Assembly: GCF_900112345.1 (NCBI RefSeq)
Contig: NZ_FOLB01000003.1
Coordinates: 124,001 to 188,000 of the forward strand
DNA length: 64,000 bases
Direction: 5' to 3'
Origin: Nocardioides terrae
GTDB lineage: Bacteria > Actinomycetota > Actinomycetes > Propionibacteriales > Nocardioidaceae
Under the pieces are notes generated by a model. That model searched no databases. It worked only from the letters and a program-made list of their open reading frames with translations, and was not told the origin of the DNA. This document shows positions 1 to 64,000 of the stretch, piece by piece. Position numbers and translations under genes: made by a program. Each line of letters starts with the position of its first letter. The first letter of the stretch is position 1.

Positions 1-1566
1 CTCTACGTCCTCGCCTGCCTGGCGGTCCTCCGGCTCCTGGTCACCCTCTTCGGCCGGCGCCCGGCGATCCTGGTCGCCCTCTCCTACTTCGCCTTCAGCC
101 CGTGGCTGATCCCCGCCACCACGTGGTGGGCGGCGACGATCAACCACCTGCCGGTCCTCGCCACGACGGCGCTCGCCCTGGACGCCCACGTCCGCCACCT
201 GCGGACGAACCGGCGCGGTCACCTGGTCGCGTCGGTCGTCTGGATGGTCGTCGGCCTGGCCTTCGCGGAGCTGGCCCTCTTCGCCTACATCCCGCTCGTC
301 GTCATCACGCTCGGCTACTTCACCGCAGGGTCACCCGTTGCTCGGCTCACCGAGCTCTGGAGCCGCTACCGGCCCGCGCTCCTGGCCCACACGGTCCTGG
401 TGGTCGTCTACGCCGGCCTCTACCTGAGCTCGCCCGCAGCGAGAACCCCACCCGGCGACGGCGTCGCGTGGCGGGAGTACGTCGACAACATCTTCCTCCG
501 CGCCTTCCCAGCGGCCGTGATCGGCGGACCCGGCAGCTGGACCCAGCCCGCGATCGGGCTGTCGAAGCCCACCCCGTCGGTCCTGGTCCAGGTCATCGCG
601 CTGGCGGTGATCGCCGCCGTCTTCGCGCTGGCCTCGCTCACCCGCGACCGAGGCCTGCGCGCGTGGTCGATCCCCCTGCTCCAACTGGCGGCCATCACCC
701 TCCTCGTCGGACATGCCCGGCAGATCTACGGCCCGGACCTCGCGCTCGACCTGAGGTTCACGACGCCTCTGGCGCTCGGTGTCGCGCTCGGACTCGGGCT
801 GGCCTTCCTCGAGGTCCCGGGTGCGCGGGAGTGCTCCACCCTGCGAGCACGGCACTGGATCCTCAACCGTTGGCCCGGACCGGCGGTCGCCACGGCGGCT
901 TTCGTCGCCTTCGCCATCGTCAGCGCCAGCAGGTTCCCCCTGCTCCACGTGGACGAGGACGACTCGGCGCGCCCCTACCTCGACACCTTCGCCGCCTCGC
1001 TCGCGCGCGCGGAGAAGCCGGTCACGCTCATCCCCGGCGTCGTCGCCCCGCGCATCGTGAGTGGCGCGGTCGCCGACTCGCCCCTCGACTTCGACGCGCA
1101 GTACCGACGGGTCCTGCACCCGTGGCGCGACGAGCTCACCTTCACGCAGGTGCTCGTCGACGACCGGAGGGCGGACGCCTCCATGCTCGACGACTCAGGG
1201 GCGATCGTGCCCGCCTCCCTGACGGTCGCCCGCCGCATGCGCGAGCCTGCTCCGGCGGCCGGCGCCGACGGCTGCAGCGGCTACCCGCTGAGCTCCACGA
1301 CGACGTACGCCCCGCTCGACGGGCCGATCTCCGGCTCCGGGTGGCTGCTGCGCGTCAGCTTCGACGCCGACATCGAGACGCCGGTCCGGATCCGGGCGGG
1401 CGAGCGCCGGACGGACGCCGTCCTTCCTGCCGGTGAGCACACCGTGCTCCTGGCCGCCCCCGGTGACTACGACGCCATCGCCTTCTCCGGTCTCGCCCCG
1501 GGCGCCGAGGTGTGCGTGACGGGCCTCGCGGTCGGCCGGGCCGGCACCTCCGGCGCCGGCGGCTGA
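1..1566 (+). CDS. Polytopic membrane protein, 5' truncated by window edge
   Basis: The frame is open from base 1 to the TGA at 1564-1566, so the start lies upstream of the window. The visible 521 residues contain several hydrophobic segments in the first two thirds (for example around 1-120, 244-330, 380-430, 590-720 and 880-930) and a soluble C-terminal tail of about 200 residues. Short aromatic loops such as TTWWAATINH between helices are reminiscent of multi-spanning glycan-assembly proteins, but I recognise no family motif. It converges on the AftD-like gene with only four bases between them. Its place beside arabinan and glycosyltransferase genes suggests a role in envelope glycan assembly; that is inference from context only. 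Confidence 0.75.
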   Translation, partial: LYVLACLAVLRLLVTLFGRRPAILVALSYFAFSPWLIPATTWWAATINHLPVLATTALALDAHVRHLRTNRRGHLVASVVWMVVGLAFAELALFAYIPLVVITLGYFTAGSPVARLTELWSRYRPALLAHTVLVVVYAGLYLSSPAARTPPGDGVAWREYVDNIFLRAFPAAVIGGPGSWTQPAIGLSKPTPSVLVQVIALAVIAAVFALASLTRDRGLRAWSIPLLQLAAITLLVGHARQIYGPDLALDLRFTTPLALGVALGLGLAFLEVPGARECSTLRARHWILNRWPGPAVATAAFVAFAIVSASRFPLLHVDEDDSARPYLDTFAASLARAEKPVTLIPGVVAPRIVSGAVADSPLDFDAQYRRVLHPWRDELTFTQVLVDDRRADASMLDDSGAIVPASLTVARRMREPAPAAGADGCSGYPLSSTTTYAPLDGPISGSGWLLRVSFDADIETPVRIRAGERRTDAVLPAGEHTVLLAAPGDYDAIAFSGLAPGAEVCVTGLAVGRAGTSGAGG

Positions 1567-1570
1567 CCGA

Positions 1571-4500
1571 TCAGTCCTGGCGTGCAGGGCTCCACAGCAG
1601 CGCTGCCGCCAGGAGGCCGACCGCCGCCAGCGCCCAGCCCTGGGTCCACTCGACGGCCCACGACCGCTCGGTGATCCTGTCCCACGACAGCCCGAGCCCG
1701 GAGCCCCAGAGCGCCAGCCCGGCGAGCCACGGCCAGCCGACCCGAGCCCGCAGCAGCGGCCCCGCCAGGACGACCAGCACGGCGACGCCCAGGCCCCACC
1801 AGCCGCCCACGAGGCCGAGCACGACCGCGATCACGGCCACCTCCAGCAGACCGGCCCGTCGGCGGCCGAGCGGCGGCAGGTCGGTCTGCTCCGCTCGGCG
1901 ACGGGGCACCGGAAGGAGGACCACCAGGACGCAGCCGAGCAGGCCCACTCCGCCGGCCACCAGCGCCCAGGTGAACGACCGGGCGGCGGGCACGCTGAGC
2001 CGAACGGTTCCCGCGGCACCGGCCGGCACCAGCCACGCCTGCTTCCAGCCGTCGGTCCGGATGGGCGTCAGCGTCCTCCCGTCGAGGGTCGCCCGCCAAG
2101 CGTCGTTGACGTTCTGGGGCAGGGTGAGCACCGACGACCCGCTGCGCTCGGGCAGCGCCACCGAGATCGGAGCACCCCGCCCGTCGCGCTCCGTGGTGAG
2201 CGTCGCGGTGCGGGCCGGAGCGGCGCCCTGCCGCTCGAGGGTCACCGTGTCGACCCGGAAGAGGGCCGACGGAGGCGCGATCACCGTGTGCGCGCCCGTC
2301 CCGGACAGCAGGTCGTCGGGAACGTCGCCGCACACCGAGAGACCGACCTGTCGCCCACGCACCAGGTCCCTGACGCTGGCGGTGACCGCCGTCCGCAGTG
2401 ACGTCCGGTCGACGAGGATCTGCGGACCCGACCCACAACCGAAGCTGCGCGGCTCGGTCGACGCCACAGCCTCGGCCCGGGCGTCGTCGAGGCCGCCGAA
2501 GGTGAGGCTGCTGATGCCAGGCATCGCGTCCTCGAACCGCGAGCCCACCACGTGGACGGCCGGCTCGCTGCTCGCCACCTCCAGCCGGAGCGACCTGACC
2601 CGCCGCCAGTCGGGCAGCTGCGCGACGCCGTCGGCATCCAGCTCGACGACCGTCCTACGCCGGCCGGCCGTCAGGCGCAGAACCGTCGGCCGGGCGGCGG
2701 CGGCGTCGTCGCTCGTCGTCGCCACCAGCGAGGTCAACCGGGTCGGGTGCGGGAACGTGATCGTGACGGTGTCGTCGCGGTCGGCGGCCACCCACGTCGT
2801 CCCGGGGTCCCCGTCGAGCATGGCGGTCGGTCCGGCCGCGACGTCGTACGCCGGTCCGGCCGAGCTCGTCGCCCGCATCACGGTGGCGCTGATCGGCAGG
2901 TCGTCCACCCCGCGACGGAGCGAAGCGGTGGCCGTGAGGTCGTAGTCGTCACCGGACGTCGTCTCGAAGGCGCGGGCGAGGGTGTCACCGTCCTCGCCCG
3001 CGGCCTGCAGGGTCGGCGAGCAGGGCAGCGCGTCGCCGATGCTGGTGCAAGCGGCACGGTCGGGGTCCCGGGTCAGGGAGACGAGGTCGACCGGCACGTC
3101 GGGGAGCGGCTTCGGGAGCCGGAGCAGGCGCAGCGGCTCCAGCCCGGGCACCTCCACCTCGCTGATCGCCAGCGACCCCGGCAGGCTCAGGTCACGCCCG
3201 GCCGCGACGATCCGCAGCAGGTCGCCGAAGCCCAGCTTGGTCGAGTAGGTCCTCGTCTGCCCCGGTTCGGGCGCCGGACGCAGGACGCTCTCGTCGCCCG
3301 CCCACAGCTGCAGCTGGTCGACGGGGGCGGAGTCGGCGGCCAGGGTGACCCGGACAGTGCTCAGGTCGACCGGCTCGGTGAAGCTCATCTGCCAGACCTG
3401 GCCGGTCGGGTCCAGCTGGCGCGCCGAGCGCCAGGCCGTTGTCGGGTCACCGTCGATGGCCGCACCGGGGTGGTCGCCGATCCGGATCGGCGGCAGCGCG
3501 CTGACCGAGCCCTCGCTCGAGCTGGCGGTGACGTCGGAGACGCCGAAGGACCACTGCTCGGTGGTCTGCCAGCGAGCCTGGTCCGCGACGACGCGGTGCT
3601 CGTGCTCGGGGCCGCCGAGCTGGTAGTCGCGCTCCGCGGGCATGGTGGCCGACTCGTTCCAGCGGACGCTGGCGAAGTTGGTCTCGCGCCTGCGCATGTC
3701 GTCGGTGAGCACCTGACCATCGCCGTCGGCGAGGAGCGAGCGGCCGGCCCGTTCGGCGTCGGCGGCCAGGAGCAGCTGCCCACCGCCCATGCGCTGGACG
3801 GCGGGCGCGAGGGTGCTGCCCGGGTCAGCCGCGGCGGCCTTGGCGCCGGTCGTCAGGTAGGCGGTGGCGGCGCCGTCCACCGAGTACACCTCGATCGAGC
3901 CCACCTCGGCGGAGATGCCGTCGCCCTCGATGATGCGCCCAGCCCCTCCGTCGGGCTCCGGCTTCACGGCCGGCGCCCCCACCGTCGGCCCGAACGACTC
4001 GGCCAGGCTGATGCCGTGCGTGTGGCCCAGCAGGCTGGCGACGTAAGCAGGGTCGGGCGCGCCGGTCTCGAACCGGTCGACGTCGTTGCGGACCACGAGC
4101 CTGCCGACGCCGTTCGCGGCGAGGAACCGGGCGAAGGCCCGGTCCGCCCCGTCCGCCTCGGACGGGGGGTGGCCGGACTCGAGGTAGCGGGTGACCGCGT
4201 CGAGGAAGACGACGTTGCCGGGCTGTGCCAGCGGGATCACGTTGCGCACCGCCCACGGGCTGTCCGCGAGCCCCTGCATGACGTCGTCGTGCGTGTTGCC
4301 CCAGGAGTAGACCCCGAACGCGGAGGCGGGGACCACGAGCGAGACGGTCCCGTCATCGGTGCGGGCCAGGTAGTCGGCCGCCTGCGACCAGTAGGCCGGG
4401 ACCTGCGCCACGCCCTCGCGCGGGGCCACCTCGTCCTGCAGCCAGGGCGTCGCCAGGGCGACCAGGGCGAGCGCCGTGGCGGCCCGCATGCCGAACAGGG

Positions 4501-5668
4501 CCGCCCCGGCCCCTCGCCCGCGGATCAGCCGCGGAAGCTCGGCGAGGAGGTGAGCGAGGCCCAGCACCAGCGGGAGGCGCAGGACGACGTCGAACTTGTG
4601 CAGGTTGCGCAGTGGCGCGAGCACACCGTCGAGCAGCGCGGTCCGGTCGTCGGCGAAGAAGCCGGCCAGCTGCCCGGAGTAGCCGAAGCCGACCAGCGCG
4701 ACGCCCGCGAGGACGCTGAGCCCGAGGAAGCGCCGCTCCGGGTTGCCGTGCAGCGCGACTCCGACGAGGCCCGCCGCGGCGATCGCGGCGGCGTCGAGGA
4801 GCAGGTGCTCGGAGGTGACCAGCGTCTGGCCGGCGGTGTAGTCGATCCCGGTGAAGTAGGCGACCCAGTCGGAGGTGCCGACCAAGGTGCGGCCGAGGCC
4901 GGTCGGCACGGTGGTGATGCCTGCGTTCTCGATGTAGTCCAGGAACGGCGCGCTGTAGCGGCCGAGGAGGAGCAGCGGCAGGCTCCACCAGAGCGTCGCG
5001 AGCGCGGTGAAGAGCGTCCACCAGCCGAGCAGGCGCCACCGCCGGGGACCGCGATCGCGCGTGACGATCCAGATGACGCCCAGCGGCAGCACGGCCGCCA
5101 CGGCGACCGCGTTGACGCCGCCGCAGGTCGCCACGACCAGCGCGCTGAGAGCAGCGGCACGGCGTACGGAGCCCTCGCGGCTGCCGCGAACCAGGGGCAG
5201 CAGCACCCAGGGCGCCAGCGCCATCGGCCAGACCTCGACCGACGTGCCGCCGATCAGCGTGGTCATGCGGGGGGTGAGCACGAACGCGAACCCGGCGACG
5301 ACCTGCGTGAGCGGTGACCCGATCGCGAGCCGCTGGGCGAGCCTGACCACACCGAAGAACGCCGCGCACAGCAACAGCGCCCACCACAGCCGCTGCACCA
5401 CCCAGCCGGGCATCTGGGCGGCGTGGCCGAGCCAGAAGAACGGCCCCATCGGCCAGGCGTAGCCGTAGGCCTGGTTCTGGACCTGCCCGAAGGCAGCCGA
5501 CGGGTCCCACAGGTGCAGGGCGTTGGCGAGGAACTTGCCGGGGTTGGTGACCAGGTCGAACTTCGTGTCGGCGACCATCGCGCCGGCCGACTGGGAGAAG
5601 GCCAGCGCGGTGAGGAGCGCTCCGTAGCCCCACATCCGCAGGGGCGCGGTGGCGCGCCCCTCGCTCAC
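1571..5668 (-). CDS. aftD: AftD-like alpha-(1->3)-arabinofuranosyltransferase (DUF3367 family)
   Basis: About 1365 residues, close to the roughly 1400 of mycobacterial AftD, a GT-C membrane enzyme that adds arabinofuranose from decaprenyl-phosphoryl-arabinose to arabinan. The first ~410 residues are a multi-helix GT-C core carrying the family-like stretch DTKFDLVTNPGKFLANALHL followed by QNQAYGYAWPMGPFF. Two discoidin (F5/8 type C)-like carbohydrate-binding modules follow at about residues 725-800 and 940-1010, and four or so helices close the protein from about 1220. The frame stays open upstream to 5959, but that part overlaps the methyltransferase; the GTG at 5668 forms a GTGA overlap with that gene's stop and is the better start. 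Acceptor and linkage are inferred from the family. Confidence 0.85.
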   Translation of the reverse strand: MSEGRATAPLRMWGYGALLTALAFSQSAGAMVADTKFDLVTNPGKFLANALHLWDPSAAFGQVQNQAYGYAWPMGPFFWLGHAAQMPGWVVQRLWWALLLCAAFFGVVRLAQRLAIGSPLTQVVAGFAFVLTPRMTTLIGGTSVEVWPMALAPWVLLPLVRGSREGSVRRAAALSALVVATCGGVNAVAVAAVLPLGVIWIVTRDRGPRRWRLLGWWTLFTALATLWWSLPLLLLGRYSAPFLDYIENAGITTVPTGLGRTLVGTSDWVAYFTGIDYTAGQTLVTSEHLLLDAAAIAAAGLVGVALHGNPERRFLGLSVLAGVALVGFGYSGQLAGFFADDRTALLDGVLAPLRNLHKFDVVLRLPLVLGLAHLLAELPRLIRGRGAGAALFGMRAATALALVALATPWLQDEVAPREGVAQVPAYWSQAADYLARTDDGTVSLVVPASAFGVYSWGNTHDDVMQGLADSPWAVRNVIPLAQPGNVVFLDAVTRYLESGHPPSEADGADRAFARFLAANGVGRLVVRNDVDRFETGAPDPAYVASLLGHTHGISLAESFGPTVGAPAVKPEPDGGAGRIIEGDGISAEVGSIEVYSVDGAATAYLTTGAKAAAADPGSTLAPAVQRMGGGQLLLAADAERAGRSLLADGDGQVLTDDMRRRETNFASVRWNESATMPAERDYQLGGPEHEHRVVADQARWQTTEQWSFGVSDVTASSSEGSVSALPPIRIGDHPGAAIDGDPTTAWRSARQLDPTGQVWQMSFTEPVDLSTVRVTLAADSAPVDQLQLWAGDESVLRPAPEPGQTRTYSTKLGFGDLLRIVAAGRDLSLPGSLAISEVEVPGLEPLRLLRLPKPLPDVPVDLVSLTRDPDRAACTSIGDALPCSPTLQAAGEDGDTLARAFETTSGDDYDLTATASLRRGVDDLPISATVMRATSSAGPAYDVAAGPTAMLDGDPGTTWVAADRDDTVTITFPHPTRLTSLVATTSDDAAAARPTVLRLTAGRRRTVVELDADGVAQLPDWRRVRSLRLEVASSEPAVHVVGSRFEDAMPGISSLTFGGLDDARAEAVASTEPRSFGCGSGPQILVDRTSLRTAVTASVRDLVRGRQVGLSVCGDVPDDLLSGTGAHTVIAPPSALFRVDTVTLERQGAAPARTATLTTERDGRGAPISVALPERSGSSVLTLPQNVNDAWRATLDGRTLTPIRTDGWKQAWLVPAGAAGTVRLSVPAARSFTWALVAGGVGLLGCVLVVLLPVPRRRAEQTDLPPLGRRRAGLLEVAVIAVVLGLVGGWWGLGVAVLVVLAGPLLRARVGWPWLAGLALWGSGLGLSWDRITERSWAVEWTQGWALAAVGLLAAALLWSPARQD

Positions 5669-6420
5669 CGCTTGCGCAGGACGAGCAGGAGGTTCCACGA
5701 CAGCACCTCCCCCACGAGCGGCACCCGGACGATCCAGCGGGCCCACCGCGGGTGGTAGCGGGCCGCGCGGAGCAGCACCTGCGCACGCTGCTGCCGGCCG
5801 GACCAGCGCAGCATCTCGGCGGCCGTGACGGCGTACATGGACTCCCCGAACCTGTTCTTGGGCTCCCGCCCCTGCGTGCGCAGGTACCGGCGCCTGGCGT
5901 ACCGGCCGCCCAACAGGTGCCAGGGCGACGTCTCGTGGCCACCCCACGGGCCCCACCACAGCGTGTAGGAGAGGAAGACGATGCCGCCGGGCCTGGTGAC
6001 GCGGAGCATCTCCTCAGCCATCCGGGCCCGGTCCGGGACGTGCTCGAGCACGTTGGAGGAGTAGCAGACGTCGACGGAGTCGTCGGCGAACGGCAGTCGC
6101 ATCCCGTCGCCGATCACGGTGCCGGGCGCGATCTCACCCTGCCCGGAGAGCTCGCCGACGTCGGCGTCGAGGGCGACGTACGCCGCCCCGGCAGCGGTGA
6201 AGGTGTCCCGGAAGTATCCGGGGCCACCACCGACGTCGAGCACGGTGGCGCCGTCGAGGTCGGCGTAGACGCCGAGCTGTCCGACGGAGTCGGCGGCCAG
6301 TGCCGTGTAGAAGCGGCGGGGGTCGTCCTGCTCGTGACGGAAGTCGGCGAAGAGGCGGAGCGAGCGGCCCAGCGTCGGTGCCCACGGACGAGGTCGCGGG
6401 GTCTGGATCCGGCGGAGCAC
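5665..6420 (-). CDS. Class I SAM-dependent methyltransferase
   Basis: 251 residues with a Rossmann-type SAM-binding motif I, VLDVGGGPGYF, at residues 60-70, an acidic post-I segment (ALDAD) and a motif like VCYSSNVLEHVPD typical of the methyltransferase-11 fold. A short hydrophobic stretch near the C terminus may contact the membrane. The start is GTG at 6420; no Shine-Dalgarno is present, but a TAGGCT box lies six bases upstream, fitting a leaderless transcript. It overlaps the AftD-like gene by four bases, so the two are probably translated as a unit. The substrate is unknown; a glycan or lipid-linked sugar intermediate is plausible from context. Confidence 0.85.
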   Translation of the reverse strand: MLRRIQTPRPRPWAPTLGRSLRLFADFRHEQDDPRRFYTALAADSVGQLGVYADLDGATVLDVGGGPGYFRDTFTAAGAAYVALDADVGELSGQGEIAPGTVIGDGMRLPFADDSVDVCYSSNVLEHVPDRARMAEEMLRVTRPGGIVFLSYTLWWGPWGGHETSPWHLLGGRYARRRYLRTQGREPKNRFGESMYAVTAAEMLRWSGRQQRAQVLLRAARYHPRWARWIVRVPLVGEVLSWNLLLVLRKR

Positions 6421-6426
6421 CGGCGG

Positions 6427-6432
6427 AGCCTA
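6427..6432 (-). promoter_or_regulatory. -10 box (TAGGCT) of the methyltransferase-aftD operon
   Basis: TAGGCT on the minus strand, six bases before the GTG at 6420. With no room for a Shine-Dalgarno, transcription would begin at or next to the start codon. No -35 element is convincing. Confidence 0.6.
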
Positions 6433-6473
6433 ACCGAGCCGTCGGCGGCTGTGCATATCGTCACAGGCTGATC

Positions 6474-6479
6474 TACTCT
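6474..6479 (+). promoter_or_regulatory. -10 box (TACTCT) of the GT4 glycosyltransferase
   Basis: TACTCT followed by six bases and then ATG at 6486. It faces away from the methyltransferase promoter within the same 65-base divergent intergenic region and again predicts a leaderless message. Confidence 0.5.
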
Positions 6480-6485
6480 CCAGTA

Positions 6486-7637
6486 ATGCGTTCGGGGGGA
6501 GGGGCGTTCTGGGCGGGGCGCCGCGTCGTGCTGATGACCTGGCGCGACACCGGGAACCCCGAGGGCGGTGGCGCGGAGGTCTACCTCGAACAGGTGGCCC
6601 ACGGCCTCGTCGAGCTGGGTGCCGAGGTCACCTGCTTCACCGCCACGTACGACGGCGCGCCGGCGGACGAGCTGGTCGACGGCGTCCGCTACGTGCGCCG
6701 CGGCGGCAAGCTCAGCGTCTACCTCTGGGGCATGCTGCTGCTCCTCACCGGCCGGCTCGGCCGGCCGGACGTCGTGGTCGACGTCCAGAACGGCCTCCCG
6801 TTCTTCACACGGCTGGTGACCCGGCGACCGGTGGTCGTCCTGGTGCACCACGTCCACCGCGAGCAGTGGCCGGTCGTCTACCCGGGTGCGAAGGGCCGGG
6901 TGGGCTGGTGGATCGAGTCACGCCTGGCGCCGCGGCTCTACCGTGCCTGCCAGTACGTCGCCGTCTCTCGCGCCACCCGGGCCGAGCTGAACCGCTACCG
7001 CGTCTCGCCGGACCGGATCGCTGTCGTGCACAACGGCACCGACCTCGGCATCGACGCGCATCCCAGCAAGACGTCGCACCCGTCGATCTGCGTCGTGGGC
7101 CGGCTCGTGCCGCACAAGCGGGTCGAGCACGCGATCGACGCCGCGGTCCGCCTGCGCGAGGAGTTCGACGGGCTCAGGCTGACCATCGTCGGCAGCGGCT
7201 GGTGGGAGGACGAGCTGAAGGCCCACGCCGCCGAGCGGGGGGCAGGTGACACCGTCGAGTTCCTCGGTCACGTGGACGACCAGACGAAGCTCGCCGTCTA
7301 CGAGCGCTCCTGGGTGCTGGCCGTGCCGTCCCTCAAGGAGGGCTGGGGCCTGGTCATCACCGAGGCCGGCCGCTGCAGCACGCCGTCCGTCGCCTACCGC
7401 GCGGCGGGCGGGACCACCGAGTCGATCGTCGACGGCGTGTCGGGCCTCCTCGTCGAGGACCAGGCCGAGTTCGACGACCGGCTACGGGAGGTGCTGGCGG
7501 ACGAGGTCCTGCGCAAGCAGCTCGGCGAGGGCGCCTACTGGCACGCCGCGGCACACACCTGGGACCAGTCGCGGCTGAACTTCGCGGCCGTCCTGAAGGC
7601 GGCGGTGTGCGGCGAGCGAGTCGCCGTCTCCGACTGA
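6486..7637 (+). CDS. GT4-family glycosyltransferase
   Basis: 383 residues with the two-Rossmann GT-B architecture. The N-terminal half has the glycine-rich acceptor loop NPEGGGAEVYLEQ; the C-terminal half has the nucleotide-sugar region with a GRLVPHKR segment and the EX7E signature in KEGWGLVITEAG. It is predicted to be a retaining cytoplasmic transferase using a nucleotide-activated sugar. The frame is open back to 6300, but that part overlaps the divergent methyltransferase; ATG at 6486 follows a promoter-like TACTCT and precedes the first conserved strand. It ends ten bases from the convergent dprE2. Sugar and acceptor cannot be told from sequence alone; a step in the neighbouring envelope glycan is likely. 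Confidence 0.87.
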   Translation: MRSGGGAFWAGRRVVLMTWRDTGNPEGGGAEVYLEQVAHGLVELGAEVTCFTATYDGAPADELVDGVRYVRRGGKLSVYLWGMLLLLTGRLGRPDVVVDVQNGLPFFTRLVTRRPVVVLVHHVHREQWPVVYPGAKGRVGWWIESRLAPRLYRACQYVAVSRATRAELNRYRVSPDRIAVVHNGTDLGIDAHPSKTSHPSICVVGRLVPHKRVEHAIDAAVRLREEFDGLRLTIVGSGWWEDELKAHAAERGAGDTVEFLGHVDDQTKLAVYERSWVLAVPSLKEGWGLVITEAGRCSTPSVAYRAAGGTTESIVDGVSGLLVEDQAEFDDRLREVLADEVLRKQLGEGAYWHAAAHTWDQSRLNFAAVLKAAVCGERVAVSD

Positions 7638-7647
7638 CGCCCGCCAC

Positions 7648-8406
7648 TCACAGGCTGGTGCGCTCGAAGACCGGGCGCGGCAGCAGCCGGATCACGGCCA
7701 TGATCAGGCGCCAGCGCCGGGGCGTGTAGACGACCGGCCGGCCCCCCTCGACCCCTCGCACGATGTCCCCGGCGACGGTCTCGACCTTCGCGAGGCTGAG
7801 CCGGCCACCACGGAGGTGGTCGGTCATCGGAGTGGCGGTCGGGCCGGGCTTCACCAGGGTGATCGCCACCGATGTCCCCGCGGTGCGGTGCTGCAGTCCG
7901 GCCACGCCCGTGGCGACCATCGCCTTGGCCGCGCCGTAGAGGTAGTTCGACCGGCGCCCGCGGTCACCGGCGACCGAGCCGATCACCGCGAGCGCGCCGC
8001 TGCCCTGCTCGAGCAGGCGCAGGGTGGCGAGGTGGGCGGCCAGCAGCGTGAGGGTGCCGTTCACGGTGAGCAGGTCGGCTGCGACCGCCGGGTCGGCGTC
8101 CGCATCCTGCTGTGTCGGCATGGTGCCGAAGGCGACCATCACGACGTCGACCGGTCCGTCGGCGAAGACGGCGTCCACCGCCTGCGACACCGCCGTCGTT
8201 TCGGTGAGGTCGTGGAGCGCCGTGGTCACCTCGACCTCGGCGGACCTCGCCCCCAGGTCCGCGGCCACCCGCTCCAGGCGCGTCCGGTCACGTCCGATCA
8301 GCCTCAGGGTCAGCCGACCCGTCGACGGATCGTGGCCGGCGACCCACTCGCGCAGGCAGCCCTGCGCGATGCCGCTGGTCGCGCCGAGCACGGCGATGGT
8401 CCTCAT
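7648..8406 (-). CDS. dprE2: Decaprenylphosphoryl-2-keto-beta-D-erythro-pentose reductase
   Basis: 252-residue short-chain dehydrogenase/reductase. The NAD(P)-binding motif is GATSGIAQG near residue 8, the catalytic motif is Y-x3-K in YLYGAAKAM, and a catalytic Ser precedes it in VIGSVAGDRG. DprE2 reduces the keto sugar produced by DprE1, giving decaprenyl-phosphoryl-arabinose. The assignment rests on the SDR motifs, the length (mycobacterial DprE2 is about 254) and position directly after dprE1. ATG at 8406 has AGGAG five bases or so upstream (8411-8415), so unlike many genes here it uses a normal ribosome-binding site. It is the last gene of a minus-strand operon that starts near 13100. Confidence 0.9.
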   Translation of the reverse strand: MRTIAVLGATSGIAQGCLREWVAGHDPSTGRLTLRLIGRDRTRLERVAADLGARSAEVEVTTALHDLTETTAVSQAVDAVFADGPVDVVMVAFGTMPTQQDADADPAVAADLLTVNGTLTLLAAHLATLRLLEQGSGALAVIGSVAGDRGRRSNYLYGAAKAMVATGVAGLQHRTAGTSVAITLVKPGPTATPMTDHLRGGRLSLAKVETVAGDIVRGVEGGRPVVYTPRRWRLIMAVIRLLPRPVFERTSL

Positions 8407-8415
8407 GACTCTCCT

Positions 8416-9726
8416 TCAGGCCAGGCCCAGGCGACGCGCCTGTGCCGAGACGAACACACCGGTGGCGCCGTAGCGGCTGCGGACCTGCTCGAACTCCTCC
8501 AGCCGCGGATATCCGGCGGCGAACATTCCCGACGTCATCCGGGAGTCCTTCGTGAGGTAGAGGCGGCCGCCGGCCTCGAGCACGAGGCGGTCGAGCATCT
8601 CGCACAGCCGCAGGGCGTCCGGGCCCGCCTTGAGGTCGACGGTGAGGGTGTACCCCGGCCGGGGGAAGCCGAGCATGCTCGCGTTGCCCTCGCCGAAGAC
8701 CTTGAGTACGGCGAGCGGGGAGGCCAGGCCGCTGGCGGCGATGAGGCGCACGGCCTCGGCCACGGAGTCACGTCCGGCCGCCTCCGGCACGACGAACTGG
8801 TACTGCAGGAACCCCTGGCGACCGTAGAGCCTGTTCCAGTCCGAGAGGCGGTCGAGGGGGTAGAAGAACGGCTCGTAGCCGACCCGGTGCCGGACGAGCG
8901 GACGCCTGACCCGGCCGTAGTAGAGGGTGTTGAACGCGGCCACGGTGAAGCGGTTGAGCAGCCTCGCCGGCGTGTCGACAGGTACGGGAAGACCTCGCGC
9001 CGAAGCGGCCCCGAGGTCACCGTCCTCGGCGTGCTCGCCGAGCATCACCAGCGAGCGGCCCAGGCTCGACCCGGTCGCGACGAGGTCGATCCAGCCGACC
9101 GAGTAGGTCGATCCGGCGTATTCCTCGAACGCGTCGAGGGCGCCGTCGAGCGACGGAGTCTTGACCACCGTCTCGTCGATGGCGCGTGAGCGCACCGGGC
9201 GCAGCCTGAACGTAGCCTCCAGGACGATCCCCGTCAGGCCCATCCCCCCACAGGTCGCGTGGAAGAGGTCGGGATGGCTGGCGCGGGAGACCTCGAGGAC
9301 CTCCCCCGACGCCACCAGCACGCGCAGCGAGGACACGTGGTCGGTGAACGCGCCGTCGCGATGGTGGTTCTTGCCGTGCACGTCGCTGGCGATCGCACCG
9401 CCGACCGTGACGAAGCGGGTGCCGGGCGTCACGGGGAGGAACCAGCCACGCGGCAGTGCGACCGCAAGGACGTCTGCGAGCGACACCCCCGCCTCGCAGG
9501 TGAGCTCACCGGTGGTGTCGTCGAAGGCGACGAGGTGGTCGAGCCCGGTGAGCTCGGCGATCCGCTCCCCCAGCGAGCTGTCGCCGTAGCTGCGCCCCAG
9601 TCCGCGCGCGGTGACCGGCCCGCCGCGCACGACGGCTGCGACGTCGTCGACGGTCCGCGGGTGGTGCACCTCGGCGTCGACGACCGGATAGCGCCCCCAC
9701 CCCGACACCGGGACCGGACCGGTCAC
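8416..9726 (-). CDS. dprE1: Decaprenylphosphoryl-beta-D-ribose 2'-oxidase
   Basis: 436-residue FAD-dependent oxidoreductase of the vanillyl-alcohol-oxidase fold. FAD-binding segments RGLGRSYGDSS and TPGTRFVTVGGAIASDVHGKNHH are intact, as is a C-terminal TKDSR that corresponds to the active-site lysine region of mycobacterial DprE1. It oxidises the 2'-OH of decaprenyl-phosphoryl-ribose. In PGYTLTVDL, Thr362 (bases 8641-8643) sits where, by my alignment from memory, the benzothiazinone-reactive Cys387 of M. tuberculosis lies. The start is GTG at 9726 in a GTGA overlap with the HAD-UbiA gene, so the two are translationally coupled. Confidence 0.93.
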   Translation of the reverse strand: MTGPVPVSGWGRYPVVDAEVHHPRTVDDVAAVVRGGPVTARGLGRSYGDSSLGERIAELTGLDHLVAFDDTTGELTCEAGVSLADVLAVALPRGWFLPVTPGTRFVTVGGAIASDVHGKNHHRDGAFTDHVSSLRVLVASGEVLEVSRASHPDLFHATCGGMGLTGIVLEATFRLRPVRSRAIDETVVKTPSLDGALDAFEEYAGSTYSVGWIDLVATGSSLGRSLVMLGEHAEDGDLGAASARGLPVPVDTPARLLNRFTVAAFNTLYYGRVRRPLVRHRVGYEPFFYPLDRLSDWNRLYGRQGFLQYQFVVPEAAGRDSVAEAVRLIAASGLASPLAVLKVFGEGNASMLGFPRPGYTLTVDLKAGPDALRLCEMLDRLVLEAGGRLYLTKDSRMTSGMFAAGYPRLEEFEQVRSRYGATGVFVSAQARRLGLA

Positions 9727-11177
9727 ATCGTCACCACCTTGGCGGCGACGAAGACGGCCACGACGAGCAGAGCGGCCACCAGGGAAGCGCGGTCACGGGT
9801 GGCGAAGATGATCGGGTCCTCGTCCATCGTGCCGCGGTGCGCCAGCAGCCACACCCGCATCAGCCAGGCCAGCAGCACCGGCACACCGCACCAGAGCAGC
9901 TCCGGGGTGTCGTAGAGGACCGAGGTCTTCGGGTCGTCCACGTAGAGGGAGAAGATCACGACGGCCGCCACGCTCGAGGCCACGCCGTAGGACGAGAGCA
10001 GCTCCAGGTCCGTCTCGACGTAGCCGCGCCCGCGCACCTGCACGCCGACCTGCCCCATCGTGCGACGGATCCGGGTCAGCTCGTTGACCCGCTTGGTCAG
10101 CGCCAGGCTGAGGAAGAAGAACATCGAGAACGTGAGCAGCCACATCGACAGCTCGACGTCGATCGCTGCCGCGCCCGCGACGATCCGACTGGTGTAGAGG
10201 AGACCCAGGACGACGACGTCGAGCACCGGCTGCCTCTTGAGGCGGAAGGTGTAGGCGGTCGTCAGCACCAGGTAGGCCGCCAGCGCCGCGACGAACAGCG
10301 CTGGGAGGAACGCCACCGAGAGCCCGAACCCGACCACCGCCAGCGCCGGCCACAGCATCCAGCCGGTGAGCAGGCCGACCCGGCCCGACGCGAAGGGCCG
10401 CAGGCGCTTGCGCGGGTGGTGACGGTCGTGGACGACGTCGGCGAGGTCGTTGAGGACGTAGACGCTGGAGGCGACCAGGCAGAAGGCCACCACGGCGAGA
10501 AGCATCTGCAGCACCGCGGAGGCGTCGTCGAGCCGCTGCGCGGTGAAGAGCGGAACCAGGACCAGGGCGTTCTTGACCCACTGGTAGGGCCGCAGCAGCG
10601 AGCCGAGCGCGCGCAGCCGTCCCTCGGGCGACGGGAAGACCATGCCGACCTCGGTGACGCGACCGACCCGCTCGGCGAGCGAGCGCCTGGCGCCCACGAC
10701 GACGTGCCCGGTGGCCGCTGCGCCCCAGACCGAGAGGTCGGCCCCGTGGTCACCGAGGTAGTCGAAGCCGCGCTCGCCGAAGCGCTCGACGAGCACCTCC
10801 CGCTTGGCGCTCCCCTTCAGGTTGACGCCGTCGGCAGTGGCGATGACCTCGTGGAAGATGCCCAGCTGATCGGCCACGGCCTGCGCCTGCCAGGCCGCGC
10901 TGGCGGTGGCCAGCACCAGCCGACGGCCGTTGCTCTGCTCGGCCTCGAGCCAGGTCAGCACGTCACCCCGGTAGGGCAACACCGACGCGTCGAGCTCCGT
11001 CCGGGCGGCCAGCTCGGCCTTGAGGTGTGCCTTGCCACGCCGCAACCAGCCCGCCAGCCGGAACACGCCCAGTGGTGAGTGGGTGAGGAAGGCGGTCGCG
11101 GCCTCGTGCAGCGTGTCCGTCGCGACGAGCGTCCCGTCGAGGTCGACCACGAGCGGTCGCGACACGGTGCTGCTCAT
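9723..11177 (-). CDS. HAD phosphatase-UbiA prenyltransferase fusion (probable DPPR synthase/phosphatase)
   Basis: About 484 residues in two parts. Residues 1-190 are a HAD hydrolase: motif I VVDLDGT with Asp12 and Asp14, a motif II LATAS, a lysine in LKGSAKREVL and motif IV GDHGADLSVWG. Residues 200-484 are a UbiA membrane transferase with the Mg-binding motif NDLADVVHD followed by HHPRKRLRPFASG, and about eight helices. UbiA of this group makes decaprenyl-phosphoryl-5-phosphoribose; the fused HAD domain could then remove the 5-phosphate to give the DprE1 substrate. GTG at 11198 is an alternative start seven codons earlier; ATG at 11177 has a weak GGGA. UbiA role is well supported by linkage to dprE1 and dprE2; the HAD substrate is inference. 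Confidence 0.85.
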   Translation of the reverse strand: MSSTVSRPLVVDLDGTLVATDTLHEAATAFLTHSPLGVFRLAGWLRRGKAHLKAELAARTELDASVLPYRGDVLTWLEAEQSNGRRLVLATASAAWQAQAVADQLGIFHEVIATADGVNLKGSAKREVLVERFGERGFDYLGDHGADLSVWGAAATGHVVVGARRSLAERVGRVTEVGMVFPSPEGRLRALGSLLRPYQWVKNALVLVPLFTAQRLDDASAVLQMLLAVVAFCLVASSVYVLNDLADVVHDRHHPRKRLRPFASGRVGLLTGWMLWPALAVVGFGLSVAFLPALFVAALAAYLVLTTAYTFRLKRQPVLDVVVLGLLYTSRIVAGAAAIDVELSMWLLTFSMFFFLSLALTKRVNELTRIRRTMGQVGVQVRGRGYVETDLELLSSYGVASSVAAVVIFSLYVDDPKTSVLYDTPELLWCGVPVLLAWLMRVWLLAHRGTMDEDPIIFATRDRASLVAALLVVAVFVAAKVVTM

Positions 11178-11226
11178 CGCTGTCCCGGTCCGGCGCACGG
11201 CACCGGGCGGACGGGGAGCCGAACGC

Positions 11227-11379
11227 TCAGCGGGTGCCGTACTGGACGGCTGAGGAGCCCGACACGTTGCCTGCGTTGTCCGGCTTCGAGTCGACGGTCG
11301 TCGTCACGAGTCCGACGACGGTCACGGCGGCGACAGCCCCACCCACGAGGATGCTGGCAACGGTGCCGATGAAACCCAT
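11227..11379 (-). CDS. Small membrane/secreted DUF2613-like protein, 50 aa
   Basis: A 50-residue reading frame: a short N terminus, one hydrophobic helix (residues about 4-27, ASILVGGAVAAVTVVGL) and a polar tail ending in AVQYGTR. The layout and the terminal V-x-Y-G-x-R recall the actinobacterial DUF2613 family; Rv0236A of M. tuberculosis, next to aftD, is such a protein as I remember it. ATG at 11379 has GGGAGA about 15 bases away, while in-frame TTG codons at 11388 and 11385 lie at ideal spacing, so translation may begin at TTG. It sits in line with the arabinan genes on the same strand. Biochemical function unknown. Confidence 0.7.
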   Translation of the reverse strand: MGFIGTVASILVGGAVAAVTVVGLVTTTVDSKPDNAGNVSGSSAVQYGTR

Positions 11380-11408
11380 GCTCAACAACGAAATCTCCCT
11401 CTCCCAGG

Positions 11409-13100
11409 TCAGTCGGGGACTCTAGCAGTCTCCGACCGACGTGTTGCCATCCTCACACGGATCCACCGCGCCGATGTCACGACTCCCGCGAGGACGGCGG
11501 CGAGGAGGGCCGCCCAGGCGGCGCCCTGCGCGAGGACCCTTCCCTGCGCGACGTCGGGACGGCGTACGTCGCCCTCGAGCCGCACGACCCGCAGGAGCGG
11601 TCCGTCGTGGAGCACCCGGCCGGCCACCTCGGGCGAGGAACCGGCGTCCTTCTCGACCACGACCCACCCCACGCCCATGGCCCGCAGGGCCTTCGCGCGG
11701 CCTTCGGGGTCGGTGGCCTGGAGGGCCGATGCGGCCTCGCGGACCCTCGGGTCCTCGCCCCGCACCGTCGTCGAGCCGACCACCAGGTCGTCGGAGGCGA
11801 CGGTGTCGACGGTGAGGAGGCGGCCGAGCGGGTCGAGCACGGGGCGCCGTCCGTTCCACGCCGGCGCTCGATAGCTGCTCCAGGGCAGGAGCGCCGCGTC
11901 ACCGTGCGATCCGGTGACGACGTGGCGAGCCGCGAGCCACTCGTCGGGGAGGTGTGTGGGCCGCAGCGAGCCGCCGAGGCCCCAGGCGATGTCGGGCAGC
12001 ACGGCGACCGGCGCGAGGACGACCGCCACGGCCAGCGCCGTCCGCGCCAGCGCCCGGGTGCCGAGTCCGGCCAGCAGGGCGGCCCCCGAGGAGACGACGG
12101 CGACGGTGAGCGGCAGGGCGAGGGCCAGCGAGCGGCTGCCGTCCCGCAGGACGGCGAGGCCGGGCACGGCGCGGCCGAGCGCGCCGACGGCGTCGGGCGC
12201 GGCCCAGCTCAGCACCGCGATCCCCACGCCAGCCGCCCAGAGGCCGAGGAGGGCGGTGCACTGACCGTGTCGCTCGGTCCGCCACCACCTGCGGGCGCCG
12301 AGAGCGGCCAGGCCGACGACGAGGACGACCGCGGCCCAGCCCGCCGGTCCCCCACGGCTCGCAGGCACGGCGTCCGCGTTCCAGATGCCGCCGAGCGTCA
12401 GGACCGCCAGGGGTGCGGGCAGGCCGTGGCCCGAGGTGGCGAAGGCGCGGTAGCCCTCCGCGTCCCCGGCGGCCGACGCGTTCGCCAGGCCGGCGACGAC
12501 CCAGGGCGCGTTCGCCGCGACCACCGTCAGCACGAGCGCCACGGTCACCCGGCGACGTACTCCGCCGGCGAGGGCCGTGGCGAGCAGCACCGCCGCCGAC
12601 ACGAGTCCCGCGCTGGCACTGAGACTGCCGACCACGAGGACCAGCGGGGTCCAGGGAGGGATCCTGCCGGCAGCGGCGACCCGGCGGCCGGCGACCGCGA
12701 GCCACGGCACGGCGGCATAGCCGAGCAGCACCGGCCAGTGGCCGATCGAGAGGCGCTCGGCGACGAACGGGCTCCAGACGGCCAGGCTCACCGCGACGAG
12801 CCGCTGCACGAGCCCGCCCCGCACGAGCGCCGCGGCGCCGGTGCCGGCGCCGACCAGACTGCCGACGAGCACCAGCTTCTGGACCAGCATGCCGGGCACG
12901 ATCTCGTCGAGGACCGCGACGACCGCGTCGGACGGCACGGCCCGAGGCAGCGCAGACCCCAGGCCCAGGACGTCGGAGCGCAGCGCCAGGTCCGGCACCC
13001 AGACCATGTCGCGCACCAACACGTAGCCGGGGGCGAGCGCGGAGCCCAGCAGCAGCCCCGTGAGCACGACCGCCCAGGAGAGCGGGAGCCAGCGGGTCAC
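11409..13100 (-). CDS. Polytopic membrane protein in the arabinan locus (GT-C-like)
   Basis: About 563 residues, mostly hydrophobic, with roughly a dozen predicted helices and a C-terminal periplasmic-looking domain (about residues 395-520) followed by one last helix and a basic tail. The first loop, LVRDMVWVPDL, carries an acidic residue just after helix 1, as in GT-C transferases, but no family signature is decisive. The frame is open back to 13277, overlapping the divergent flippase; GTG at 13100 directly precedes the first helix and has a CAGACT box eight bases upstream. It heads the run DUF2613, HAD-UbiA, dprE1, dprE2 on the same strand. A membrane glycosyltransferase or a partner of AftD is a reasonable guess only. 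Confidence 0.75.
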   Translation of the reverse strand: MTRWLPLSWAVVLTGLLLGSALAPGYVLVRDMVWVPDLALRSDVLGLGSALPRAVPSDAVVAVLDEIVPGMLVQKLVLVGSLVGAGTGAAALVRGGLVQRLVAVSLAVWSPFVAERLSIGHWPVLLGYAAVPWLAVAGRRVAAAGRIPPWTPLVLVVGSLSASAGLVSAAVLLATALAGGVRRRVTVALVLTVVAANAPWVVAGLANASAAGDAEGYRAFATSGHGLPAPLAVLTLGGIWNADAVPASRGGPAGWAAVVLVVGLAALGARRWWRTERHGQCTALLGLWAAGVGIAVLSWAAPDAVGALGRAVPGLAVLRDGSRSLALALPLTVAVVSSGAALLAGLGTRALARTALAVAVVLAPVAVLPDIAWGLGGSLRPTHLPDEWLAARHVVTGSHGDAALLPWSSYRAPAWNGRRPVLDPLGRLLTVDTVASDDLVVGSTTVRGEDPRVREAASALQATDPEGRAKALRAMGVGWVVVEKDAGSSPEVAGRVLHDGPLLRVVRLEGDVRRPDVAQGRVLAQGAAWAALLAAVLAGVVTSARWIRVRMATRRSETARVPD

Positions 13101-13108
13101 GTCGGAGG

Positions 13109-13114
13109 AGTCTG
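13109..13114 (-). promoter_or_regulatory. Weak -10 box (CAGACT) of the arabinan-precursor operon
   Basis: CAGACT on the minus strand, eight bases before GTG at 13100. The first base departs from the TANNNT form, so support is weak. Confidence 0.35.
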
Positions 13115-13168
13115 CCCGACACCGCCGCTCGGAGGCACGGCAAGGCGGGATCGGCCGTCGGACTCCCT

Positions 13169-13174
13169 TAGGCT
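13169..13174 (+). promoter_or_regulatory. -10 box (TAGGCT) of the flippase gene
   Basis: TAGGCT on the plus strand followed by eight bases and GTG at 13183. The same hexamer precedes several other operon-first genes in this window. Confidence 0.55.
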
Positions 13175-13182
13175 CAGCCCTC

Positions 13183-14418
13183 GTGACCACCGCAGCATCG
13201 CCGCCGTCGCGCCTCGGCAGGCTCCTCGACCGAGGCGGCGTCATCGCGATCGCCATCATGGTGATGAACGTGGCCACCTACGCGTTCCAGATGGTCGCCG
13301 CACGGCTGATGGGTCCCAACCAGTACGGCAGCCTCGCCAGCCTGCTCGCACTCATGATGATCGTCGCCGTGCTGCAGCTCGGCCTCCAGGCCACCGCCGC
13401 CCGCCGGATCGCAGCCAGCCCGGACGACGTGGGCCGCGTCGAGCGCGGCATCCTGCGCCTGGCGTACCGGTCGTCGCTCCTCCTCTGCGGGCTGCTGCTG
13501 CTCCTCTCCCCTGCCGTCGAGCGCCTCCTGCGCCTCGACAGCATCTATCCCGCCATCCTCGTCGCGCTCGGCGCCATCCCGATGACCGTCATGGGCGCGC
13601 AGGCCGGGATCCTCCAGGGCGAGCGTCGCTGGCGACCGCTCGCGCTGCTCTACCTCGCCGCGGGCGCCCCCCGCTTCGTCATCGGCTTCGCCGCGCTGCT
13701 GGTCCGCCCCACCGAGGGCTCGGCGATGGCCGCCGTCGCCCTGTCGAACTTCGCCCCGGTCGTCGTCGGCTGGTTCGCCCTCCGCCACGGCAACCGGGCC
13801 GAGGACCCTGAGAGCCTCAAGCCGCTCGTCTCCGAGATCTGGCACGGCTCCTTCGCACTGCTGGCGTTCTTCGCGCTGTCCAACATCGACATCCTCATCG
13901 CCCGCAACGTGCTCAGCGACCACAACTCCGGGCTGTACGCCGCCGGCCTGATCCTGACCAAGGCCGTGCTGTTCCTGCCGCAGTTCGTCACGGTCGTCGC
14001 GTTCCCGGCCATGTCGGCGACCGACAGCCGCCGGCGCGCGCTACTGGGCAGTCTCGGATTCGTCGCCGGTCTGGGCCTGATCTGCGTCGCGGGTGCGGCC
14101 GTCCTCTCGGCCCTCGCCATGGTCTTCGTCGGGGGTCACGCCTACGACGACGTCCAGGGACGTCTCTGGCTCTTCGCGCTGCTCGGCACCCTGCTGTCCT
14201 CCCTGCAGCTGCTCGTCTACGCCGTGCTGGCGCGGCAGAGCCGCCGCTCGGCGTACCTCGTGTGGGCGGCCGTCGTGGTCGTCGCCGCGGTCGGCTCCCA
14301 GGTGGGCTCCCTCACCGGCCTGGTCGTCCTGGTCTGCGTGACCGACGCGGTCCTGCTGTCGATCCTGCTCACGCACAGCCTGTGGCGGATGAAGGACGAC
14401 CCCGCACCGGCCCGCTGA
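13183..14418 (+). CDS. Wzx-like oligosaccharide flippase
   Basis: 411 residues with about twelve hydrophobic helices in the layout of the MOP/polysaccharide-synthesis exporter superfamily. The N-terminal helix (VIAIAIMVMNVATYAFQMVAARLMG) is followed by GPNQYGSLASL, matching the G-x-x-x-Y-G pattern at the start of Wzx/RfbX proteins. Such proteins flip lipid-linked saccharides from the cytoplasmic to the outer leaflet. The GTG at 13183 is chosen because TAGGCT lies eight bases upstream; the frame is open further but that part overlaps the divergent gene. Its neighbours are the AftD/DprE genes, so a decaprenyl-linked glycan may be its cargo (inference). It ends 13 bases from the convergent polA. 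Confidence 0.82.
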   Translation: MTTAASPPSRLGRLLDRGGVIAIAIMVMNVATYAFQMVAARLMGPNQYGSLASLLALMMIVAVLQLGLQATAARRIAASPDDVGRVERGILRLAYRSSLLLCGLLLLLSPAVERLLRLDSIYPAILVALGAIPMTVMGAQAGILQGERRWRPLALLYLAAGAPRFVIGFAALLVRPTEGSAMAAVALSNFAPVVVGWFALRHGNRAEDPESLKPLVSEIWHGSFALLAFFALSNIDILIARNVLSDHNSGLYAAGLILTKAVLFLPQFVTVVAFPAMSATDSRRRALLGSLGFVAGLGLICVAGAAVLSALAMVFVGGHAYDDVQGRLWLFALLGTLLSSLQLLVYAVLARQSRRSAYLVWAAVVVVAAVGSQVGSLTGLVVLVCVTDAVLLSILLTHSLWRMKDDPAPAR

Positions 14419-14431
14419 CCGGGTCGACCGG

Positions 14432-17110
14432 TCAGTGAGCGGCGTCGAACCAGCTGGCGCCGGTGCCGATCGACACGTCGAGCGGGACCAGCAGGTCGGC
14501 GGCGCCGCCCATCTGCTCCCGCACCAGCGCCTCGAGGGCCTCGCGCTCGCCGGAGGCGACCTCGAGCACGAGCTCGTCGTGCACCTGCAGCAGCACCCGT
14601 GAGCCGAGCCCCTGCTCGTCGATGGCGCGCTGCAGGTCGAGCATCGCGACCTTGATCAGGTCGGCGGCCGAACCCTGGATGGGGGCGTTGAGCGCCATCC
14701 GCTCGGCGGTCTCCCGCCGCTGCCGGTTGTCGCTGGTGAGGTCGGGCAGGTAGCGGCGGCGGCCCATGATCGTCTCGGTGTAGCCGGACTTGCGCGCCTC
14801 GTCGACCACGCCGGAGAGGTAGTCGCGTACCCCGCCGAAGGTGAGGAAGTACTCCTCCATCAGGGCGCGCGCCTCACCCGGCTCGATGCCGAGCTGCTGG
14901 GAGAGCCCGAACGCCGAGAGGCCGTAGGCCAGGCCGTAGTTCATCGCCTTGATCTTGGCGCGCTGCTCGGGTGAGACGACCTCCACCCCGAAGACCCGCT
15001 GAGCGGTGATCGTGTGGAAGTCGCGGCCGGACTTGAACGCGTCGATCAGCAGCTCGTCCTGAGAGAGGTGCGCCATGATGCGCATCTCGATCTGGCTGTA
15101 GTCGGCGGTCATCAGGCAGTCGCCTCCGGCCCCGACCACGAAGCCCTGCCGGATCCGGCGGCCCTCCTCGGTCCGGACCGGGATGTTCTGCAGGTTGGGC
15201 TCGGTGCTGGAGAGCCGGCCCGTGGCCGCGATCGTCTGGTTGAACGTGGTGTGGATCCGCCCGTCCGGCTGGACGGTCTTGAGCAGCCCCTCGATCGTCA
15301 CCCGCAGCCGGGTCACGTCGCGGTGGCGCAGCAGGTGGAGCAGGAACGGATGCTCGGTCTTGACGTAGAGCTGCTGCAGCGCGTCGGCGTCGGTCGTCCA
15401 GCCCGTCTTGGTGCGCTTGGTCTTGGGCATGTCGAGCTCGTCGAAGAGGACGACCTGCAGCTGCTTGGGCGAGCCGAGGTTGATCTCCTTGCCGATGACC
15501 GCGTAGGCCTCCTCGGCCGCCTGCCGCATCTGCGCGGCGAAGTGGCTCTCGAGGGCCTCGAGGTGGTCGGTGTCGACGGCGATGCCCACCTGCTCCATCC
15601 GGGCGAGCATCCCCAACAGGGGCTGCTCGATCCCGGTGAGCAGGCGGGTCCCGCCGGCCCGCTCGACCTCGTCGGCCAGCGCGACCGACAGGTCGAGAGC
15701 GGCACGGGCGTGCAGCATCGCCGCGGCGGCGGCGTCCTCGACCCCGCCCTCGACGGAGTCGAAGAGGGCCGCCTGGTCGTCGTCGGCCTCGTGCTTGAGC
15801 TCGCGCTTGAGGTGGCGCAGGGTCAGGTCGGCCAGGTCGTAGGAGCGCTGGTCGGGCGCGACGAGGTAGGCCGCGAGCGCCGTGTCGGTCGCGAGGCCCT
15901 CCAGCCGCCAGCCCTGGGCCTCGATCGCCAGCAGCGGGCCCTTCGCGTCGTGCACGACCTTGGGTCGGGTCGGGTCGGCCAGCCAGCCGGCCAGGGCGTC
16001 GTCGTCCTCCGGGCCCAGCGCCGCGGTGTCGACGTAGGCCGCCTGGGACTCCGACGCGAAGCCGACCCCGTCGACGCGACCGGTGCCGGAGCCCCACGTG
16101 CCGCGGATGTGGACGCCGACCGGGTCGGTGCCGAGGCCGCTCAGGAAGGCGGCGACCTCGCCCGGGCCGAGCGTGGTCCCGGCCAGCTCGAACCCCGACT
16201 CGTCGATCACCACCGCCTCCTGCGGGGCGAGCACGTCCATGATGCGGGTGCGCAGCTCGCCGCGGAACTCCAGCTCGTCGAGCAGCTCGAGCGCGCTCTG
16301 GCGGTCCCACTCCTGGCGCGCCGTCGCGGCGGGCGAGAGGTCGAGCGGCAGGTCGCAGACCAGCGCGTTGAGGCGCCGGTTGCGGATCACGTCGCCGAGG
16401 TGCGCACGGAGGTTCTCCCCCGCCTTGCCGCTGATCTTGTCGGCGTGGGTGACGACGTTGTCGAGGCCGTCGTAGGTGGCGATCCACTTGGCGGCGGTCT
16501 TCGGCCCGACGCCGGGGATGCCCGGCAGGTTGTCGCTGTCCTCGCCGACGAGCGCGGCCAGCTCGGGATAGCGGTGCGGCGGGACGCCGTACTTCCCCTC
16601 GACCGCCGCGGGCGTCATCCGGGCGAGGTCCGAGACCCCGCGCATGGGGTAGAGCACCGTGGAACGCTCGGTGACCAGCTGCAGCGAGTCGCGGTCGCCG
16701 GTCAGGATCAGCACCTCCATGCCGGCCTCGAGCGCGCGCGTCGTGAGGGTGGCGATGATGTCGTCGGCCTCGTAGCCGGCGAGCGAGAGGTGCGGGATGC
16801 GCCAGGCGTCGAGCATCGCCTGGATCAGCGGGAGCTGGCTGGAGAACTCGGTCGGCGTCTTGTTGCGCTTGGCCTTGTATTCCGCGTACTCCTCCAGCCG
16901 GAAGGTCTGCCGGGACAGGTCGAAGGCGACCGCGACATGGGTCGGCTGCTCGTCGCGCAGCACGTTGGTGAGCATCGACGTGAAGCCGTAGACGGCGTTG
17001 GTGTGCTGGCCGGTGGCCGTCGTGAAGTTCTCCACGGGCAGCGCGAAGAACGCGCGGTAGGCCAGCGAGTGGCCGTCGAGGAGCAGCAGCCGGGGGGTCG
17101 ATTCAGGCAC
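14432..17110 (-). CDS. polA: DNA polymerase I
   Basis: 892 residues. Residues 1-290 are the 5'-3' flap nuclease (LLLDGHSLAYRAFFALP, GYEADDIIATL, TGDRDSLQLV, GVGPKTAAKWI); a middle 3'-5' exonuclease-like region follows, and the polymerase fills residues 520-892 with motif A DYSQIEMRIMAHLS, motif B RAKIKAMNYGLAYG and motif C QVHDELVLEV. The middle domain lacks the Asp-x-Glu that binds catalytic metal in E. coli Pol I, so proofreading is probably absent. The O-helix residue equivalent to E. coli Phe762 is Tyr725. The GTG start follows a TAGGCT box by six bases. It works in Okazaki fragment processing and repair. Confidence 0.97.
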   Translation of the reverse strand: MPESTPRLLLLDGHSLAYRAFFALPVENFTTATGQHTNAVYGFTSMLTNVLRDEQPTHVAVAFDLSRQTFRLEEYAEYKAKRNKTPTEFSSQLPLIQAMLDAWRIPHLSLAGYEADDIIATLTTRALEAGMEVLILTGDRDSLQLVTERSTVLYPMRGVSDLARMTPAAVEGKYGVPPHRYPELAALVGEDSDNLPGIPGVGPKTAAKWIATYDGLDNVVTHADKISGKAGENLRAHLGDVIRNRRLNALVCDLPLDLSPAATARQEWDRQSALELLDELEFRGELRTRIMDVLAPQEAVVIDESGFELAGTTLGPGEVAAFLSGLGTDPVGVHIRGTWGSGTGRVDGVGFASESQAAYVDTAALGPEDDDALAGWLADPTRPKVVHDAKGPLLAIEAQGWRLEGLATDTALAAYLVAPDQRSYDLADLTLRHLKRELKHEADDDQAALFDSVEGGVEDAAAAAMLHARAALDLSVALADEVERAGGTRLLTGIEQPLLGMLARMEQVGIAVDTDHLEALESHFAAQMRQAAEEAYAVIGKEINLGSPKQLQVVLFDELDMPKTKRTKTGWTTDADALQQLYVKTEHPFLLHLLRHRDVTRLRVTIEGLLKTVQPDGRIHTTFNQTIAATGRLSSTEPNLQNIPVRTEEGRRIRQGFVVGAGGDCLMTADYSQIEMRIMAHLSQDELLIDAFKSGRDFHTITAQRVFGVEVVSPEQRAKIKAMNYGLAYGLSAFGLSQQLGIEPGEARALMEEYFLTFGGVRDYLSGVVDEARKSGYTETIMGRRRYLPDLTSDNRQRRETAERMALNAPIQGSAADLIKVAMLDLQRAIDEQGLGSRVLLQVHDELVLEVASGEREALEALVREQMGGAADLLVPLDVSIGTGASWFDAAH

Positions 17111-17116
17111 CTGAGG

Positions 17117-17122
17117 AGCCTA
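17117..17122 (-). promoter_or_regulatory. -10 box (TAGGCT) of polA
   Basis: TAGGCT on the minus strand, six bases before the polA GTG at 17110; predicts a leaderless polA transcript. Confidence 0.6.
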
Positions 17123-17139
17123 TCGGTCACCGCCGACAG

Positions 17140-17145
17140 CAGAAT
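17140..17145 (+). promoter_or_regulatory. Possible -10 box (CAGAAT) of the thioesterase
   Basis: CAGAAT followed by six bases and ATG at 17152, divergent from the polA box and only 17 bases away. One mismatch from TAGAAT, which precedes hisD in the same way. Confidence 0.4.
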
Positions 17146-17151
17146 GAGCGC

Positions 17152-17583
17152 ATGACCGACGCGAAGACCTCCATCGACGACTACCTCGCCATGCTCCCCG
17201 AGGGCATGGGCACCCTCAACGACAAGGTGGGCATCGAGCTCATCGAGGTCTCGGTCGAGAGGCTCGTCGCGACGATGCCCGTGGCGGGCAACACCCAGCC
17301 GTTCGGCCTCCTGCACGGCGGCGCGTCGGTCGTCCTGGCCGAGACCCTCGGATCGATCGGGTCCGGCCTGCACGCGTTCGGGATGGGCAAGACGTCGGTC
17401 GGCGTCGACATCAACGCCACCCACCACCGCTCCGCGCGGTCGGGCCTCGTCACCGGCGTGGCCACGCCCGTCCACCTGGGCCGCAGCAGCGCGTGCTACG
17501 AGGTCGTCATCACCGACGAGCGCGGCAAGCGGGTCTGCACCTCGCGCATCACCTGCGCGCTGGTGCCGCTCCCCGAGAGCTGA
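17152..17583 (+). CDS. PaaI-type hotdog-fold thioesterase
   Basis: 143 residues with the single hotdog domain of the PaaI/YdiI group. The core motif is QPFGLLHGGASVVLAETLGS at about residues 45-65, containing the HGG loop and the acidic residue on the central helix used in acyl-CoA hydrolysis, followed by the strand SVGVDINATHHRSARSG. It is a probable cytoplasmic acyl-CoA (often aryl or hydroxybenzoyl) thioesterase; substrate not deducible. It is divergent from polA and its last 35 bases overlap the convergent acetyltransferase gene. Confidence 0.87.
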   Translation: MTDAKTSIDDYLAMLPEGMGTLNDKVGIELIEVSVERLVATMPVAGNTQPFGLLHGGASVVLAETLGSIGSGLHAFGMGKTSVGVDINATHHRSARSGLVTGVATPVHLGRSSACYEVVITDERGKRVCTSRITCALVPLPES

Positions 17584-18127
17584 GCGCCCGTCGTACGGCG
17601 AGCACGCGCTGCGGCCGCCGGTCCTGGGCGCGCTGCAGGGACGGCGCCTGCGCGTTGAGCTTGGCGCGCACGACGTGGGTCGGCGCCATCCGCAGGACGG
17701 CGTGCTGCCCCATCGCGAGCCGGGCCAGGAAACGGTTGCCATCGCGCGACATCGGCTGCGCGCCGGTCGTGATGTGGGCGATCCCCCGCTCCTCGGCGAA
17801 GAGCAGGGCCGCCTCCATCAGCGCTCGGCCGAGTCCGCGGCGACGGAAGGCCGGGAGCACGTGCGGGTGCAGCACCTGCAGCGCGGGCTCGAGATTGAGG
17901 GGCGTCACGGTCGTCATCCGCAGGAAGACGGCACCGGCACGCTCGCCGCCGTACTCGACGACGAGGACGCGCTGCTCGGCCGAGTCCGCCGCCGTCTTGA
18001 TGATCACCTCGAGATCGGCGACCTGCTCGGAGATGTCGCCACGCCTCACCGAGTCGTGCCACAGCTCGGCCAGGAATCCGGCGTCAGTGACGACTGCCTC
18101 CCGCAGCGCCACAGGGATGCGGCTCAT
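17549..18127 (-). CDS. GNAT-family N-acetyltransferase
   Basis: 192 residues. The acetyl-CoA pyrophosphate-binding motif A is present as RRRGLGRALMEAAL (R/Q-x-x-G-x-G/A) at about residues 95-110, preceded by the strand LQVLHPHVLPAF and followed by GIAHITTGAQPMSRDGNRFL typical of GNAT C-terminal strands. ATG at 18127 was chosen because it begins just ahead of the first conserved strand; the longer open frame upstream has no homology-like character. The tail after about residue 160 is basic and poorly conserved-looking and overlaps the thioesterase gene on the other strand. Substrate unknown. Confidence 0.8.
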   Translation of the reverse strand: MSRIPVALREAVVTDAGFLAELWHDSVRRGDISEQVADLEVIIKTAADSAEQRVLVVEYGGERAGAVFLRMTTVTPLNLEPALQVLHPHVLPAFRRRGLGRALMEAALLFAEERGIAHITTGAQPMSRDGNRFLARLAMGQHAVLRMAPTHVVRAKLNAQAPSLQRAQDRRPQRVLAVRRALSSRGAAPARR

Positions 18128-18306
18128 GTGTCCATGCCTTTCCAGGTGCACGTCCGGTCGGCCCCCCTCCGCCTCGACTTCCGTCGTCGTCCCAAGCCGA
18201 CGAAGGTCGAGGCCTGACACTACGGGCCGACGTGTGTCGGCGTACAGACCCCTCCGGGCGACACGACGTGACCGATCGAAGATGGGACACAGGTGGCACG
18301 GGTCAC

Positions 18307-18312
18307 TACACT
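18307..18312 (+). promoter_or_regulatory. -10 box (TACACT) of the polar amino acid importer operon
   Basis: TACACT followed by eight bases and ATG at 18321. No Shine-Dalgarno lies in the gap, so a leaderless operon mRNA is predicted. The 193-base region 18128-18320 shows no other feature I can name. Confidence 0.5.
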
Positions 18313-18320
18313 CTGCCGCC

Positions 18321-19127
18321 ATGATCAAGCGCACCCTGCTCGGCGTCGCCGCCGCGGCCACAGCTCTCGCTCTCACCGCCTGCGGATCCTCCGACAGCGG
18401 CTCCGACTCGGGCAAGGACTCCGGCTCCGCCTCCGGACTCAAGCTCGTCGACGACGGCACCCTGACCGTCTGCTCGGACGTTCCCTACGCTCCGTTCGAG
18501 GACTTCGACAAGAGCAGCCCCTCCGGGTTCAAGGGCTTCGACATCGACATCGACTCCAAGATCGCCGACGCGCTCGGCCTGAAGCTGAAGGTCCTCGACG
18601 AGGACTTCGACGGCCTGCAGAGCGGTCTGACGCTCAACGCCGGCACGTGCGACCTCGTCTCCAGCGCGCTCACCATCACCGACGACCGGGCCAAGCACCT
18701 CGCGTTCTCCGACGGCTACTACGACTCCAAGCAGTCGCTGCTGGTCCCGGAGGGCTCGTCGATCGCCGCGATCGGCGACCTCAAGGGCAAGAAGGTCGGT
18801 GTCCAGAAGGGCACCACCGGCAAGGACTACGCCAACGAGCACGCCAGCGGGGCCAGCGTCGTGGACTTCCCGAGCGACGCCGAGGAGTTCCAGGCGCTGA
18901 AGGCCGGTCAGGTCGACGCGCTGCTCCAGGACCTCCCGGTCAACCTGGCCCACGAGCAGGCCGGCGGCTTCAAGGTCGTCGAGACCTACGACACCGGTGA
19001 GAAGTACGGCCTCGCCGCCAAGAAGGGCAACGACGCGCTCATCACCGCCGTGAACGACGCGCTGACCAAGATGCGCTCCGACGGCTCGTACGACGAGATC
19101 TACAACAAGTACTTCGCGACCAGCTGA
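18321..19127 (+). CDS. Amino-acid ABC transporter substrate-binding lipoprotein
   Basis: 268 residues. The signal peptide ends in the lipobox LTAC with Cys21 as lipidation site, followed by a Ser/Gly/Asp linker (to about residue 38) and a type-II periplasmic binding domain of the SBP_bac_3 family: TVCSDVPYAPFEDF, GFDIDIDSKIADALG, GTCDLVSSALTITDDR and the C-terminal GSYDEIYNKYF. Such proteins bind polar or cationic amino acids such as glutamine, glutamate, arginine or cystine outside the membrane and deliver them to the permease. It is first in a three-gene operon with permease and ATPase. The ligand cannot be assigned confidently. Confidence 0.93.
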   Translation: MIKRTLLGVAAAATALALTACGSSDSGSDSGKDSGSASGLKLVDDGTLTVCSDVPYAPFEDFDKSSPSGFKGFDIDIDSKIADALGLKLKVLDEDFDGLQSGLTLNAGTCDLVSSALTITDDRAKHLAFSDGYYDSKQSLLVPEGSSIAAIGDLKGKKVGVQKGTTGKDYANEHASGASVVDFPSDAEEFQALKAGQVDALLQDLPVNLAHEQAGGFKVVETYDTGEKYGLAAKKGNDALITAVNDALTKMRSDGSYDEIYNKYFATS

Positions 19128-19141
19128 TCGACCGGCTGATC

Positions 19142-19933
19142 GTGAAGCGCTCGACCAAGCGACGTCTCCGCCAGGGCGGCCTCTATGCCGTCCTGGCGGC
19201 GATCGTCGTCCTCCTCGCCCTCGCGGTCGACTGGGCCAACGTCCGTGCCAACTTCTGGGCCGACGGGCTCGGCAGCAACTGGCACGACCTGATCGTCACC
19301 GGCGTCAAGAACACCGCGATCTACACCATCATCGCCTTCGCCCTCGGCCTGGCGCTGGCGCTGTTGCTCGCGCTGATGAAGCTGTCCGACGTGGTCGCCT
19401 ACCGGTGGATCGCGACGGCCTACATCGAGCTCTTCCGCGGTCTCCCGGCGCTGATCACGATCCTGTTCATGGCCTTCGCGGTGCCGATCGCGTTCCAGTG
19501 GCGGCCCCCGGGCGGCACGGCCGGGGCCGGCGTGGTCGGCCTCGTGCTGGTCGCCGGCGCCTACATGGCCGAGACCCTGCGCGCGGGCCTCCAGGCCGTT
19601 CCGAAGGGCCAGGCCGAGGCCGCTCGCTCCCTGGGCATGGGGCCGGCCCACACGCTGATCCACATCATCATCCCGCAGGCGTTCCGGATCATCATCCCAC
19701 CGCTGACCAACGAGTTCGTCCTGCTGATCAAGGACACCTCGTTGCTGTCCATCGTGGGGGCAGCCGTCGGCCAGCGTGAGCTGACCAACGTGACGCGAGA
19801 CTTCCTCAGCTCGGGCGACACCGCCGGCACCGCCACCAGCCTGATGCAGGCGGCGCTGCTCTACCTGATCATCACCCTTCCCCTGACCCGTCTCGTGGCG
19901 TGGCTGGAGAAGCGCCAGCAGAGGGCCCGGTGA
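19142..19933 (+). CDS. Amino-acid ABC transporter permease (HisMQ/GlnP type)
   Basis: 263 residues with an N-terminal helix, a periplasmic loop and a five-helix transmembrane core. The family's N-terminal signature appears in [17 protein letters not shown] and [16 protein letters not shown], and the EAA loop that couples to the ATPase is [23 protein letters not shown] at 19142 lies 14 bases after the binding-protein gene. Its stop overlaps the ATPase start by four bases (GTGA). It presumably forms a homodimeric channel since only one permease gene is present. Confidence 0.93.
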
Positions 19934-20673
19934 GTGCCATGACGACGGCTGCCATCCACGTCAGCGACCTGCACAAGAGCTTCGGGAAGAACGAGGTCCT
20001 GAAGGGCATCGACTTCCACGTCGACCCCGGCCAGGTCGTCTGCGTCATCGGCCCCTCCGGCTCGGGCAAGTCGACGCTGCTGCGCTGCGTCAACCGGCTC
20101 GAGGAGCCGAGCAGCGGGCAGATCCTCGTCGAGGGCATCGACATCACCGACCCGGAGACGGACCTGGACGACGTCCGCACCCGGATCGGCATGGTCTTCC
20201 AGCAGTTCAACCTCTTCCCGCACATGACCGTCCTGCAGAACCTGTGCATCGCACAGCGGACGGTCAAGAGACGCTCGAAGAAGCAGGCGATCGAGATCGC
20301 TCGAGCGAATCTCGAGAAGGTCGGCCTGGCCGAGAAGGAGTCGGCCTACCCGGCGCACCTCTCGGGCGGCCAGCAGCAGCGCGTCGCGATCGCCCGGGCG
20401 CTGTCGATGGACCCCGACATGATGCTCTTCGACGAGCCGACCTCCGCGCTCGACCCCGAGCTGGTCGGCGACGTCCTCGAGATCATGAAGCAGCTCGCCG
20501 CGGAGGGCATGACGATGATGGTCGTCACCCACGAGATGGGCTTCGCCCGTGAGGTCGGGGACAAGCTCGTCTTCATGGACGGCGGCGTCATCGTCGAGGA
20601 GGGCGACCCGCGCGTCGTCCTGGCCGACCCGAAGCACGAGCGGACCAAGGCCTTCCTCGCCAAGGTCCTCTGA
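19930..20673 (+). CDS. Amino-acid ABC transporter ATP-binding protein (GlnQ type)
   Basis: About 247 residues with a complete nucleotide-binding domain: Walker [11 protein letters not shown]-loop [17 protein letters not shown], signature [15 protein letters not shown], Walker [15 protein letters not shown] and H-loop [11 protein letters not shown]. The [12 protein letters not shown] sequence is characteristic of polar amino-acid importers. The start is GTG at 19930, overlapping the permease stop, or ATG three codons later at 19939. It energises uptake by the two upstream proteins. Transcription ends at the hairpin at 20683-20719. Confidence 0.94.
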
Positions 20674-20682
20674 CACGGACAG

Positions 20683-20719
20683 GACGAAGGCCCCGGTGCG
20701 ATGCACCGGGGCCTTCGTC
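20683..20719. terminator. Bidirectional hairpin between convergent ABC importer operons
   Basis: A 17-base perfect stem (20683-20699 with 20703-20719) closes on a three-base GAT loop. It sits ten bases after the GlnQ-type stop and eleven before the livF stop, so it can end both operons. No long U tract follows on either side, as is usual for very GC-rich actinobacterial terminators. Confidence 0.85.
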
Positions 20720-20729
20720 GTTCCTCAGC

Positions 20730-21449
20730 TCAGACGTCGCCGCCGAGGTAGGCGGCCTTGACCGACGCGTCGCCGGCCAGGTCACGACCGGGGCCGGAGC
20801 GGATGATCCGGCCCGTCTCCAGGATGTGGGCGGAGTCCGAGCGCTTCAGCGCCTGGGCGGCGTTCTGCTCGACCAGGAGCACCGTGGTGCCCTGGGCCCG
20901 GATCTCGTCGATGATGGCGAAGATCTGGGCGATGAGCTTGGGCGCCAGACCCATCGACGGCTCGTCGAGCAGGACGACCTTCGGCCGCGCCATCAGCGCG
21001 CGACCCATGGCGAGCATCTGCTGCTCGCCGCCCGACATGGTCCCTGCCATCTGGTTGACCCGCTCGGACAGACGGGGGAACAGGTCGAACACCCGGTCGA
21101 GGTCCTGCTGGTAGGCGGGCGTGCGCGTGTCCTTCCGGACGAACGCACCCATGTCGAGGTTCTCCCGCACCGTCATCCCGGGGAAGCAGCCACGCCCCTC
21201 GGGCGACTGGCTCAGCCCCATCTTCACCCGCTCGTACGGCGGCAGGTGGGTGATGTCCGTGCCGTCGAACACGATCCGGCCGGCCCGGACCGGTCGCAGT
21301 CCCGAGATCGTCTTCAAGGTGGTGGTCTTGCCGGCACCGTTCGCCCCGATCAGGGTCGTGATGGTGCCCTCCTCCACCCCGAAGGAGATGTCGCGGATCG
21401 CTTCGATGTGGCCGTAGTTCACACACAGGCCTTCGACCTCAAGAAGCAT
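20730..21449 (-). CDS. livF: Branched-chain amino-acid ABC transporter ATP-binding protein
   Basis: 239 residues: Walker A GANGAGKTTTLKTISG, the LivF-type LSQSPEGRGCFPGMTVRENL, signature MSGGEQQMLAMGRALM, Walker B VVLLDEPSMGLAPK and H-loop VLLVEQNAAQALK. The EGRG-x-FPxMTVxENL stretch separates LivF from LivG. ATG at 21449 has GAGGAGG seven bases upstream and overlaps the livG stop by eleven bases; a TTG start further up is less likely. Last gene of the livKHMGF operon. Confidence 0.95.
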   Translation of the reverse strand: MLLEVEGLCVNYGHIEAIRDISFGVEEGTITTLIGANGAGKTTTLKTISGLRPVRAGRIVFDGTDITHLPPYERVKMGLSQSPEGRGCFPGMTVRENLDMGAFVRKDTRTPAYQQDLDRVFDLFPRLSERVNQMAGTMSGGEQQMLAMGRALMARPKVVLLDEPSMGLAPKLIAQIFAIIDEIRAQGTTVLLVEQNAAQALKRSDSAHILETGRIIRSGPGRDLAGDASVKAAYLGGDV

Positions 21450-22251
21450 CTTCGTCCTCCTCAACGCCGAGGTAGGCCGCGATCACGGCCGGGTTGTTCT
21501 GGATCTCCTCGGGCGTGCCCTCGGCGATCTTGCGGCCGAACTCGAGCACCACGATCCGGTCGGTGACGCCCATGACCAGTCGCATGTCGTGCTCGATGAG
21601 CAGGACGGTGTAGCCCTCGTCGCGCACCCGTCGGATGAGCTCCATGAGCCGCCGCTTCTCGGCCGGGTTGAAGCCGGCCGCGGGCTCGTCGAGGCAGAGC
21701 AGCTTGGGGCCGGTCGCCATGGCGCGCGCGATCTCCAGGCGGCGCTGGTCGCCGTAGGACAGGTTCGCGGCGAGCTCGTCGTACCCCGCCGTGACACCGA
21801 CGATCCTCAGCAGCTCCTTGGCCCGGACCAGCGACGCCCCTTCGGTGCGCCGGTGGCGGGGCGTGCGGAACAGCGCGTCGAAGAAGCCGACCTTGCTGTG
21901 CACGTCCGCCCCGACCATCACGTTCTCGAGCACCGTCATCGTCTTGAAGAGTCGGATGTTCTGGAACGTGCGGGCCATGCCGAGCTTGGTGATCTGGTGT
22001 CGCTTCATCTTGGCGATCGGCTCACCGTCGAGCCGGACCTGCCCCGAGGTCGCCTGGTAGACGCCGGTCATGACGTTGAAGCACGTCGTCTTGCCGGCGC
22101 CGTTGGGACCGATCAGGCCGAGGATCTCGCCCTCGCGGATGTCGAACGACACCGAGTCGAGCGCGGTGAGGCCACCGAACCTGATGGTGACGTCGTCGAC
22201 CTCCAGCAGCGACTTGCGGGTCGCCGGCTGGGTCTGCTGGACCTCAGACAT
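21439..22251 (-). CDS. livG: Branched-chain amino-acid ABC transporter ATP-binding protein
   Basis: 270 residues: Walker [17 protein letters not shown], the LivG-type [21 protein letters not shown], signature [16 protein letters not shown], Walker [16 protein letters not shown] and the H-loop region [13 protein letters not shown], all typical of LivG. The C terminus ends in [11 protein letters not shown], the usual close of this family. It overlaps livM by eight bases and livF by eleven. It pairs with LivF as the ATPase heterodimer of the importer. Confidence 0.96.
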
Positions 22252-23443
22252 GAGTGCCCTCCTCTTCCACGTCGCCTTCCTCCAGGGCGTCGATCTCGGC
22301 CAGCACGGCCTTGGCGCGCCTGGTCCGTCTCGGCGGTAGCAGCCCCTCGGGCCGGAAGACGGCCAGGGTCGTCAACGCGAGACCGAAGACGAGCAGCCGG
22401 TAGTCGGCGAACTCGCGGAACCGCTCCGGCAGGTAGGCGACGAGCGCGCCACCCGCCATCGCGCCCCAGCGGTTGCCCGAGCCACCGACGATGACCGCCG
22501 CCACGAACAGCATCGAGAGCAGCAGGGGGAAGCTGTCCGGGCTGATGTAGCCGCCCTGGCCGCTCGCGTAGAACGAGCCGGACAGACCGCCGATGCCGGC
22601 GCCGAGGGCGAACGCCATCAGCTTGTACTTGAAGGTGTGGACGCCCATCAGCTCGGCGGCATCCTCGTCCTCCCGGGTCGCCTCCCAGGCCCGGCCGACC
22701 TTGCTGGCCTTCACCAGCCGGTCGCCGATCACCACGAGGATCAGAGCCGTCAGCAGGAGCCAGTAGTACGGCGTCGCGTCGGTCGCCCCGAAGATCAGGA
22801 AGTGGGTGGGGTGCTCCCGGTCGAGCGACGGGACCACGCCGTTCCAGACGACGCGGGGGATCTCGAACAGGCCGCCCGGGTCGAACGGCGGCTTGGGGGC
22901 CGGCCCGATCGAGTTGGGGTGCGGGATGTCCTTGATGCCCGCCGAGGCGCCGAGCCACTCGATGTTCTTGACGCAGATCCGGATGATCTCACCGAATCCG
23001 AGCGTCACGATGGCCAGGTAGTCGCCGCGGACGCGCAGCGTCGGCGCACCCAGGATGACGCCGGTGATCATCGTGACGACGATCGCCACCGGGAGGGCCA
23101 GGAAGAACGGCCAGCTCCCGTGGTGCGACGTCAGCACACCGGTGGTGTAGGCGCCGGTGGCGTAGAAGCCGACGTAGCCGAGGTCGAGCAGGCCGGCGTA
23201 GCCGATGACGATGTTGAGACCCAGGGCGACCAGCGCGAACGCGGCGACCTGGAACATGACACCACCGAAGTCGATCTGGTTGGTGGTGAGCAGCGGCGGA
23301 CGGAGCAGCGGCAGCGAGTAGAAGAACAGGACCACCACGGCACCGGCCAGGATGCGCACGGCGCGCGGCTGCCGGCCGAACCAGTCGGTGATCTCGTTCC
23401 AGCCGTTGCCGATGGGAGCCAGGGCACTACGGAAAGAGGTCAT
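22244..23443 (-). CDS. livM: Branched-chain amino-acid ABC transporter permease
   Basis: 399 residues with about ten helices. LivM signatures are visible: [41 protein letters not shown] with the following long loop, and the C-terminal [15 protein letters not shown] and RPEGLLPPR segments. The ATG at 23443 forms an ATGA overlap with the livH stop; the longer open frame upstream lies inside livH. A soluble loop of about 60 residues after the GFGEI helix contains the PFDPGG stretch. It forms the translocation path with LivH. Confidence 0.95.
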
Positions 23444-24459
23444 CAGGCACGCGCCTTTCCGAGGGCCTCGCCGAGCAGACCCGACGGGCGCACGAGCAGG
23501 ATCAGGACCAGCAGCACGAAGGCGACGACGTCCCTCCACTCGCTGCCGAAGACGGCCGCTCCCCAGTTCTCCATGATGCCGAGCAGCAGGCCGCCGAGCA
23601 GGGCGCCCCGCAGGTTGCCGATGCCGCCCATGACGGCGGCGGTGAAGGCCTTGACGCCGAGGATGAACCCGGCGTTCTGACGGGTCGAGCCGATCTTCAT
23701 CATGTAGAGGGTCGCCGCGGCCCCGGCCATCAGGCCGCCGATGAGGAACGTCACCTGCACCACGCGGGTGGAGTTGACGCCCATGAGGGACGCCGACTCC
23801 GGGTCCTGGGCGACGGCACGGATGCCGCGGCCGAAGCGGGTGCGGCGGACGAACTGGTCCAGCGCGAACATCATCAGCAGCGCCGCGACGATGATGACGA
23901 TGTCGACGTCGCTGACCGCGTATCCGCCGATCTCGAAGAGCTTGTGCGGCTGGATGGAGACGGGGTTGGAGTAGACGTCACGCGCGGCACCCGGCGAGAC
24001 GTAGTTGCTCAGCTTGTGGTCAAGCCCGAACCAGCCCGCGAAGCGGTCACGCAGGCCCATGGCCTCGCTCAGCGCGAACGAGGCGCCGATCGCCGAGATG
24101 AGTGCGATCAGCTTCGGGGCGTTCTTCTGGATCAGTGGTCGGTAGGCGACCCGCTCGAGCAGGAGCGCGACCAGCGCCGACACGATCATCGCCGCGACGA
24201 ACGCGACGAGGAGGATGGGCAGCGCCTTGCCGAGGCTCCAGCTCACGTCGCTGGTGCCGTGCAGCAGCACGAAGATCCAGGCCACAGCGAAGGTCCCGAA
24301 CATGAAGACCTCGGAGTGGGCGAAGTTGATGAGTTGCAGGACGCCGTACACCATCGTGTAGCCGAGCGCGATCAGCGCGTAGATGGCGCCGAACACGAGG
24401 CCGCCGACGGTGAAGCTGGCGAAGTTGTCGAAGCTGCCGAAAAGGGCTCCGAGGTCCAA
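23443..24459 (-). CDS. livH: Branched-chain amino-acid ABC transporter permease
   Basis: 338 residues with about eight helices and LivH signatures GLVFGAIYALIALGYTMVYG, LINFAHSEVFMFGTF, RRTRFGRGIRAVAQDPESA and GIGNLRGALLGG. The start is chosen as TTG at 24459 because GGGGAGG lies seven bases upstream; the extra codons of the open frame upstream run through the stem-loop at 24482-24514 and have no coding character. ATGA overlap with livM. Forms the membrane channel with LivM. Confidence 0.93.
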   Translation of the reverse strand: MDLGALFGSFDNFASFTVGGLVFGAIYALIALGYTMVYGVLQLINFAHSEVFMFGTFAVAWIFVLLHGTSDVSWSLGKALPILLVAFVAAMIVSALVALLLERVAYRPLIQKNAPKLIALISAIGASFALSEAMGLRDRFAGWFGLDHKLSNYVSPGAARDVYSNPVSIQPHKLFEIGGYAVSDVDIVIIVAALLMMFALDQFVRRTRFGRGIRAVAQDPESASLMGVNSTRVVQVTFLIGGLMAGAAATLYMMKIGSTRQNAGFILGVKAFTAAVMGGIGNLRGALLGGLLLGIMENWGAAVFGSEWRDVVAFVLLVLILLVRPSGLLGEALGKARA

Positions 24460-24481
24460 GAGGGTTCCTCCCCTTCTGATC

Positions 24482-24514
24482 GGCTGCGGCCGGAGCGTCG
24501 CTCCGGCCGCAGCC
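24482..24514 (-). promoter_or_regulatory. Strong stem-loop between livK and livH
   Basis: A 15-base perfect inverted repeat (24482-24496 with 24500-24514) around a GTC loop, between the livK stop and the livH ribosome-binding site. It has no U tract. Hairpins here in other importer operons act as partial terminators or mRNA stabilisers that keep the binding protein in excess over the membrane parts; that role is inferred. Confidence 0.7.
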
Positions 24515-24539
24515 TGTGTCACTCAGATGTTGCAGCTCG

Positions 24540-25682
24540 TCACTGGATCGCCTGGGGGTTCTCCACGTCCAGCGCGCCGTCCTTGACGAAGTAGGCGTAG
24601 ATCTTCGACTCCTTGATGTCGCCCTTGTCGTCGAAGGCGATCGGACCGCTCACGCCGTCGGCGTTGTAGTCGTTGATGAACTTGTTGATGTCCTCCGGCT
24701 TCGACTTCCCGGCGTCCACCGCGGCGAGGAAGATGTTCGCGGAGTCGTACGCCTGCGTGGCGTAGAGGCCGGTCGCGCCGAAGTCGGCCGGAGCCGGACC
24801 CGCGGGAGCGGAGAGCACGGCGCCGTTGGCGCCCTTGGCACCGGCGACCTTCACGAAGTTCGGGTCCTCCGAGCCGTCGCCGGACATGAACGTCCCGGCG
24901 AAGCCGCCCTGGCGCAGCGCCTTGGCGAGCAGGCCGGCCTCGGTGTAGTAGCCACCGTAGAAGACGGCGTCCGCGCCGGACGCCTTGACCTTGGTGACGA
25001 CGGCCGACATGTCGGTCTGGCCGACGGAGATCTGGTCGGAGTCGGCGAGCGCCGGGCCGAGGGCCTTCTTGACCGTGCCGGCGAGACCCTTGCTGTAGTC
25101 CTGGCCGTCGTCGACGACGAAGACCTTCTTGGCACCGCCGGTGCCGGTCAGGTAGGAGGCGTCCGCCTGGCCCTGGGCGTCGTCGTTGCCGATGACGCGG
25201 TGCCAGGTGGTCCAGCCCTGCTGCGTGATGGTGACGTTGGTGGCCGACGGGGAGATCGACGGGAGGCCGGCCTCGAAGAACGTCTTGCCGGTCGCCAGCG
25301 ACTCGCCGGAGAACCCGGGGCCGACCAGGCCGAAGATCGAGTCGTCGTTGATGATCTGGGTCGCGAGGGCCGGCGCCTTGTCGGGGCTGCCCTGGGAGTC
25401 GAAGGTCTTGAGGTTGACCTTGCAGTCGGCGTTCTTCTCGTTGTGCTCCTTGATGGCCAGGTTGATGCCGTTGACCATGTTCTGGCCGAGCGCACCGGCG
25501 TCACCGGTCAGGGCGCCCAGGAACGCGATGTTCTTGCCGCACAGCGCGCTCGTGCCGGAGCTGCTGCCCTTGCTGCTCGAGTCGCTGCCGCCGTCGTCCG
25601 ACGAGCCGCAAGCGGCGGTCAGGGCCAGCGCGGCGACGCCGGCCACAGAGGCGAAGCGCGCCTTCTTGGTGAATCCAGTCAT
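24540..25682 (-). CDS. livK: Branched-chain amino-acid ABC transporter substrate-binding lipoprotein
   Basis: 380 residues. The signal peptide ends LTAAC (Cys25), followed by a Ser/Gly-rich linker and a type-I periplasmic binding domain of the Peripla_BP_6 family: IAFLGALTGDAGALGQNMVNG, LVGPGFSGESLA, SISPSATN, and YTEAGLLAKALRQGG. ATG at 25682 has AAGGA seven bases upstream. It is first in the livKHMGF operon; the 153-base region upstream (25683-25835) must hold the promoter but I see no convincing boxes. Ligand is probably Leu/Ile/Val, although homologues bind amides and other amino acids. Confidence 0.94.
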   Translation of the reverse strand: MTGFTKKARFASVAGVAALALTAACGSSDDGGSDSSSKGSSSGTSALCGKNIAFLGALTGDAGALGQNMVNGINLAIKEHNEKNADCKVNLKTFDSQGSPDKAPALATQIINDDSIFGLVGPGFSGESLATGKTFFEAGLPSISPSATNVTITQQGWTTWHRVIGNDDAQGQADASYLTGTGGAKKVFVVDDGQDYSKGLAGTVKKALGPALADSDQISVGQTDMSAVVTKVKASGADAVFYGGYYTEAGLLAKALRQGGFAGTFMSGDGSEDPNFVKVAGAKGANGAVLSAPAGPAPADFGATGLYATQAYDSANIFLAAVDAGKSKPEDINKFINDYNADGVSGPIAFDDKGDIKESKIYAYFVKDGALDVENPQAIQ

Positions 25683-25835
25683 GACTGTGTCCTTCTTGAT
25701 GAACCGGGCGTGAACGGGCGCAATCTACCCACACCTCGGTGTGAGTGGGAGCACATAACGCCAGATGTCGCCCCCTGCCGCCGAAGCGTTATCTGGCCGT
25801 ACCACACGTCCCGACGGGTGTCGAGAGCAGGACGG

Positions 25836-26447
25836 TCAAACCTCCGGGGTGTCGCCGGCGAGGCCCGGACCGTGCTCGATGACCCCGTCGGCCACCTGGC
25901 GCATGGAGAGCCGGAGGTCCATCGCCGTCTTCTGGATCCACCGGAACGCCTCCGGCTCCGAGAGGCTCAGCTGCTCCTGCAGCACCCCCTTGGCGCGCTC
26001 CACCGCCTTGCGGGTGTCGAGCCGCTCGGTCAGCCCGGCGACCTCGGCCTCGAGGTGGGAGAGCTCAGCGAACCGGCTCACCGCCAGCTCGATGGCGGGC
26101 ACCAGGTCGCTGGCCGTGAACGGCTTGACCAGGTAGGCCATCGCGCCCGCGTCGCGGGCCCGCTCGACGAGCTCACGCTGCGAGAAGGCGGTCAGCATGA
26201 CGACCGGCGCGATGCGCTCGCGGGCGATGCGCTCGGCGGCCGCGATGCCGTCCAGGACCGGCATCTTGACGTCCAGGATGACCAGGTCCGGCTTGTGCTG
26301 CGTCGCCAGGTCGATCGCCGTCTGGCCGTCGCCGGCCTGGCCCACGACCTCGTACCCCTCCTCGGCGAGCATCTCGGCGAGGTCCATCCTGATCAGCACC
26401 TCGTCCTCGGCGATGACGACGGTGCGGTGCGCGGGCTGGTCGGTCAC
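25836..26447 (-). CDS. pdtaR: ANTAR-domain response regulator
   Basis: 203 residues. Residues 1-125 are a receiver domain with the acidic pair AEDE, phosphoacceptor Asp in DLVILDVKMP, Thr in MLTAFSQ and Lys in YLVKPFTASD. Residues 135-190 are an ANTAR domain (LDTRKAVERAKGVLQEQLSLSEPEAFRWIQKTAMD) that binds paired RNA hairpins and acts by antitermination. It matches PdtaR (Rv1626), the partner of the sensor kinase PdtaS, though no kinase gene is in the window. GTG at 26447 follows a TAACCT box by seven bases. It lies close to pyk and polA, as Rv1626 lies near pykA and polA. Confidence 0.93.
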   Translation of the reverse strand: MTDQPAHRTVVIAEDEVLIRMDLAEMLAEEGYEVVGQAGDGQTAIDLATQHKPDLVILDVKMPVLDGIAAAERIARERIAPVVMLTAFSQRELVERARDAGAMAYLVKPFTASDLVPAIELAVSRFAELSHLEAEVAGLTERLDTRKAVERAKGVLQEQLSLSEPEAFRWIQKTAMDLRLSMRQVADGVIEHGPGLAGDTPEV

Positions 26448-26454
26448 GGAGGTC

Positions 26455-26460
26455 AGGTTA
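26455..26460 (-). promoter_or_regulatory. -10 box (TAACCT) of pdtaR
   Basis: TAACCT on the minus strand, seven bases before GTG at 26447; leaderless initiation predicted. Confidence 0.5.
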
Positions 26461-26529
26461 GGGCATCCGCAGTACGCCGCCCCGGACTGCGCCGAGGCGC
26501 GACCGGTCCGGTACGGTTCCGTGGCTGAG

Positions 26530-26605
26530 GCCCCGATATCCCAACGGCAGAGGAAGTCGGCTCAAACCCGATCCAGTGTGGGTTCGAATCCCACTCGGGG
26601 CACCA
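26530..26605 (+). tRNA. tRNA with CAA (Leu) anticodon and short variable arm
   Basis: A full cloverleaf with encoded CCA. The acceptor stem GCCCCGA/TCGGGGC is perfect, the D stem is three pairs (TCC/GGA) with GG in its loop, the anticodon stem is GTCGG/CCGAT, loop CTCAAAC puts CAA at 26563-26565, the variable region is only five bases (CCAGT), and the T arm is GTGGG-TTCGAAT-CCCAC. The discriminator is A73, as in leucine tRNAs. Bacterial tRNA-Leu normally has a long variable arm, so the class I shape is odd. A TACGGT hexamer at 26512-26517 may be its -10. It converges on pyk with one base between. Confidence 0.88.
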
Positions 26606-26606
26606 C

Positions 26607-28073
26607 TCAGACGCGGCGATAGGCGGGCGCGACCTCGTTGATCGCGTCGCCCATGCGGTGGATCCGCAGCGCGTTGGTCGAGCCGGGGATCCCCGGCGGG
26701 CTGCCGGCGATGATCACGACGAGCTCGCCCTCCTCGGCGCGGCCGAGCTGCAGCAGGGCCTCGTCGACCTGGCGGACCATCTGGTCGGTGTGCTCGACCT
26801 CGTCGACCTTGAAGGTCTCCAGGCCCCAGCTCATCGACAGCTGCGAGCGGACGGTCGAGTGCGGCGTGAAGGCCAGCAGCGGGATGGAGCCGCGCAGACG
26901 GGACAGGCGTCGGGCGGAGTCGCCGGAGGTGGTGAACGCGACGAGGTACTTCGCCCCGACCCGGTCGGCGACCTCCTGCGCAGCCTTGGCGATGACGCCG
27001 GCGCGCGTGTGCGGGTCCCACGGAAGCGGCGCGAGGCTGCCCTGCTGGAACGCGTGGGTCTCGGTGGCGTCCACGATGCGCGCCATCGTCTCGACGGTGT
27101 GGATCGGGAACTCCCCCACGCTCGTCTCGGCGGAGAGCATGACGGCGTCGGCGCCGTCGAGGACGGCGTTGGCGACGTCAGACGCCTCGGCGCGGGTCGG
27201 CTGCGGGTTGGTGATCATCGACTCGAGCATCTGCGTCGCGACGATCACCGGCTTGGCGTTGAGCCGCGCCTTCTCGATGATCAGCTTCTGGAGGAACGGC
27301 ACCTCCTCCAGCGGACACTCCACACCCAGGTCGCCGCGAGCGACCATGAAGGCGTCGAAGGAGTCGATGATCTCGTCGAGGTTGTCGATGGCCTGCGGCT
27401 TCTCGAGCTTCGCGACGATCGGCACGCTGATGCCGACCTCGCGCATGATCTTGCGGACGTCCTCCGCGTCGGCGGCGTCGCGCACGAACGAGAGGGCGAT
27501 GAAGTCGACGCCGAGCTGCAGCGCGAAGCGGAGGTCGTCGATGTCCTTCTCGGACAGGGCCGGGACCGAGACGGCGACGCCGGGCAGGTTGATGCCCTTG
27601 TGGTTGCTGACCGGACCGCCGACCAGGACCTCGGTCTGCACATCGGTGCCGTCCGCGATCCCGGTGACGCGCAGCCGGATCTTGCCGTCGTCGATCAGCA
27701 GGATGTCGCCCGGGTTGGTGTCGCCCGGGAGGCCCTTGTAGGTCGTTCCGCAGACCATGTCGTCACCCTCGACGTCGCGGACGGTGATCGTCCACGCCTG
27801 ACCTCGGCGCAGCACCCACTTCGAGCCGTCCTCCCGCGGGCGGAAGGTCTCGAGGCGGATCTTCGGGCCCTGCAGGTCAGCCAGGATGCCGACGCTCTTG
27901 CCGCTGGCGTCGGACGCGTCGCGCACCAGGCCGTAGTTACGAGCGTGGTCCTCGTGGCTGCCGTGGCTGAAGTTCAGCCGCGCGATGTCCATCCCCGCGT
28001 AGACGAGCTCCTTGATGCGGCGCTCCGTCCCGACAGCAGGGCCCAGGGTGCATACGATCTTGGCTCGTCTCAC
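26607..28073 (-). CDS. pyk: Pyruvate kinase
   Basis: 488 residues. The N-terminal KIVCTLGPA, substrate-binding RLNFSHGSHEDH, the Mg/K-binding MVARGDLGVECPLEEVP, and the MLESMI-PTRAEASDVANAVLDG signature of the barrel domain are all present, with a C-terminal allosteric domain containing FTTSGDSARRLSRLR. It converts phosphoenolpyruvate and ADP to pyruvate and ATP. The start is GTG at 28073 with TAGGGT eight bases upstream. It is followed on the same strand by no gene; the tRNA runs against it. Confidence 0.97.
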   Translation of the reverse strand: MRRAKIVCTLGPAVGTERRIKELVYAGMDIARLNFSHGSHEDHARNYGLVRDASDASGKSVGILADLQGPKIRLETFRPREDGSKWVLRRGQAWTITVRDVEGDDMVCGTTYKGLPGDTNPGDILLIDDGKIRLRVTGIADGTDVQTEVLVGGPVSNHKGINLPGVAVSVPALSEKDIDDLRFALQLGVDFIALSFVRDAADAEDVRKIMREVGISVPIVAKLEKPQAIDNLDEIIDSFDAFMVARGDLGVECPLEEVPFLQKLIIEKARLNAKPVIVATQMLESMITNPQPTRAEASDVANAVLDGADAVMLSAETSVGEFPIHTVETMARIVDATETHAFQQGSLAPLPWDPHTRAGVIAKAAQEVADRVGAKYLVAFTTSGDSARRLSRLRGSIPLLAFTPHSTVRSQLSMSWGLETFKVDEVEHTDQMVRQVDEALLQLGRAEEGELVVIIAGSPPGIPGSTNALRIHRMGDAINEVAPAYRRV

Positions 28074-28081
28074 GTCTGACC

Positions 28082-28087
28082 ACCCTA
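28082..28087 (-). promoter_or_regulatory. -10 box (TAGGGT) of pyk
   Basis: TAGGGT on the minus strand, eight bases before GTG at 28073, inside the 88-base gltD-pyk gap, so pyk probably has its own promoter. Confidence 0.45.
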
Positions 28088-28161
28088 CCGATACTGGATC
28101 GTTCCAAGTACATCTTCGTCAACACCCACAAGTAACAACGCCGGGACGCCGGCCCGCGTGC

Positions 28162-29628
28162 TCAGACCGCCAGCGGACGGTCCGTCGGCCGGATCGGCGA
28201 AGGCAGCGTCGTCGAACCGGTCAGGTACTCGTCGACCGCCGCGGCGGCGGCGCGACCCTCGGCGATCGCCCAGACGATGAGCGACTGGCCGCGGCCGGCG
28301 TCGCCGGCGACGAAGACACCGGGGACCGAGCTGGCCCAGCCGCCGTCGCGGGCGACGTTGCCGCGGGGGTCGAGCTCGACGCCGAGCTGCTCGACCAGGC
28401 CCGGCTTCTCCGGCCCGAGGAAGCCCATCGCGAAGAGGACCAGGTCGGCCATGATCTCGCGCTCGGTCCCCTCCTTCTCGACCAGCCTGCCCTCGACGAA
28501 CTCGACGTCGACGAGCCTGAGCGCCCGCACGTTGCCGTCGGCGTCGCCGAGGAACTCCTTGGTCGAGACGGCGTACATGCGGTCGCCGCCCTCCTCGTGG
28601 GCCGAGGAGACGCGGAAGATCATCGGGTACGTCGGCCACGGCTGTCCGGCCGGACGCTCGAGCGAGGGCTCGGGCAGGATCTCGAGCTGCGTGATCGAGG
28701 CCGCACCCTGGCGGATGGACGTGCCGAGGCAGTCGGCGCCGGTGTCGCCGCCGCCGATGATGACGACGTGCTTGCCGGCGGCGGTGATCTGGCCGTCCAC
28801 CTCCTCGCCCAGCGACACCCGGTTGGCCTGGGGCAGGAACTCCATGGCCTGGTGGACGCCGTTGAGCTCACGCCCGGGCACTGCCAGGTCGCGCGGTGCG
28901 GTGGAGCCCATGGCGAGCACGATGGCGTCGTACCGGCCCTGGAGCGCCTCACCGGTGATGTCGACGCCGACGTTGACGCCGGTCCGGAAGACGGTGCCCT
29001 CGCGGCGCATCTGCTCGAGACGCCGGTCGACGTGCTGCTTCTCCATCTTGAACTCGGGGATGCCGTAGCGCAGCAGTCCGCCGATCTTGTCGGCGCGCTC
29101 GTAGACCGCGACCGTGTGGCCGGAGCGGGTCAGCTGCTGGGCGGCGGCCAGTCCGGCCGGGCCCGAGCCGATCACGGCGACGGTGCGGCCCGAGAGCCAC
29201 TCCGGCGGCTGGGGCCGCACGAAGCCGGACTCCCACGCCTTGTCGATGATCGAGACCTCGACGTTCTTGATCGTCACCGGGTCCTGGTTGATGCCGAGCA
29301 CGCAGGCCGTCTCGCACGGCGCCGGGCAGAGCCGGCCGGTGAACTCCGGGAAGTTGTTGGTCGCGTGGAGGCGCTCGATCGCGCCCTCCCAGTCGTTGCG
29401 CCAGACCAGGTCGTTCCACTCCGGGATGATGTTGCCCAGCGGGCAGCCCTGGTGGCAGAACGGGATGCCGCAGTCCATGCAGCGGCCGGCCTGGGTGTTG
29501 ATGATCGGGAGCAGCGCCCGCCCGACGCCGCCCGGGTAGACCTCGTTCCAGTCCCCCACCCGCTCCTCGACCGGGCGTCGGGTCGCGACCTCGCGACCCG
29601 CCTTGAGAAAGCCCTTCGGGTCAGCCAT
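28162..29628 (-). CDS. gltD: Glutamate synthase (NADPH) small subunit
   Basis: 488 residues. Cysteine clusters CMDCGIPFCHQGCP and CPAPCETACV near residues 50-110 hold the two [4Fe-4S] centres at the subunit interface; FAD binding is by AVIGSGPAGLAAAQQL and NADPH binding by VVIIGGGDTGADCLG. It passes electrons from NADPH to GltB. ATG at 29628 has GAGGT eight bases upstream and was preferred to a codon four residues earlier. It follows gltB by 65 bases on the same strand. Confidence 0.97.
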   Translation of the reverse strand: MADPKGFLKAGREVATRRPVEERVGDWNEVYPGGVGRALLPIINTQAGRCMDCGIPFCHQGCPLGNIIPEWNDLVWRNDWEGAIERLHATNNFPEFTGRLCPAPCETACVLGINQDPVTIKNVEVSIIDKAWESGFVRPQPPEWLSGRTVAVIGSGPAGLAAAQQLTRSGHTVAVYERADKIGGLLRYGIPEFKMEKQHVDRRLEQMRREGTVFRTGVNVGVDITGEALQGRYDAIVLAMGSTAPRDLAVPGRELNGVHQAMEFLPQANRVSLGEEVDGQITAAGKHVVIIGGGDTGADCLGTSIRQGAASITQLEILPEPSLERPAGQPWPTYPMIFRVSSAHEEGGDRMYAVSTKEFLGDADGNVRALRLVDVEFVEGRLVEKEGTEREIMADLVLFAMGFLGPEKPGLVEQLGVELDPRGNVARDGGWASSVPGVFVAGDAGRGQSLIVWAIAEGRAAAAAVDEYLTGSTTLPSPIRPTDRPLAV

Positions 29629-29693
29629 CGTTAACCTCACCTTCCGCGATCACGTCGCGTTCCTCATGACGCGCCAGTCCCACGAACAACTGC

Positions 29694-34250
<4,557 letters not shown>

Positions 34251-34414
34251 CGAAGCTCTCCCGTCGACTTCGTGCATGCGCAACGTCAGACCAGCGAGGC
34301 TGGGAGAGGCGTGCGCCATGCGGTTCGGCAAGAAACAGCTTGGGACGGCATTGGCCCACGCGATACGCGCACGTTACCACTGGGTGACGAGCGGCCGCAC
34401 GGACCGTCCGCCTG

Positions 34415-35311
34415 TCAGTCCTCCGCGGCGGGAGCGGGGGCCTCGGCCGGCCGGTCGGCGTACACCTGGGACTCGCGGCCCGGGTTGCGGCGCAGGCTCC
34501 AGACGAAGTAGGCGACGGCCGCCACGAACAGCACGATCGAGGTCCACACGTTGAACCGCAGACCGAAGACGTCGTGCAGCTCGACGGTGTCGATGCGGAG
34601 CTGCTCGATCCAGAACCGGCCGGCGGTGTAGATGATGACGTAGAGCGCCATCACGCGGCCGTAGCCGATCCCGCTGCGCCCATTTCTGGGGCGCTCGAGC
34701 CACAGGATGAGCGCGAAGCCGGCCAGGTTCCACAGCGCCTCGTAGAGGAACGTCGGGTGGAACGTGGCGAAGTCGGCGTACCCCGGGACGCGGTGCGCCT
34801 CGTCGATCTTCAGGCCCCACGGCAGGTCGGTCGGGCGGCCGTAGAGCTCCTGGTTGAACCAGTTGCCGAACCGCCCGAGCGCCTGCGCGACGAGCAGGCT
34901 GGGCGCGATCACGTCCATGAGCGGCCGCATGCGGATGTCGTGCTGCCGGGCGCCGATGTAGGCGCCGAGCGCCCCGCCGGCGATGCCGCCCCAGATCCCG
35001 AGGCCGCCGTGCCAGATGTAGAGGATGTCCCAGGCGCTGCGGCCCGCCCCGAAGTAGAGGTCGTGGTCGGTGGCCACGTGGTAGAGCCGGGCGCCGATGA
35101 TGCCGAAGGGCACCGCCCAGAGCCCGATGTCCTGGATCTGCCCCGCCTTGCCGCCGCGGGCCACCCAGCGGCGCTCGCTGATCCACACGGCGATGAAGAT
35201 GCCGAGCACGATGCACAGCGCGTAGCCGCGGATCGGCACCGGGCCGAGGTGCCAGACGCCCTGCGACGGGCTGGGGATGCTCATCGCGGTCATCGCTGGG
35301 GCGATCGTCAT
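34415..35311 (-). CDS. lgt: Prolipoprotein diacylglyceryl transferase
   Basis: 298 residues with about seven helices. The Lgt hallmark segments are IWHGGLGIWGGIAGGALGAY and ALGRFGNWFNQELYGRPTDLPWG, the latter with the essential Arg and Asn, plus FHPTFLYEALWN and the late GRFWIEQLR. It transfers diacylglycerol from phosphatidylglycerol to the lipobox cysteine, the first step in making lipoproteins such as those at 18321, 25682, 35925 and 44815. ATG at 35311 forms an ATGA overlap with the SCO gene. The basic/acidic tail after residue 270 is variable in the family. Confidence 0.96.
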   Translation of the reverse strand: MTIAPAMTAMSIPSPSQGVWHLGPVPIRGYALCIVLGIFIAVWISERRWVARGGKAGQIQDIGLWAVPFGIIGARLYHVATDHDLYFGAGRSAWDILYIWHGGLGIWGGIAGGALGAYIGARQHDIRMRPLMDVIAPSLLVAQALGRFGNWFNQELYGRPTDLPWGLKIDEAHRVPGYADFATFHPTFLYEALWNLAGFALILWLERPRNGRSGIGYGRVMALYVIIYTAGRFWIEQLRIDTVELHDVFGLRFNVWTSIVLFVAAVAYFVWSLRRNPGRESQVYADRPAEAPAPAAED

Positions 35312-35925
35312 TCCTGGGGGGCCTTCCCGTGCAGCAGCGCCTGTACGTCGGCCGCGAACTGCGCCGAGGAGGTGTCCATGTCCCACAGGACCGTGCTGGT
35401 GTCGTCGCTCCCGATCGCGCTCACCTGGGTGCTGTGGGTGTTGAGGTCGTAGCCGCCGCTGGGCAGCTTGGTGCCGTCGGCGACGTAGATCGCGAGCGGC
35501 TTGGCCACGTCCACGATCGTCTGCAGGTCGCCGGTGAGCCCGATGAAGCTCGGGTCGTAGCGGTCGAGATACTTGCGCAGCACTCCCGCCGTGTCCCGCG
35601 CCGGGTCGGTCGTCACGAACACGACGTCGACCTTCTCACGATCGGCCTTCTTCAGGCGCGTCATCGCGCTGGTGAGGCTCGACATCACCATCGGGCAGAT
35701 GTCGGGGCAGTGCGTGTAGCCGAAGAACACCAGCGTGAGCGGCTTCTTCGTGTCCTCGGTCAGCGAGTACGGCGACCCGTCGGTGTCCGTCAGCGACGTG
35801 GCCGGGACGTGGTAGGCGTCGTGGGTGACGCCGGAGAACGCGACCTCGCCCGCGCCTCCCCCGCCTCCGCAGGCCGAGAGGGCGAGCAGCCCGGCCGCGA
35901 GCGCGGCGACGAGCGCCCTACGCAC
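35308..35925 (-). CDS. SCO1/SenC-family copper-binding lipoprotein
   Basis: 205 residues. Lipobox LSAC with Cys19, then a thioredoxin-like SCO domain with FFGYTHCPDICP (the CxxxC copper ligand pair) at about residues 72-83 and the conserved His ligand in NTHSTQVSAI. SCO proteins help load the CuA site of cytochrome c oxidase or act as thiol-disulfide reductases outside the membrane. The GTG at 35925 overlaps trpA by eight bases, and the stop overlaps lgt, so it is coupled to both; its membership of a trp operon is positional rather than functional. It needs the neighbouring Lgt for its own lipidation. Confidence 0.92.
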   Translation of the reverse strand: MRRALVAALAAGLLALSACGGGGGAGEVAFSGVTHDAYHVPATSLTDTDGSPYSLTEDTKKPLTLVFFGYTHCPDICPMVMSSLTSAMTRLKKADREKVDVVFVTTDPARDTAGVLRKYLDRYDPSFIGLTGDLQTIVDVAKPLAIYVADGTKLPSGGYDLNTHSTQVSAIGSDDTSTVLWDMDTSSAQFAADVQALLHGKAPQE

Positions 35926-36726
35926 GCCGGACGCCCGCAGCCAGCTCCTCGGTGAGCGCCGACAGGGCGCGCAGCCCGGCCGAGCGGTCACCCGCGTTGT
36001 CGAGCAGGGCCCGCACGAAGGCGCTGCCGACGATCACCCCGTCGGCGTACTCCGCGAGCTCGGCGGCCTGCTCGCCGGTGCTGACGCCGACGCCGACGCC
36101 GACCGGGAGATCCGTCGTGGCCTTCGTCCGCGCGATGAGCGGGCCGACCACCTCGGCGGTGGCCCGGCGCCCGCCCGTGACGCCCATGACGCCCGTCGCG
36201 TAGACGAAGCCGCGGGAGGCGGCGGTCGTCATCGCGATCCGCTCGTCGGTGCTCGACGGGGCGACCAGGAAGACCCTGTCGAGGTCGTGCGCGTCTGCGG
36301 CGGCGATCCAGGCGTCGGCGTAGTCCGGTGTGATGTCGGGGGTGATCAGGCCGGCGCCGCCCGCGTTGGCGAGGTCGGCCGCGAAGCGCTCCACGCCGTA
36401 CCTCTCGATGGGGTTCCAGTAGGTCATCACCACCGTGGGGACGCCCGTGGCGGCGACCGCCTCGACCGTGCGGAGCACGTCGCGCGTGCGGACGCCGCCG
36501 TCGAGCGCCTGCTGGGCGGCGGCCTGGATGGTCGGCCCGTCCATGACCGGGTCGCTGTAGGGCAGCCCGATCTCGATGACGTCGCAGCCTGCCACGACCA
36601 TGGCCTTGAGGCCGTCGATCGCGCCGTCGACGTCGGGAAAGCCGGCGGGCAGGTAGCCGATCAGCGCGGCCCGGCCGTCGGCCTTCGCCTTCTCGAACGC
36701 GGTGCTGGTGCTGGCGCTGGGGCCGG

Positions 36727-36730
<4 letters not shown>
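35918..36730 (-). CDS. trpA: Tryptophan synthase alpha chain
   Basis: 270 residues of TIM barrel. Catalytic Glu is in [20 protein letters not shown] and the catalytic Asp is the last D of YSDPVMDG; phosphate-binding loops [11 protein letters not shown] and [10 protein letters not shown] are present. It cleaves indole-3-glycerol phosphate and passes indole to TrpB. ATG at 36730 gives an ATGA overlap with trpB, the usual arrangement for these two subunits. Confidence 0.97.
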
Positions 36731-38036
<1,306 letters not shown>

Positions 38037-38040
<4 letters not shown>

Positions 38041-38825
38041 TGGGTCACTCCCGTCATGCTGCGGACGGCGGACTCGGGGTCGCCGTCCTTGACCAGCGCC
38101 TCGCCGACGAGCACCACGCGGGCGCCCTCGGCGACGACCCGCGCGACGTCGGCCGCGCCGAAGATGCCCGACTCGGCGACCTTGACCCGGTCGTCGGGGA
38201 TGCCGGGGGCCAGCCGGGCGAACGTGTCGCCGTCGACGGTGAGGGTCTTGAGGTTGCGCGCGTTGACGCCGACCAGCTCGGCGCCGAGCGCCACCGCGCG
38301 CTCGGTCTCGGTCTCGTCGTGGACCTCGACGAGCGCCCGCATCCCCAGCTCGCGGGTCAGCTCGTAGAGCGCGCGCAGGCTGTCGTCGTCGAGCGCCGAG
38401 CACATCAGCAGGACGAGGTCCGCGCCCGCCGCCCGCGCCTCGAGGACCTGGTAGGGCTCGACGGTGAAGTCCTTGCGCAGCAGCGGTACGTCGACCGCCG
38501 CGCGCACCGCGCGCAGGTCGGCGAGGCTCCCGCCGAAGCGGCGCTGCTCGGTGAGGACGCTGATCGCGCCCGCTCCCCCGCGGGCGTAGGCCCGGGCCAG
38601 CACCGCCGGGTCGGGGATGTCGGCGAGGGCGCCCTTGCTGGGGCTCCTGCGCTTGACCTCGGCGATCACGCTGCTGCCCGCGGCGCGGAAGTGTGGCATC
38701 GGGTCACGGGGCGGGTCGACGTCGGCGAGGGCGGCGCGCAGGTCCGCCTCGCTCACACCGGCCCGGCGCTCCTCGAGGTCGATGCGGACGCCGGCGATGA
38801 TCTCGCCGAGCACACCCTCTGACAC
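38037..38825 (-). CDS. trpC: Indole-3-glycerol phosphate synthase
   Basis: 262 residues. Catalytic Lys in [14 protein letters not shown], further active-site Lys in [14 protein letters not shown], Glu in [10 protein letters not shown] and Asn in [11 protein letters not shown] are all in place, with phosphate loops SGIFGAADV and [11 protein letters not shown]. It closes the indole ring from carboxyphenylamino-deoxyribulose phosphate. GTG at 38825 has AGAGGA about six bases upstream. There is no fused TrpF domain, consistent with PriA at 50813 supplying that step. Confidence 0.96.
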
Positions 38826-38922
38826 GCTGTGTTCCTCTCCCGCTGCGTCGCTGCGCCTCTGAGTGTTTCATGCGGGACCCAACCGGCTGCCGCCGCCCGG
38901 GAGGGCTGAGACGCCGCGCGGC

Positions 38923-39339
38923 TCAGGGAGCCAGCCAGGCCCCGGTCGGCGTGTTGCGGAGCACCATGAACGCCAGCGCGACGACCCCGGCGGTCCACCA
39001 CAGCGTGTGCTGGGCGCGCTCTGGGATCGGGCGCATGGGCGTCCCCCGCCAGGCGCGGACCGCCCAGAGCGCGAGCACGGCGACGGCGATCGGGATCCCG
39101 ACGGCGACCAGCACGTTGCTCGAGACCGCAGCCCCGACGTTGCCGTCGGTGAGGTCGTTGACCGCGCGGAGGCCGCCGCAGCCGCGGCAGTAGACGCCCA
39201 TCATGGCGAGCGGGCAGAAGCCCCAGCTGCCCTGCTGGTGCGGGTCGCGCAGGTGCAGCGCGAGGGTCGCCGCGCTCAGCGTGCCGATCGTGACCAGCGG
39301 CGCACGCAGCCGTTCCGCCCGCGCCGCCCGCGCCGTCAT
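38923..39339 (-). CDS. DUF2752 family membrane protein
   Basis: 138 residues with three hydrophobic helices. The DUF2752 hallmark is visible: GFCPLAMMGVYCRGCGGLRAVNDL, a paired-cysteine loop (C-x8-C-x2-C, counted in the segment) after the first helix. The function of the family is unknown; the cysteine loop could bind metal or form disulfides. It lies 97 bases upstream of trpC on the same strand and four bases downstream of the HGxxPAAW gene. Confidence 0.85.
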   Translation of the reverse strand: MTARAARAERLRAPLVTIGTLSAATLALHLRDPHQQGSWGFCPLAMMGVYCRGCGGLRAVNDLTDGNVGAAVSSNVLVAVGIPIAVAVLALWAVRAWRGTPMRPIPERAQHTLWWTAGVVALAFMVLRNTPTGAWLAP

Positions 39340-39343
39340 GCGA

Positions 39344-39544
39344 CTAGTGGCCGCCGTGGAAGCCGAGCTTGGCGAGGACGCCGAAGAGCACGCCGGCGAG
39401 GAGGACCAGGGCGACGCCGATCCAGAAGACGACGTAGTTGGCCGGGCTCAGCATGAGGCCGACGCTTCCCACCATGAAGCCGATCAACGCCACAGCGACG
39501 GCGCTCCAGGCGGCCGGAGTGTTTCCGTGGTGGCTGTCGGGCAT
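39344..39544 (-). CDS. HGxxPAAW-family small membrane protein
   Basis: 66 residues, two helices. The N terminus MPDSHHGNTPAAWSAVAV carries the HG-x-x-PAAW motif that names an actinobacterial family commonly found beside trp genes. ATG at 39544 has GGAG seven bases upstream, and the longer frame above it is non-coding. Function unknown; a helper of a membrane complex is possible. Confidence 0.85.
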   Translation of the reverse strand: MPDSHHGNTPAAWSAVAVALIGFMVGSVGLMLSPANYVVFWIGVALVLLAGVLFGVLAKLGFHGGH

Positions 39545-39596
39545 GGGGACTCCTTCGATCAAGCTGCGGGTGTGGCGCGATAGTCGCGGCAGCAGT

Positions 39597-40178
39597 CTAT
39601 TCGGGTCGCTCCGTGGTCCGGTCGGCGGTCGGATCGTTGCCCTGGTCGAGTGCCTTCCAGACGTCGATGCTGGACTGCTCCTGGAGCGGGACCGCAGGCG
39701 CGGCCGCACCGGCCGGGGCGTCGTACTTGCGGCCCATCTCGGGCCAGCCGGGCGCCGCCCGGAAGGCGGCGAGCGCGGCCAGCGTGGTCAGGACGGCGCC
39801 GCCGAGGGCGATCCAGCCCCAGGCGGTCTTGTGCGGTGTCGGCTGTGCGTCGTCGTAGGAGAACCAGCCGATGTCGACCGGCCGGTCGTCGAGCAGCCCG
39901 TGGACGGCGAGCGCCGCTGCGGCGACGCCGGCCACGACCGCCAGGACGGCCACCGCACGGCGGGCCCGGCTGCGGGTCACGAGCAGGACGCCCCATGCGG
40001 CGAGCGCGACCAGGGCCAGCGCCTCCACCTCGGGCCGGCCGAGGCCGCCTCCACTGTTCACCACAGCGTCGCCGAAGCCGACCCACGGCTTGTGGCCGGC
40101 GAGCGCCGTCAGCCCCGCCGAGGCCAGTCCCACGAGGACGACCGGGCCGAAGCTGCGGCGGCGCCTGTCCACGGTCAC
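39597..40178 (-). CDS. Trp-region conserved membrane protein (TIGR02234/Trp_oprn_chp type)
   Basis: 193 residues: four helices in the first 135 residues and a hydrophilic tail containing MGRKYDAP and [16 protein letters not shown], the latter typical of the Trp-operon-associated membrane family (Rv1610 in M. tuberculosis). GTG at 40178 is in a GTGA overlap with hisI. In many actinobacteria trpE sits between hisI and this gene; here the two are directly coupled. Function unknown. Confidence 0.88.
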
Positions 40179-40510
40179 GACAGCAGATCGGCGTCGAAGC
40201 AGGTGCGGTCGCCGGTGTGGCAGGCCGCGCCCTCCTGGTCGACCTTCACGAGCAGGGCGTCGCCGTCGCAGTCGAGGCGGACCTCCTTGACCCACTGGCG
40301 GTGGCCGGAGGTCTGGCCCTTGACCCAGTAGTCCTGGCGGCTGCGGGACCAGTACGTCGCCCGACCGGTGGTCAGCGTCCGGGAGAGGGCCTCGTCGTCC
40401 ATCCAGGCGAGCATCAGCACCTCGCCGGTGTCGTGCTGCTGCACGATCGCCGGGATCAGGCCGTTCAGGGTGCGCTTGAGGCGCGCGGCGATGGCGGGAT
40501 CGAGGCTCAT
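40175..40510 (-). CDS. hisI: Phosphoribosyl-AMP cyclohydrolase
   Basis: 111 residues, the usual size of a stand-alone HisI. Metal sites are in [27 protein letters not shown], with the zinc cysteines and the Asp triad around [14 protein letters not shown] and YWSRSR are also diagnostic. It opens the ring of PR-AMP, step 3 of histidine synthesis. ATG at 40510 overlaps the exporter gene stop by four bases. It is about 9.5 kb away from the other his genes of the window. Confidence 0.96.
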
Positions 40511-42297
40511 GCGCCCATTCTCCCCTGCTGCGCCACCCACGACCGATGCAGCCGGTCGTAGACCGACCCGTGCTCCCTGACCAGCTCGTCGTGCGGTCCG
40601 CGCTGGACGATGCGGCCGGCGTCGATGACGACCACCTCGTCGGCGTTCTCCGCCGTGGACAGGCGGTGCGCGATCGTGACGCTGGTGCGGCCCGACATCA
40701 GCCGCTCCAGCGCCCGGCCGATCCGCATCTCCAGGGCCGGGTCGACGGCGCTGGTCGCCTCGTCGAGGACCAGCAGGTCGGGATCGGCGAGCTGGGCGCG
40801 CAGCAGGGCGACCAGCTGTCGCTCCCCCGCGCTGAGCGCCTCGCCGCGCTGGCCCGCCCGGGTGTCCAGGCCGCGGGGCAGCCCAGCCAGCCAGTCGCCC
40901 AGCCCCAGCTCGTCCGCGGCACGGCTGATGTCGTCGTACGTCGCGTCGAGGCGGCCGTAGCGCGCGTTGGCCGCGATGGTGTCGTCGAAGAGGAAGCCCT
41001 CCTGCGGCACGAGCACGACGCTGCTGCGCAGGCTGTCCTGTCGGATGGCGCGCAGGTCGACGCCGTCGAGCCGGACCGAGCCCTCCGTGGGGTCCATCAG
41101 GCGGGTGAGCAGCTTGGCGATGGTCGACTTGCCGCTGCCGGTCTCCCCGACGACGGCGACGCGGCGGCCGGCGTCGATGGTGAGGTCGACGTCGTGCAGC
41201 ACCGGGCGGCCGCCCGGGTAGGCGAACGTGACGTGGTCGAACCTGACGTCGACGGCGGCGCGCGGCAGCGTCTGGCCGTCCGGCCCGGGATCGACGAGGT
41301 CGGCCGGGGTCTCCAGGACGCCGATGACGCGACGCCAGCTCGCGATGGCGTTCTGCGCGTCGGTCAGGATCTGGGTGCCCATCTGCACCGGGCCGACGAA
41401 GAGCGTGACGAGGAACGCGAACGCGAGCACCCGGCCGGCGGTCATGCCGTGCGCCGCGCCCAGCCACACGCCGACCAGCAGCACGCCGGCATTGGCGAAG
41501 CCCGCGGAGATGCCGCCGAGGGAGAAGGAGAAGACGGTGAACTGCTGGGCCCGGGTCTGCGCGGTCATGTTGGCGTCGACAGCGGCGTCGATGCGCTGCT
41601 GGGTGCGGGCCTCGACGGCGTACGCCTTGACCACGGCGGCGCCGACGACGGGCTCGGAGACGGCCGACAGCAGCGCCCCGACGTTCTGGCGCACCTGGGT
41701 GTAGGCGTCGCTCAGCTTGCGCTGGAACCACCGGATGCTCACGAAGAGCGGGGCGAACGCCACCCAGACCACGATCGCCAGCTGCCAGGAGTAGACGGCC
41801 ATCACGACGGTCGCGACGAGCACCTGCCCGATGCTGACGACGAAGAGGATGCCGCCGAAGACGAGGAACTGGCTGATCTGGTCGACGTCGCTGGTCACCC
41901 GGCTGACGAGCGCGCCGCGCCGCTCGGTGTTCTGGGTGAGCATGGGCAGGTCGTGGACGTGCCGGAAGGCCTTGGTGCGCAGGGTCGCGAGACCGCGCTC
42001 GGAGGCGGTGAAGAGCCGGCTCGTCATCAGGTACGACGACAGGCCGGTCAGCACGATCGCGACGGCGCTGATCGCTGCGGCCGCCAGCGTGAACCCGAGG
42101 TCGGGCCCGCCCTTCGCGCCGATGCCCCGGTCGAGGGTCTGCTGCACCGCGATCGGCACGACCACCTGGCCGGCGCTCGCGAGGACCGCGAGGAGGAGCG
42201 TGACCCTGATGCCCGACGTCAGCTCGGGCGAGTGCCTGACGCCCTGCCGCAGCGTCGCGAGGGCGCCGAGCTCGGCGCCGGTGCTCATCTCGCTCAC
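40507..42297 (-). CDS. ABC exporter half-transporter B (catalytically competent NBD)
   Basis: 596 residues: six transmembrane helices (1-310) and a nucleotide-binding domain (about 345-596). Walker [11 protein letters not shown]-loop [11 protein letters not shown], Walker [13 protein letters not shown] with the catalytic Glu and switch His in TIAHRLST are intact, but the signature is LSAGERQ rather than LSGGQ. This is the pattern of the competent half of a heterodimeric exporter. The start is GTG at 42297 (GTGA overlap with the partner gene); ATG three codons on is possible. Substrate unknown: lipids, peptides or drugs are all exported by such proteins. Confidence 0.9.
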
Positions 42298-44081
42298 GTC
42301 TGCTCCACCTCCTCTGCCTGGGTCTCGTAGGCGTTGACGAGCTCGGCGTAGGCCGCGTTGCGGGCCAGCAGCTCGGCGTGGGTGCCGCGGTCCCGGATCC
42401 GGCCGTCGGCGAGGTGCACCACCTCGTCGGCGAGGGCGATCGTGGCCTTGCGGTAGGCGACGACGACGAGGGTGCTGTCGTGCTCCCTGAGGCCGGCGAG
42501 GATGCGCTGCTCGACCTCCGGGTCGACCGCCGAGGTCGCGTCGTCGAGGATCAGCAGCCGCGGCCTCCTGACCAGCGCCCGCGCGAGCGACAGACGCTGA
42601 CGCTGGCCGCCGGAGAGACTGGTGCCGCGCTCCCCCAGCCGCGTGTCGAGCCCGTTCGGGAGGGCGGCGACGAAGCCGTCCGCCTGGGCGGTGCGGAGCG
42701 CGTCCCAGACCTCCTCGTCGGAGATCCGGTCGTTGCCGAGCGTGACGTTGCCCCGGACGGTGTCGTCGAAGAGGAACGCGCTCTGCGGCACCACGGCGAC
42801 GGCGGTGGCGAGCTCGCCGGCCGCGAGGTCGCGCAGGTCGGTGCCGTCGACGGCCACCCGGCCGCTGGCCGGGTCGACCAGACGGGTGAGCAGGGTGGTG
42901 AGCGTGCTCTTGCCGGACGCCGTCGCGCCGACGACGGCGACGGTCCGGCCCGGCTCGGCCTCGAACGTGACGTCGGTCAGCAGCGGCTGGGCAGGGTCGT
43001 AGGCGAACGCCAGCTGCTCCACGGTCAGCCGCGCCCCGGCCGTGTCGGGGGCGAGTCGCCGGTCGCCGTACGCCATGGCCCCGGTGGCGTCGAGGACGGC
43101 GCGGACCCGCCGCCAGCCGACGACGCTGCGGGGGAACTCGCCGAGCAGCCACCCGATCGAGCGGATCGGGAAGGACACGATGGTGAGGAGGTAGGCGACG
43201 GTGACGACGTCGCCGGCGACCGTGGCGCCGTCGCGCACGCGGATGACGCCGACGAGCAGCACGACGAGGACACCGAGGTTCGGGAGGGCGGCCAGGGCGG
43301 GGTCGAACGCGGCGCGGATCCGGCCGGCGCGGATGTTGACGTCGCGCAGCTCGCGGGCCTTGCGGCCGAAGCGGTCGGTCTCCTCCTGCTCGCGGCCGAG
43401 CGTCTTGACGACGAGCGCGCCGTCGAAGGACTCGTGGGCGACCTCGCTGAGCTCGGCGCGCAGCTGCTGGGCGCGGGTCATCAGCGGCGAGCTGAACCGC
43501 TGGTAGACGAGGTTCGCGGTGACGACCGCCGGGAAGACGAGCAGCCCGACCCCTGCCAGCACCACGTCCGCGACCAGCATCTGGATGACCGCGACGACCA
43601 TCATCACGACGGTGCCGACGGCCATGGGCAGCGGCGCGATCGGGCCCCAGGCCGCCTCGACGTCGCTGTTGGCGTTGCTGAGCAGCTCGCCGGTGGGGTG
43701 GGCCTGGTGCCAGGCCATCGGGAGGTCGAGGTACTGCCGGGTCACCGCCCGTCGGGTGTGGGCCTGCATGCGGTACTGCATCACCCCGGCCCCCAGCCTG
43801 CGAGCCACGATGCCGACCGCGCGCAGGATCGCGACACCGACGAAGAGGCCGAGCACCGCCCACATCGCCGCCGCACCCACGTGGTCCCCGTCGAAGGCGG
43901 GCAGCAGGACGTGGTCGGTGGACCAGCCGAGCACCCAGGCATCGGCGACGGTCAGCACCCCGAACAGCGCACTGCCGACGGTCGACGCGGTGAAGACCCA
44001 CGGCTCGCGCTTGATCGCGACCCACAGGACCTTGAAGCCATCGAGCGTGGTGGCGCGCCTGTTCGGTCCGTCGCCACTCAC
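42294..44081 (-). CDS. ABC exporter half-transporter A (degenerate NBD)
   Basis: 595 residues: membrane domain 1-310, nucleotide-binding domain from about 340. Walker [10 protein letters not shown] and signature [15 protein letters not shown] are canonical, but the catalytic Glu after Walker B is Asp514 ([12 protein letters not shown]) and the switch His is Tyr543 ([11 protein letters not shown]). It pairs with the next gene, whose signature is altered, so one of the two composite ATP sites is degenerate. GTG at 44081 follows TAGACT by seven bases; the longer open frame overlaps the divergent gene. First gene of a run ABC-A, ABC-B, hisI, Trp-membrane protein linked by four-base overlaps. Confidence 0.9.
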
Positions 44082-44088
44082 AGGGGGG

Positions 44089-44094
44089 AGTCTA
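44089..44094 (-). promoter_or_regulatory. -10 box (TAGACT) of the ABC exporter-hisI operon
   Basis: TAGACT on the minus strand, seven bases before GTG at 44081. It shares bases 44093-44094 with the -10 box of the divergent gene. Confidence 0.55.
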
Positions 44095-44098
44095 GTGT
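44093..44098 (+). promoter_or_regulatory. -10 box (TAGTGT) of the TIGR03085 gene
   Basis: TAGTGT on the plus strand, seven bases before GTG at 44106, interlocked with the opposite-strand box so that the two promoters cannot both be occupied at once. Confidence 0.55.
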
Positions 44099-44105
44099 CG
44101 GGGCC

Positions 44106-44714
44106 GTGCTGACCTCGCTCGTACCCCGACCCTTCACCGGTTCGCTCGCCGCGCGGGAGCGCGCCGAGCTCGCGTCGCTCGCGCTGTCGCTCGGAGCGCC
44201 TGCGCCGACGATGTGCGCCGGGTGGACGGTCAAGGACCTCGTCATCCACCTCCTGGTGCGCGAGCGCCGGTTGGTCGCGAAGGATCGGGCCACCGCCGAG
44301 CTGGCGTCGCGCGACCTGGCCTCGCTCGTCGCGCAGCTGCGCGCGGTGCCGCTGCTGCTGTCCGTCGTGGACCCCGTGCTCAACGGGATGGAGATGTTCG
44401 TCCACCACGAGGACGTACGCCGGGCGCAGCCGTCGTGGACGATACGGCCGCTCTCCTCCCGCGACGAGCGCGAGCTCTGGCTCTCGGCCTCGCTGGTCGG
44501 TCGGATCCAGGGCCGCCGGGTCGACGTACCGCTCGTCATCGCGTCGGGAACGCGCCGCACCGTCCTGCGCTCGGGCCCGTCGCCCGTCGTCGTCTCCGGT
44601 CCGGTGTCGGAGGTGCTGCTGTTCCTCAGCGGGCGGGTGTCCGTGGCGTCCGTGGCGTTCGACGGACCGGTTGACGCGATCGAGAAGGTGAAGGCGGCGT
44701 CGCTCTCGCTCTGA
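44106..44714 (+). CDS. TIGR03085-family metal-binding protein (DinB/maleylpyruvate isomerase fold)
   Basis: 202 residues. The motif GWTVKDLVIHLLVRERR at residues 38-54 gives the first His of the DinB-like metal site, and FVHHEDVRRAQ at about residue 98-108 gives the second pair. This family is common beside hisI in actinobacteria and belongs to the mycothiol-dependent DinB superfamily, but its reaction is unknown. GTG at 44106 is chosen for the TAGTGT box seven bases ahead. It is divergent from the ABC exporter with only 24 bases between. Confidence 0.85.
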   Translation: MLTSLVPRPFTGSLAARERAELASLALSLGAPAPTMCAGWTVKDLVIHLLVRERRLVAKDRATAELASRDLASLVAQLRAVPLLLSVVDPVLNGMEMFVHHEDVRRAQPSWTIRPLSSRDERELWLSASLVGRIQGRRVDVPLVIASGTRRTVLRSGPSPVVVSGPVSEVLLFLSGRVSVASVAFDGPVDAIEKVKAASLSL

Positions 44715-44814
44715 GCTTCTCCACAGGCTGCGGCTTCGCTCTTCCAGGGTCGCTGGCTTGGGGCTACCGTCCCGCATAGCGCTTCATCTCACCGCGTTCT
44801 CGGGAAGGACGACC

Positions 44815-45384
44815 ATGAGGCGACCTCTCACTGCGGTCCTCACCCTCGGACTGCTCGCGCTCGCCGGGTGCTCCGGCGACGCCGATCCCGCGCCGGCTCC
44901 GCCGCGGCCGTCCACGTCATCTGCTTCGCCGTCGGCCTCACCGTCAGCGGCTCCCAGCCCGCCGGTGATGCCGGCGCCTGCGAAGGCGCACACGAAGGCC
45001 GGGGCGAAGGCGTTCGTCAGACACTTCGTAAGTGTCGTGAATTACGCGGAGCACACCGGCGACACGCCAGCGATCTCTGCGCTGAGCGCTGAAGGATGTA
45101 CTGGATGCTCGGCGGGTGTTCGGACCGTGTCGAAGGTCTACAAAGCAGGCGGTCGAATCGTGGGGGGCGACTCCACACTCCAAAACTCAACCGTGGAGCT
45201 CGGCTGGGCAGGGCAGGTCGCGATTGCGCACGTCACAGCCTCGGTAAAAAGCACTGTGGAAATCCACGACTACCCGGGCGACAACCGCGATACAAGGCGC
45301 CCAGCCACCGCGACGAGGACTCGCTTTTTGCTCATGCAGGACGGAGACGGATGGCGTGTCGCCCAGATCGAGGCGGCGTCATGA
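44815..45384 (+). CDS. DUF6318-like lipoprotein
   Basis: 189 residues. Lipobox LAGC (Cys19), a Pro/Ser/Ala-rich linker to about residue 60, then a small domain with AKAFVRHFVSVVNYAEHTGD and the CTGCSAG pair that resemble DUF6318 lipoproteins, which are abundant in Nocardioides-type genomes. ATG at 44815 has AAGGA seven bases upstream. It overlaps the next gene by four bases (ATGA). From about 45000 the DNA is less GC-rich than its surroundings. Family assignment is from memory; function unknown. Confidence 0.8.
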   Translation: MRRPLTAVLTLGLLALAGCSGDADPAPAPPRPSTSSASPSASPSAAPSPPVMPAPAKAHTKAGAKAFVRHFVSVVNYAEHTGDTPAISALSAEGCTGCSAGVRTVSKVYKAGGRIVGGDSTLQNSTVELGWAGQVAIAHVTASVKSTVEIHDYPGDNRDTRRPATATRTRFLLMQDGDGWRVAQIEAAS

Positions 45385-46196
45385 CAGTTCGAGTCCATTG
45401 TGCAGGCCTGGCCCTCCTGATTGGTATGTCCCCGGCTTTGAGCGCGGCGTCTTATGCGGGAGACCCCCACACCGGCGCGGACGAGGATTCCTTCTGGACG
45501 AGTGCGGTGGAGACCACTCCAGGACATGCAGATCCGGGGGAATCTGACTCATCCGCAGCAGGAGTGGTCTCGGCTGAACCGGCGGGAACGCCCGTCACCG
45601 AGGCGGTATGCCAGGTGCCACTCAATGAGAACCTCACGTGTAGCAGCCCGCGCTTGTGCCCAAACGGCACCGAGATGGTCATGACCTACCTCGAGACCGC
45701 AGACGGTCACCTCATCAACGGATATGACAACTGCTCTGTCGCAGCCTCGGCACCCACCGGTCCATCTCAAGCAGACGTCCAGAACGCGTTCCGCCAGATC
45801 CCCCTTCCTGAGTCCGTCCTTGTCATCCAGCCACCCGGCGGCGCGACGCTGGTCAACTTCGACACGAACTTCTACACCGTGGCGCAGCCCTTCGAGCGGA
45901 CCGTGACGCTCCTGGGCCACCAGGTCCGGTTCAAGATCCGGCCGCGCAGCTTCGCGTGGCACTACGGAGACGGCAGCAACCAGACGACGGCCGAGCCGGG
46001 CGCGGCCTACCCGACGCTCGACGTGACGCACCGCTACCTGAAGAAGGGCACCGTCGCGGCGAGCGTCGACACCGTCTGGGAGGCCGACTTCCAGATCGAC
46101 GGCGGAGCGTGGGCTCGGGTCGACGGCACGGTCTCCAAGACCGGCGCACCGCAACAGCTGACGATCAGGTCGGCCACGCCGACCCTGGTGGGCTGA
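45381..46196 (+). CDS. Secreted protein with PKD-like domain
   Basis: 271 residues. A signal peptide covers residues 1 to about 26 (LALLIGMSPALSAASYA). A low-complexity stretch follows, then a four-cysteine segment (CQVPLNENLTC, LCPNGTEM, YDNC; about residues 75-115), and a C-terminal PKD/beta-sandwich-like part with FAWHYGDGSNQ and the strand THRYLKKGTVAASVDTVWEADF. No lipobox or cell-wall anchor is visible, so release to the medium or binding to the lipoprotein encoded just upstream is possible. The ATGA overlap with that gene implies the two work together. The first half is noticeably poorer in GC than neighbouring genes. Confidence 0.8.
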   Translation: MTVRVHCAGLALLIGMSPALSAASYAGDPHTGADEDSFWTSAVETTPGHADPGESDSSAAGVVSAEPAGTPVTEAVCQVPLNENLTCSSPRLCPNGTEMVMTYLETADGHLINGYDNCSVAASAPTGPSQADVQNAFRQIPLPESVLVIQPPGGATLVNFDTNFYTVAQPFERTVTLLGHQVRFKIRPRSFAWHYGDGSNQTTAEPGAAYPTLDVTHRYLKKGTVAASVDTVWEADFQIDGGAWARVDGTVSKTGAPQQLTIRSATPTLVG

Positions 46197-47534
46197 TCAG
46201 CCGGTGTTGCGGAGGTCGGGGGAGACGTCTCGGGTTCCGTCGGTGTCCTTGACCCACTGGTAGCCGTGGGGACTGGTCCAGAGGTATTCGGCCGGTCCGA
46301 GCCTGAGGTAGGTCCAGTGGCCGAAGGTCTTGGCGCGGTGGTGTCTTCGACACAGCGGGGCAAGGTTGTCGCTGGTCGTCGGGCCGCCCTGGGCGTGCTC
46401 GACGATGTGGTCGAGGTCGAGGTTGTCGGCCGGGCGGTGGCAGTGGGGGAAGGCGCACACGACATGGACGGCGACGACCTGGTCCCGCAGCCGGGTCGAG
46501 GGCTGGTAGCCGGTCGAGGTGAGGGTCTCGGCGAGGTCGAGCACGGGCTTCACGGTGACCGTCGCACCGGTGGTGCCGCACCACTCCTGGACCTGCTCGA
46601 CGGTAACGAGACCGAGCCGGTGCCCGGTGGCGGTGGTGAGCTCGCCGATCCCGTCGCCGTAGCCCCGCAGCGCGGCCTCGGCCAGGTGGACGTGCAGCAC
46701 CACCGCCCGCCGGCGCCGCGGTGTCACACCGTCGGGCAGGTCGACGGCCTCACCGCGCGCCAGCAGGCCGAGCGCCTTGGCCCGGCGTACGTCGAGGGGG
46801 TCGGTGTCACCGGCCGCGGCCAGCTCGGCGGCCAGCTCGGCGAGGATCGTGTCGAGGTCGAGCGCGTCGGCCACGTCGAGGACCGCATCGACCCGGCCGG
46901 TCGACAACGCCGCCGCACCGAGGTCGGACAGGTGCTGCTCGACCGTCACGGTGGCGTGCCGGGTCTCCAGGGCCTCCAGCGCGGTGCGGGCGGCGGTCTC
47001 GGGGTCGAACCGGACGATCGCCTCCTCGACCAGCCGCTCCAGCACACGCGGACCGACCCGCCCGGCCACCGGTGCGACCTGGGCGTCGACCCAGGCCGCG
47101 CCCTCCGGCGGCAGACACTGGGTGAGGTCGGCGATCCGCAACGCCCGCCACACCGGCACCTGCCCGGCCCCCACCCGGCGCCAGGTCTGCCGCAGCCGGT
47201 GGCCGAGCTCGAGAACCCGACCGAGATGGAGACGCGCGGCGTCGGTCGACATCCCGGCCGCAGCACCGAACTCCACCACCGCGAACTCCGCCACCCCGGG
47301 CGCGCCCTCCCCGGCCAGGGCCAGCTCACCCTCGGTGCCCGGCACCGTCGCGGCCGGATGACGCGAGTCCGGGGAGTTGAACGCGCAGTAGTCCAACGCC
47401 AGCCGCGCCTGGAGGACCTGCTCGGCCGCCTCCCGCTGCCTCGATGCCCGCAACGCCGCCAAGACGTCGCCGCTGGCATCCAACGACGCGTCACCAGGCT
47501 CCCCGGGAGGGGAGGCGAGCACCGAGATCGACAT
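46197..47534 (-). CDS. DUF222/13E12-type HNH endonuclease
   Basis: 445 residues: an N-terminal DUF222 helical region (about 40-300; ALRIADLTQCLPP, RAKALGLLARGEA are typical) and a C-terminal HNH nuclease with CAFPHCHRPADNLDLDHIVEHAQGG and NLAPLCRRHHRAKTFGHW, giving the Cys-x4-Cys, Asp-His, Asn and His-His ligands. The family is the actinobacterial 13E12 repeat group, often multicopy and thought to be mobile-element related. ATG at 47534 has GGAGG very close by, so the exact start is uncertain (GTG at 47522 is an option). It abuts the convergent secreted-protein gene with no gap. Confidence 0.9.
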   Translation of the reverse strand: MSISVLASPPGEPGDASLDASGDVLAALRASRQREAAEQVLQARLALDYCAFNSPDSRHPAATVPGTEGELALAGEGAPGVAEFAVVEFGAAAGMSTDAARLHLGRVLELGHRLRQTWRRVGAGQVPVWRALRIADLTQCLPPEGAAWVDAQVAPVAGRVGPRVLERLVEEAIVRFDPETAARTALEALETRHATVTVEQHLSDLGAAALSTGRVDAVLDVADALDLDTILAELAAELAAAGDTDPLDVRRAKALGLLARGEAVDLPDGVTPRRRRAVVLHVHLAEAALRGYGDGIGELTTATGHRLGLVTVEQVQEWCGTTGATVTVKPVLDLAETLTSTGYQPSTRLRDQVVAVHVVCAFPHCHRPADNLDLDHIVEHAQGGPTTSDNLAPLCRRHHRAKTFGHWTYLRLGPAEYLWTSPHGYQWVKDTDGTRDVSPDLRNTG

Positions 47535-47648
47535 ACCTCCATCACACCAGAAGCCACCGACATTCCTGGTCGGGCACGTCACGGCGGGGTTGGAGCAGCG
47601 TCACAACTGGTGCTTGTCGTCGATCGGCGGCGGTGACAAGGTCGATGC

Positions 47649-48032
47649 ATGACCACGATCAACAACATCGGTACGGCCATGTTCTCGGTCGCAGACCAGG
47701 ACGCGGCGATCGCGTTCTACACCCAGAAGCTGGGCTGGGAGCTTCGCTCCGAGACGTCGTTCGAGGACGGCGGCGACGCCGGCCGGTGGGTCGAGGTCGC
47801 ACCGCCCGGGTCCGCCACGGTGCTCGCCCTCAACCTGCCGATGGGCGGCCAGCCCGGCGGGGGCAGCATCGGTGTCGAGACCCCCGACGTGGACGCCGAG
47901 TACGACCGGCTGAGCGGCACCGAGGGTGTCCAGGTCGGCGAGCGGATCGGTGGAGAGGGGCCCGTGCCGCGGATGTTCTCGATCAACGACCCCGACGGCA
48001 ACTGGATCTGGGTGGTTCAGTCGCGCGGCTGA
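47649..48032 (+). CDS. VOC-family (glyoxalase/bleomycin resistance-like) protein
   Basis: 127 residues, two beta-alpha-beta-beta-beta modules. AMFSVADQDAAIAFYTQKLGWEL opens the first module and FSINDPDGNWIWVVQ closes the second, as in most small VOC proteins. A metal-ligand set cannot be confirmed by eye, and no substrate is implied. An AAGGT sequence seven bases upstream of the ATG may be its ribosome-binding site. Confidence 0.88.
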   Translation: MTTINNIGTAMFSVADQDAAIAFYTQKLGWELRSETSFEDGGDAGRWVEVAPPGSATVLALNLPMGGQPGGGSIGVETPDVDAEYDRLSGTEGVQVGERIGGEGPVPRMFSINDPDGNWIWVVQSRG

Positions 48033-48048
48033 GCGCCACGCGGTCCAC

Positions 48049-49209
48049 TCACGCCGCGGACAGGCCCAGCTTCGCCAGCTCGAGGAGGCGGGTCCGCGCG
48101 GGCTCGAGGACCAGATCGACCCATCCTGCCCAGGCCGCCGTCTCCACCGAGCGCACGGTGTCGCGCCGGGCGTCCTGGTAGGCACGGGCGTTGAGTACGG
48201 CGGCTCCGACGTACGCCTGGTCGGCCGGATCGACCTCACCGCGACGGGCGCGGTCGAGCACGCGGTAGGCCGCCGGACTCACCTCGTCGCGTCCCTCCCG
48301 GAGCTGCTGCATGACCCGGCCGTGCTCCCGAGCGGGCGTGCCGAAACGGAGCAGCTCGAGGTCGAGGACGTCGGTGGTGAGCTGGTAGTCCTCCCGGAGG
48401 AGTGCCGCGGACGCCATCCGCCCCGCGTCCCGGGCGCGCGCCAGGATCTGCAGCCAGTCCACCTCAGCGGAGCCGGCGACCGCCCGCGCGACGGCGGAAG
48501 GCACGCCGAGCGGCGGCATGTCGAACATGAGTCGATCACCGGTCCCGCTCGGCACCAGGCGGCCGATCACCCAGCCCCCGGGCGAGCAGCAGAGCGCGCC
48601 GAGGTCGACCGCCTCGAGCCAGTCGCCGCCGGCCTCCCGGACCCGGAGCAGCGCACCGGGGAGGCGATCGCCGAGCTCGTAGCCGCCCATCCGCGCCTCG
48701 GTCCAGGTGCGGACCAAGTCGGTGTGCTCGGCCAAGCGTCCGGTCGCGAACTCGTCGAGGAAGGCGGTCAGCGCACCGCCCTCGTGCGTCACGGCCTGGT
48801 GGAACGCCCACGACTCCCCGAGCACGCGGGCGACGACCTTGATCGGGTCACCCTCGTGGCGGTAGCAGTCCTCAAGGAGGTCCTGGTGGAGCTCCTCGAT
48901 CACCCGGCGATGCCATTCCCTGATGACATGACCGGTGTCGCCGTCCTCGCACCGCGCGGTCTGGTAGGCGATCCAGCGGGCCCACACCCAGTCGGGCAGG
49001 TCGTCGCCGAGCTGGACGAGCTGGTCGAGGAGCCACCGGTTGCGGCCCTTCCTGAACATCGGGACCGCCTGGTGCCACTCGAGGGCGGCCGCGACGTCGC
49101 CGGCCCGCTCGGCGGCCAGCGAGCGCTCGACACAGGCGTAGAGCTCCGGCGTCATGGAGTCGGCGATGCGCCGATGGCGGCGGAACCCGCCGGGAATGTT
49201 CCGAGACAT
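48049..49209 (-). CDS. Hypothetical protein, 386 aa
   Basis: I do not recognise this protein. It is soluble in character, mostly helical, rich in Trp, Arg, Glu and Asp, with a paired pattern such as YACVERSLAAERAGDVAAALEWHQ near the N terminus that looks like one TPR-type helical hairpin. There is no signal peptide or membrane segment. ATG at 49209 was chosen as the first plausible start; ATG at 49155 (MTPELYACVE) would remove 18 residues and is equally likely. It converges with the VOC gene 16 bases away and belongs to the accessory block between hisF and hisI. Confidence 0.75.
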   Translation of the reverse strand: MSRNIPGGFRRHRRIADSMTPELYACVERSLAAERAGDVAAALEWHQAVPMFRKGRNRWLLDQLVQLGDDLPDWVWARWIAYQTARCEDGDTGHVIREWHRRVIEELHQDLLEDCYRHEGDPIKVVARVLGESWAFHQAVTHEGGALTAFLDEFATGRLAEHTDLVRTWTEARMGGYELGDRLPGALLRVREAGGDWLEAVDLGALCCSPGGWVIGRLVPSGTGDRLMFDMPPLGVPSAVARAVAGSAEVDWLQILARARDAGRMASAALLREDYQLTTDVLDLELLRFGTPAREHGRVMQQLREGRDEVSPAAYRVLDRARRGEVDPADQAYVGAAVLNARAYQDARRDTVRSVETAAWAGWVDLVLEPARTRLLELAKLGLSAA

Positions 49210-49278
49210 GCGAGCAGCCAACGCCGGACGCCGGTCCGCTGCAACGGCCCCCGGCCGCACCTGTGGATAACCGGATCG

Positions 49279-49839
49279 TCAGCGGCGCACCTGGTAGCGG
49301 AGCGAGACGAACTGCCCCGTACGCCCCACCTCGACGAGCCGCAGCCGGTCGGACTCCATCCGCCGCGGGAGCAGTGGCGCGCCGGCGCCGAGGGTGACGG
49401 CGGCGACCGAGAGCATCAGCTCGTCGAGCGCGCCGGCATCGTCGAACTGGCCGGCGAGGTCTCCCCCGCCCATCAGCCAGACGTCCTTCCCCGCGGCTGC
49501 CTCGACGACGGCCTGCAGGTGGTCGGCGACCGGGCCACGGAGGATCGAGATGTCCGCGCCGGGGATGACCGGCAGGTCGCGCGAGGAGAACACGTAGGTC
49601 TTCTTGCCGGGGTAGAACTGGTCCCACTTCTCGGGGTGGTCGAGCAGCTTCTCGTGGTCGAGGATCCACTCGTAGGTGGTCGACCCCATCACGAGCACAC
49701 TGACGCCCTGCACGAACGTCTCGAGCTCGGACATCGACTCCTCGCCGCCTTCGACCGCGAAGAGCCAGTCGAGCGAGTTGTCGGGATCGGCCAGGAAGCC
49801 GTCGAGGGTGGTTGCGGTGGCGTAGACGAAACGGGTCAT
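49279..49839 (-). CDS. Dihydrofolate reductase-family protein (RibD C-terminal-like)
   Basis: 186 residues. TATTLDGFLADPDNSLDWLF opens the fold as in the DfrA/RibD reductase superfamily, VLVMGSTTYEWIL is the second conserved block, VWLMGGGDLAGQFDDAGALDELMLS the third. These stand-alone NADPH reductases are widespread and mostly uncharacterised; classic DHFR activity is doubtful. It begins nine bases after the ribonuclease Z fragment ends, exactly where the rest of that gene would be expected. Confidence 0.88.
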   Translation of the reverse strand: MTRFVYATATTLDGFLADPDNSLDWLFAVEGGEESMSELETFVQGVSVLVMGSTTYEWILDHEKLLDHPEKWDQFYPGKKTYVFSSRDLPVIPGADISILRGPVADHLQAVVEAAAGKDVWLMGGGDLAGQFDDAGALDELMLSVAAVTLGAGAPLLPRRMESDRLRLVEVGRTGQFVSLRYQVRR

Positions 49840-49848
49840 GCCGCGACG

Positions 49849-50046
49849 CTAGACCGGGTCACCGACAGTCAGCGGCGCGACGGAACGGCGATCCGTCCCG
49901 GCCAGCGTCAGCTGGCGCTGCGTGCCCTCCCCCGGGTCGAACAGCACCACCTCGGTGCGCCACCGGAGCACGGTGCCCTGGTGGGCCCGCGTCCGGGTCG
50001 GCACCTGCGAGGCGGTGCCGAGGACGACGAGCTCGCGGTCGCTCAT
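49849..50046 (-). pseudogene. Ribonuclease Z N-terminal remnant
   Basis: A 65-codon frame beginning with ATG at 50046 in an ATGA overlap with hisF. Its first 50 residues look like the N terminus of tRNA 3'-processing ribonuclease [21 protein letters not shown] and [13 protein letters not shown]. The intact enzyme (about 300 residues) should continue into the metal-binding motif H-x-H-x-D-H, but here 14 unrelated residues and a stop follow. The rest of the gene is absent and a DHFR-like gene takes its place. It may still be translated through coupling but cannot be an active nuclease. Confidence 0.75.
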
Positions 50047-50816
50047 CAGCGGACCGGCGCCCCCGCGGCCCGCAGCCCGTCCTTGACCTGGCCGACCCGC
50101 AGCGTCCCGAAGTGGAACACCGACGCGGCGAGGACCGCATCGGCGCCGGCGGCGACGGCCGGCGGGAAGTGCGCCACGGCACCCGCGCCGCCCGATGCGA
50201 TGACGGGGACCTCGACCGCGGCCCGCACGAGCCGGATCAGCTCGAGGTCGAAGCCGTCGCGGGTCCCGTCGGCATCCATCGAGTTCAGGAGGATCTCCCC
50301 GGCCCCCAGGGACGCGGCGCGAGCCGCCCACTCGACGGCGTCGATGCCGGTCGAGGTCCGGCCGCCATGGGTGGTCACCTCGAAGCCGGAGTCGGTGCGC
50401 ACGCCGCCGGACACCCGTCGCGCGTCCACCGAGAGCACCAGCACCTGGTTGCCGAACCGGTCGGCGATCTCGGCCACCAGCTCCGGCCGGGTGATGGCGG
50501 CGGTGTTGACGCCGACCTTGTCGGCGCCCGCGCGCAGCAACCGGTCCACGTCGGAGACGGCCCTGACGCCGCCGCCGACGGTGAGCGGGATGAACACCTC
50601 CTCGGCGACCTTCGAGACGACCTCCATCGTGGTCGCCCGCTCGTCGCTCGAGGCGGAGATGTCGAGGAAGGTCAGCTCGTCGGCACCCTCGGCGTCGTAG
50701 ACCTTCGCCAGCTCGACGGGGTCACCCGCGTCGCGCAGGTCCTGGAAGTTGATGCCCTTGACGACCCGGCCACCGTCGACGTCGAGGCACGGGATGACCC
50801 GGACCGCGAGGCTCAC
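50046..50816 (-). CDS. hisF: Imidazole glycerol phosphate synthase cyclase subunit
   Basis: 256 residues of TIM barrel. Catalytic Asp in [15 protein letters not shown] and Asp in [14 protein letters not shown]; phosphate loops [11 protein letters not shown] and [12 protein letters not shown] are intact. With HisH it makes imidazole glycerol phosphate and AICAR. GTG at 50816 overlaps the priA stop (GTGA). It is the last intact gene of the his operon. Confidence 0.97.
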
Positions 50817-51562
50817 GACCCGTCACCCTGGGTCCGGCCGAGGGTGAGGTCGAGCGCCTCGGCCAACGACAGCGAGCCGGTGTAGAGCGCGGTGCCGGCG
50901 ATCGCTCCCTCGACGCCCAGCGGCACCAGCTCCATGAGCGCGTGGATGTCGTCGATGGTGGTCACGCCACCGGACGCCAAGACCGGCGCAGGCGTGGCGG
51001 CGCAGACGTCGCGCAGCAGCTGCAGGTTGGGGCCCTGCAGCATGCCGTCCTTGTTGACGTCGGTGACGACGTAGCGGGCGCAGCCCTCGGAGTCGAGGCG
51101 GTCGAGGGTCTCGTAGAGGTCGCCGCCCTCCTGCGTCCACCCGCGCGCGGCCAGCGTGGTGCCGCGGACGTCGAGGCCGATGGCCACCCGGTCGCCGTAC
51201 GTCGCGATGGCGCGCGCGCACCACTCGGGCTGCTCGAGCGCGGCGGTGCCGATGTTGACCCGGCGGCAACCGGTCGCCATCGCCGCCTCGAGCGACTCGT
51301 CGTCGCGGATCCCGCCGCTCATCTCGACCTTGATGTCGAGGCGGCCGACGATCTCGGCCTGCAGCTCGCGGTTGGTCCCGACACCGAAGGCGGCGTCGAG
51401 GTCGACGAGGTGGATCCACTCCGCGCCCGCCTCCTGCCAGCGCAGGGCGGCCTCGATGGGGTCGCCGAAGCGCTTCTCGCTGCCGTCCACGCCCTGCACC
51501 AGCTGGACGGCCTGGCCGCCCTTGATGTCGACGGCGGGGAGGAGCTCGAGGTAGTCAGACAC
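50813..51562 (-). CDS. priA: Phosphoribosyl isomerase A (HisA, probably also TrpF)
   Basis: 249 residues of TIM barrel. [18 protein letters not shown] carries the first catalytic Asp and [16 protein letters not shown] the second; [12 protein letters not shown] and [11 protein letters not shown] bind phosphates. In actinobacteria this protein usually performs both the HisA isomerisation of ProFAR and the TrpF isomerisation of phosphoribosyl anthranilate. No trpF occurs near trpCBA here, supporting dual function. The start is GTG at 51562. Confidence 0.95.
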
Positions 51563-51572
51563 GGCAATCCTT

Positions 51573-51902
51573 CTAGGAGCGGCGGAACAGCACGGTGTAG
51601 ATGACGGGGGCGACCAGCACGCTGGCCACGGCGGCGAGCGCGCGTGCCGACGGTGCGGGAGCGGCGAACCAGACCAGGACGTTGACGGCGAGCAAGACCG
51701 CGAGCACGGCCTCGGCCCGCCGCCGCCGCTTCCTCGCGAGTACGCCGGCCGAACCGGTGCGGCGCTGCGGGAGCCGGCCGGTCAGCGCCCGTCGGCGCCG
51801 GTCACGGCGGGCCCGTCGGGCCGCCTCGGTCTCGCGCCGGGCGGCCTCCTCGGCGGCGGCACGCTCGCGCTCGGCGCGCGCGACGGCCCGTGCCTTGCTC
51901 AT
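51573..51902 (-). CDS. Arg-rich membrane protein within the his operon
   Basis: 109 residues. Residues 1-65 form a highly charged, probably coiled helix rich in Arg, Ala and Glu ([20 protein letters not shown]); residues 67-103 hold two hydrophobic helices. It thus looks like a cytoplasmic basic arm on a two-helix anchor. ATG at 51902 overlaps the hisH stop (ATGA), and priA starts ten bases after it, so it is a regular member of the operon. No known function; not a histidine enzyme. Confidence 0.8.
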
Positions 51903-52543
51903 GAGGTCCGCAGCGTCTGCACCCAGTTGCGCAGCAGCGCGGCGCCGGCGTCGCCGGACTTCTCGGGGTGGAACTGGGTCGCCCACAGCGGACCGTTCTC
52001 GACGGCGGCGACGAACCGGTCCCCCGCGTGCTCAGCCCAGGTCACCAGCGGTGCGGTGGTCCGATCGTTGGTGACGAGCTCCCACGACCGCACGCCGTAG
52101 GAGTGCACGAAGTAGAACCGCTCGTCCTCGATGCCGTGGAACGCGACGGACCCGGCCGGCACGGAGACGGTGTTCCAGCCCATGTGCGGCACGATCGGCG
52201 CCTGCAGCCGCTCGACGACCCCCGGCCACTCGTCGCAGCCCTCGGTCTCGACGCCGTGCTCGACACCGCGGGCGAAGAGGATCTGCATCCCCACGCAGAT
52301 GCCCAGCACCGGTCGGCCGCCGGCCAGCCGCCGACCGATGATCCGCTCGCCCTTGATGGCGCGCAGGCCCGCCATACAGGCGGCGTAGGCGCCGACCCCC
52401 GGCACCAGCAGACCGTCCGCGTCGAGCGCCTCGTCGAAGTCGGAGGTCAGCGTCACCGACGCACCGGCGCGCTCGACGGCGCGCACCGCCGAGCGCAGGT
52501 TGCCGGAGCCGTAGTCGAGGACGACGACGGACGGAGCGGTCAC
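51899..52543 (-). CDS. hisH: Imidazole glycerol phosphate synthase glutaminase subunit
   Basis: 214 residues of class I glutamine amidotransferase. Nucleophile Cys is in [12 protein letters not shown], the oxyanion region is in [13 protein letters not shown], and catalytic His-Glu in TQFHPEKSG. It supplies ammonia to HisF. GTG at 52543 overlaps the hisB stop (GTGA) and its own stop overlaps the next gene. Confidence 0.97.
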
Positions 52544-53145
52544 AGGGTGCCCTTCGTGGAGGGCACCCCGGTCTCGCGCGGGTCGAGCGCGATCGCGTCG
52601 CGGAAGGCCCGGGCGAACGCCTTGAACTGCGTCTCGACCAGGTGGTGCGGGTCGCGTCCGGCCAGCACGCGGACGTGCAGGGCGAGGTGGGCGTGGAAGG
52701 CGATCGTCTCGAAGACGTGCCGGGTCAGCGAGCCGACGTAGCCGTCGTTGCCGATGGTCACGTAGACCTGGCCCTCCGGCTCCCCCGTGTGGACGCAGTA
52801 GGGGCGGCCGGAGATGTCGACGACCGCCTGGACGAGCGCCTCGTCCAGCGGCACCGTCGCGTCGCCGAAGCGGCGCGTGCCCCGCTTGTCGCCCAGCGCC
52901 TCGCGCAGCGCCTGGCCGAGCACGATCGCGGTGTCCTCGACGGTGTGGTGGGCGTCGATGTGGGTGTCGCCCTCGGTCTGCACGGTCAGGTCGATCAGGC
53001 CGTGACGCGCGAACGCCGTCAGCATGTGGTCGTAGAACCCGACGCCCGTGGAGATGTCGTGGCGACCGGTGCCGTCGAGGTCCACCTCGACCAGCACCTT
53101 GGACTCGCTGGTCTGCCGCTCGATGCGTGCGGTCCTGCCCGTCAT
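52540..53145 (-). CDS. hisB: Imidazoleglycerol-phosphate dehydratase
   Basis: 201 residues. Duplicated metal-binding motifs [17 protein letters not shown] and [16 protein letters not shown], plus GVGFYDHML and DISGRPY, identify the stand-alone dehydratase, with no fused phosphatase. It removes water from imidazole glycerol phosphate. ATG at 53145 overlaps the hisC stop (ATGA). Confidence 0.97.
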
Positions 53146-54230
53146 GCGGTCACCTCAACTAGTGCGTTCTTGAAAGCGGTCATCTCGTCGGGCGTGCCGA
53201 TCGACACCCTCAGCCAGCCGTCGGGGCCGACCTCCCGGATCAGCACACCCCGGTCGAGCAGCCCCTGCCACACAGCATGGCGGTCGGCGAAGCGCCCGAA
53301 CAACACGTAGTTGGCGTCGGACTCCGCCACCTCGTGCCCGCGGGTGCGGAGCCAGTCCACCACCCGGTCGCGCTCGGCGCGCAGCTCGTCGACCTTGCCG
53401 AGCAGCTCGGGCGCGTGCTCCAGCGCGGCCAGCGCGACCGCCTGGGTCACGGCGGACAGGTGGTAGGGCAGCCGGACGACCCGGATCGCGTCGGTGATCG
53501 CGGGGTGGGCGGCCAGGTAGCCGAGGCGCAGGCCGGCGCCTGCGAACGCCTTCGACATGGTGCGCGTGACGACGAGGCTGCGGTGGTCGGCCAGCGACTC
53601 GAGCGCGCTCGGCACGCCCGTCCGGCGGAACTCGCCGTAGGCCTCGTCGACCACGACGATGCCGTGGTCACCGACCGCCTCGCACAGGGCGCCGACGGCC
53701 TCCGGCCGCAGCGCGGTGCCGGTCGGGTTGTTGGGGCTGGGCAGCAGCACGACACTCGGCCTGACCTCCTCGACGAGGGCACGGGCCTTGTCGACGTCGA
53801 GGCTGAAGTCCTCCTCGCGGGAGCCCGCGACCCACTCGGTGTGGGTGTCGCGGGCGTACTCGGGATACATCGAGTAGGTCGGCGCGAAGCTGAGCACCGT
53901 CCGCCCCGGACCGCCGAAGGCCTGCAGCAGGTGGAGCATCACCTCGTTGGAGCCGTTGGCCGCCCAGACCATGTCGGGGGTCACCGGAGCGGCGCCGGAG
54001 TCACGCGAGAGGTACGCCGCCAGCGCGCTGCGCAGCGCGGTGAACTCGCGGTCCGGGTAGCGGTTGAGCGTCGCCGCCGCCTGTGCCGCGGCCGCGGCGA
54101 TGTCGGCGATGCACTCGGCCGAGGGACCGTAGGGGTTCTCGTTGACGTTGAGCTGCACGGGCACGTCCAGCTGGGGCGCCCCGTACGGCTCGATCCCGGC
54201 GAGCTCGGGGCGGATCGGCGGCCAGCTCAC
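53142..54230 (-). CDS. hisC: Histidinol-phosphate aminotransferase
   Basis: 362 residues, fold-type I PLP enzyme. VNENPYGPS binds substrate, the PLP pocket includes NPTGT and [10 protein letters not shown], the Schiff-base Lys is in [17 protein letters not shown], and Arg near the end is in [12 protein letters not shown]. It transaminates imidazole acetol phosphate. GTG at 54230 overlaps the hisD stop; the long open frame upstream runs inside hisD. Confidence 0.97.
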
Positions 54231-55534
54231 TCGAACCGCACCCTCACCGCGGCGCCGTGACCGGGCAGGTCCTCGGCCGCGGCCAGCGTCATGACGTGGT
54301 CCTTCACGTCCTCGAGCCCCTCGCGGGTGTAGTCGATGACGTGCACCGACTTCGTGAACGCGCGCACCGACAGCCCCGAGCTGTGGCAGGCGCAGCCACC
54401 GGTCGGGAGCACGTGGTTGGAGCCCGCGGAGTAGTCGCCGAGGCTGACCGGGGCGAACGGCCCGATGAAGATCGCGCCGGCGTTGGTCACTCGGGCGGCC
54501 CAGTCGTGCGCGTCCCGGGTCTGGATCTCGAGGTGCTCGGCGGCGTAGGCGTTGACGACGGCCAGGCCCTGCTCGAGGTCGTCGACCAGCACGATCCCGG
54601 ACTGGCTGCCCCCGAGAGCGGTCCGGATCCGCTCGACGTGCTTGGTCGCGGAGACCTGCTTCTCCAGCTCGGCCTCGACGTCGTCGGCGAGCGCCTCGCT
54701 GTCGGTGACCAGCACCGAGGCGGCCAGCGGGTCGTGCTCGGCCTGGGAGATCAGGTCCGCGGCGACGTACGCCGCCTCGGCGGTCTCGTCGGCGAGGATC
54801 GCGATCTCGGTCGGACCCGCCTCGGAGTCGATGCCGACCTGGCCCTTGAGCAACCGCTTGGCGGTGACCACGTAGATGTTGCCCGGACCGGTGACGAGGT
54901 CGACCTTCGCGCACGGCCCGACGCCGTAGGCGAACATCGCGATCGCCTGGGCGCCGCCGACGGCGTAGACCTCCTCCACGCCGAGCAGCTCGCACGCGGC
55001 GAGGATCGTCGGGTGCGGGAGGCCGCCGAACTCCCGCTGAGGAGGCGACGCCAGCGCGAGGGAGCGGACCCCTGCCACCTGGGCCGGGACGACGTTCATC
55101 AGGACGCTGGAGACCAGCGGGGCCAGCCCGCCGGGCACGTAGAGCCCGACCCGGCCGACCGGCACCTTGCGGTGGACGACGCGGGCGCCGGGCGCGAGGT
55201 CGGTGACCGCGTCGGCCTCGAGCTCGTTGGCGCAGGTGGCGCGCAGGCGCCTGATCGACTCCTCCAGGGCCGCCCGGACCTCGGGTTCGAGCTCGGCGAG
55301 CGCCTTCGTCAGGGCCTCCGCGGGGACCCGGATGTCGGAGAGCTCGACCTTGTCGAACCGCGCGCTGAGCTCGAGGATCGCCTCGACCCCGCGGGACTTG
55401 ATGTCGTCGAGCATCGGCTGCACCACGTGGGCCGCGGCCTCGACGTCGAACTCTGCGCGCGGCACGGCGGCGCGGTAGTCGACGGGCGCTCCGGAGGACG
55501 GAGCGCCGCGGAGGTCGATGCGGCGGATGGTCAT
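54227..55534 (-). CDS. hisD: Histidinol dehydrogenase
   Basis: 435 residues. NAD-binding and zinc-site segments are present: [33 protein letters not shown] with Gln and His ligands, and SNHVLPTGG near the C terminus. It carries out the last two oxidations to histidine. ATG at 55534 has TAGAAT six bases upstream, so the his operon probably starts with a leaderless mRNA. No attenuator-like His codon run is visible upstream. Confidence 0.97.
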
Positions 55535-55540
55535 GGATCG

Positions 55541-55546
55541 ATTCTA
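55541..55546 (-). promoter_or_regulatory. -10 box (TAGAAT) of the his operon
   Basis: TAGAAT on the minus strand, six bases before the hisD ATG. The 71-base divergent gap to 55606 leaves no room for a leader peptide. Confidence 0.6.
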
Positions 55547-55605
55547 CGAGCCGCATGTCCGGCGGCTGCGCGGCAACCGTAGGGAGAGATCCTGAGGAGG
55601 ACGTC

Positions 55606-56226
55606 ATGCGACACGCACTGATCCACCGAGACGCCGAGCGCGATACGGGGCGCGATACGGAGCGCTCCGCCGACGAGCGCATGGTCAACGACCGGTTCAC
55701 CGCGCTCACGCCTCACGAGACCTACGGCGGCACCAACTGGGGCGCGTGCTTCTTCGGCTGGCTCGTCGCGGTCGGGGTCACCGTGCTGCTCGGTGCGATC
55801 GTCGCAGCGGTGGCCGCCGCGGTGGGGTCGCAGCTGGACTGGACGGCCGACGACGCGCGCGGCAACGCCCGCAGCCTCGCCCTCGCCGGCGCGATCACGC
55901 TGGCGGTCGTGATGTTCGTCGGCTACTACGCCGGCGGGTACGTCGCCGGACGGATGTCGCGCTTCGACGGCATGCGCCAGGGGGTCGGCGTGTGGCTCAT
56001 CGGCATCCTGACCGCGGCCATCGCCGGCGGCCTGGCCGCCCTCCTCAACGCGCGCACCGACCTGTTCGGCGACCTCGACCTCACCCCCGGCGACCTGACC
56101 GCCGACGACGCCACCACGGGCGGCATCGTGACGGCCATCGCCGTGCTCCTGCTGATGCTCGGCGGCGCCGTGCTGGGCAGCGCCGTGGGGCGGCGCTACC
56201 ACCGTCGGATCGACAGCGTCCTCTAG
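55606..56226 (+). CDS. Four-helix membrane protein
   Basis: 206 residues. A charged N-terminal segment encoded by a short direct repeat (RDTGRDTER, DNA unit GCGCGATACGG twice) is followed by four hydrophobic helices: about 48-75, 90-118, 130-150 and 178-200. Small-residue-rich helices with GYYAGGYVAGRMSR recall YrzE/TIGR04086-type proteins but I would not assign a family. ATG at 55606 has GAGGAGG seven bases upstream, a strong ribosome-binding site. It is divergent from hisD. Function unknown. Confidence 0.82.
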   Translation: MRHALIHRDAERDTGRDTERSADERMVNDRFTALTPHETYGGTNWGACFFGWLVAVGVTVLLGAIVAAVAAAVGSQLDWTADDARGNARSLALAGAITLAVVMFVGYYAGGYVAGRMSRFDGMRQGVGVWLIGILTAAIAGGLAALLNARTDLFGDLDLTPGDLTADDATTGGIVTAIAVLLLMLGGAVLGSAVGRRYHRRIDSVL

Positions 56227-56230
56227 GTTG
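56225..56230 (+). promoter_or_regulatory. -10 box (TAGGTT) of the LON-domain gene
   Basis: TAGGTT, overlapping the stop codon of the upstream gene, six bases before GTG at 56237. It suggests the gene has its own leaderless transcript despite the short gap. Confidence 0.45.
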
Positions 56231-56236
56231 GGGGAC

Positions 56237-56911
56237 GTGCCCGACTCCCCGGCGACGCTGCCGATGTTCCCGCTCAACGCGGTGCTGTTCCCGGGGGTGA
56301 GCACCTCGCTGCACGTCTTCGAGGATCGCTACCGCGCCCTGGTGCACCACCTGCTCCGGATCGAGGACCCCGCCGACCGGCTCTTCGGGTCGGTGGCGAT
56401 CCGCGAGGGCTACGAGGTGGGCGACCACGGCGCCCAGTCGCTCTACCGGGTCGGCGTACGCCTGCAGCTGACGGAGGCGGACGAGAACACCGACGGCAGC
56501 TTCGACATCGTCGCGGTGGGCCGCGACCGGATCGCACTGGACCGGCTCGAGGTGACCGGCCTCTTCCCCCGCGGCCACGTCACCGAGCGGCCCGAGCCGG
56601 TCCTCGACGTGCCCCAGGAGCTCCTCGACCGCGCCCGCGCCACGTTCACCGCCTATCGCGCCGCGGTCTCGGAGCTGCGCCCCGACCCCTTCAGCGGCAC
56701 GCTGCCGCGTGACCCGGAGTACCTCTCCTGGACCTTGTCCGCATGCGCCCCGCTCCCCATCGCCGAACGCCAGCAGCTGCTGGAGGCCTCCGACGCCGGC
56801 GAGCGCCTCAGCCTGGTCACCGAGCTGCTGCGCACCGAGCTGCGCGCGATGAACGTCATCCCCTCGCTGCCCGCCACCGAGGTCGCGCGCACGCGCTGGT
56901 CGCCGAACTGA
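56237..56911 (+). CDS. LON substrate-binding domain protein
   Basis: 224 residues. LPMFPLNAVLFPGVSTSLHVFEDRYRALV is the classic start of the Lon N-terminal domain (PF02190), here without ATPase or protease domains. Stand-alone proteins of this kind are common in actinobacteria with unknown roles, perhaps binding substrates for Lon or other proteases. GTG at 56237 is chosen for the TAGGTT box; TTG at 56228 is possible. Its TGA overlaps the ybaK start (TGATG). Confidence 0.9.
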   Translation: MPDSPATLPMFPLNAVLFPGVSTSLHVFEDRYRALVHHLLRIEDPADRLFGSVAIREGYEVGDHGAQSLYRVGVRLQLTEADENTDGSFDIVAVGRDRIALDRLEVTGLFPRGHVTERPEPVLDVPQELLDRARATFTAYRAAVSELRPDPFSGTLPRDPEYLSWTLSACAPLPIAERQQLLEASDAGERLSLVTELLRTELRAMNVIPSLPATEVARTRWSPN

Positions 56912-57402
56912 TGAGCCGCAAGGCAGCCATCGGGAGTACGCCGGCCACGGTCGCCCTGACCCGGGCCGGCATCGCCTTCACGCTCCATCCCTACGAGCAC
57001 GACCCGCGGGCCGCGTCCTACGGTCTGGAGGCGGCCGAGGCGCTCGGGATCGAGCCCGAGCGCGTGCTCAAGACGCTGATGGCGGCGGTCGACGGTCGGC
57101 TGTGCGTCGGGATCGTGCCGGTCTCGGCTCGGCTCGACCTCAAGGCCCTGGCCAGGGCGCTCGGCGCGAGCAGGGCCGTCATGGCCGAGGTGGCGGCCGC
57201 CGAGCGGGCGACGGGCTACGTCGCCGGCGGCATCTCCCCGATCGGGCAGAAGCGGACCCACCCGACCGTCGTCGAGGCCGCGGCCCTCGGCTTCGACACG
57301 GTCTTCGTGTCGGCCGGGCGCCGCGGCCTCGACCTGGAGGTCGCGCCGGCCGACCTGGTGTCGGCCACGTCGGCGCTGGTCGCCCCGATCAGTCGTCAGT
57401 GA
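56911..57402 (+). CDS. ybaK: YbaK-type Cys-tRNA(Pro)/mischarged tRNA deacylase
   Basis: 163 residues. The YbaK/EbsC editing domain is clear: ATVALTRAGIAFTLHPYEHD at the start, RVLKTLMAAVDG with the conserved Lys, and GYVAGGISPIGQK with the GxxSP motif at about residues 102-114. It hydrolyses cysteine wrongly attached to tRNA-Pro. ATG at 56911 overlaps the upstream stop; the last seven bases overlap the convergent DUF3352 gene. Confidence 0.92.
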   Translation: MSRKAAIGSTPATVALTRAGIAFTLHPYEHDPRAASYGLEAAEALGIEPERVLKTLMAAVDGRLCVGIVPVSARLDLKALARALGASRAVMAEVAAAERATGYVAGGISPIGQKRTHPTVVEAAALGFDTVFVSAGRRGLDLEVAPADLVSATSALVAPISRQ

Positions 57403-59156
57403 AGGCTGAGCTTGAAGACGCCGTGCGAGACGTCGCCATCGGTCCAGCCGCTGATGCCGAGCGCCTTGAGCGGTGCGAGGTTCGCCGTGACCTCGTCGTC
57501 GCCGCTGGCCAGCGCCTTGATCGCGTCGTCGAGGGCGTCGAAGTTGACGTAGAGCACGCCCGACGCCTTGTCGCCGTCCGGCACGACTCCGGCGAACGTG
57601 TCCGAGGAGCCGAGCTTGCCGCCCTTCGCCACGTCGCCGGTGAAGGACTTGTCGAGGCCGAGGGCGACGCCCTCGTCACCGGCGACCGGCTCCAGCGCTC
57701 CGTCGGGGGCGCCGATGGCACCGCGCAGCTTGGTCACGACCTTGTCGATCGCGTCCTTGTCCCCACGGACCTTGAGCGCGACCGGCACGTCGGACGGGTC
57801 GCCGCCGTTGACCAGGCCCTCGACGTCGATGTCCGGGCCGAGGGCGAGAGCCGCGGAGTCGCCCAGCAGCTTGTCGAGGTCTCCGGGGAGGTCCAGACCG
57901 GTGGCCTGGGACAGCGGCGCGAAGAGCGCCTCCGGGTCGGCGTCGTCACCGCAGACGTTCTTGATGCTCGTGGTGACGGAGTCGATCCAGCCCTTCGGCA
58001 GCGCGACGCCAAAGGCGACCGCGGTGTCGTCCGGCAGGGTGTTGACGACCGGCGACGCGCTCGGCTTGCCCAGCGCGCCACCGAACGCGCGCATGTCGCC
58101 GACGGTCTCGAGCTCGACACCGTCGTCCGCGAACCGCAGCGTCGCCGCGGCTCCGCCGAAGTCGGCGAGGTTCGCCTGCATCCGCTGGCCCGAGGTTCCG
58201 GAGTCGGCCAGGCCGGGGCACGCGCCGAGCATGCCGAACGGGTCGAGCGGCGACGAACCCGGGTCGGCGCCGGCCGGCCCGGCCAGGTCGCCGAACATCG
58301 CCTCGCAGTCCGCCTTGGTGAAGTCGTCGGAGAGCACGTCCGGCGAGCACAGCTCGTCGGTGTCTGGGGCCGCGGAGACGCTGGCCTTGGGGAGCGCCCC
58401 CTCGAGGTCGGAGGTGACGTTGCCGAGCTGCTTCGCCAGGACCTGGCCGGCCGCCGGGGCGGCGTAGGCGGTCAGGATGCCGCTGTCCCCTGCCTTGTCG
58501 GTCCAGCTCTGGAAGTCGGCGTCGTCGGCGAGGGTGCCCTTGTCGGACTCGGCGACGACCTTCTTCGCGGCGTCCTCGGTAGCGGCGAGGACGACCCAGT
58601 CACCGTCGAAGGCCCAGCCGGGGGCGTCGGAGGCGTCGTCCGTGCCACACGAGAGGAGCTTCTTCAGGCCGGCCTCGGCCTTGCCCTTGTCGCTGGTCTG
58701 AACGACCACCACGGGCTCGGGCTTGTCGGTCCCGACTGCCGCCACGGCGGCGCGGGAGCCCAGCCACGGCTCGACGTCCTTGGCGAAGTCGAGCTTGCAG
58801 CCGGAGTCCGCGACCATCTGCTTGAAGATCCACTCACGGACGTCGTCGTCGGTCTGCAGGCCGACCTTGTCCTTGAACGCGGGGAACTTGCGCGCCAGCT
58901 TGAGCGCGGCGATCTTCTGCCCACCGCTCGGGTCCAGGTCGACGCTGACGTAGCCGATCGTCGAGGCGGGCAGCGCCTCGGCGGGCTGGGAGCCCTGGCT
59001 GAAGAACGACGCGGCCGCCCACGCGGCGGCGGCGCCGCCGATGGCGAGAGCACCGAGGACGCCACCGCCGATCCAGAGTCCCTTGCGGCTCTTGGGCGCT
59101 CCGGGACCGCCGATCACGAGCTGGTCGGTCGGCGGCTGGTCGGCGTTCTCAGACAT
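57396..59156 (-). CDS. DUF3352-like membrane-anchored protein
   Basis: 586 residues: a short cytoplasmic N terminus, one helix (about 27-50, IGGGVLGALAIGGAAAAWAAA) and a long acidic extracytoplasmic domain that begins PASTIGYVSVDLDPSGGQK, the usual opening of DUF3352. It contains several Cys that could pair (GTDDASD region, CSPDVLS, CEAMFG, CPGLAD) and many Asp-Lys-Gly loops. ATG at 59156 lies seven bases after TAGGCT. Function unknown; family members are exported and some are linked to envelope stress. Confidence 0.85.
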   Translation of the reverse strand: MSENADQPPTDQLVIGGPGAPKSRKGLWIGGGVLGALAIGGAAAAWAAASFFSQGSQPAEALPASTIGYVSVDLDPSGGQKIAALKLARKFPAFKDKVGLQTDDDVREWIFKQMVADSGCKLDFAKDVEPWLGSRAAVAAVGTDKPEPVVVVQTSDKGKAEAGLKKLLSCGTDDASDAPGWAFDGDWVVLAATEDAAKKVVAESDKGTLADDADFQSWTDKAGDSGILTAYAAPAAGQVLAKQLGNVTSDLEGALPKASVSAAPDTDELCSPDVLSDDFTKADCEAMFGDLAGPAGADPGSSPLDPFGMLGACPGLADSGTSGQRMQANLADFGGAAATLRFADDGVELETVGDMRAFGGALGKPSASPVVNTLPDDTAVAFGVALPKGWIDSVTTSIKNVCGDDADPEALFAPLSQATGLDLPGDLDKLLGDSAALALGPDIDVEGLVNGGDPSDVPVALKVRGDKDAIDKVVTKLRGAIGAPDGALEPVAGDEGVALGLDKSFTGDVAKGGKLGSSDTFAGVVPDGDKASGVLYVNFDALDDAIKALASGDDEVTANLAPLKALGISGWTDGDVSHGVFKLSLH

Positions 59157-59163
59157 GGGCGGG

Positions 59164-59169
59164 AGCCTA
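59164..59169 (-). promoter_or_regulatory. -10 box (TAGGCT) of the DUF3352 gene
   Basis: TAGGCT on the minus strand, seven bases before ATG at 59156 and overlapping the last codons of the upstream gene region (59167 onward). Confidence 0.55.
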
Positions 59170-59661
59170 TCGCGGCTCTTCGCCGGTCGGACGCTCTCCG
59201 AGCAAGAGGAAGACAGCACCGACGGCCAGGACCGCGGCGAGCGGCCAGGTCACGAACGCCGCCACCCCGGGCCTGCTGATCGTCCCCGTGAGGCGCGTGC
59301 CGTCGGCGGCGTGCGCGGCCGCTCTCGCGGGGTCCGGAGGGGCGCCGTGCAGACCGACGACGCGCATCAGCCAGGCGGCGAGCAGCGATCCGACGAGCAC
59401 CGCGGCGAGCGTCAGGACCTCCGGCGCACGCGAGAGCCACGCGGCCGCGATGCCGAGCAGCAGCCCCGCGGCGACGGCGATGACGACGTACCACCCGGTG
59501 GAGGCGAAGGAGTCCTCGTGCGTGGAGCCGGAGTACCACTGGCCGCCGACCACGATGCCGTCCGGGGCGTGCAGCCGGGTGCGCCAGAGCAGCCCGGACA
59601 CCGCACCGGTGGCAGCGAAGCCAGCGACGAGGCCGGCGACCCAGGCGGTCGCGCGGCTCAC
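59167..59661 (-). CDS. Four-helix membrane protein downstream of dnaE
   Basis: About 164 residues: helix 1 near residues 6-28, a 25-residue extracytoplasmic loop with WYSGSTHEDSF, then helices at about 45-65, 72-95 and 128-152. GTG at 59661 overlaps the dnaE stop (GTGA); ATG at 59673 four codons upstream is an equal alternative. The layout (helix, loop, three helices) is like DUF2567-type actinobacterial proteins but I cannot confirm this. Translational coupling to dnaE is probably incidental. Confidence 0.75.
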   Translation of the reverse strand: MSRATAWVAGLVAGFAATGAVSGLLWRTRLHAPDGIVVGGQWYSGSTHEDSFASTGWYVVIAVAAGLLLGIAAAWLSRAPEVLTLAAVLVGSLLAAWLMRVVGLHGAPPDPARAAAHAADGTRLTGTISRPGVAAFVTWPLAAVLAVGAVFLLLGERPTGEEPR

Positions 59662-62600
59662 CCGGTCAGGCATCCGGGACCGAGCAGGTGCTTGAGGTCG
59701 GCGAAGAGGGCCGGTGTGGGAGTCACCCGGAGATTGTCCCCGAGCCGCATGACGCGGGTGGACTCGCGGGTCAGCAGGCGCAGGCGCACCTCGGTGACGC
59801 CGGGGTGGGTGCCGAGCACGTCCCGGAGCTGGGCCACCACCGGCGGGGTGCAGCGCGTCGACGGCATGCTGATCACGACCGGTCCGCTCGGACCCTCGGA
59901 CAGGTCCGGGACGGTGACCTCCTGGCCGCGCAGCTGGGGCTGCTCGCGGTCCTTGTCGAGCACGCCCTTGACCCGGATGATCGCGTCCTCGATGAGGTAG
60001 GGCGCGGCGAGCTGGTAGGAGCTCGGGAAGAGCAGCACCTCGACGGCGCCGTCGAGGTCCTCGAGGGTGACGGTCGCCCACGGGTCGCCCTTCTTGGTGA
60101 TCTTGCGCTGGACCGAGGTGACCAGGCCGGCCACCGTCACGACGGCGCCGTGCGGCCGCTCGTCGAGCAGCAGCTGCCCGACGGTCGCGTCGGTGCCGCT
60201 GGACAGCACATGCTCGAGGCCGAGCAGCGGGTGGTCGGAGACGTAGAGGCCGAGCATCTCCCGCTCGTGGCCGAGCAGGGTCATCTTGTCCCACTCGTCG
60301 AGGTCGGGGATCGTCACCGAGACGCCGAACGATCCGCCCTCGTCGTCGAGGCCGCCGAAGAGCGAGTCCTGGCCGATCGCCTCGTTGCGCTTGATGTCGA
60401 CGTATTGGTCGACCGCCGTCTCGTGGATGGCGACGAGCGCCCGGCGGCGGTGCTTCATGTCGTCGAACGCGCCGGCCTTGATCAGAGACTCGATCACCCG
60501 CTTGTTGCAGCCCTGGGCGGGCACCTTGCTCAGGAAGTCGTTGAAGTCGGTGTAGCGGCCCTTCTCCTCACGGGCGGCGACGATGCCGTCGACGACGTTC
60601 CAGCCGACGTTGCGCACCGCGGTCAGGCCGAAGCGGATGTCGTTGCCGACGGCGGTGAAGTTGTGCGCCGACTCGTTGACGTCGGGCGGCAGGACGGCGA
60701 TCTTCATGCGGCGACACTCGTTGAGGTAGATCGCCATCTTGTCCTTGTCGTTCTTGACCGAGGTCAGGAGCGCCGCCATGTATTCGGTGGGGTAGTTGGC
60801 CTTGAGGTAGGCGGTCCAGTAGGTGACGACGCCGTAGGCCGCCGAGTGCGACTTGTTGAAGGCGTAGTCGGCGAAGGGGACGAGGATCTCCCAGAGAGTC
60901 TTGACGGCGTCCTTGGGGTAGCCGCGCTCGAGCATGCCGCTCTCGAAGCCGGCGTACTGCTTGTCCAGCTCCTCCTTCTTCTTCTTGCCCATCGCGCGGC
61001 GCATGTTGTCCGCGGCGCCCAGCGAGAAGCCGGCGAGCACCTGCGCGATCGCCATGACCTGCTCCTGGTAGACGATCAGGCCGTAGGTCTCCCCCAGCAC
61101 CGGCTCGAGCGCCTCGGCCAGCGCCGGGTGGATGTAGTCGATGGCCTGGCGGCCGTTCTTGCGCAGCGCGTAGTTGGTGTGCGAGTCGGCGCCCATCGGG
61201 CCCGGCCGGTAGAGCGCGGAGACGGCGGTGATGTCGGCGAACTTGTCCGGCTGCATGAGGCGCAGCAGCGAGCGCATGCCGCCGCCATCGAGCTGGAAGA
61301 CGCCGAGCGTGTCACCGCGGCCCATCAGCTCGTAGGTCGCGCGGTCGTCGAAGGGAAGCTCCTCCAGGACGAGCTGCTCACCCTTGTTGGCGGTGATGTT
61401 GGCGACCGCGTCCTCGAGCGTGTGGAGGTTGGAGAGCCCCAGGAAGTCCATCTTGACCAGGCCGAGCGCCTCGCACATGGGGTACTCGAACTGCGTGATG
61501 ACCGCGCCGTCCTGCTTCGGGTCCATCAGCGGCACGATGTCGAGCAGCGGCTCGCTCGCCATGATCACACCGGCCGCGTGTACGCCGGTCTGCCGGATCT
61601 GCCCCTCCAGGCCGGTCGCCACCTCGTAGATGCGGCGCACGTCCGGGTCCTGGTCGTAGAGGGCACGGAACTCGCCACCCTCGGCGTAGCGCTTGCTCTC
61701 CGGGTCGAAGAGCTCCTTGAGCTTGACGCTCTTGCCCATCACGTCGGGCGGCAGCGCCTTGGTGATCCGGTCGCCGATGGCGAAGCCGTGGTCGAGGATG
61801 CGGGCGGCGTCCTTGATCGCGGCCTTGGCCTTGATCCGACCGAAGGTGGCGATCTGGGCGACCTTCTCGGCGCCGTACTTCTCGGTGACGTACCTGATGA
61901 CCTCGCCGCGCCGGTGATCGTCGAAGTCGATGTCGAAGTCGGGCATCGACGGGCGCTCGGGGTTGAGGAAGCGCTCGAAGAACAGGCCGTGCTCGAGCGG
62001 GCAGAGGTCGGTGATCCGCAGCGCGTAGGCGGCGATCGAGCCGGCACCTGAGCCACGGCCGGGACCGACCCGGATGCCGTTGTCCTTCGACCACTGGATG
62101 AAGTCGGCGACCACGAGGTAGTAGCCGCAGTAGCCCTTGGTCGCGATGATGTCGAGCTCGAAGTTGACGCGGTCCTTGACGTCCTGGGTCAGCCGCTCGC
62201 CGGGGTAACGGGCCTCGATGCCGCGCCAGACCTCCTTGCGGAACCAGCTCTCCTCGCTCTCGCCGGCCGGGATGTCGGCGCGGGCCATGTAGCCGCCGGT
62301 CGACTCGGTGAACTCGACGTTGCAGCGCTCGGCGATCAGCAGCGTGTTGTCACAGGCCTCGATGAGGTCCTGGGAACCCCACAGCTCGCGCATCTCGGCG
62401 GCCGACTTGATGTAGTAGCCGGTGCCCTCGAAGGCGAACCGCTTGCCGCCCTGGCTGTAGGGCGGCTCCGAGAGGCGGCTGCCGGAGTTGACGCACAGCA
62501 GCGCCTCCTGGGCGCTGGCGTCCTCGGGGTTGTTGTAGTGGCTGTCGTTGGTGGCGAGCGGCGCGATGCCGAGCTGCTTGCCGAGCCGGAGCAGGTCGTC

Positions 62601-63221
62601 GCGCACCCGCTTCTCGATGCTGATGCCGTGGTCCATCAGCTCGAGGAAGACGTTGTCCCGGCCGAAGATCTCCTGCAGCTCGCCCGCCTCGCGGACCGCC
62701 TCGTCCCACTGCCCGAGTCGCAGCCGGGTCTGGATGGCGCCGCTGGGGCAGCCCGTGCTGACGATGAGGCCCTTGCTGTAGGTCTCGAGGAGCTCGCGGT
62801 CCATCCGCGGCTTGTAGAAGTAGCCCTCCATGCTCGCCTTGCTGGAGAGCCGGAAGAGGTTGTGCATGCCCTCGGTCGACTCCGCCCACATCGTCATGTG
62901 GGTGTAGGCGCCCCCGCCCGAGACGTCGTCGCCGCCCTCCTCGGCCGTCTCGCCCTTGCCCCAGCGGATCCGCTTGCGCTCACCGCGCGGCGTGCCCGGC
63001 GTGAGGTAGGCCTCGATGCCCATGATCGGCTGGACGCCGTACTTCTTGGCCTTGGAGTAGAAGTCGTAGGCGCCGTGCATGTTGCCGTGGTCGGTCATGG
63101 CGATCGCCGGCATCTGCTGCTCGGACACCCGCTGGAACAGCCCGTCCAGCAGCGACGCACCGTCGAGCATGGAGTACTCGGTGTGGACGTGCAGATGGAC
63201 GAAGGAGTCCTGCGAGGTCAT
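59658..63221 (-). CDS. dnaE: DNA polymerase III alpha subunit (DnaE1)
   Basis: 1187 residues, normal for DnaE1. The PHP domain opens FVHLHVHTEYSMLDGASLLDG and keeps further metal ligands (MTDHGNMHGAYDF, LATNDSHY); the palm carries the catalytic acidic pair in PDFDIDFDDHRRGEVIRY and the upstream GPGRGSGAGSIAAYAL; a helix-hairpin-helix region and OB fold (VTVAGLVTSVQRK) follow. It is the replicative polymerase. In mycobacterial DnaE1 the PHP domain does the 3'-5' proofreading, and the same residues seem intact here. GAGGAGG lies about 13 bases before the ATG. Confidence 0.97.
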   Translation of the reverse strand: MTSQDSFVHLHVHTEYSMLDGASLLDGLFQRVSEQQMPAIAMTDHGNMHGAYDFYSKAKKYGVQPIMGIEAYLTPGTPRGERKRIRWGKGETAEEGGDDVSGGGAYTHMTMWAESTEGMHNLFRLSSKASMEGYFYKPRMDRELLETYSKGLIVSTGCPSGAIQTRLRLGQWDEAVREAGELQEIFGRDNVFLELMDHGISIEKRVRDDLLRLGKQLGIAPLATNDSHYNNPEDASAQEALLCVNSGSRLSEPPYSQGGKRFAFEGTGYYIKSAAEMRELWGSQDLIEACDNTLLIAERCNVEFTESTGGYMARADIPAGESEESWFRKEVWRGIEARYPGERLTQDVKDRVNFELDIIATKGYCGYYLVVADFIQWSKDNGIRVGPGRGSGAGSIAAYALRITDLCPLEHGLFFERFLNPERPSMPDFDIDFDDHRRGEVIRYVTEKYGAEKVAQIATFGRIKAKAAIKDAARILDHGFAIGDRITKALPPDVMGKSVKLKELFDPESKRYAEGGEFRALYDQDPDVRRIYEVATGLEGQIRQTGVHAAGVIMASEPLLDIVPLMDPKQDGAVITQFEYPMCEALGLVKMDFLGLSNLHTLEDAVANITANKGEQLVLEELPFDDRATYELMGRGDTLGVFQLDGGGMRSLLRLMQPDKFADITAVSALYRPGPMGADSHTNYALRKNGRQAIDYIHPALAEALEPVLGETYGLIVYQEQVMAIAQVLAGFSLGAADNMRRAMGKKKKEELDKQYAGFESGMLERGYPKDAVKTLWEILVPFADYAFNKSHSAAYGVVTYWTAYLKANYPTEYMAALLTSVKNDKDKMAIYLNECRRMKIAVLPPDVNESAHNFTAVGNDIRFGLTAVRNVGWNVVDGIVAAREEKGRYTDFNDFLSKVPAQGCNKRVIESLIKAGAFDDMKHRRRALVAIHETAVDQYVDIKRNEAIGQDSLFGGLDDEGGSFGVSVTIPDLDEWDKMTLLGHEREMLGLYVSDHPLLGLEHVLSSGTDATVGQLLLDERPHGAVVTVAGLVTSVQRKITKKGDPWATVTLEDLDGAVEVLLFPSSYQLAAPYLIEDAIIRVKGVLDKDREQPQLRGQEVTVPDLSEGPSGPVVISMPSTRCTPPVVAQLRDVLGTHPGVTEVRLRLLTRESTRVMRLGDNLRVTPTPALFADLKHLLGPGCLTG

Positions 63222-63372
63222 CGGTGGAGAGCCCTCCTCAGGGGTCGCTCGGGCGCAGCAGATCAGGGTTACGACGGCTCGCGCCGACGGCCTGGGGGAA
63301 GAGCCTCAGCCTACGGGACGCGATGCGTCCGGTCATGGTGGACGCCACCGACAATGCCGGATTCGGTGCGGG
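63222..63372. other. Intergenic region upstream of dnaE
   Basis: 151 bases between dnaE and the gene at the window edge, both on the minus strand. It should contain the dnaE promoter and the end of the upstream transcript. I see a possible ribosome-binding site (GAGGAGG) near 63235 but no clear hairpin or promoter pair. Confidence 0.5.
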
Positions 63373-64000
63373 CTAGTCCGGGTCGGCGAACTTCTCGGCC
63401 AGGGCCGCCTCGACGATCGTCGGCCCCACGCCCACGTCACCCGCGATCCGGTGGAGGAGACCGAGGACGAACGCGTACTCGGCCGTCGACCAGTCGGCCG
63501 CCGCGAGGTCGCTGCCCGGGACCAGCCCGTTGACGGCCCGGGCGAGCACCCGGTCGAGCCCGAGAGCGTGCTCGCCGGCGCGCCGGTCGGCCGCGTCGAG
63601 GAAGCGGGTGAACAGCGAGGGGCCCCAGCCGGGCAGGTGCCCCTCGTTGGCGAGCAGGTAGTAGGCGTCGACCGGGCCGACTGCGTCCAGGGTGGCGACG
63701 ACCGCCTCGAGCCGGGGCTCGACGTCGCCGCGGTCGAGGATCCGGCCCGTCCGCCAGGCGCCGTCGTCGGACCGTCCGAAGCTCCAGGCGCTCGCGGCCG
63801 CCAGCAGCGGCGCCCACCCGCTGCCGGCACGGCAGGTTGCGGCCACGGCGAGCAGGTCCGACCGGCCGATCCGAAGGCCTGCACGCAGGTCGCCGGGCAG
63901 TTGTGCGACCTCGCGCCAGGCCGGGTGCAGGACGACCGGACGCTCGTCGTCGACGGTCCAGCTCACACCGTCGAGGGCCCCACCCTCGATCTCCGTGGTC
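63373..64000 (-). CDS. OGG-fold DNA glycosylase-like protein, 5' end at or beyond window edge
   Basis: At least 197 residues from GTG at 63966, and the frame stays open with coding-like codons to base 64000, so the gene may begin outside. The segment YYLLANEGHLPGWGPSLFTRFLDAADRR resembles actinobacterial proteins annotated as 8-oxoguanine glycosylase OGG-fold, where GxGPSFFTKFLYF is the family core. A helix-hairpin-helix with the catalytic Lys/Asp of true OGG1 is not evident, so enzymatic activity is unproven. It lies upstream of dnaE on the same strand. Confidence 0.7.
   Translation of the reverse strand, partial: TTEIEGGALDGVSWTVDDERPVVLHPAWREVAQLPGDLRAGLRIGRSDLLAVAATCRAGSGWAPLLAAASAWSFGRSDDGAWRTGRILDRGDVEPRLEAVVATLDAVGPVDAYYLLANEGHLPGWGPSLFTRFLDAADRRAGEHALGLDRVLARAVNGLVPGSDLAAADWSTAEYAFVLGLLHRIAGDVGVGPTIVEAALAEKFADPD

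Follow-up and report, generated by a model that had tools for sequence, protein, structure and literature searches.

Excerpts from a 2023 review on tRNA identity (PMC9976931) describe the long variable arm as a feature of tRNA-Leu everywhere except in animal mitochondria, where leucine identity is achieved without it and where A73 and A14 matter. According to the same excerpts, charging of the E. coli tRNA-Leu needs A73, A15-U48, G18G19 and A20a and shows no correlation with either the sequence or the folding of the variable arm; variants deprived of both the anticodon arm and the long variable arm stay active. Another short-armed (class I) leucine tRNA, this time actinobacterial, appears in the excerpted text of PMC6582537: a short-loop tRNA-Leu(TAG) from a horizontally acquired mycobacterial tRNA cluster, which is an extra gene beside the normal long-loop isoacceptor. 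Allo-tRNAs, defined by an 8/4 or 9/3 acceptor/T-stem composition, are treated in a paper on non-canonical tRNAs (PMC7609411), whose excerpts hold no class I tRNA-Leu case of the present kind. For Mycobacterium tuberculosis, an excerpt of PMC11541572 names tRNA-Leu-2, -3 and -5 as long-looped, which suggests that the class I form is probably known implicitly; in the excerpted text of open-licence PubMed Central articles we found no outright report of a class I tRNA-Leu as a regular actinobacterial gene.

The gene described here lies in a stretch of 64,000 nucleotides from Nocardioides terrae (the window, by which we mean this whole stretch), and it is a genuine tRNA whose form is widespread yet seldom discussed (Table 1). 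ARAGORN calls a tRNA-Leu(caa) at 26530-26605 (+), the Rfam family RF00005 matches 26530-26602 with 52.7 bits (gathering score 29), and the sequence itself reads as an acceptor stem GCCCCGA/TCGGGGC with 7/7 pairs, followed by U8 A9 and later by a T stem GTGGG/CCCAC with 5/5 pairs. These sources confirm the original prediction in its description of the anticodon CAA at 26563-26565, the five-base variable region, A73 and the encoded CCA. A fold with a long variable arm or with another anticodon, which that prediction had set as its own refutation, is given by neither ARAGORN nor Rfam.

Table 1. Coordinates of the tRNA gene, its parts and its conserved neighbours in the window.
Feature	Positions	Strand	Evidence
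tRNA-Leu(CAA), class I, CCA encoded	26530..26605	+	ARAGORN, Rfam, sequence, covariation
Leucine-type D arm: 3-bp stem UCC/GGA, C13-A22 mismatch, A14 A15, G18 G19, C20 A20a	26539..26554	+	sequence; pair and feature counts
Anticodon CAA	26563..26565	+	ARAGORN, sequence
Variable loop CCAGT, 5 nt; U48 pairs with A15	26573..26577	+	sequence; 15-48 covariation
Discriminator A73	26602	+	sequence; 110/110 class I sequences
Candidate -10-like hexamer TACGGT, 12 nt 5' of the tRNA	26512..26517	+	by eye, inferred
Response regulator with ANTAR domain, conserved neighbour	25836..26447	-	Pfam Response_reg and ANTAR; synteny
Pyruvate kinase, conserved neighbour	26607..28073	-	NCBIfam TIGR01064, 521 bits; synteny

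The reality of this tRNA rests mainly on comparative pairing in its homologues, the single-sequence fold being weak. Over 27 distinct homologues, 99.8% of the cloverleaf cells are paired and 14 of the 20 cloverleaf pairs show changes on both sides, and none of 500 shuffles reaches either value. The fold of the single sequence is unremarkable (z -1.73; 11 of 200 shuffles are equally good), and fold energy, weak evidence by itself, was left out of the argument. Structurally, the variable loop of 5 nt falls short of the class II arm of about 10 nt or more, and the 7/5 acceptor/T-stem composition differs from the 8/4 or 9/3 of allo-tRNAs. Moreover, whereas the animal mitochondrial tRNA-Leu is organellar and structurally loose, the window tRNA is a full cloverleaf encoded beside pyk on a bacterial chromosome contig of 347,877 bases. 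TANNNT stretches resembling the candidate hexamer of Table 1 precede, as judged by eye, many copies of both classes in the genus.

The source genome (3.92 Mb in 35 contigs, completeness 100%) holds 45 tRNA genes by RF00005, and 45 distinct ones by ARAGORN on the stretches fetched for them. Five are leucine tRNAs: three of class I, with anticodons CAA (76 nt), TAA (77 nt) and TAG (74 nt), and two of class II, GAG (86 nt) and CAG (85 nt). The original prediction had proposed looking for a normal class II tRNA-Leu(CAA) elsewhere in the genome; none was found with RF00005, ARAGORN, the class II pattern or a relaxed pattern, which leaves the window gene, unlike the mycobacterial tRNA-Leu(TAG), as the sole copy found for its anticodon. 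In five genes of the window, leucine is written as CTC 142 times, CTG 130, TTG 2, CTT 2, TTA 1 and CTA 0, one of the two TTG codons being the start codon of its ORF, and these counts indicate that the class I tRNAs, by their anticodons, serve rare codons. The nearest tRNA of the source genome to the window tRNA is the tRNA-Leu(TAA), at 77%. Gene conversion from this gene, flanks included, was considered and rejected: by eye, no relationship is visible among the flanking sequences of the three class I genes of this genome.

Leucine is the likely amino acid of the window tRNA, since the identity elements described for E. coli are present and since in class I genomes UUG codons align with leucine columns; transferring the E. 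coli rules in this way, we regard it as very probably an ordinary leucine acceptor. A73 is found in all 110 distinct class I sequences, as is the GG of G18 G19. The window tRNA has the Levitt pair A15-U48, which reads A-U in 97 and G-C in 13 of the 110, and A20a, whose counterpart, scored simply as an A two bases after GG, occurs in 105/110 class I and 74/85 class II sequences, most of the exceptions carrying an extra D-loop base. The D stem of three pairs, taken at the outset as an added oddity, proved to be the regular D arm of the leucine type: of 85 distinct class II tRNA-Leu, 84 have it as well, and the single outlier (L124) is a gene call starting one base early. As a side observation, both members of the Levitt pair change together, from A15-U48 to G15-C48, in the 13 class I sequences mentioned (L263, L266, L280 and other Streptomyces), and no mixed pair was seen.

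The second option of the original prediction, namely an identity other than that of the CAA anticodon and hence an amino acid other than leucine, would account for an architecture unusual in leucine tRNAs, and an isotype conflict of this kind has been described (excerpt of PMC8450103). The codons speak against it. We collected 99 TTG codons of class I loci, in neighbour genes, over 63 aligned columns with at least five class II sequences each; in columns where the class II sequences agree to at least 80%, 64 of these codons stand on leucine and 2 on valine (n=66). The mean leucine share over all 63 columns is 0.745, with 0.674 for the CTG control, and the reverse comparison gives a similar picture, with 44 Leu and 1 Val. 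This result concerns class I loci generally, the window's own two TTG codons being without an aligned partner. Together with the published leucine identity set and with a tRNA-Leu as nearest own relative, it makes a non-leucine identity highly improbable. The covariance model R1 points the same way, with 58 bits for the best non-leucine tRNA against 87-99 for the three own class I leucine tRNAs, although the model was built with these three genes and their high scores arise partly by construction. An origin from a Lys, Met or other isotype was rejected on these scores, with the same proviso.

One LeuRS of the source genome exceeds the family cut-off, with 933 bits. This ordinary enzyme would charge the window tRNA by reading A73, the 15-48 Levitt pair, G18G19 and A20a, and not the long arm; the arm would be dispensable because bacterial LeuRS, to judge by the published E. 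coli identity rules, reads other elements. A LeuRS type as the cause of the tRNA class was discarded: across 12 genomes, LeuRS occurs both with a break near model position 142 and lacking one, and neither form follows one tRNA class. The form with this break in the family match occurs in G122, G223, G320 and G336, with frames of 936-1039 aa, and the other eight genomes have the compact form. Separately, a genome of the same order carries two tandem LeuRS genes (G052:C59:35793-40806), with frames of 882 and 768 aa that each exceed the family cut-off.

The position of the gene is conserved. Each of the 38 loci read in the genus, 23 of them class I and 15 class II, adjoins pyk and/or the response regulator, which we take to be pdtaR-like; two of these loci show one neighbour only, in flanks of 1.5 kb. 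In 14 further genomes of the family and order the CAA gene also adjoins the regulator (pyk was unseen in some), as a class II copy in G223, five genomes of f2, one of f3 and three of f4, and as a class I copy in two of f3 and two of f4. In GTDB, the best 80 of 591 relatives of the regulator, which include Nocardioides, Streptomyces, Mycobacterium asiaticum and Actinomadura, carry a single tRNA-Leu(CAA) each beside the regulator in the stretches of up to 10 kb fetched, 51 of class I and 29 of class II. A class I CAA gene stands here in the Mycobacterium loci that were read and in many Nocardioides and Streptomyces genomes. The TAG loci behave alike: seven were compared (four class I, three class II) and all have the same upstream protein gene, about 1.4 kb off in two, and a common downstream gene is found in 5 of 6 loci compared with the reference and is absent at the TAG locus of the source genome.

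How far the class I form extends was followed at several depths. The window tRNA has a match in 52 of 58 relatives, and every one of the 29 loci read carries a class I tRNA-Leu (20 CAA and 9 TAA). Across the phylum, R1 at E <= 1e-11 matches 120 of 298 genomes, the weaker matches near 62-68 bits possibly including other tRNAs; the 30 loci of its best matches, one of which is the window itself, are all class I tRNA-Leu with CAA or TAA. The class I CAA pattern matches 38 of the 298 genomes, or 33 once five matches judged by eye from their sequence to be chance (G073, G130, G153, G261, G311) are dropped, and the class II CAA pattern matches 212, chance matches still included; the CAA patterns overlook variants, among them class II genes with GGNATACGC, as well as many Streptomyces. 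With a combined TAA pattern, 196 of the 298 genomes are matched, and both classes are present among the matches listed. Among these, class I TAA occurs in the genera of the source's own taxonomic class except for f10, and class II TAA turns up in several families, f32 among them, whose CAA gene is of class I. The class of one isoacceptor thus varies independently of that of the other.

Within the genus, a tRNA-Leu(CAA) is present in 40 of 40 genomes, as class I in 25 and as class II in 15. The underlying tally listed 39 genomes, with 24 class I, 9 class II and 6 unmatched; the six proved to be class II, and G014 is class I. The TAG isoacceptor is likewise divided (17 class I and 21 class II among 38 seen), the TAA isoacceptor is class I in 34/34 seen, and CAG is class II in 38/38 seen. 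The first option of the original prediction, an atypical leucine tRNA as in actinophages and some actinobacteria, is thus supported by a sole CAA gene, by its spread in the genus and by the phage copies described below. Its qualification, that the form would be ordinary if it were the regular one of the group, applies in part, the group being divided between the two classes. As an aside, G032, G034 and G359 have, beside the usual one, a second diverged match to the class II pattern, with anticodon CAG.

We consider it likely that the window gene is a functional and sole tRNA-Leu(CAA) charged by an ordinary LeuRS, and that two allele types at its locus are exchanged by replacement of a short cassette. 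The spot between the ANTAR response regulator gene and pyk holds either a class I allele, with A9, C12:G23, C13 and a variable loop of 5, or a class II allele, with G9, G12:C23, G13 and a variable arm of 13-16. Compared with class II tRNA-Leu, as found in E. coli and among the class II alleles of this very locus, the window tRNA shares A73, A15-U48, G18G19, A20a, the 3-bp D stem, the anticodon and the locus; it differs in lacking the long arm, in having A9, C12:G23 and C13 in place of G9, G12:C23 and G13, and in its acceptor stem. The two types are discrete. All 110 class I sequences have U8A9, C12, C13, A14, A22, G23, three D pairs, C2:G71 and A73, with a variable loop of 5 nt in 109 and of 6 nt in one; among the class II sequences (n=85), U8G9 and G12 are found in 84, G13 in 82 and C23 in all, and the variable arms of the class II alleles measure 13-16.

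The distribution of both types was followed on a tree of the regulator and pyruvate kinase from 114 actinobacterial loci (60 class I and 54 class II; 113 different, none dropped), sampled from the closest relatives of the regulator plus loci already fetched. No fewer than 31 class changes are required, and well-supported branches force 19 of these. As this is a quick tree, in which 44 of the 110 inner branches are open, 20 rows have fewer than half of their columns filled and some long branches meet, the figure of 31 is approximate; that of 19 stands on supported forks. Shuffled labels average 37.9 changes for class I and 38.1 for class II, with 2 and 6 of 500 shuffles as low as the observed count, so the class label is only slightly clustered on the tree. 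Related soil bacteria have one form or the other, short-armed or long-armed, at this one chromosomal spot, and they have apparently switched many times. The wide occurrence of both types in the taxonomic class could also be explained by ancient paralogues that coexisted and were lost, one or the other, in each lineage. For this, the forced changes would require long-lived double carriers; both types sit at the same spot, and among 57 class I CAA genomes a relaxed class II pattern gave four matches, none of them a tRNA by ARAGORN. We give this possibility very little credence.

The flanks suggest how the exchange may take place. Upstream, on the regulator side, the 25 closest pairs listed of opposite class are 89-95% identical up to a point 13-68 nt short of the tRNA; for the 15 closest pairs of the same class, identity runs on to 0-8 nt from it. 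Downstream, identity resumes at a terminator-like hairpin in 3 of 5 aligned opposite-class pairs (L319/L324, L302/L304, L308/L315), about 10 to 30 nt 3' of the tRNA in the two clearer ones, and the remaining two (L213/L214, L266/L283) show no clean resumption. Moreover, two alleles, defined by motif, recur over the tree: I_b (11 rows, at least 95% alike) requires 11 changes on it, 7 of them forced, and II_b (7 rows, at least 85% alike) requires 7, of which 5 are forced. The locus thus carries one copy in conserved synteny, of one of two discrete types, with many class changes and with recurrence of near-identical alleles. Divergence of the flanks tens of bases outside the tRNA, together with near-identical alleles in unrelated species, argues for recurrent short-tract replacement. 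A species would switch by swapping a cassette of leader, tRNA and trailer of roughly 100-200 bp, probably by recombination over short tracts, the partner being another actinobacterium or a phage-borne copy; both the recombination route and any phage donor are what we infer.

A different history would be repeated rebuilding in place, with the arm deleted or regained and the acceptor stem and D arm following by compensatory change. It would account for the common locus and for the anticodon and T arms, which are alike between class I and class II copies in places, a likeness that a one-step replacement does not predict; the acceptor stem and the leader can also evolve in place, and the copy of Streptomyces phage Wakanda joins G9 to a class I core. 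No intermediates were seen, however, between the U8A9, C12, C13 and G23 of every class I sequence and the U8G9 and G12 of all class II sequences save one; the leader changes together with the class, and near-identical alleles recur far apart. Rebuilding in place is therefore an unlikely explanation, and replacement of short cassettes remains the one that we favour.

Phages would be one conceivable reservoir for such cassettes. The window tRNA matches 80 phage records (E <= 1e-3), of which seven stretches were read. Class I tRNA-Leu genes are found in Erwinia phage phiEa21-4 (CAA), Pseudomonas phage ZC08 (TAA) and Prochlorococcus phage P-SSM7 (TAA), and these share the core of the window tRNA: U8 A9, C12 C13 A14 A15, A22 G23 and a loop ending in AGT. 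The Bixzunavirus Bonray has a class I tRNA-Leu(GAG) with the core and a CAA copy without it, the Wakanda copy (CAA) departs from the core by its G9, and in the Enterococcus and Lactobacillus phage cases the core is present and the ARAGORN frame is one base off. In IMG/VR, the class I CAA/TAA pattern matches at least 120 stretches; 118 of the 120 listed are called tRNA-Leu (99 TAA and 19 CAA), which, with the phage reads, indicates that the class I leucine form is a common phage tRNA. These copies differ from the window tRNA in their varied acceptor stems (70 different ones among the 118 viral copies listed, some trimmed a base off) and in being extras within viral tRNA sets. Given how common the form is in phages, one might take the window gene for an extra derived from a phage or another element, or for a pseudogene. 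As the only CAA tRNA found in its genome, at a conserved chromosomal locus and with covarying stems, it is extremely improbable that it is either.

A speculative reading of why two forms are kept would see the CAA and TAG loci as arms-race loci of translation, where architecture-specific toxins, anticodon nucleases or phage factors select whichever form escapes them. Phages with a class I tRNA-Leu would supply escape copies, leucine tRNAs for rare codons would be the targets, and CAG would stay class II. This reading, which we hold to be possible but doubtful, was inspired by the tRNA choice of a toxin, decided according to an excerpt of PMC11541572 by the length and orientation of the variable loop; that work is no evidence for it.

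The point that deserves attention is the alternation of two architectures from species to species at one conserved locus. Such variation offers natural experiments on the need of LeuRS, EF-Tu, modification enzymes and tRNA-targeting toxins for the arm, and class I tRNA-Leu genes may be mislabelled by rules under which a leucine tRNA must have a long arm.

Some further observations concern the surroundings of these genes. A palindrome like CCTTCGATTCGAAGG lies 3' of most Streptomyces class I copies, often with a similar one 5' (L302, L304, L266, L280 and others), and it is rare elsewhere, with 13 matches in 18 genomes. The 13 genome matches of the palindrome CCTTNGWTTCNAAGG comprise 7 beside a class I tRNA-Leu(CAA), 5 with no tRNA near and 1 unread; beside the Streptomyces class I genes it resembled the end of a mobile element, and no conclusion was drawn from this. 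Plasmids were considered as carriers and rejected, the single match lying in an 11.85-Mb record, a chromosome by its size. In the window, ARAGORN also calls a tRNA-Glu(ttc) of 87 nt at 28259-28345 (-), inside the reading frame 28162-29640 (-), which is probably spurious, as there is no Rfam match at that position. On the other side, a branched-chain amino acid ABC transporter set (20730-25682, -), comprising by Pfam a binding protein, two permeases and two ATPases, adjoins the regulator and the leucine tRNA, and livJ-like matches recur at many, though not all, of the syntenic loci.
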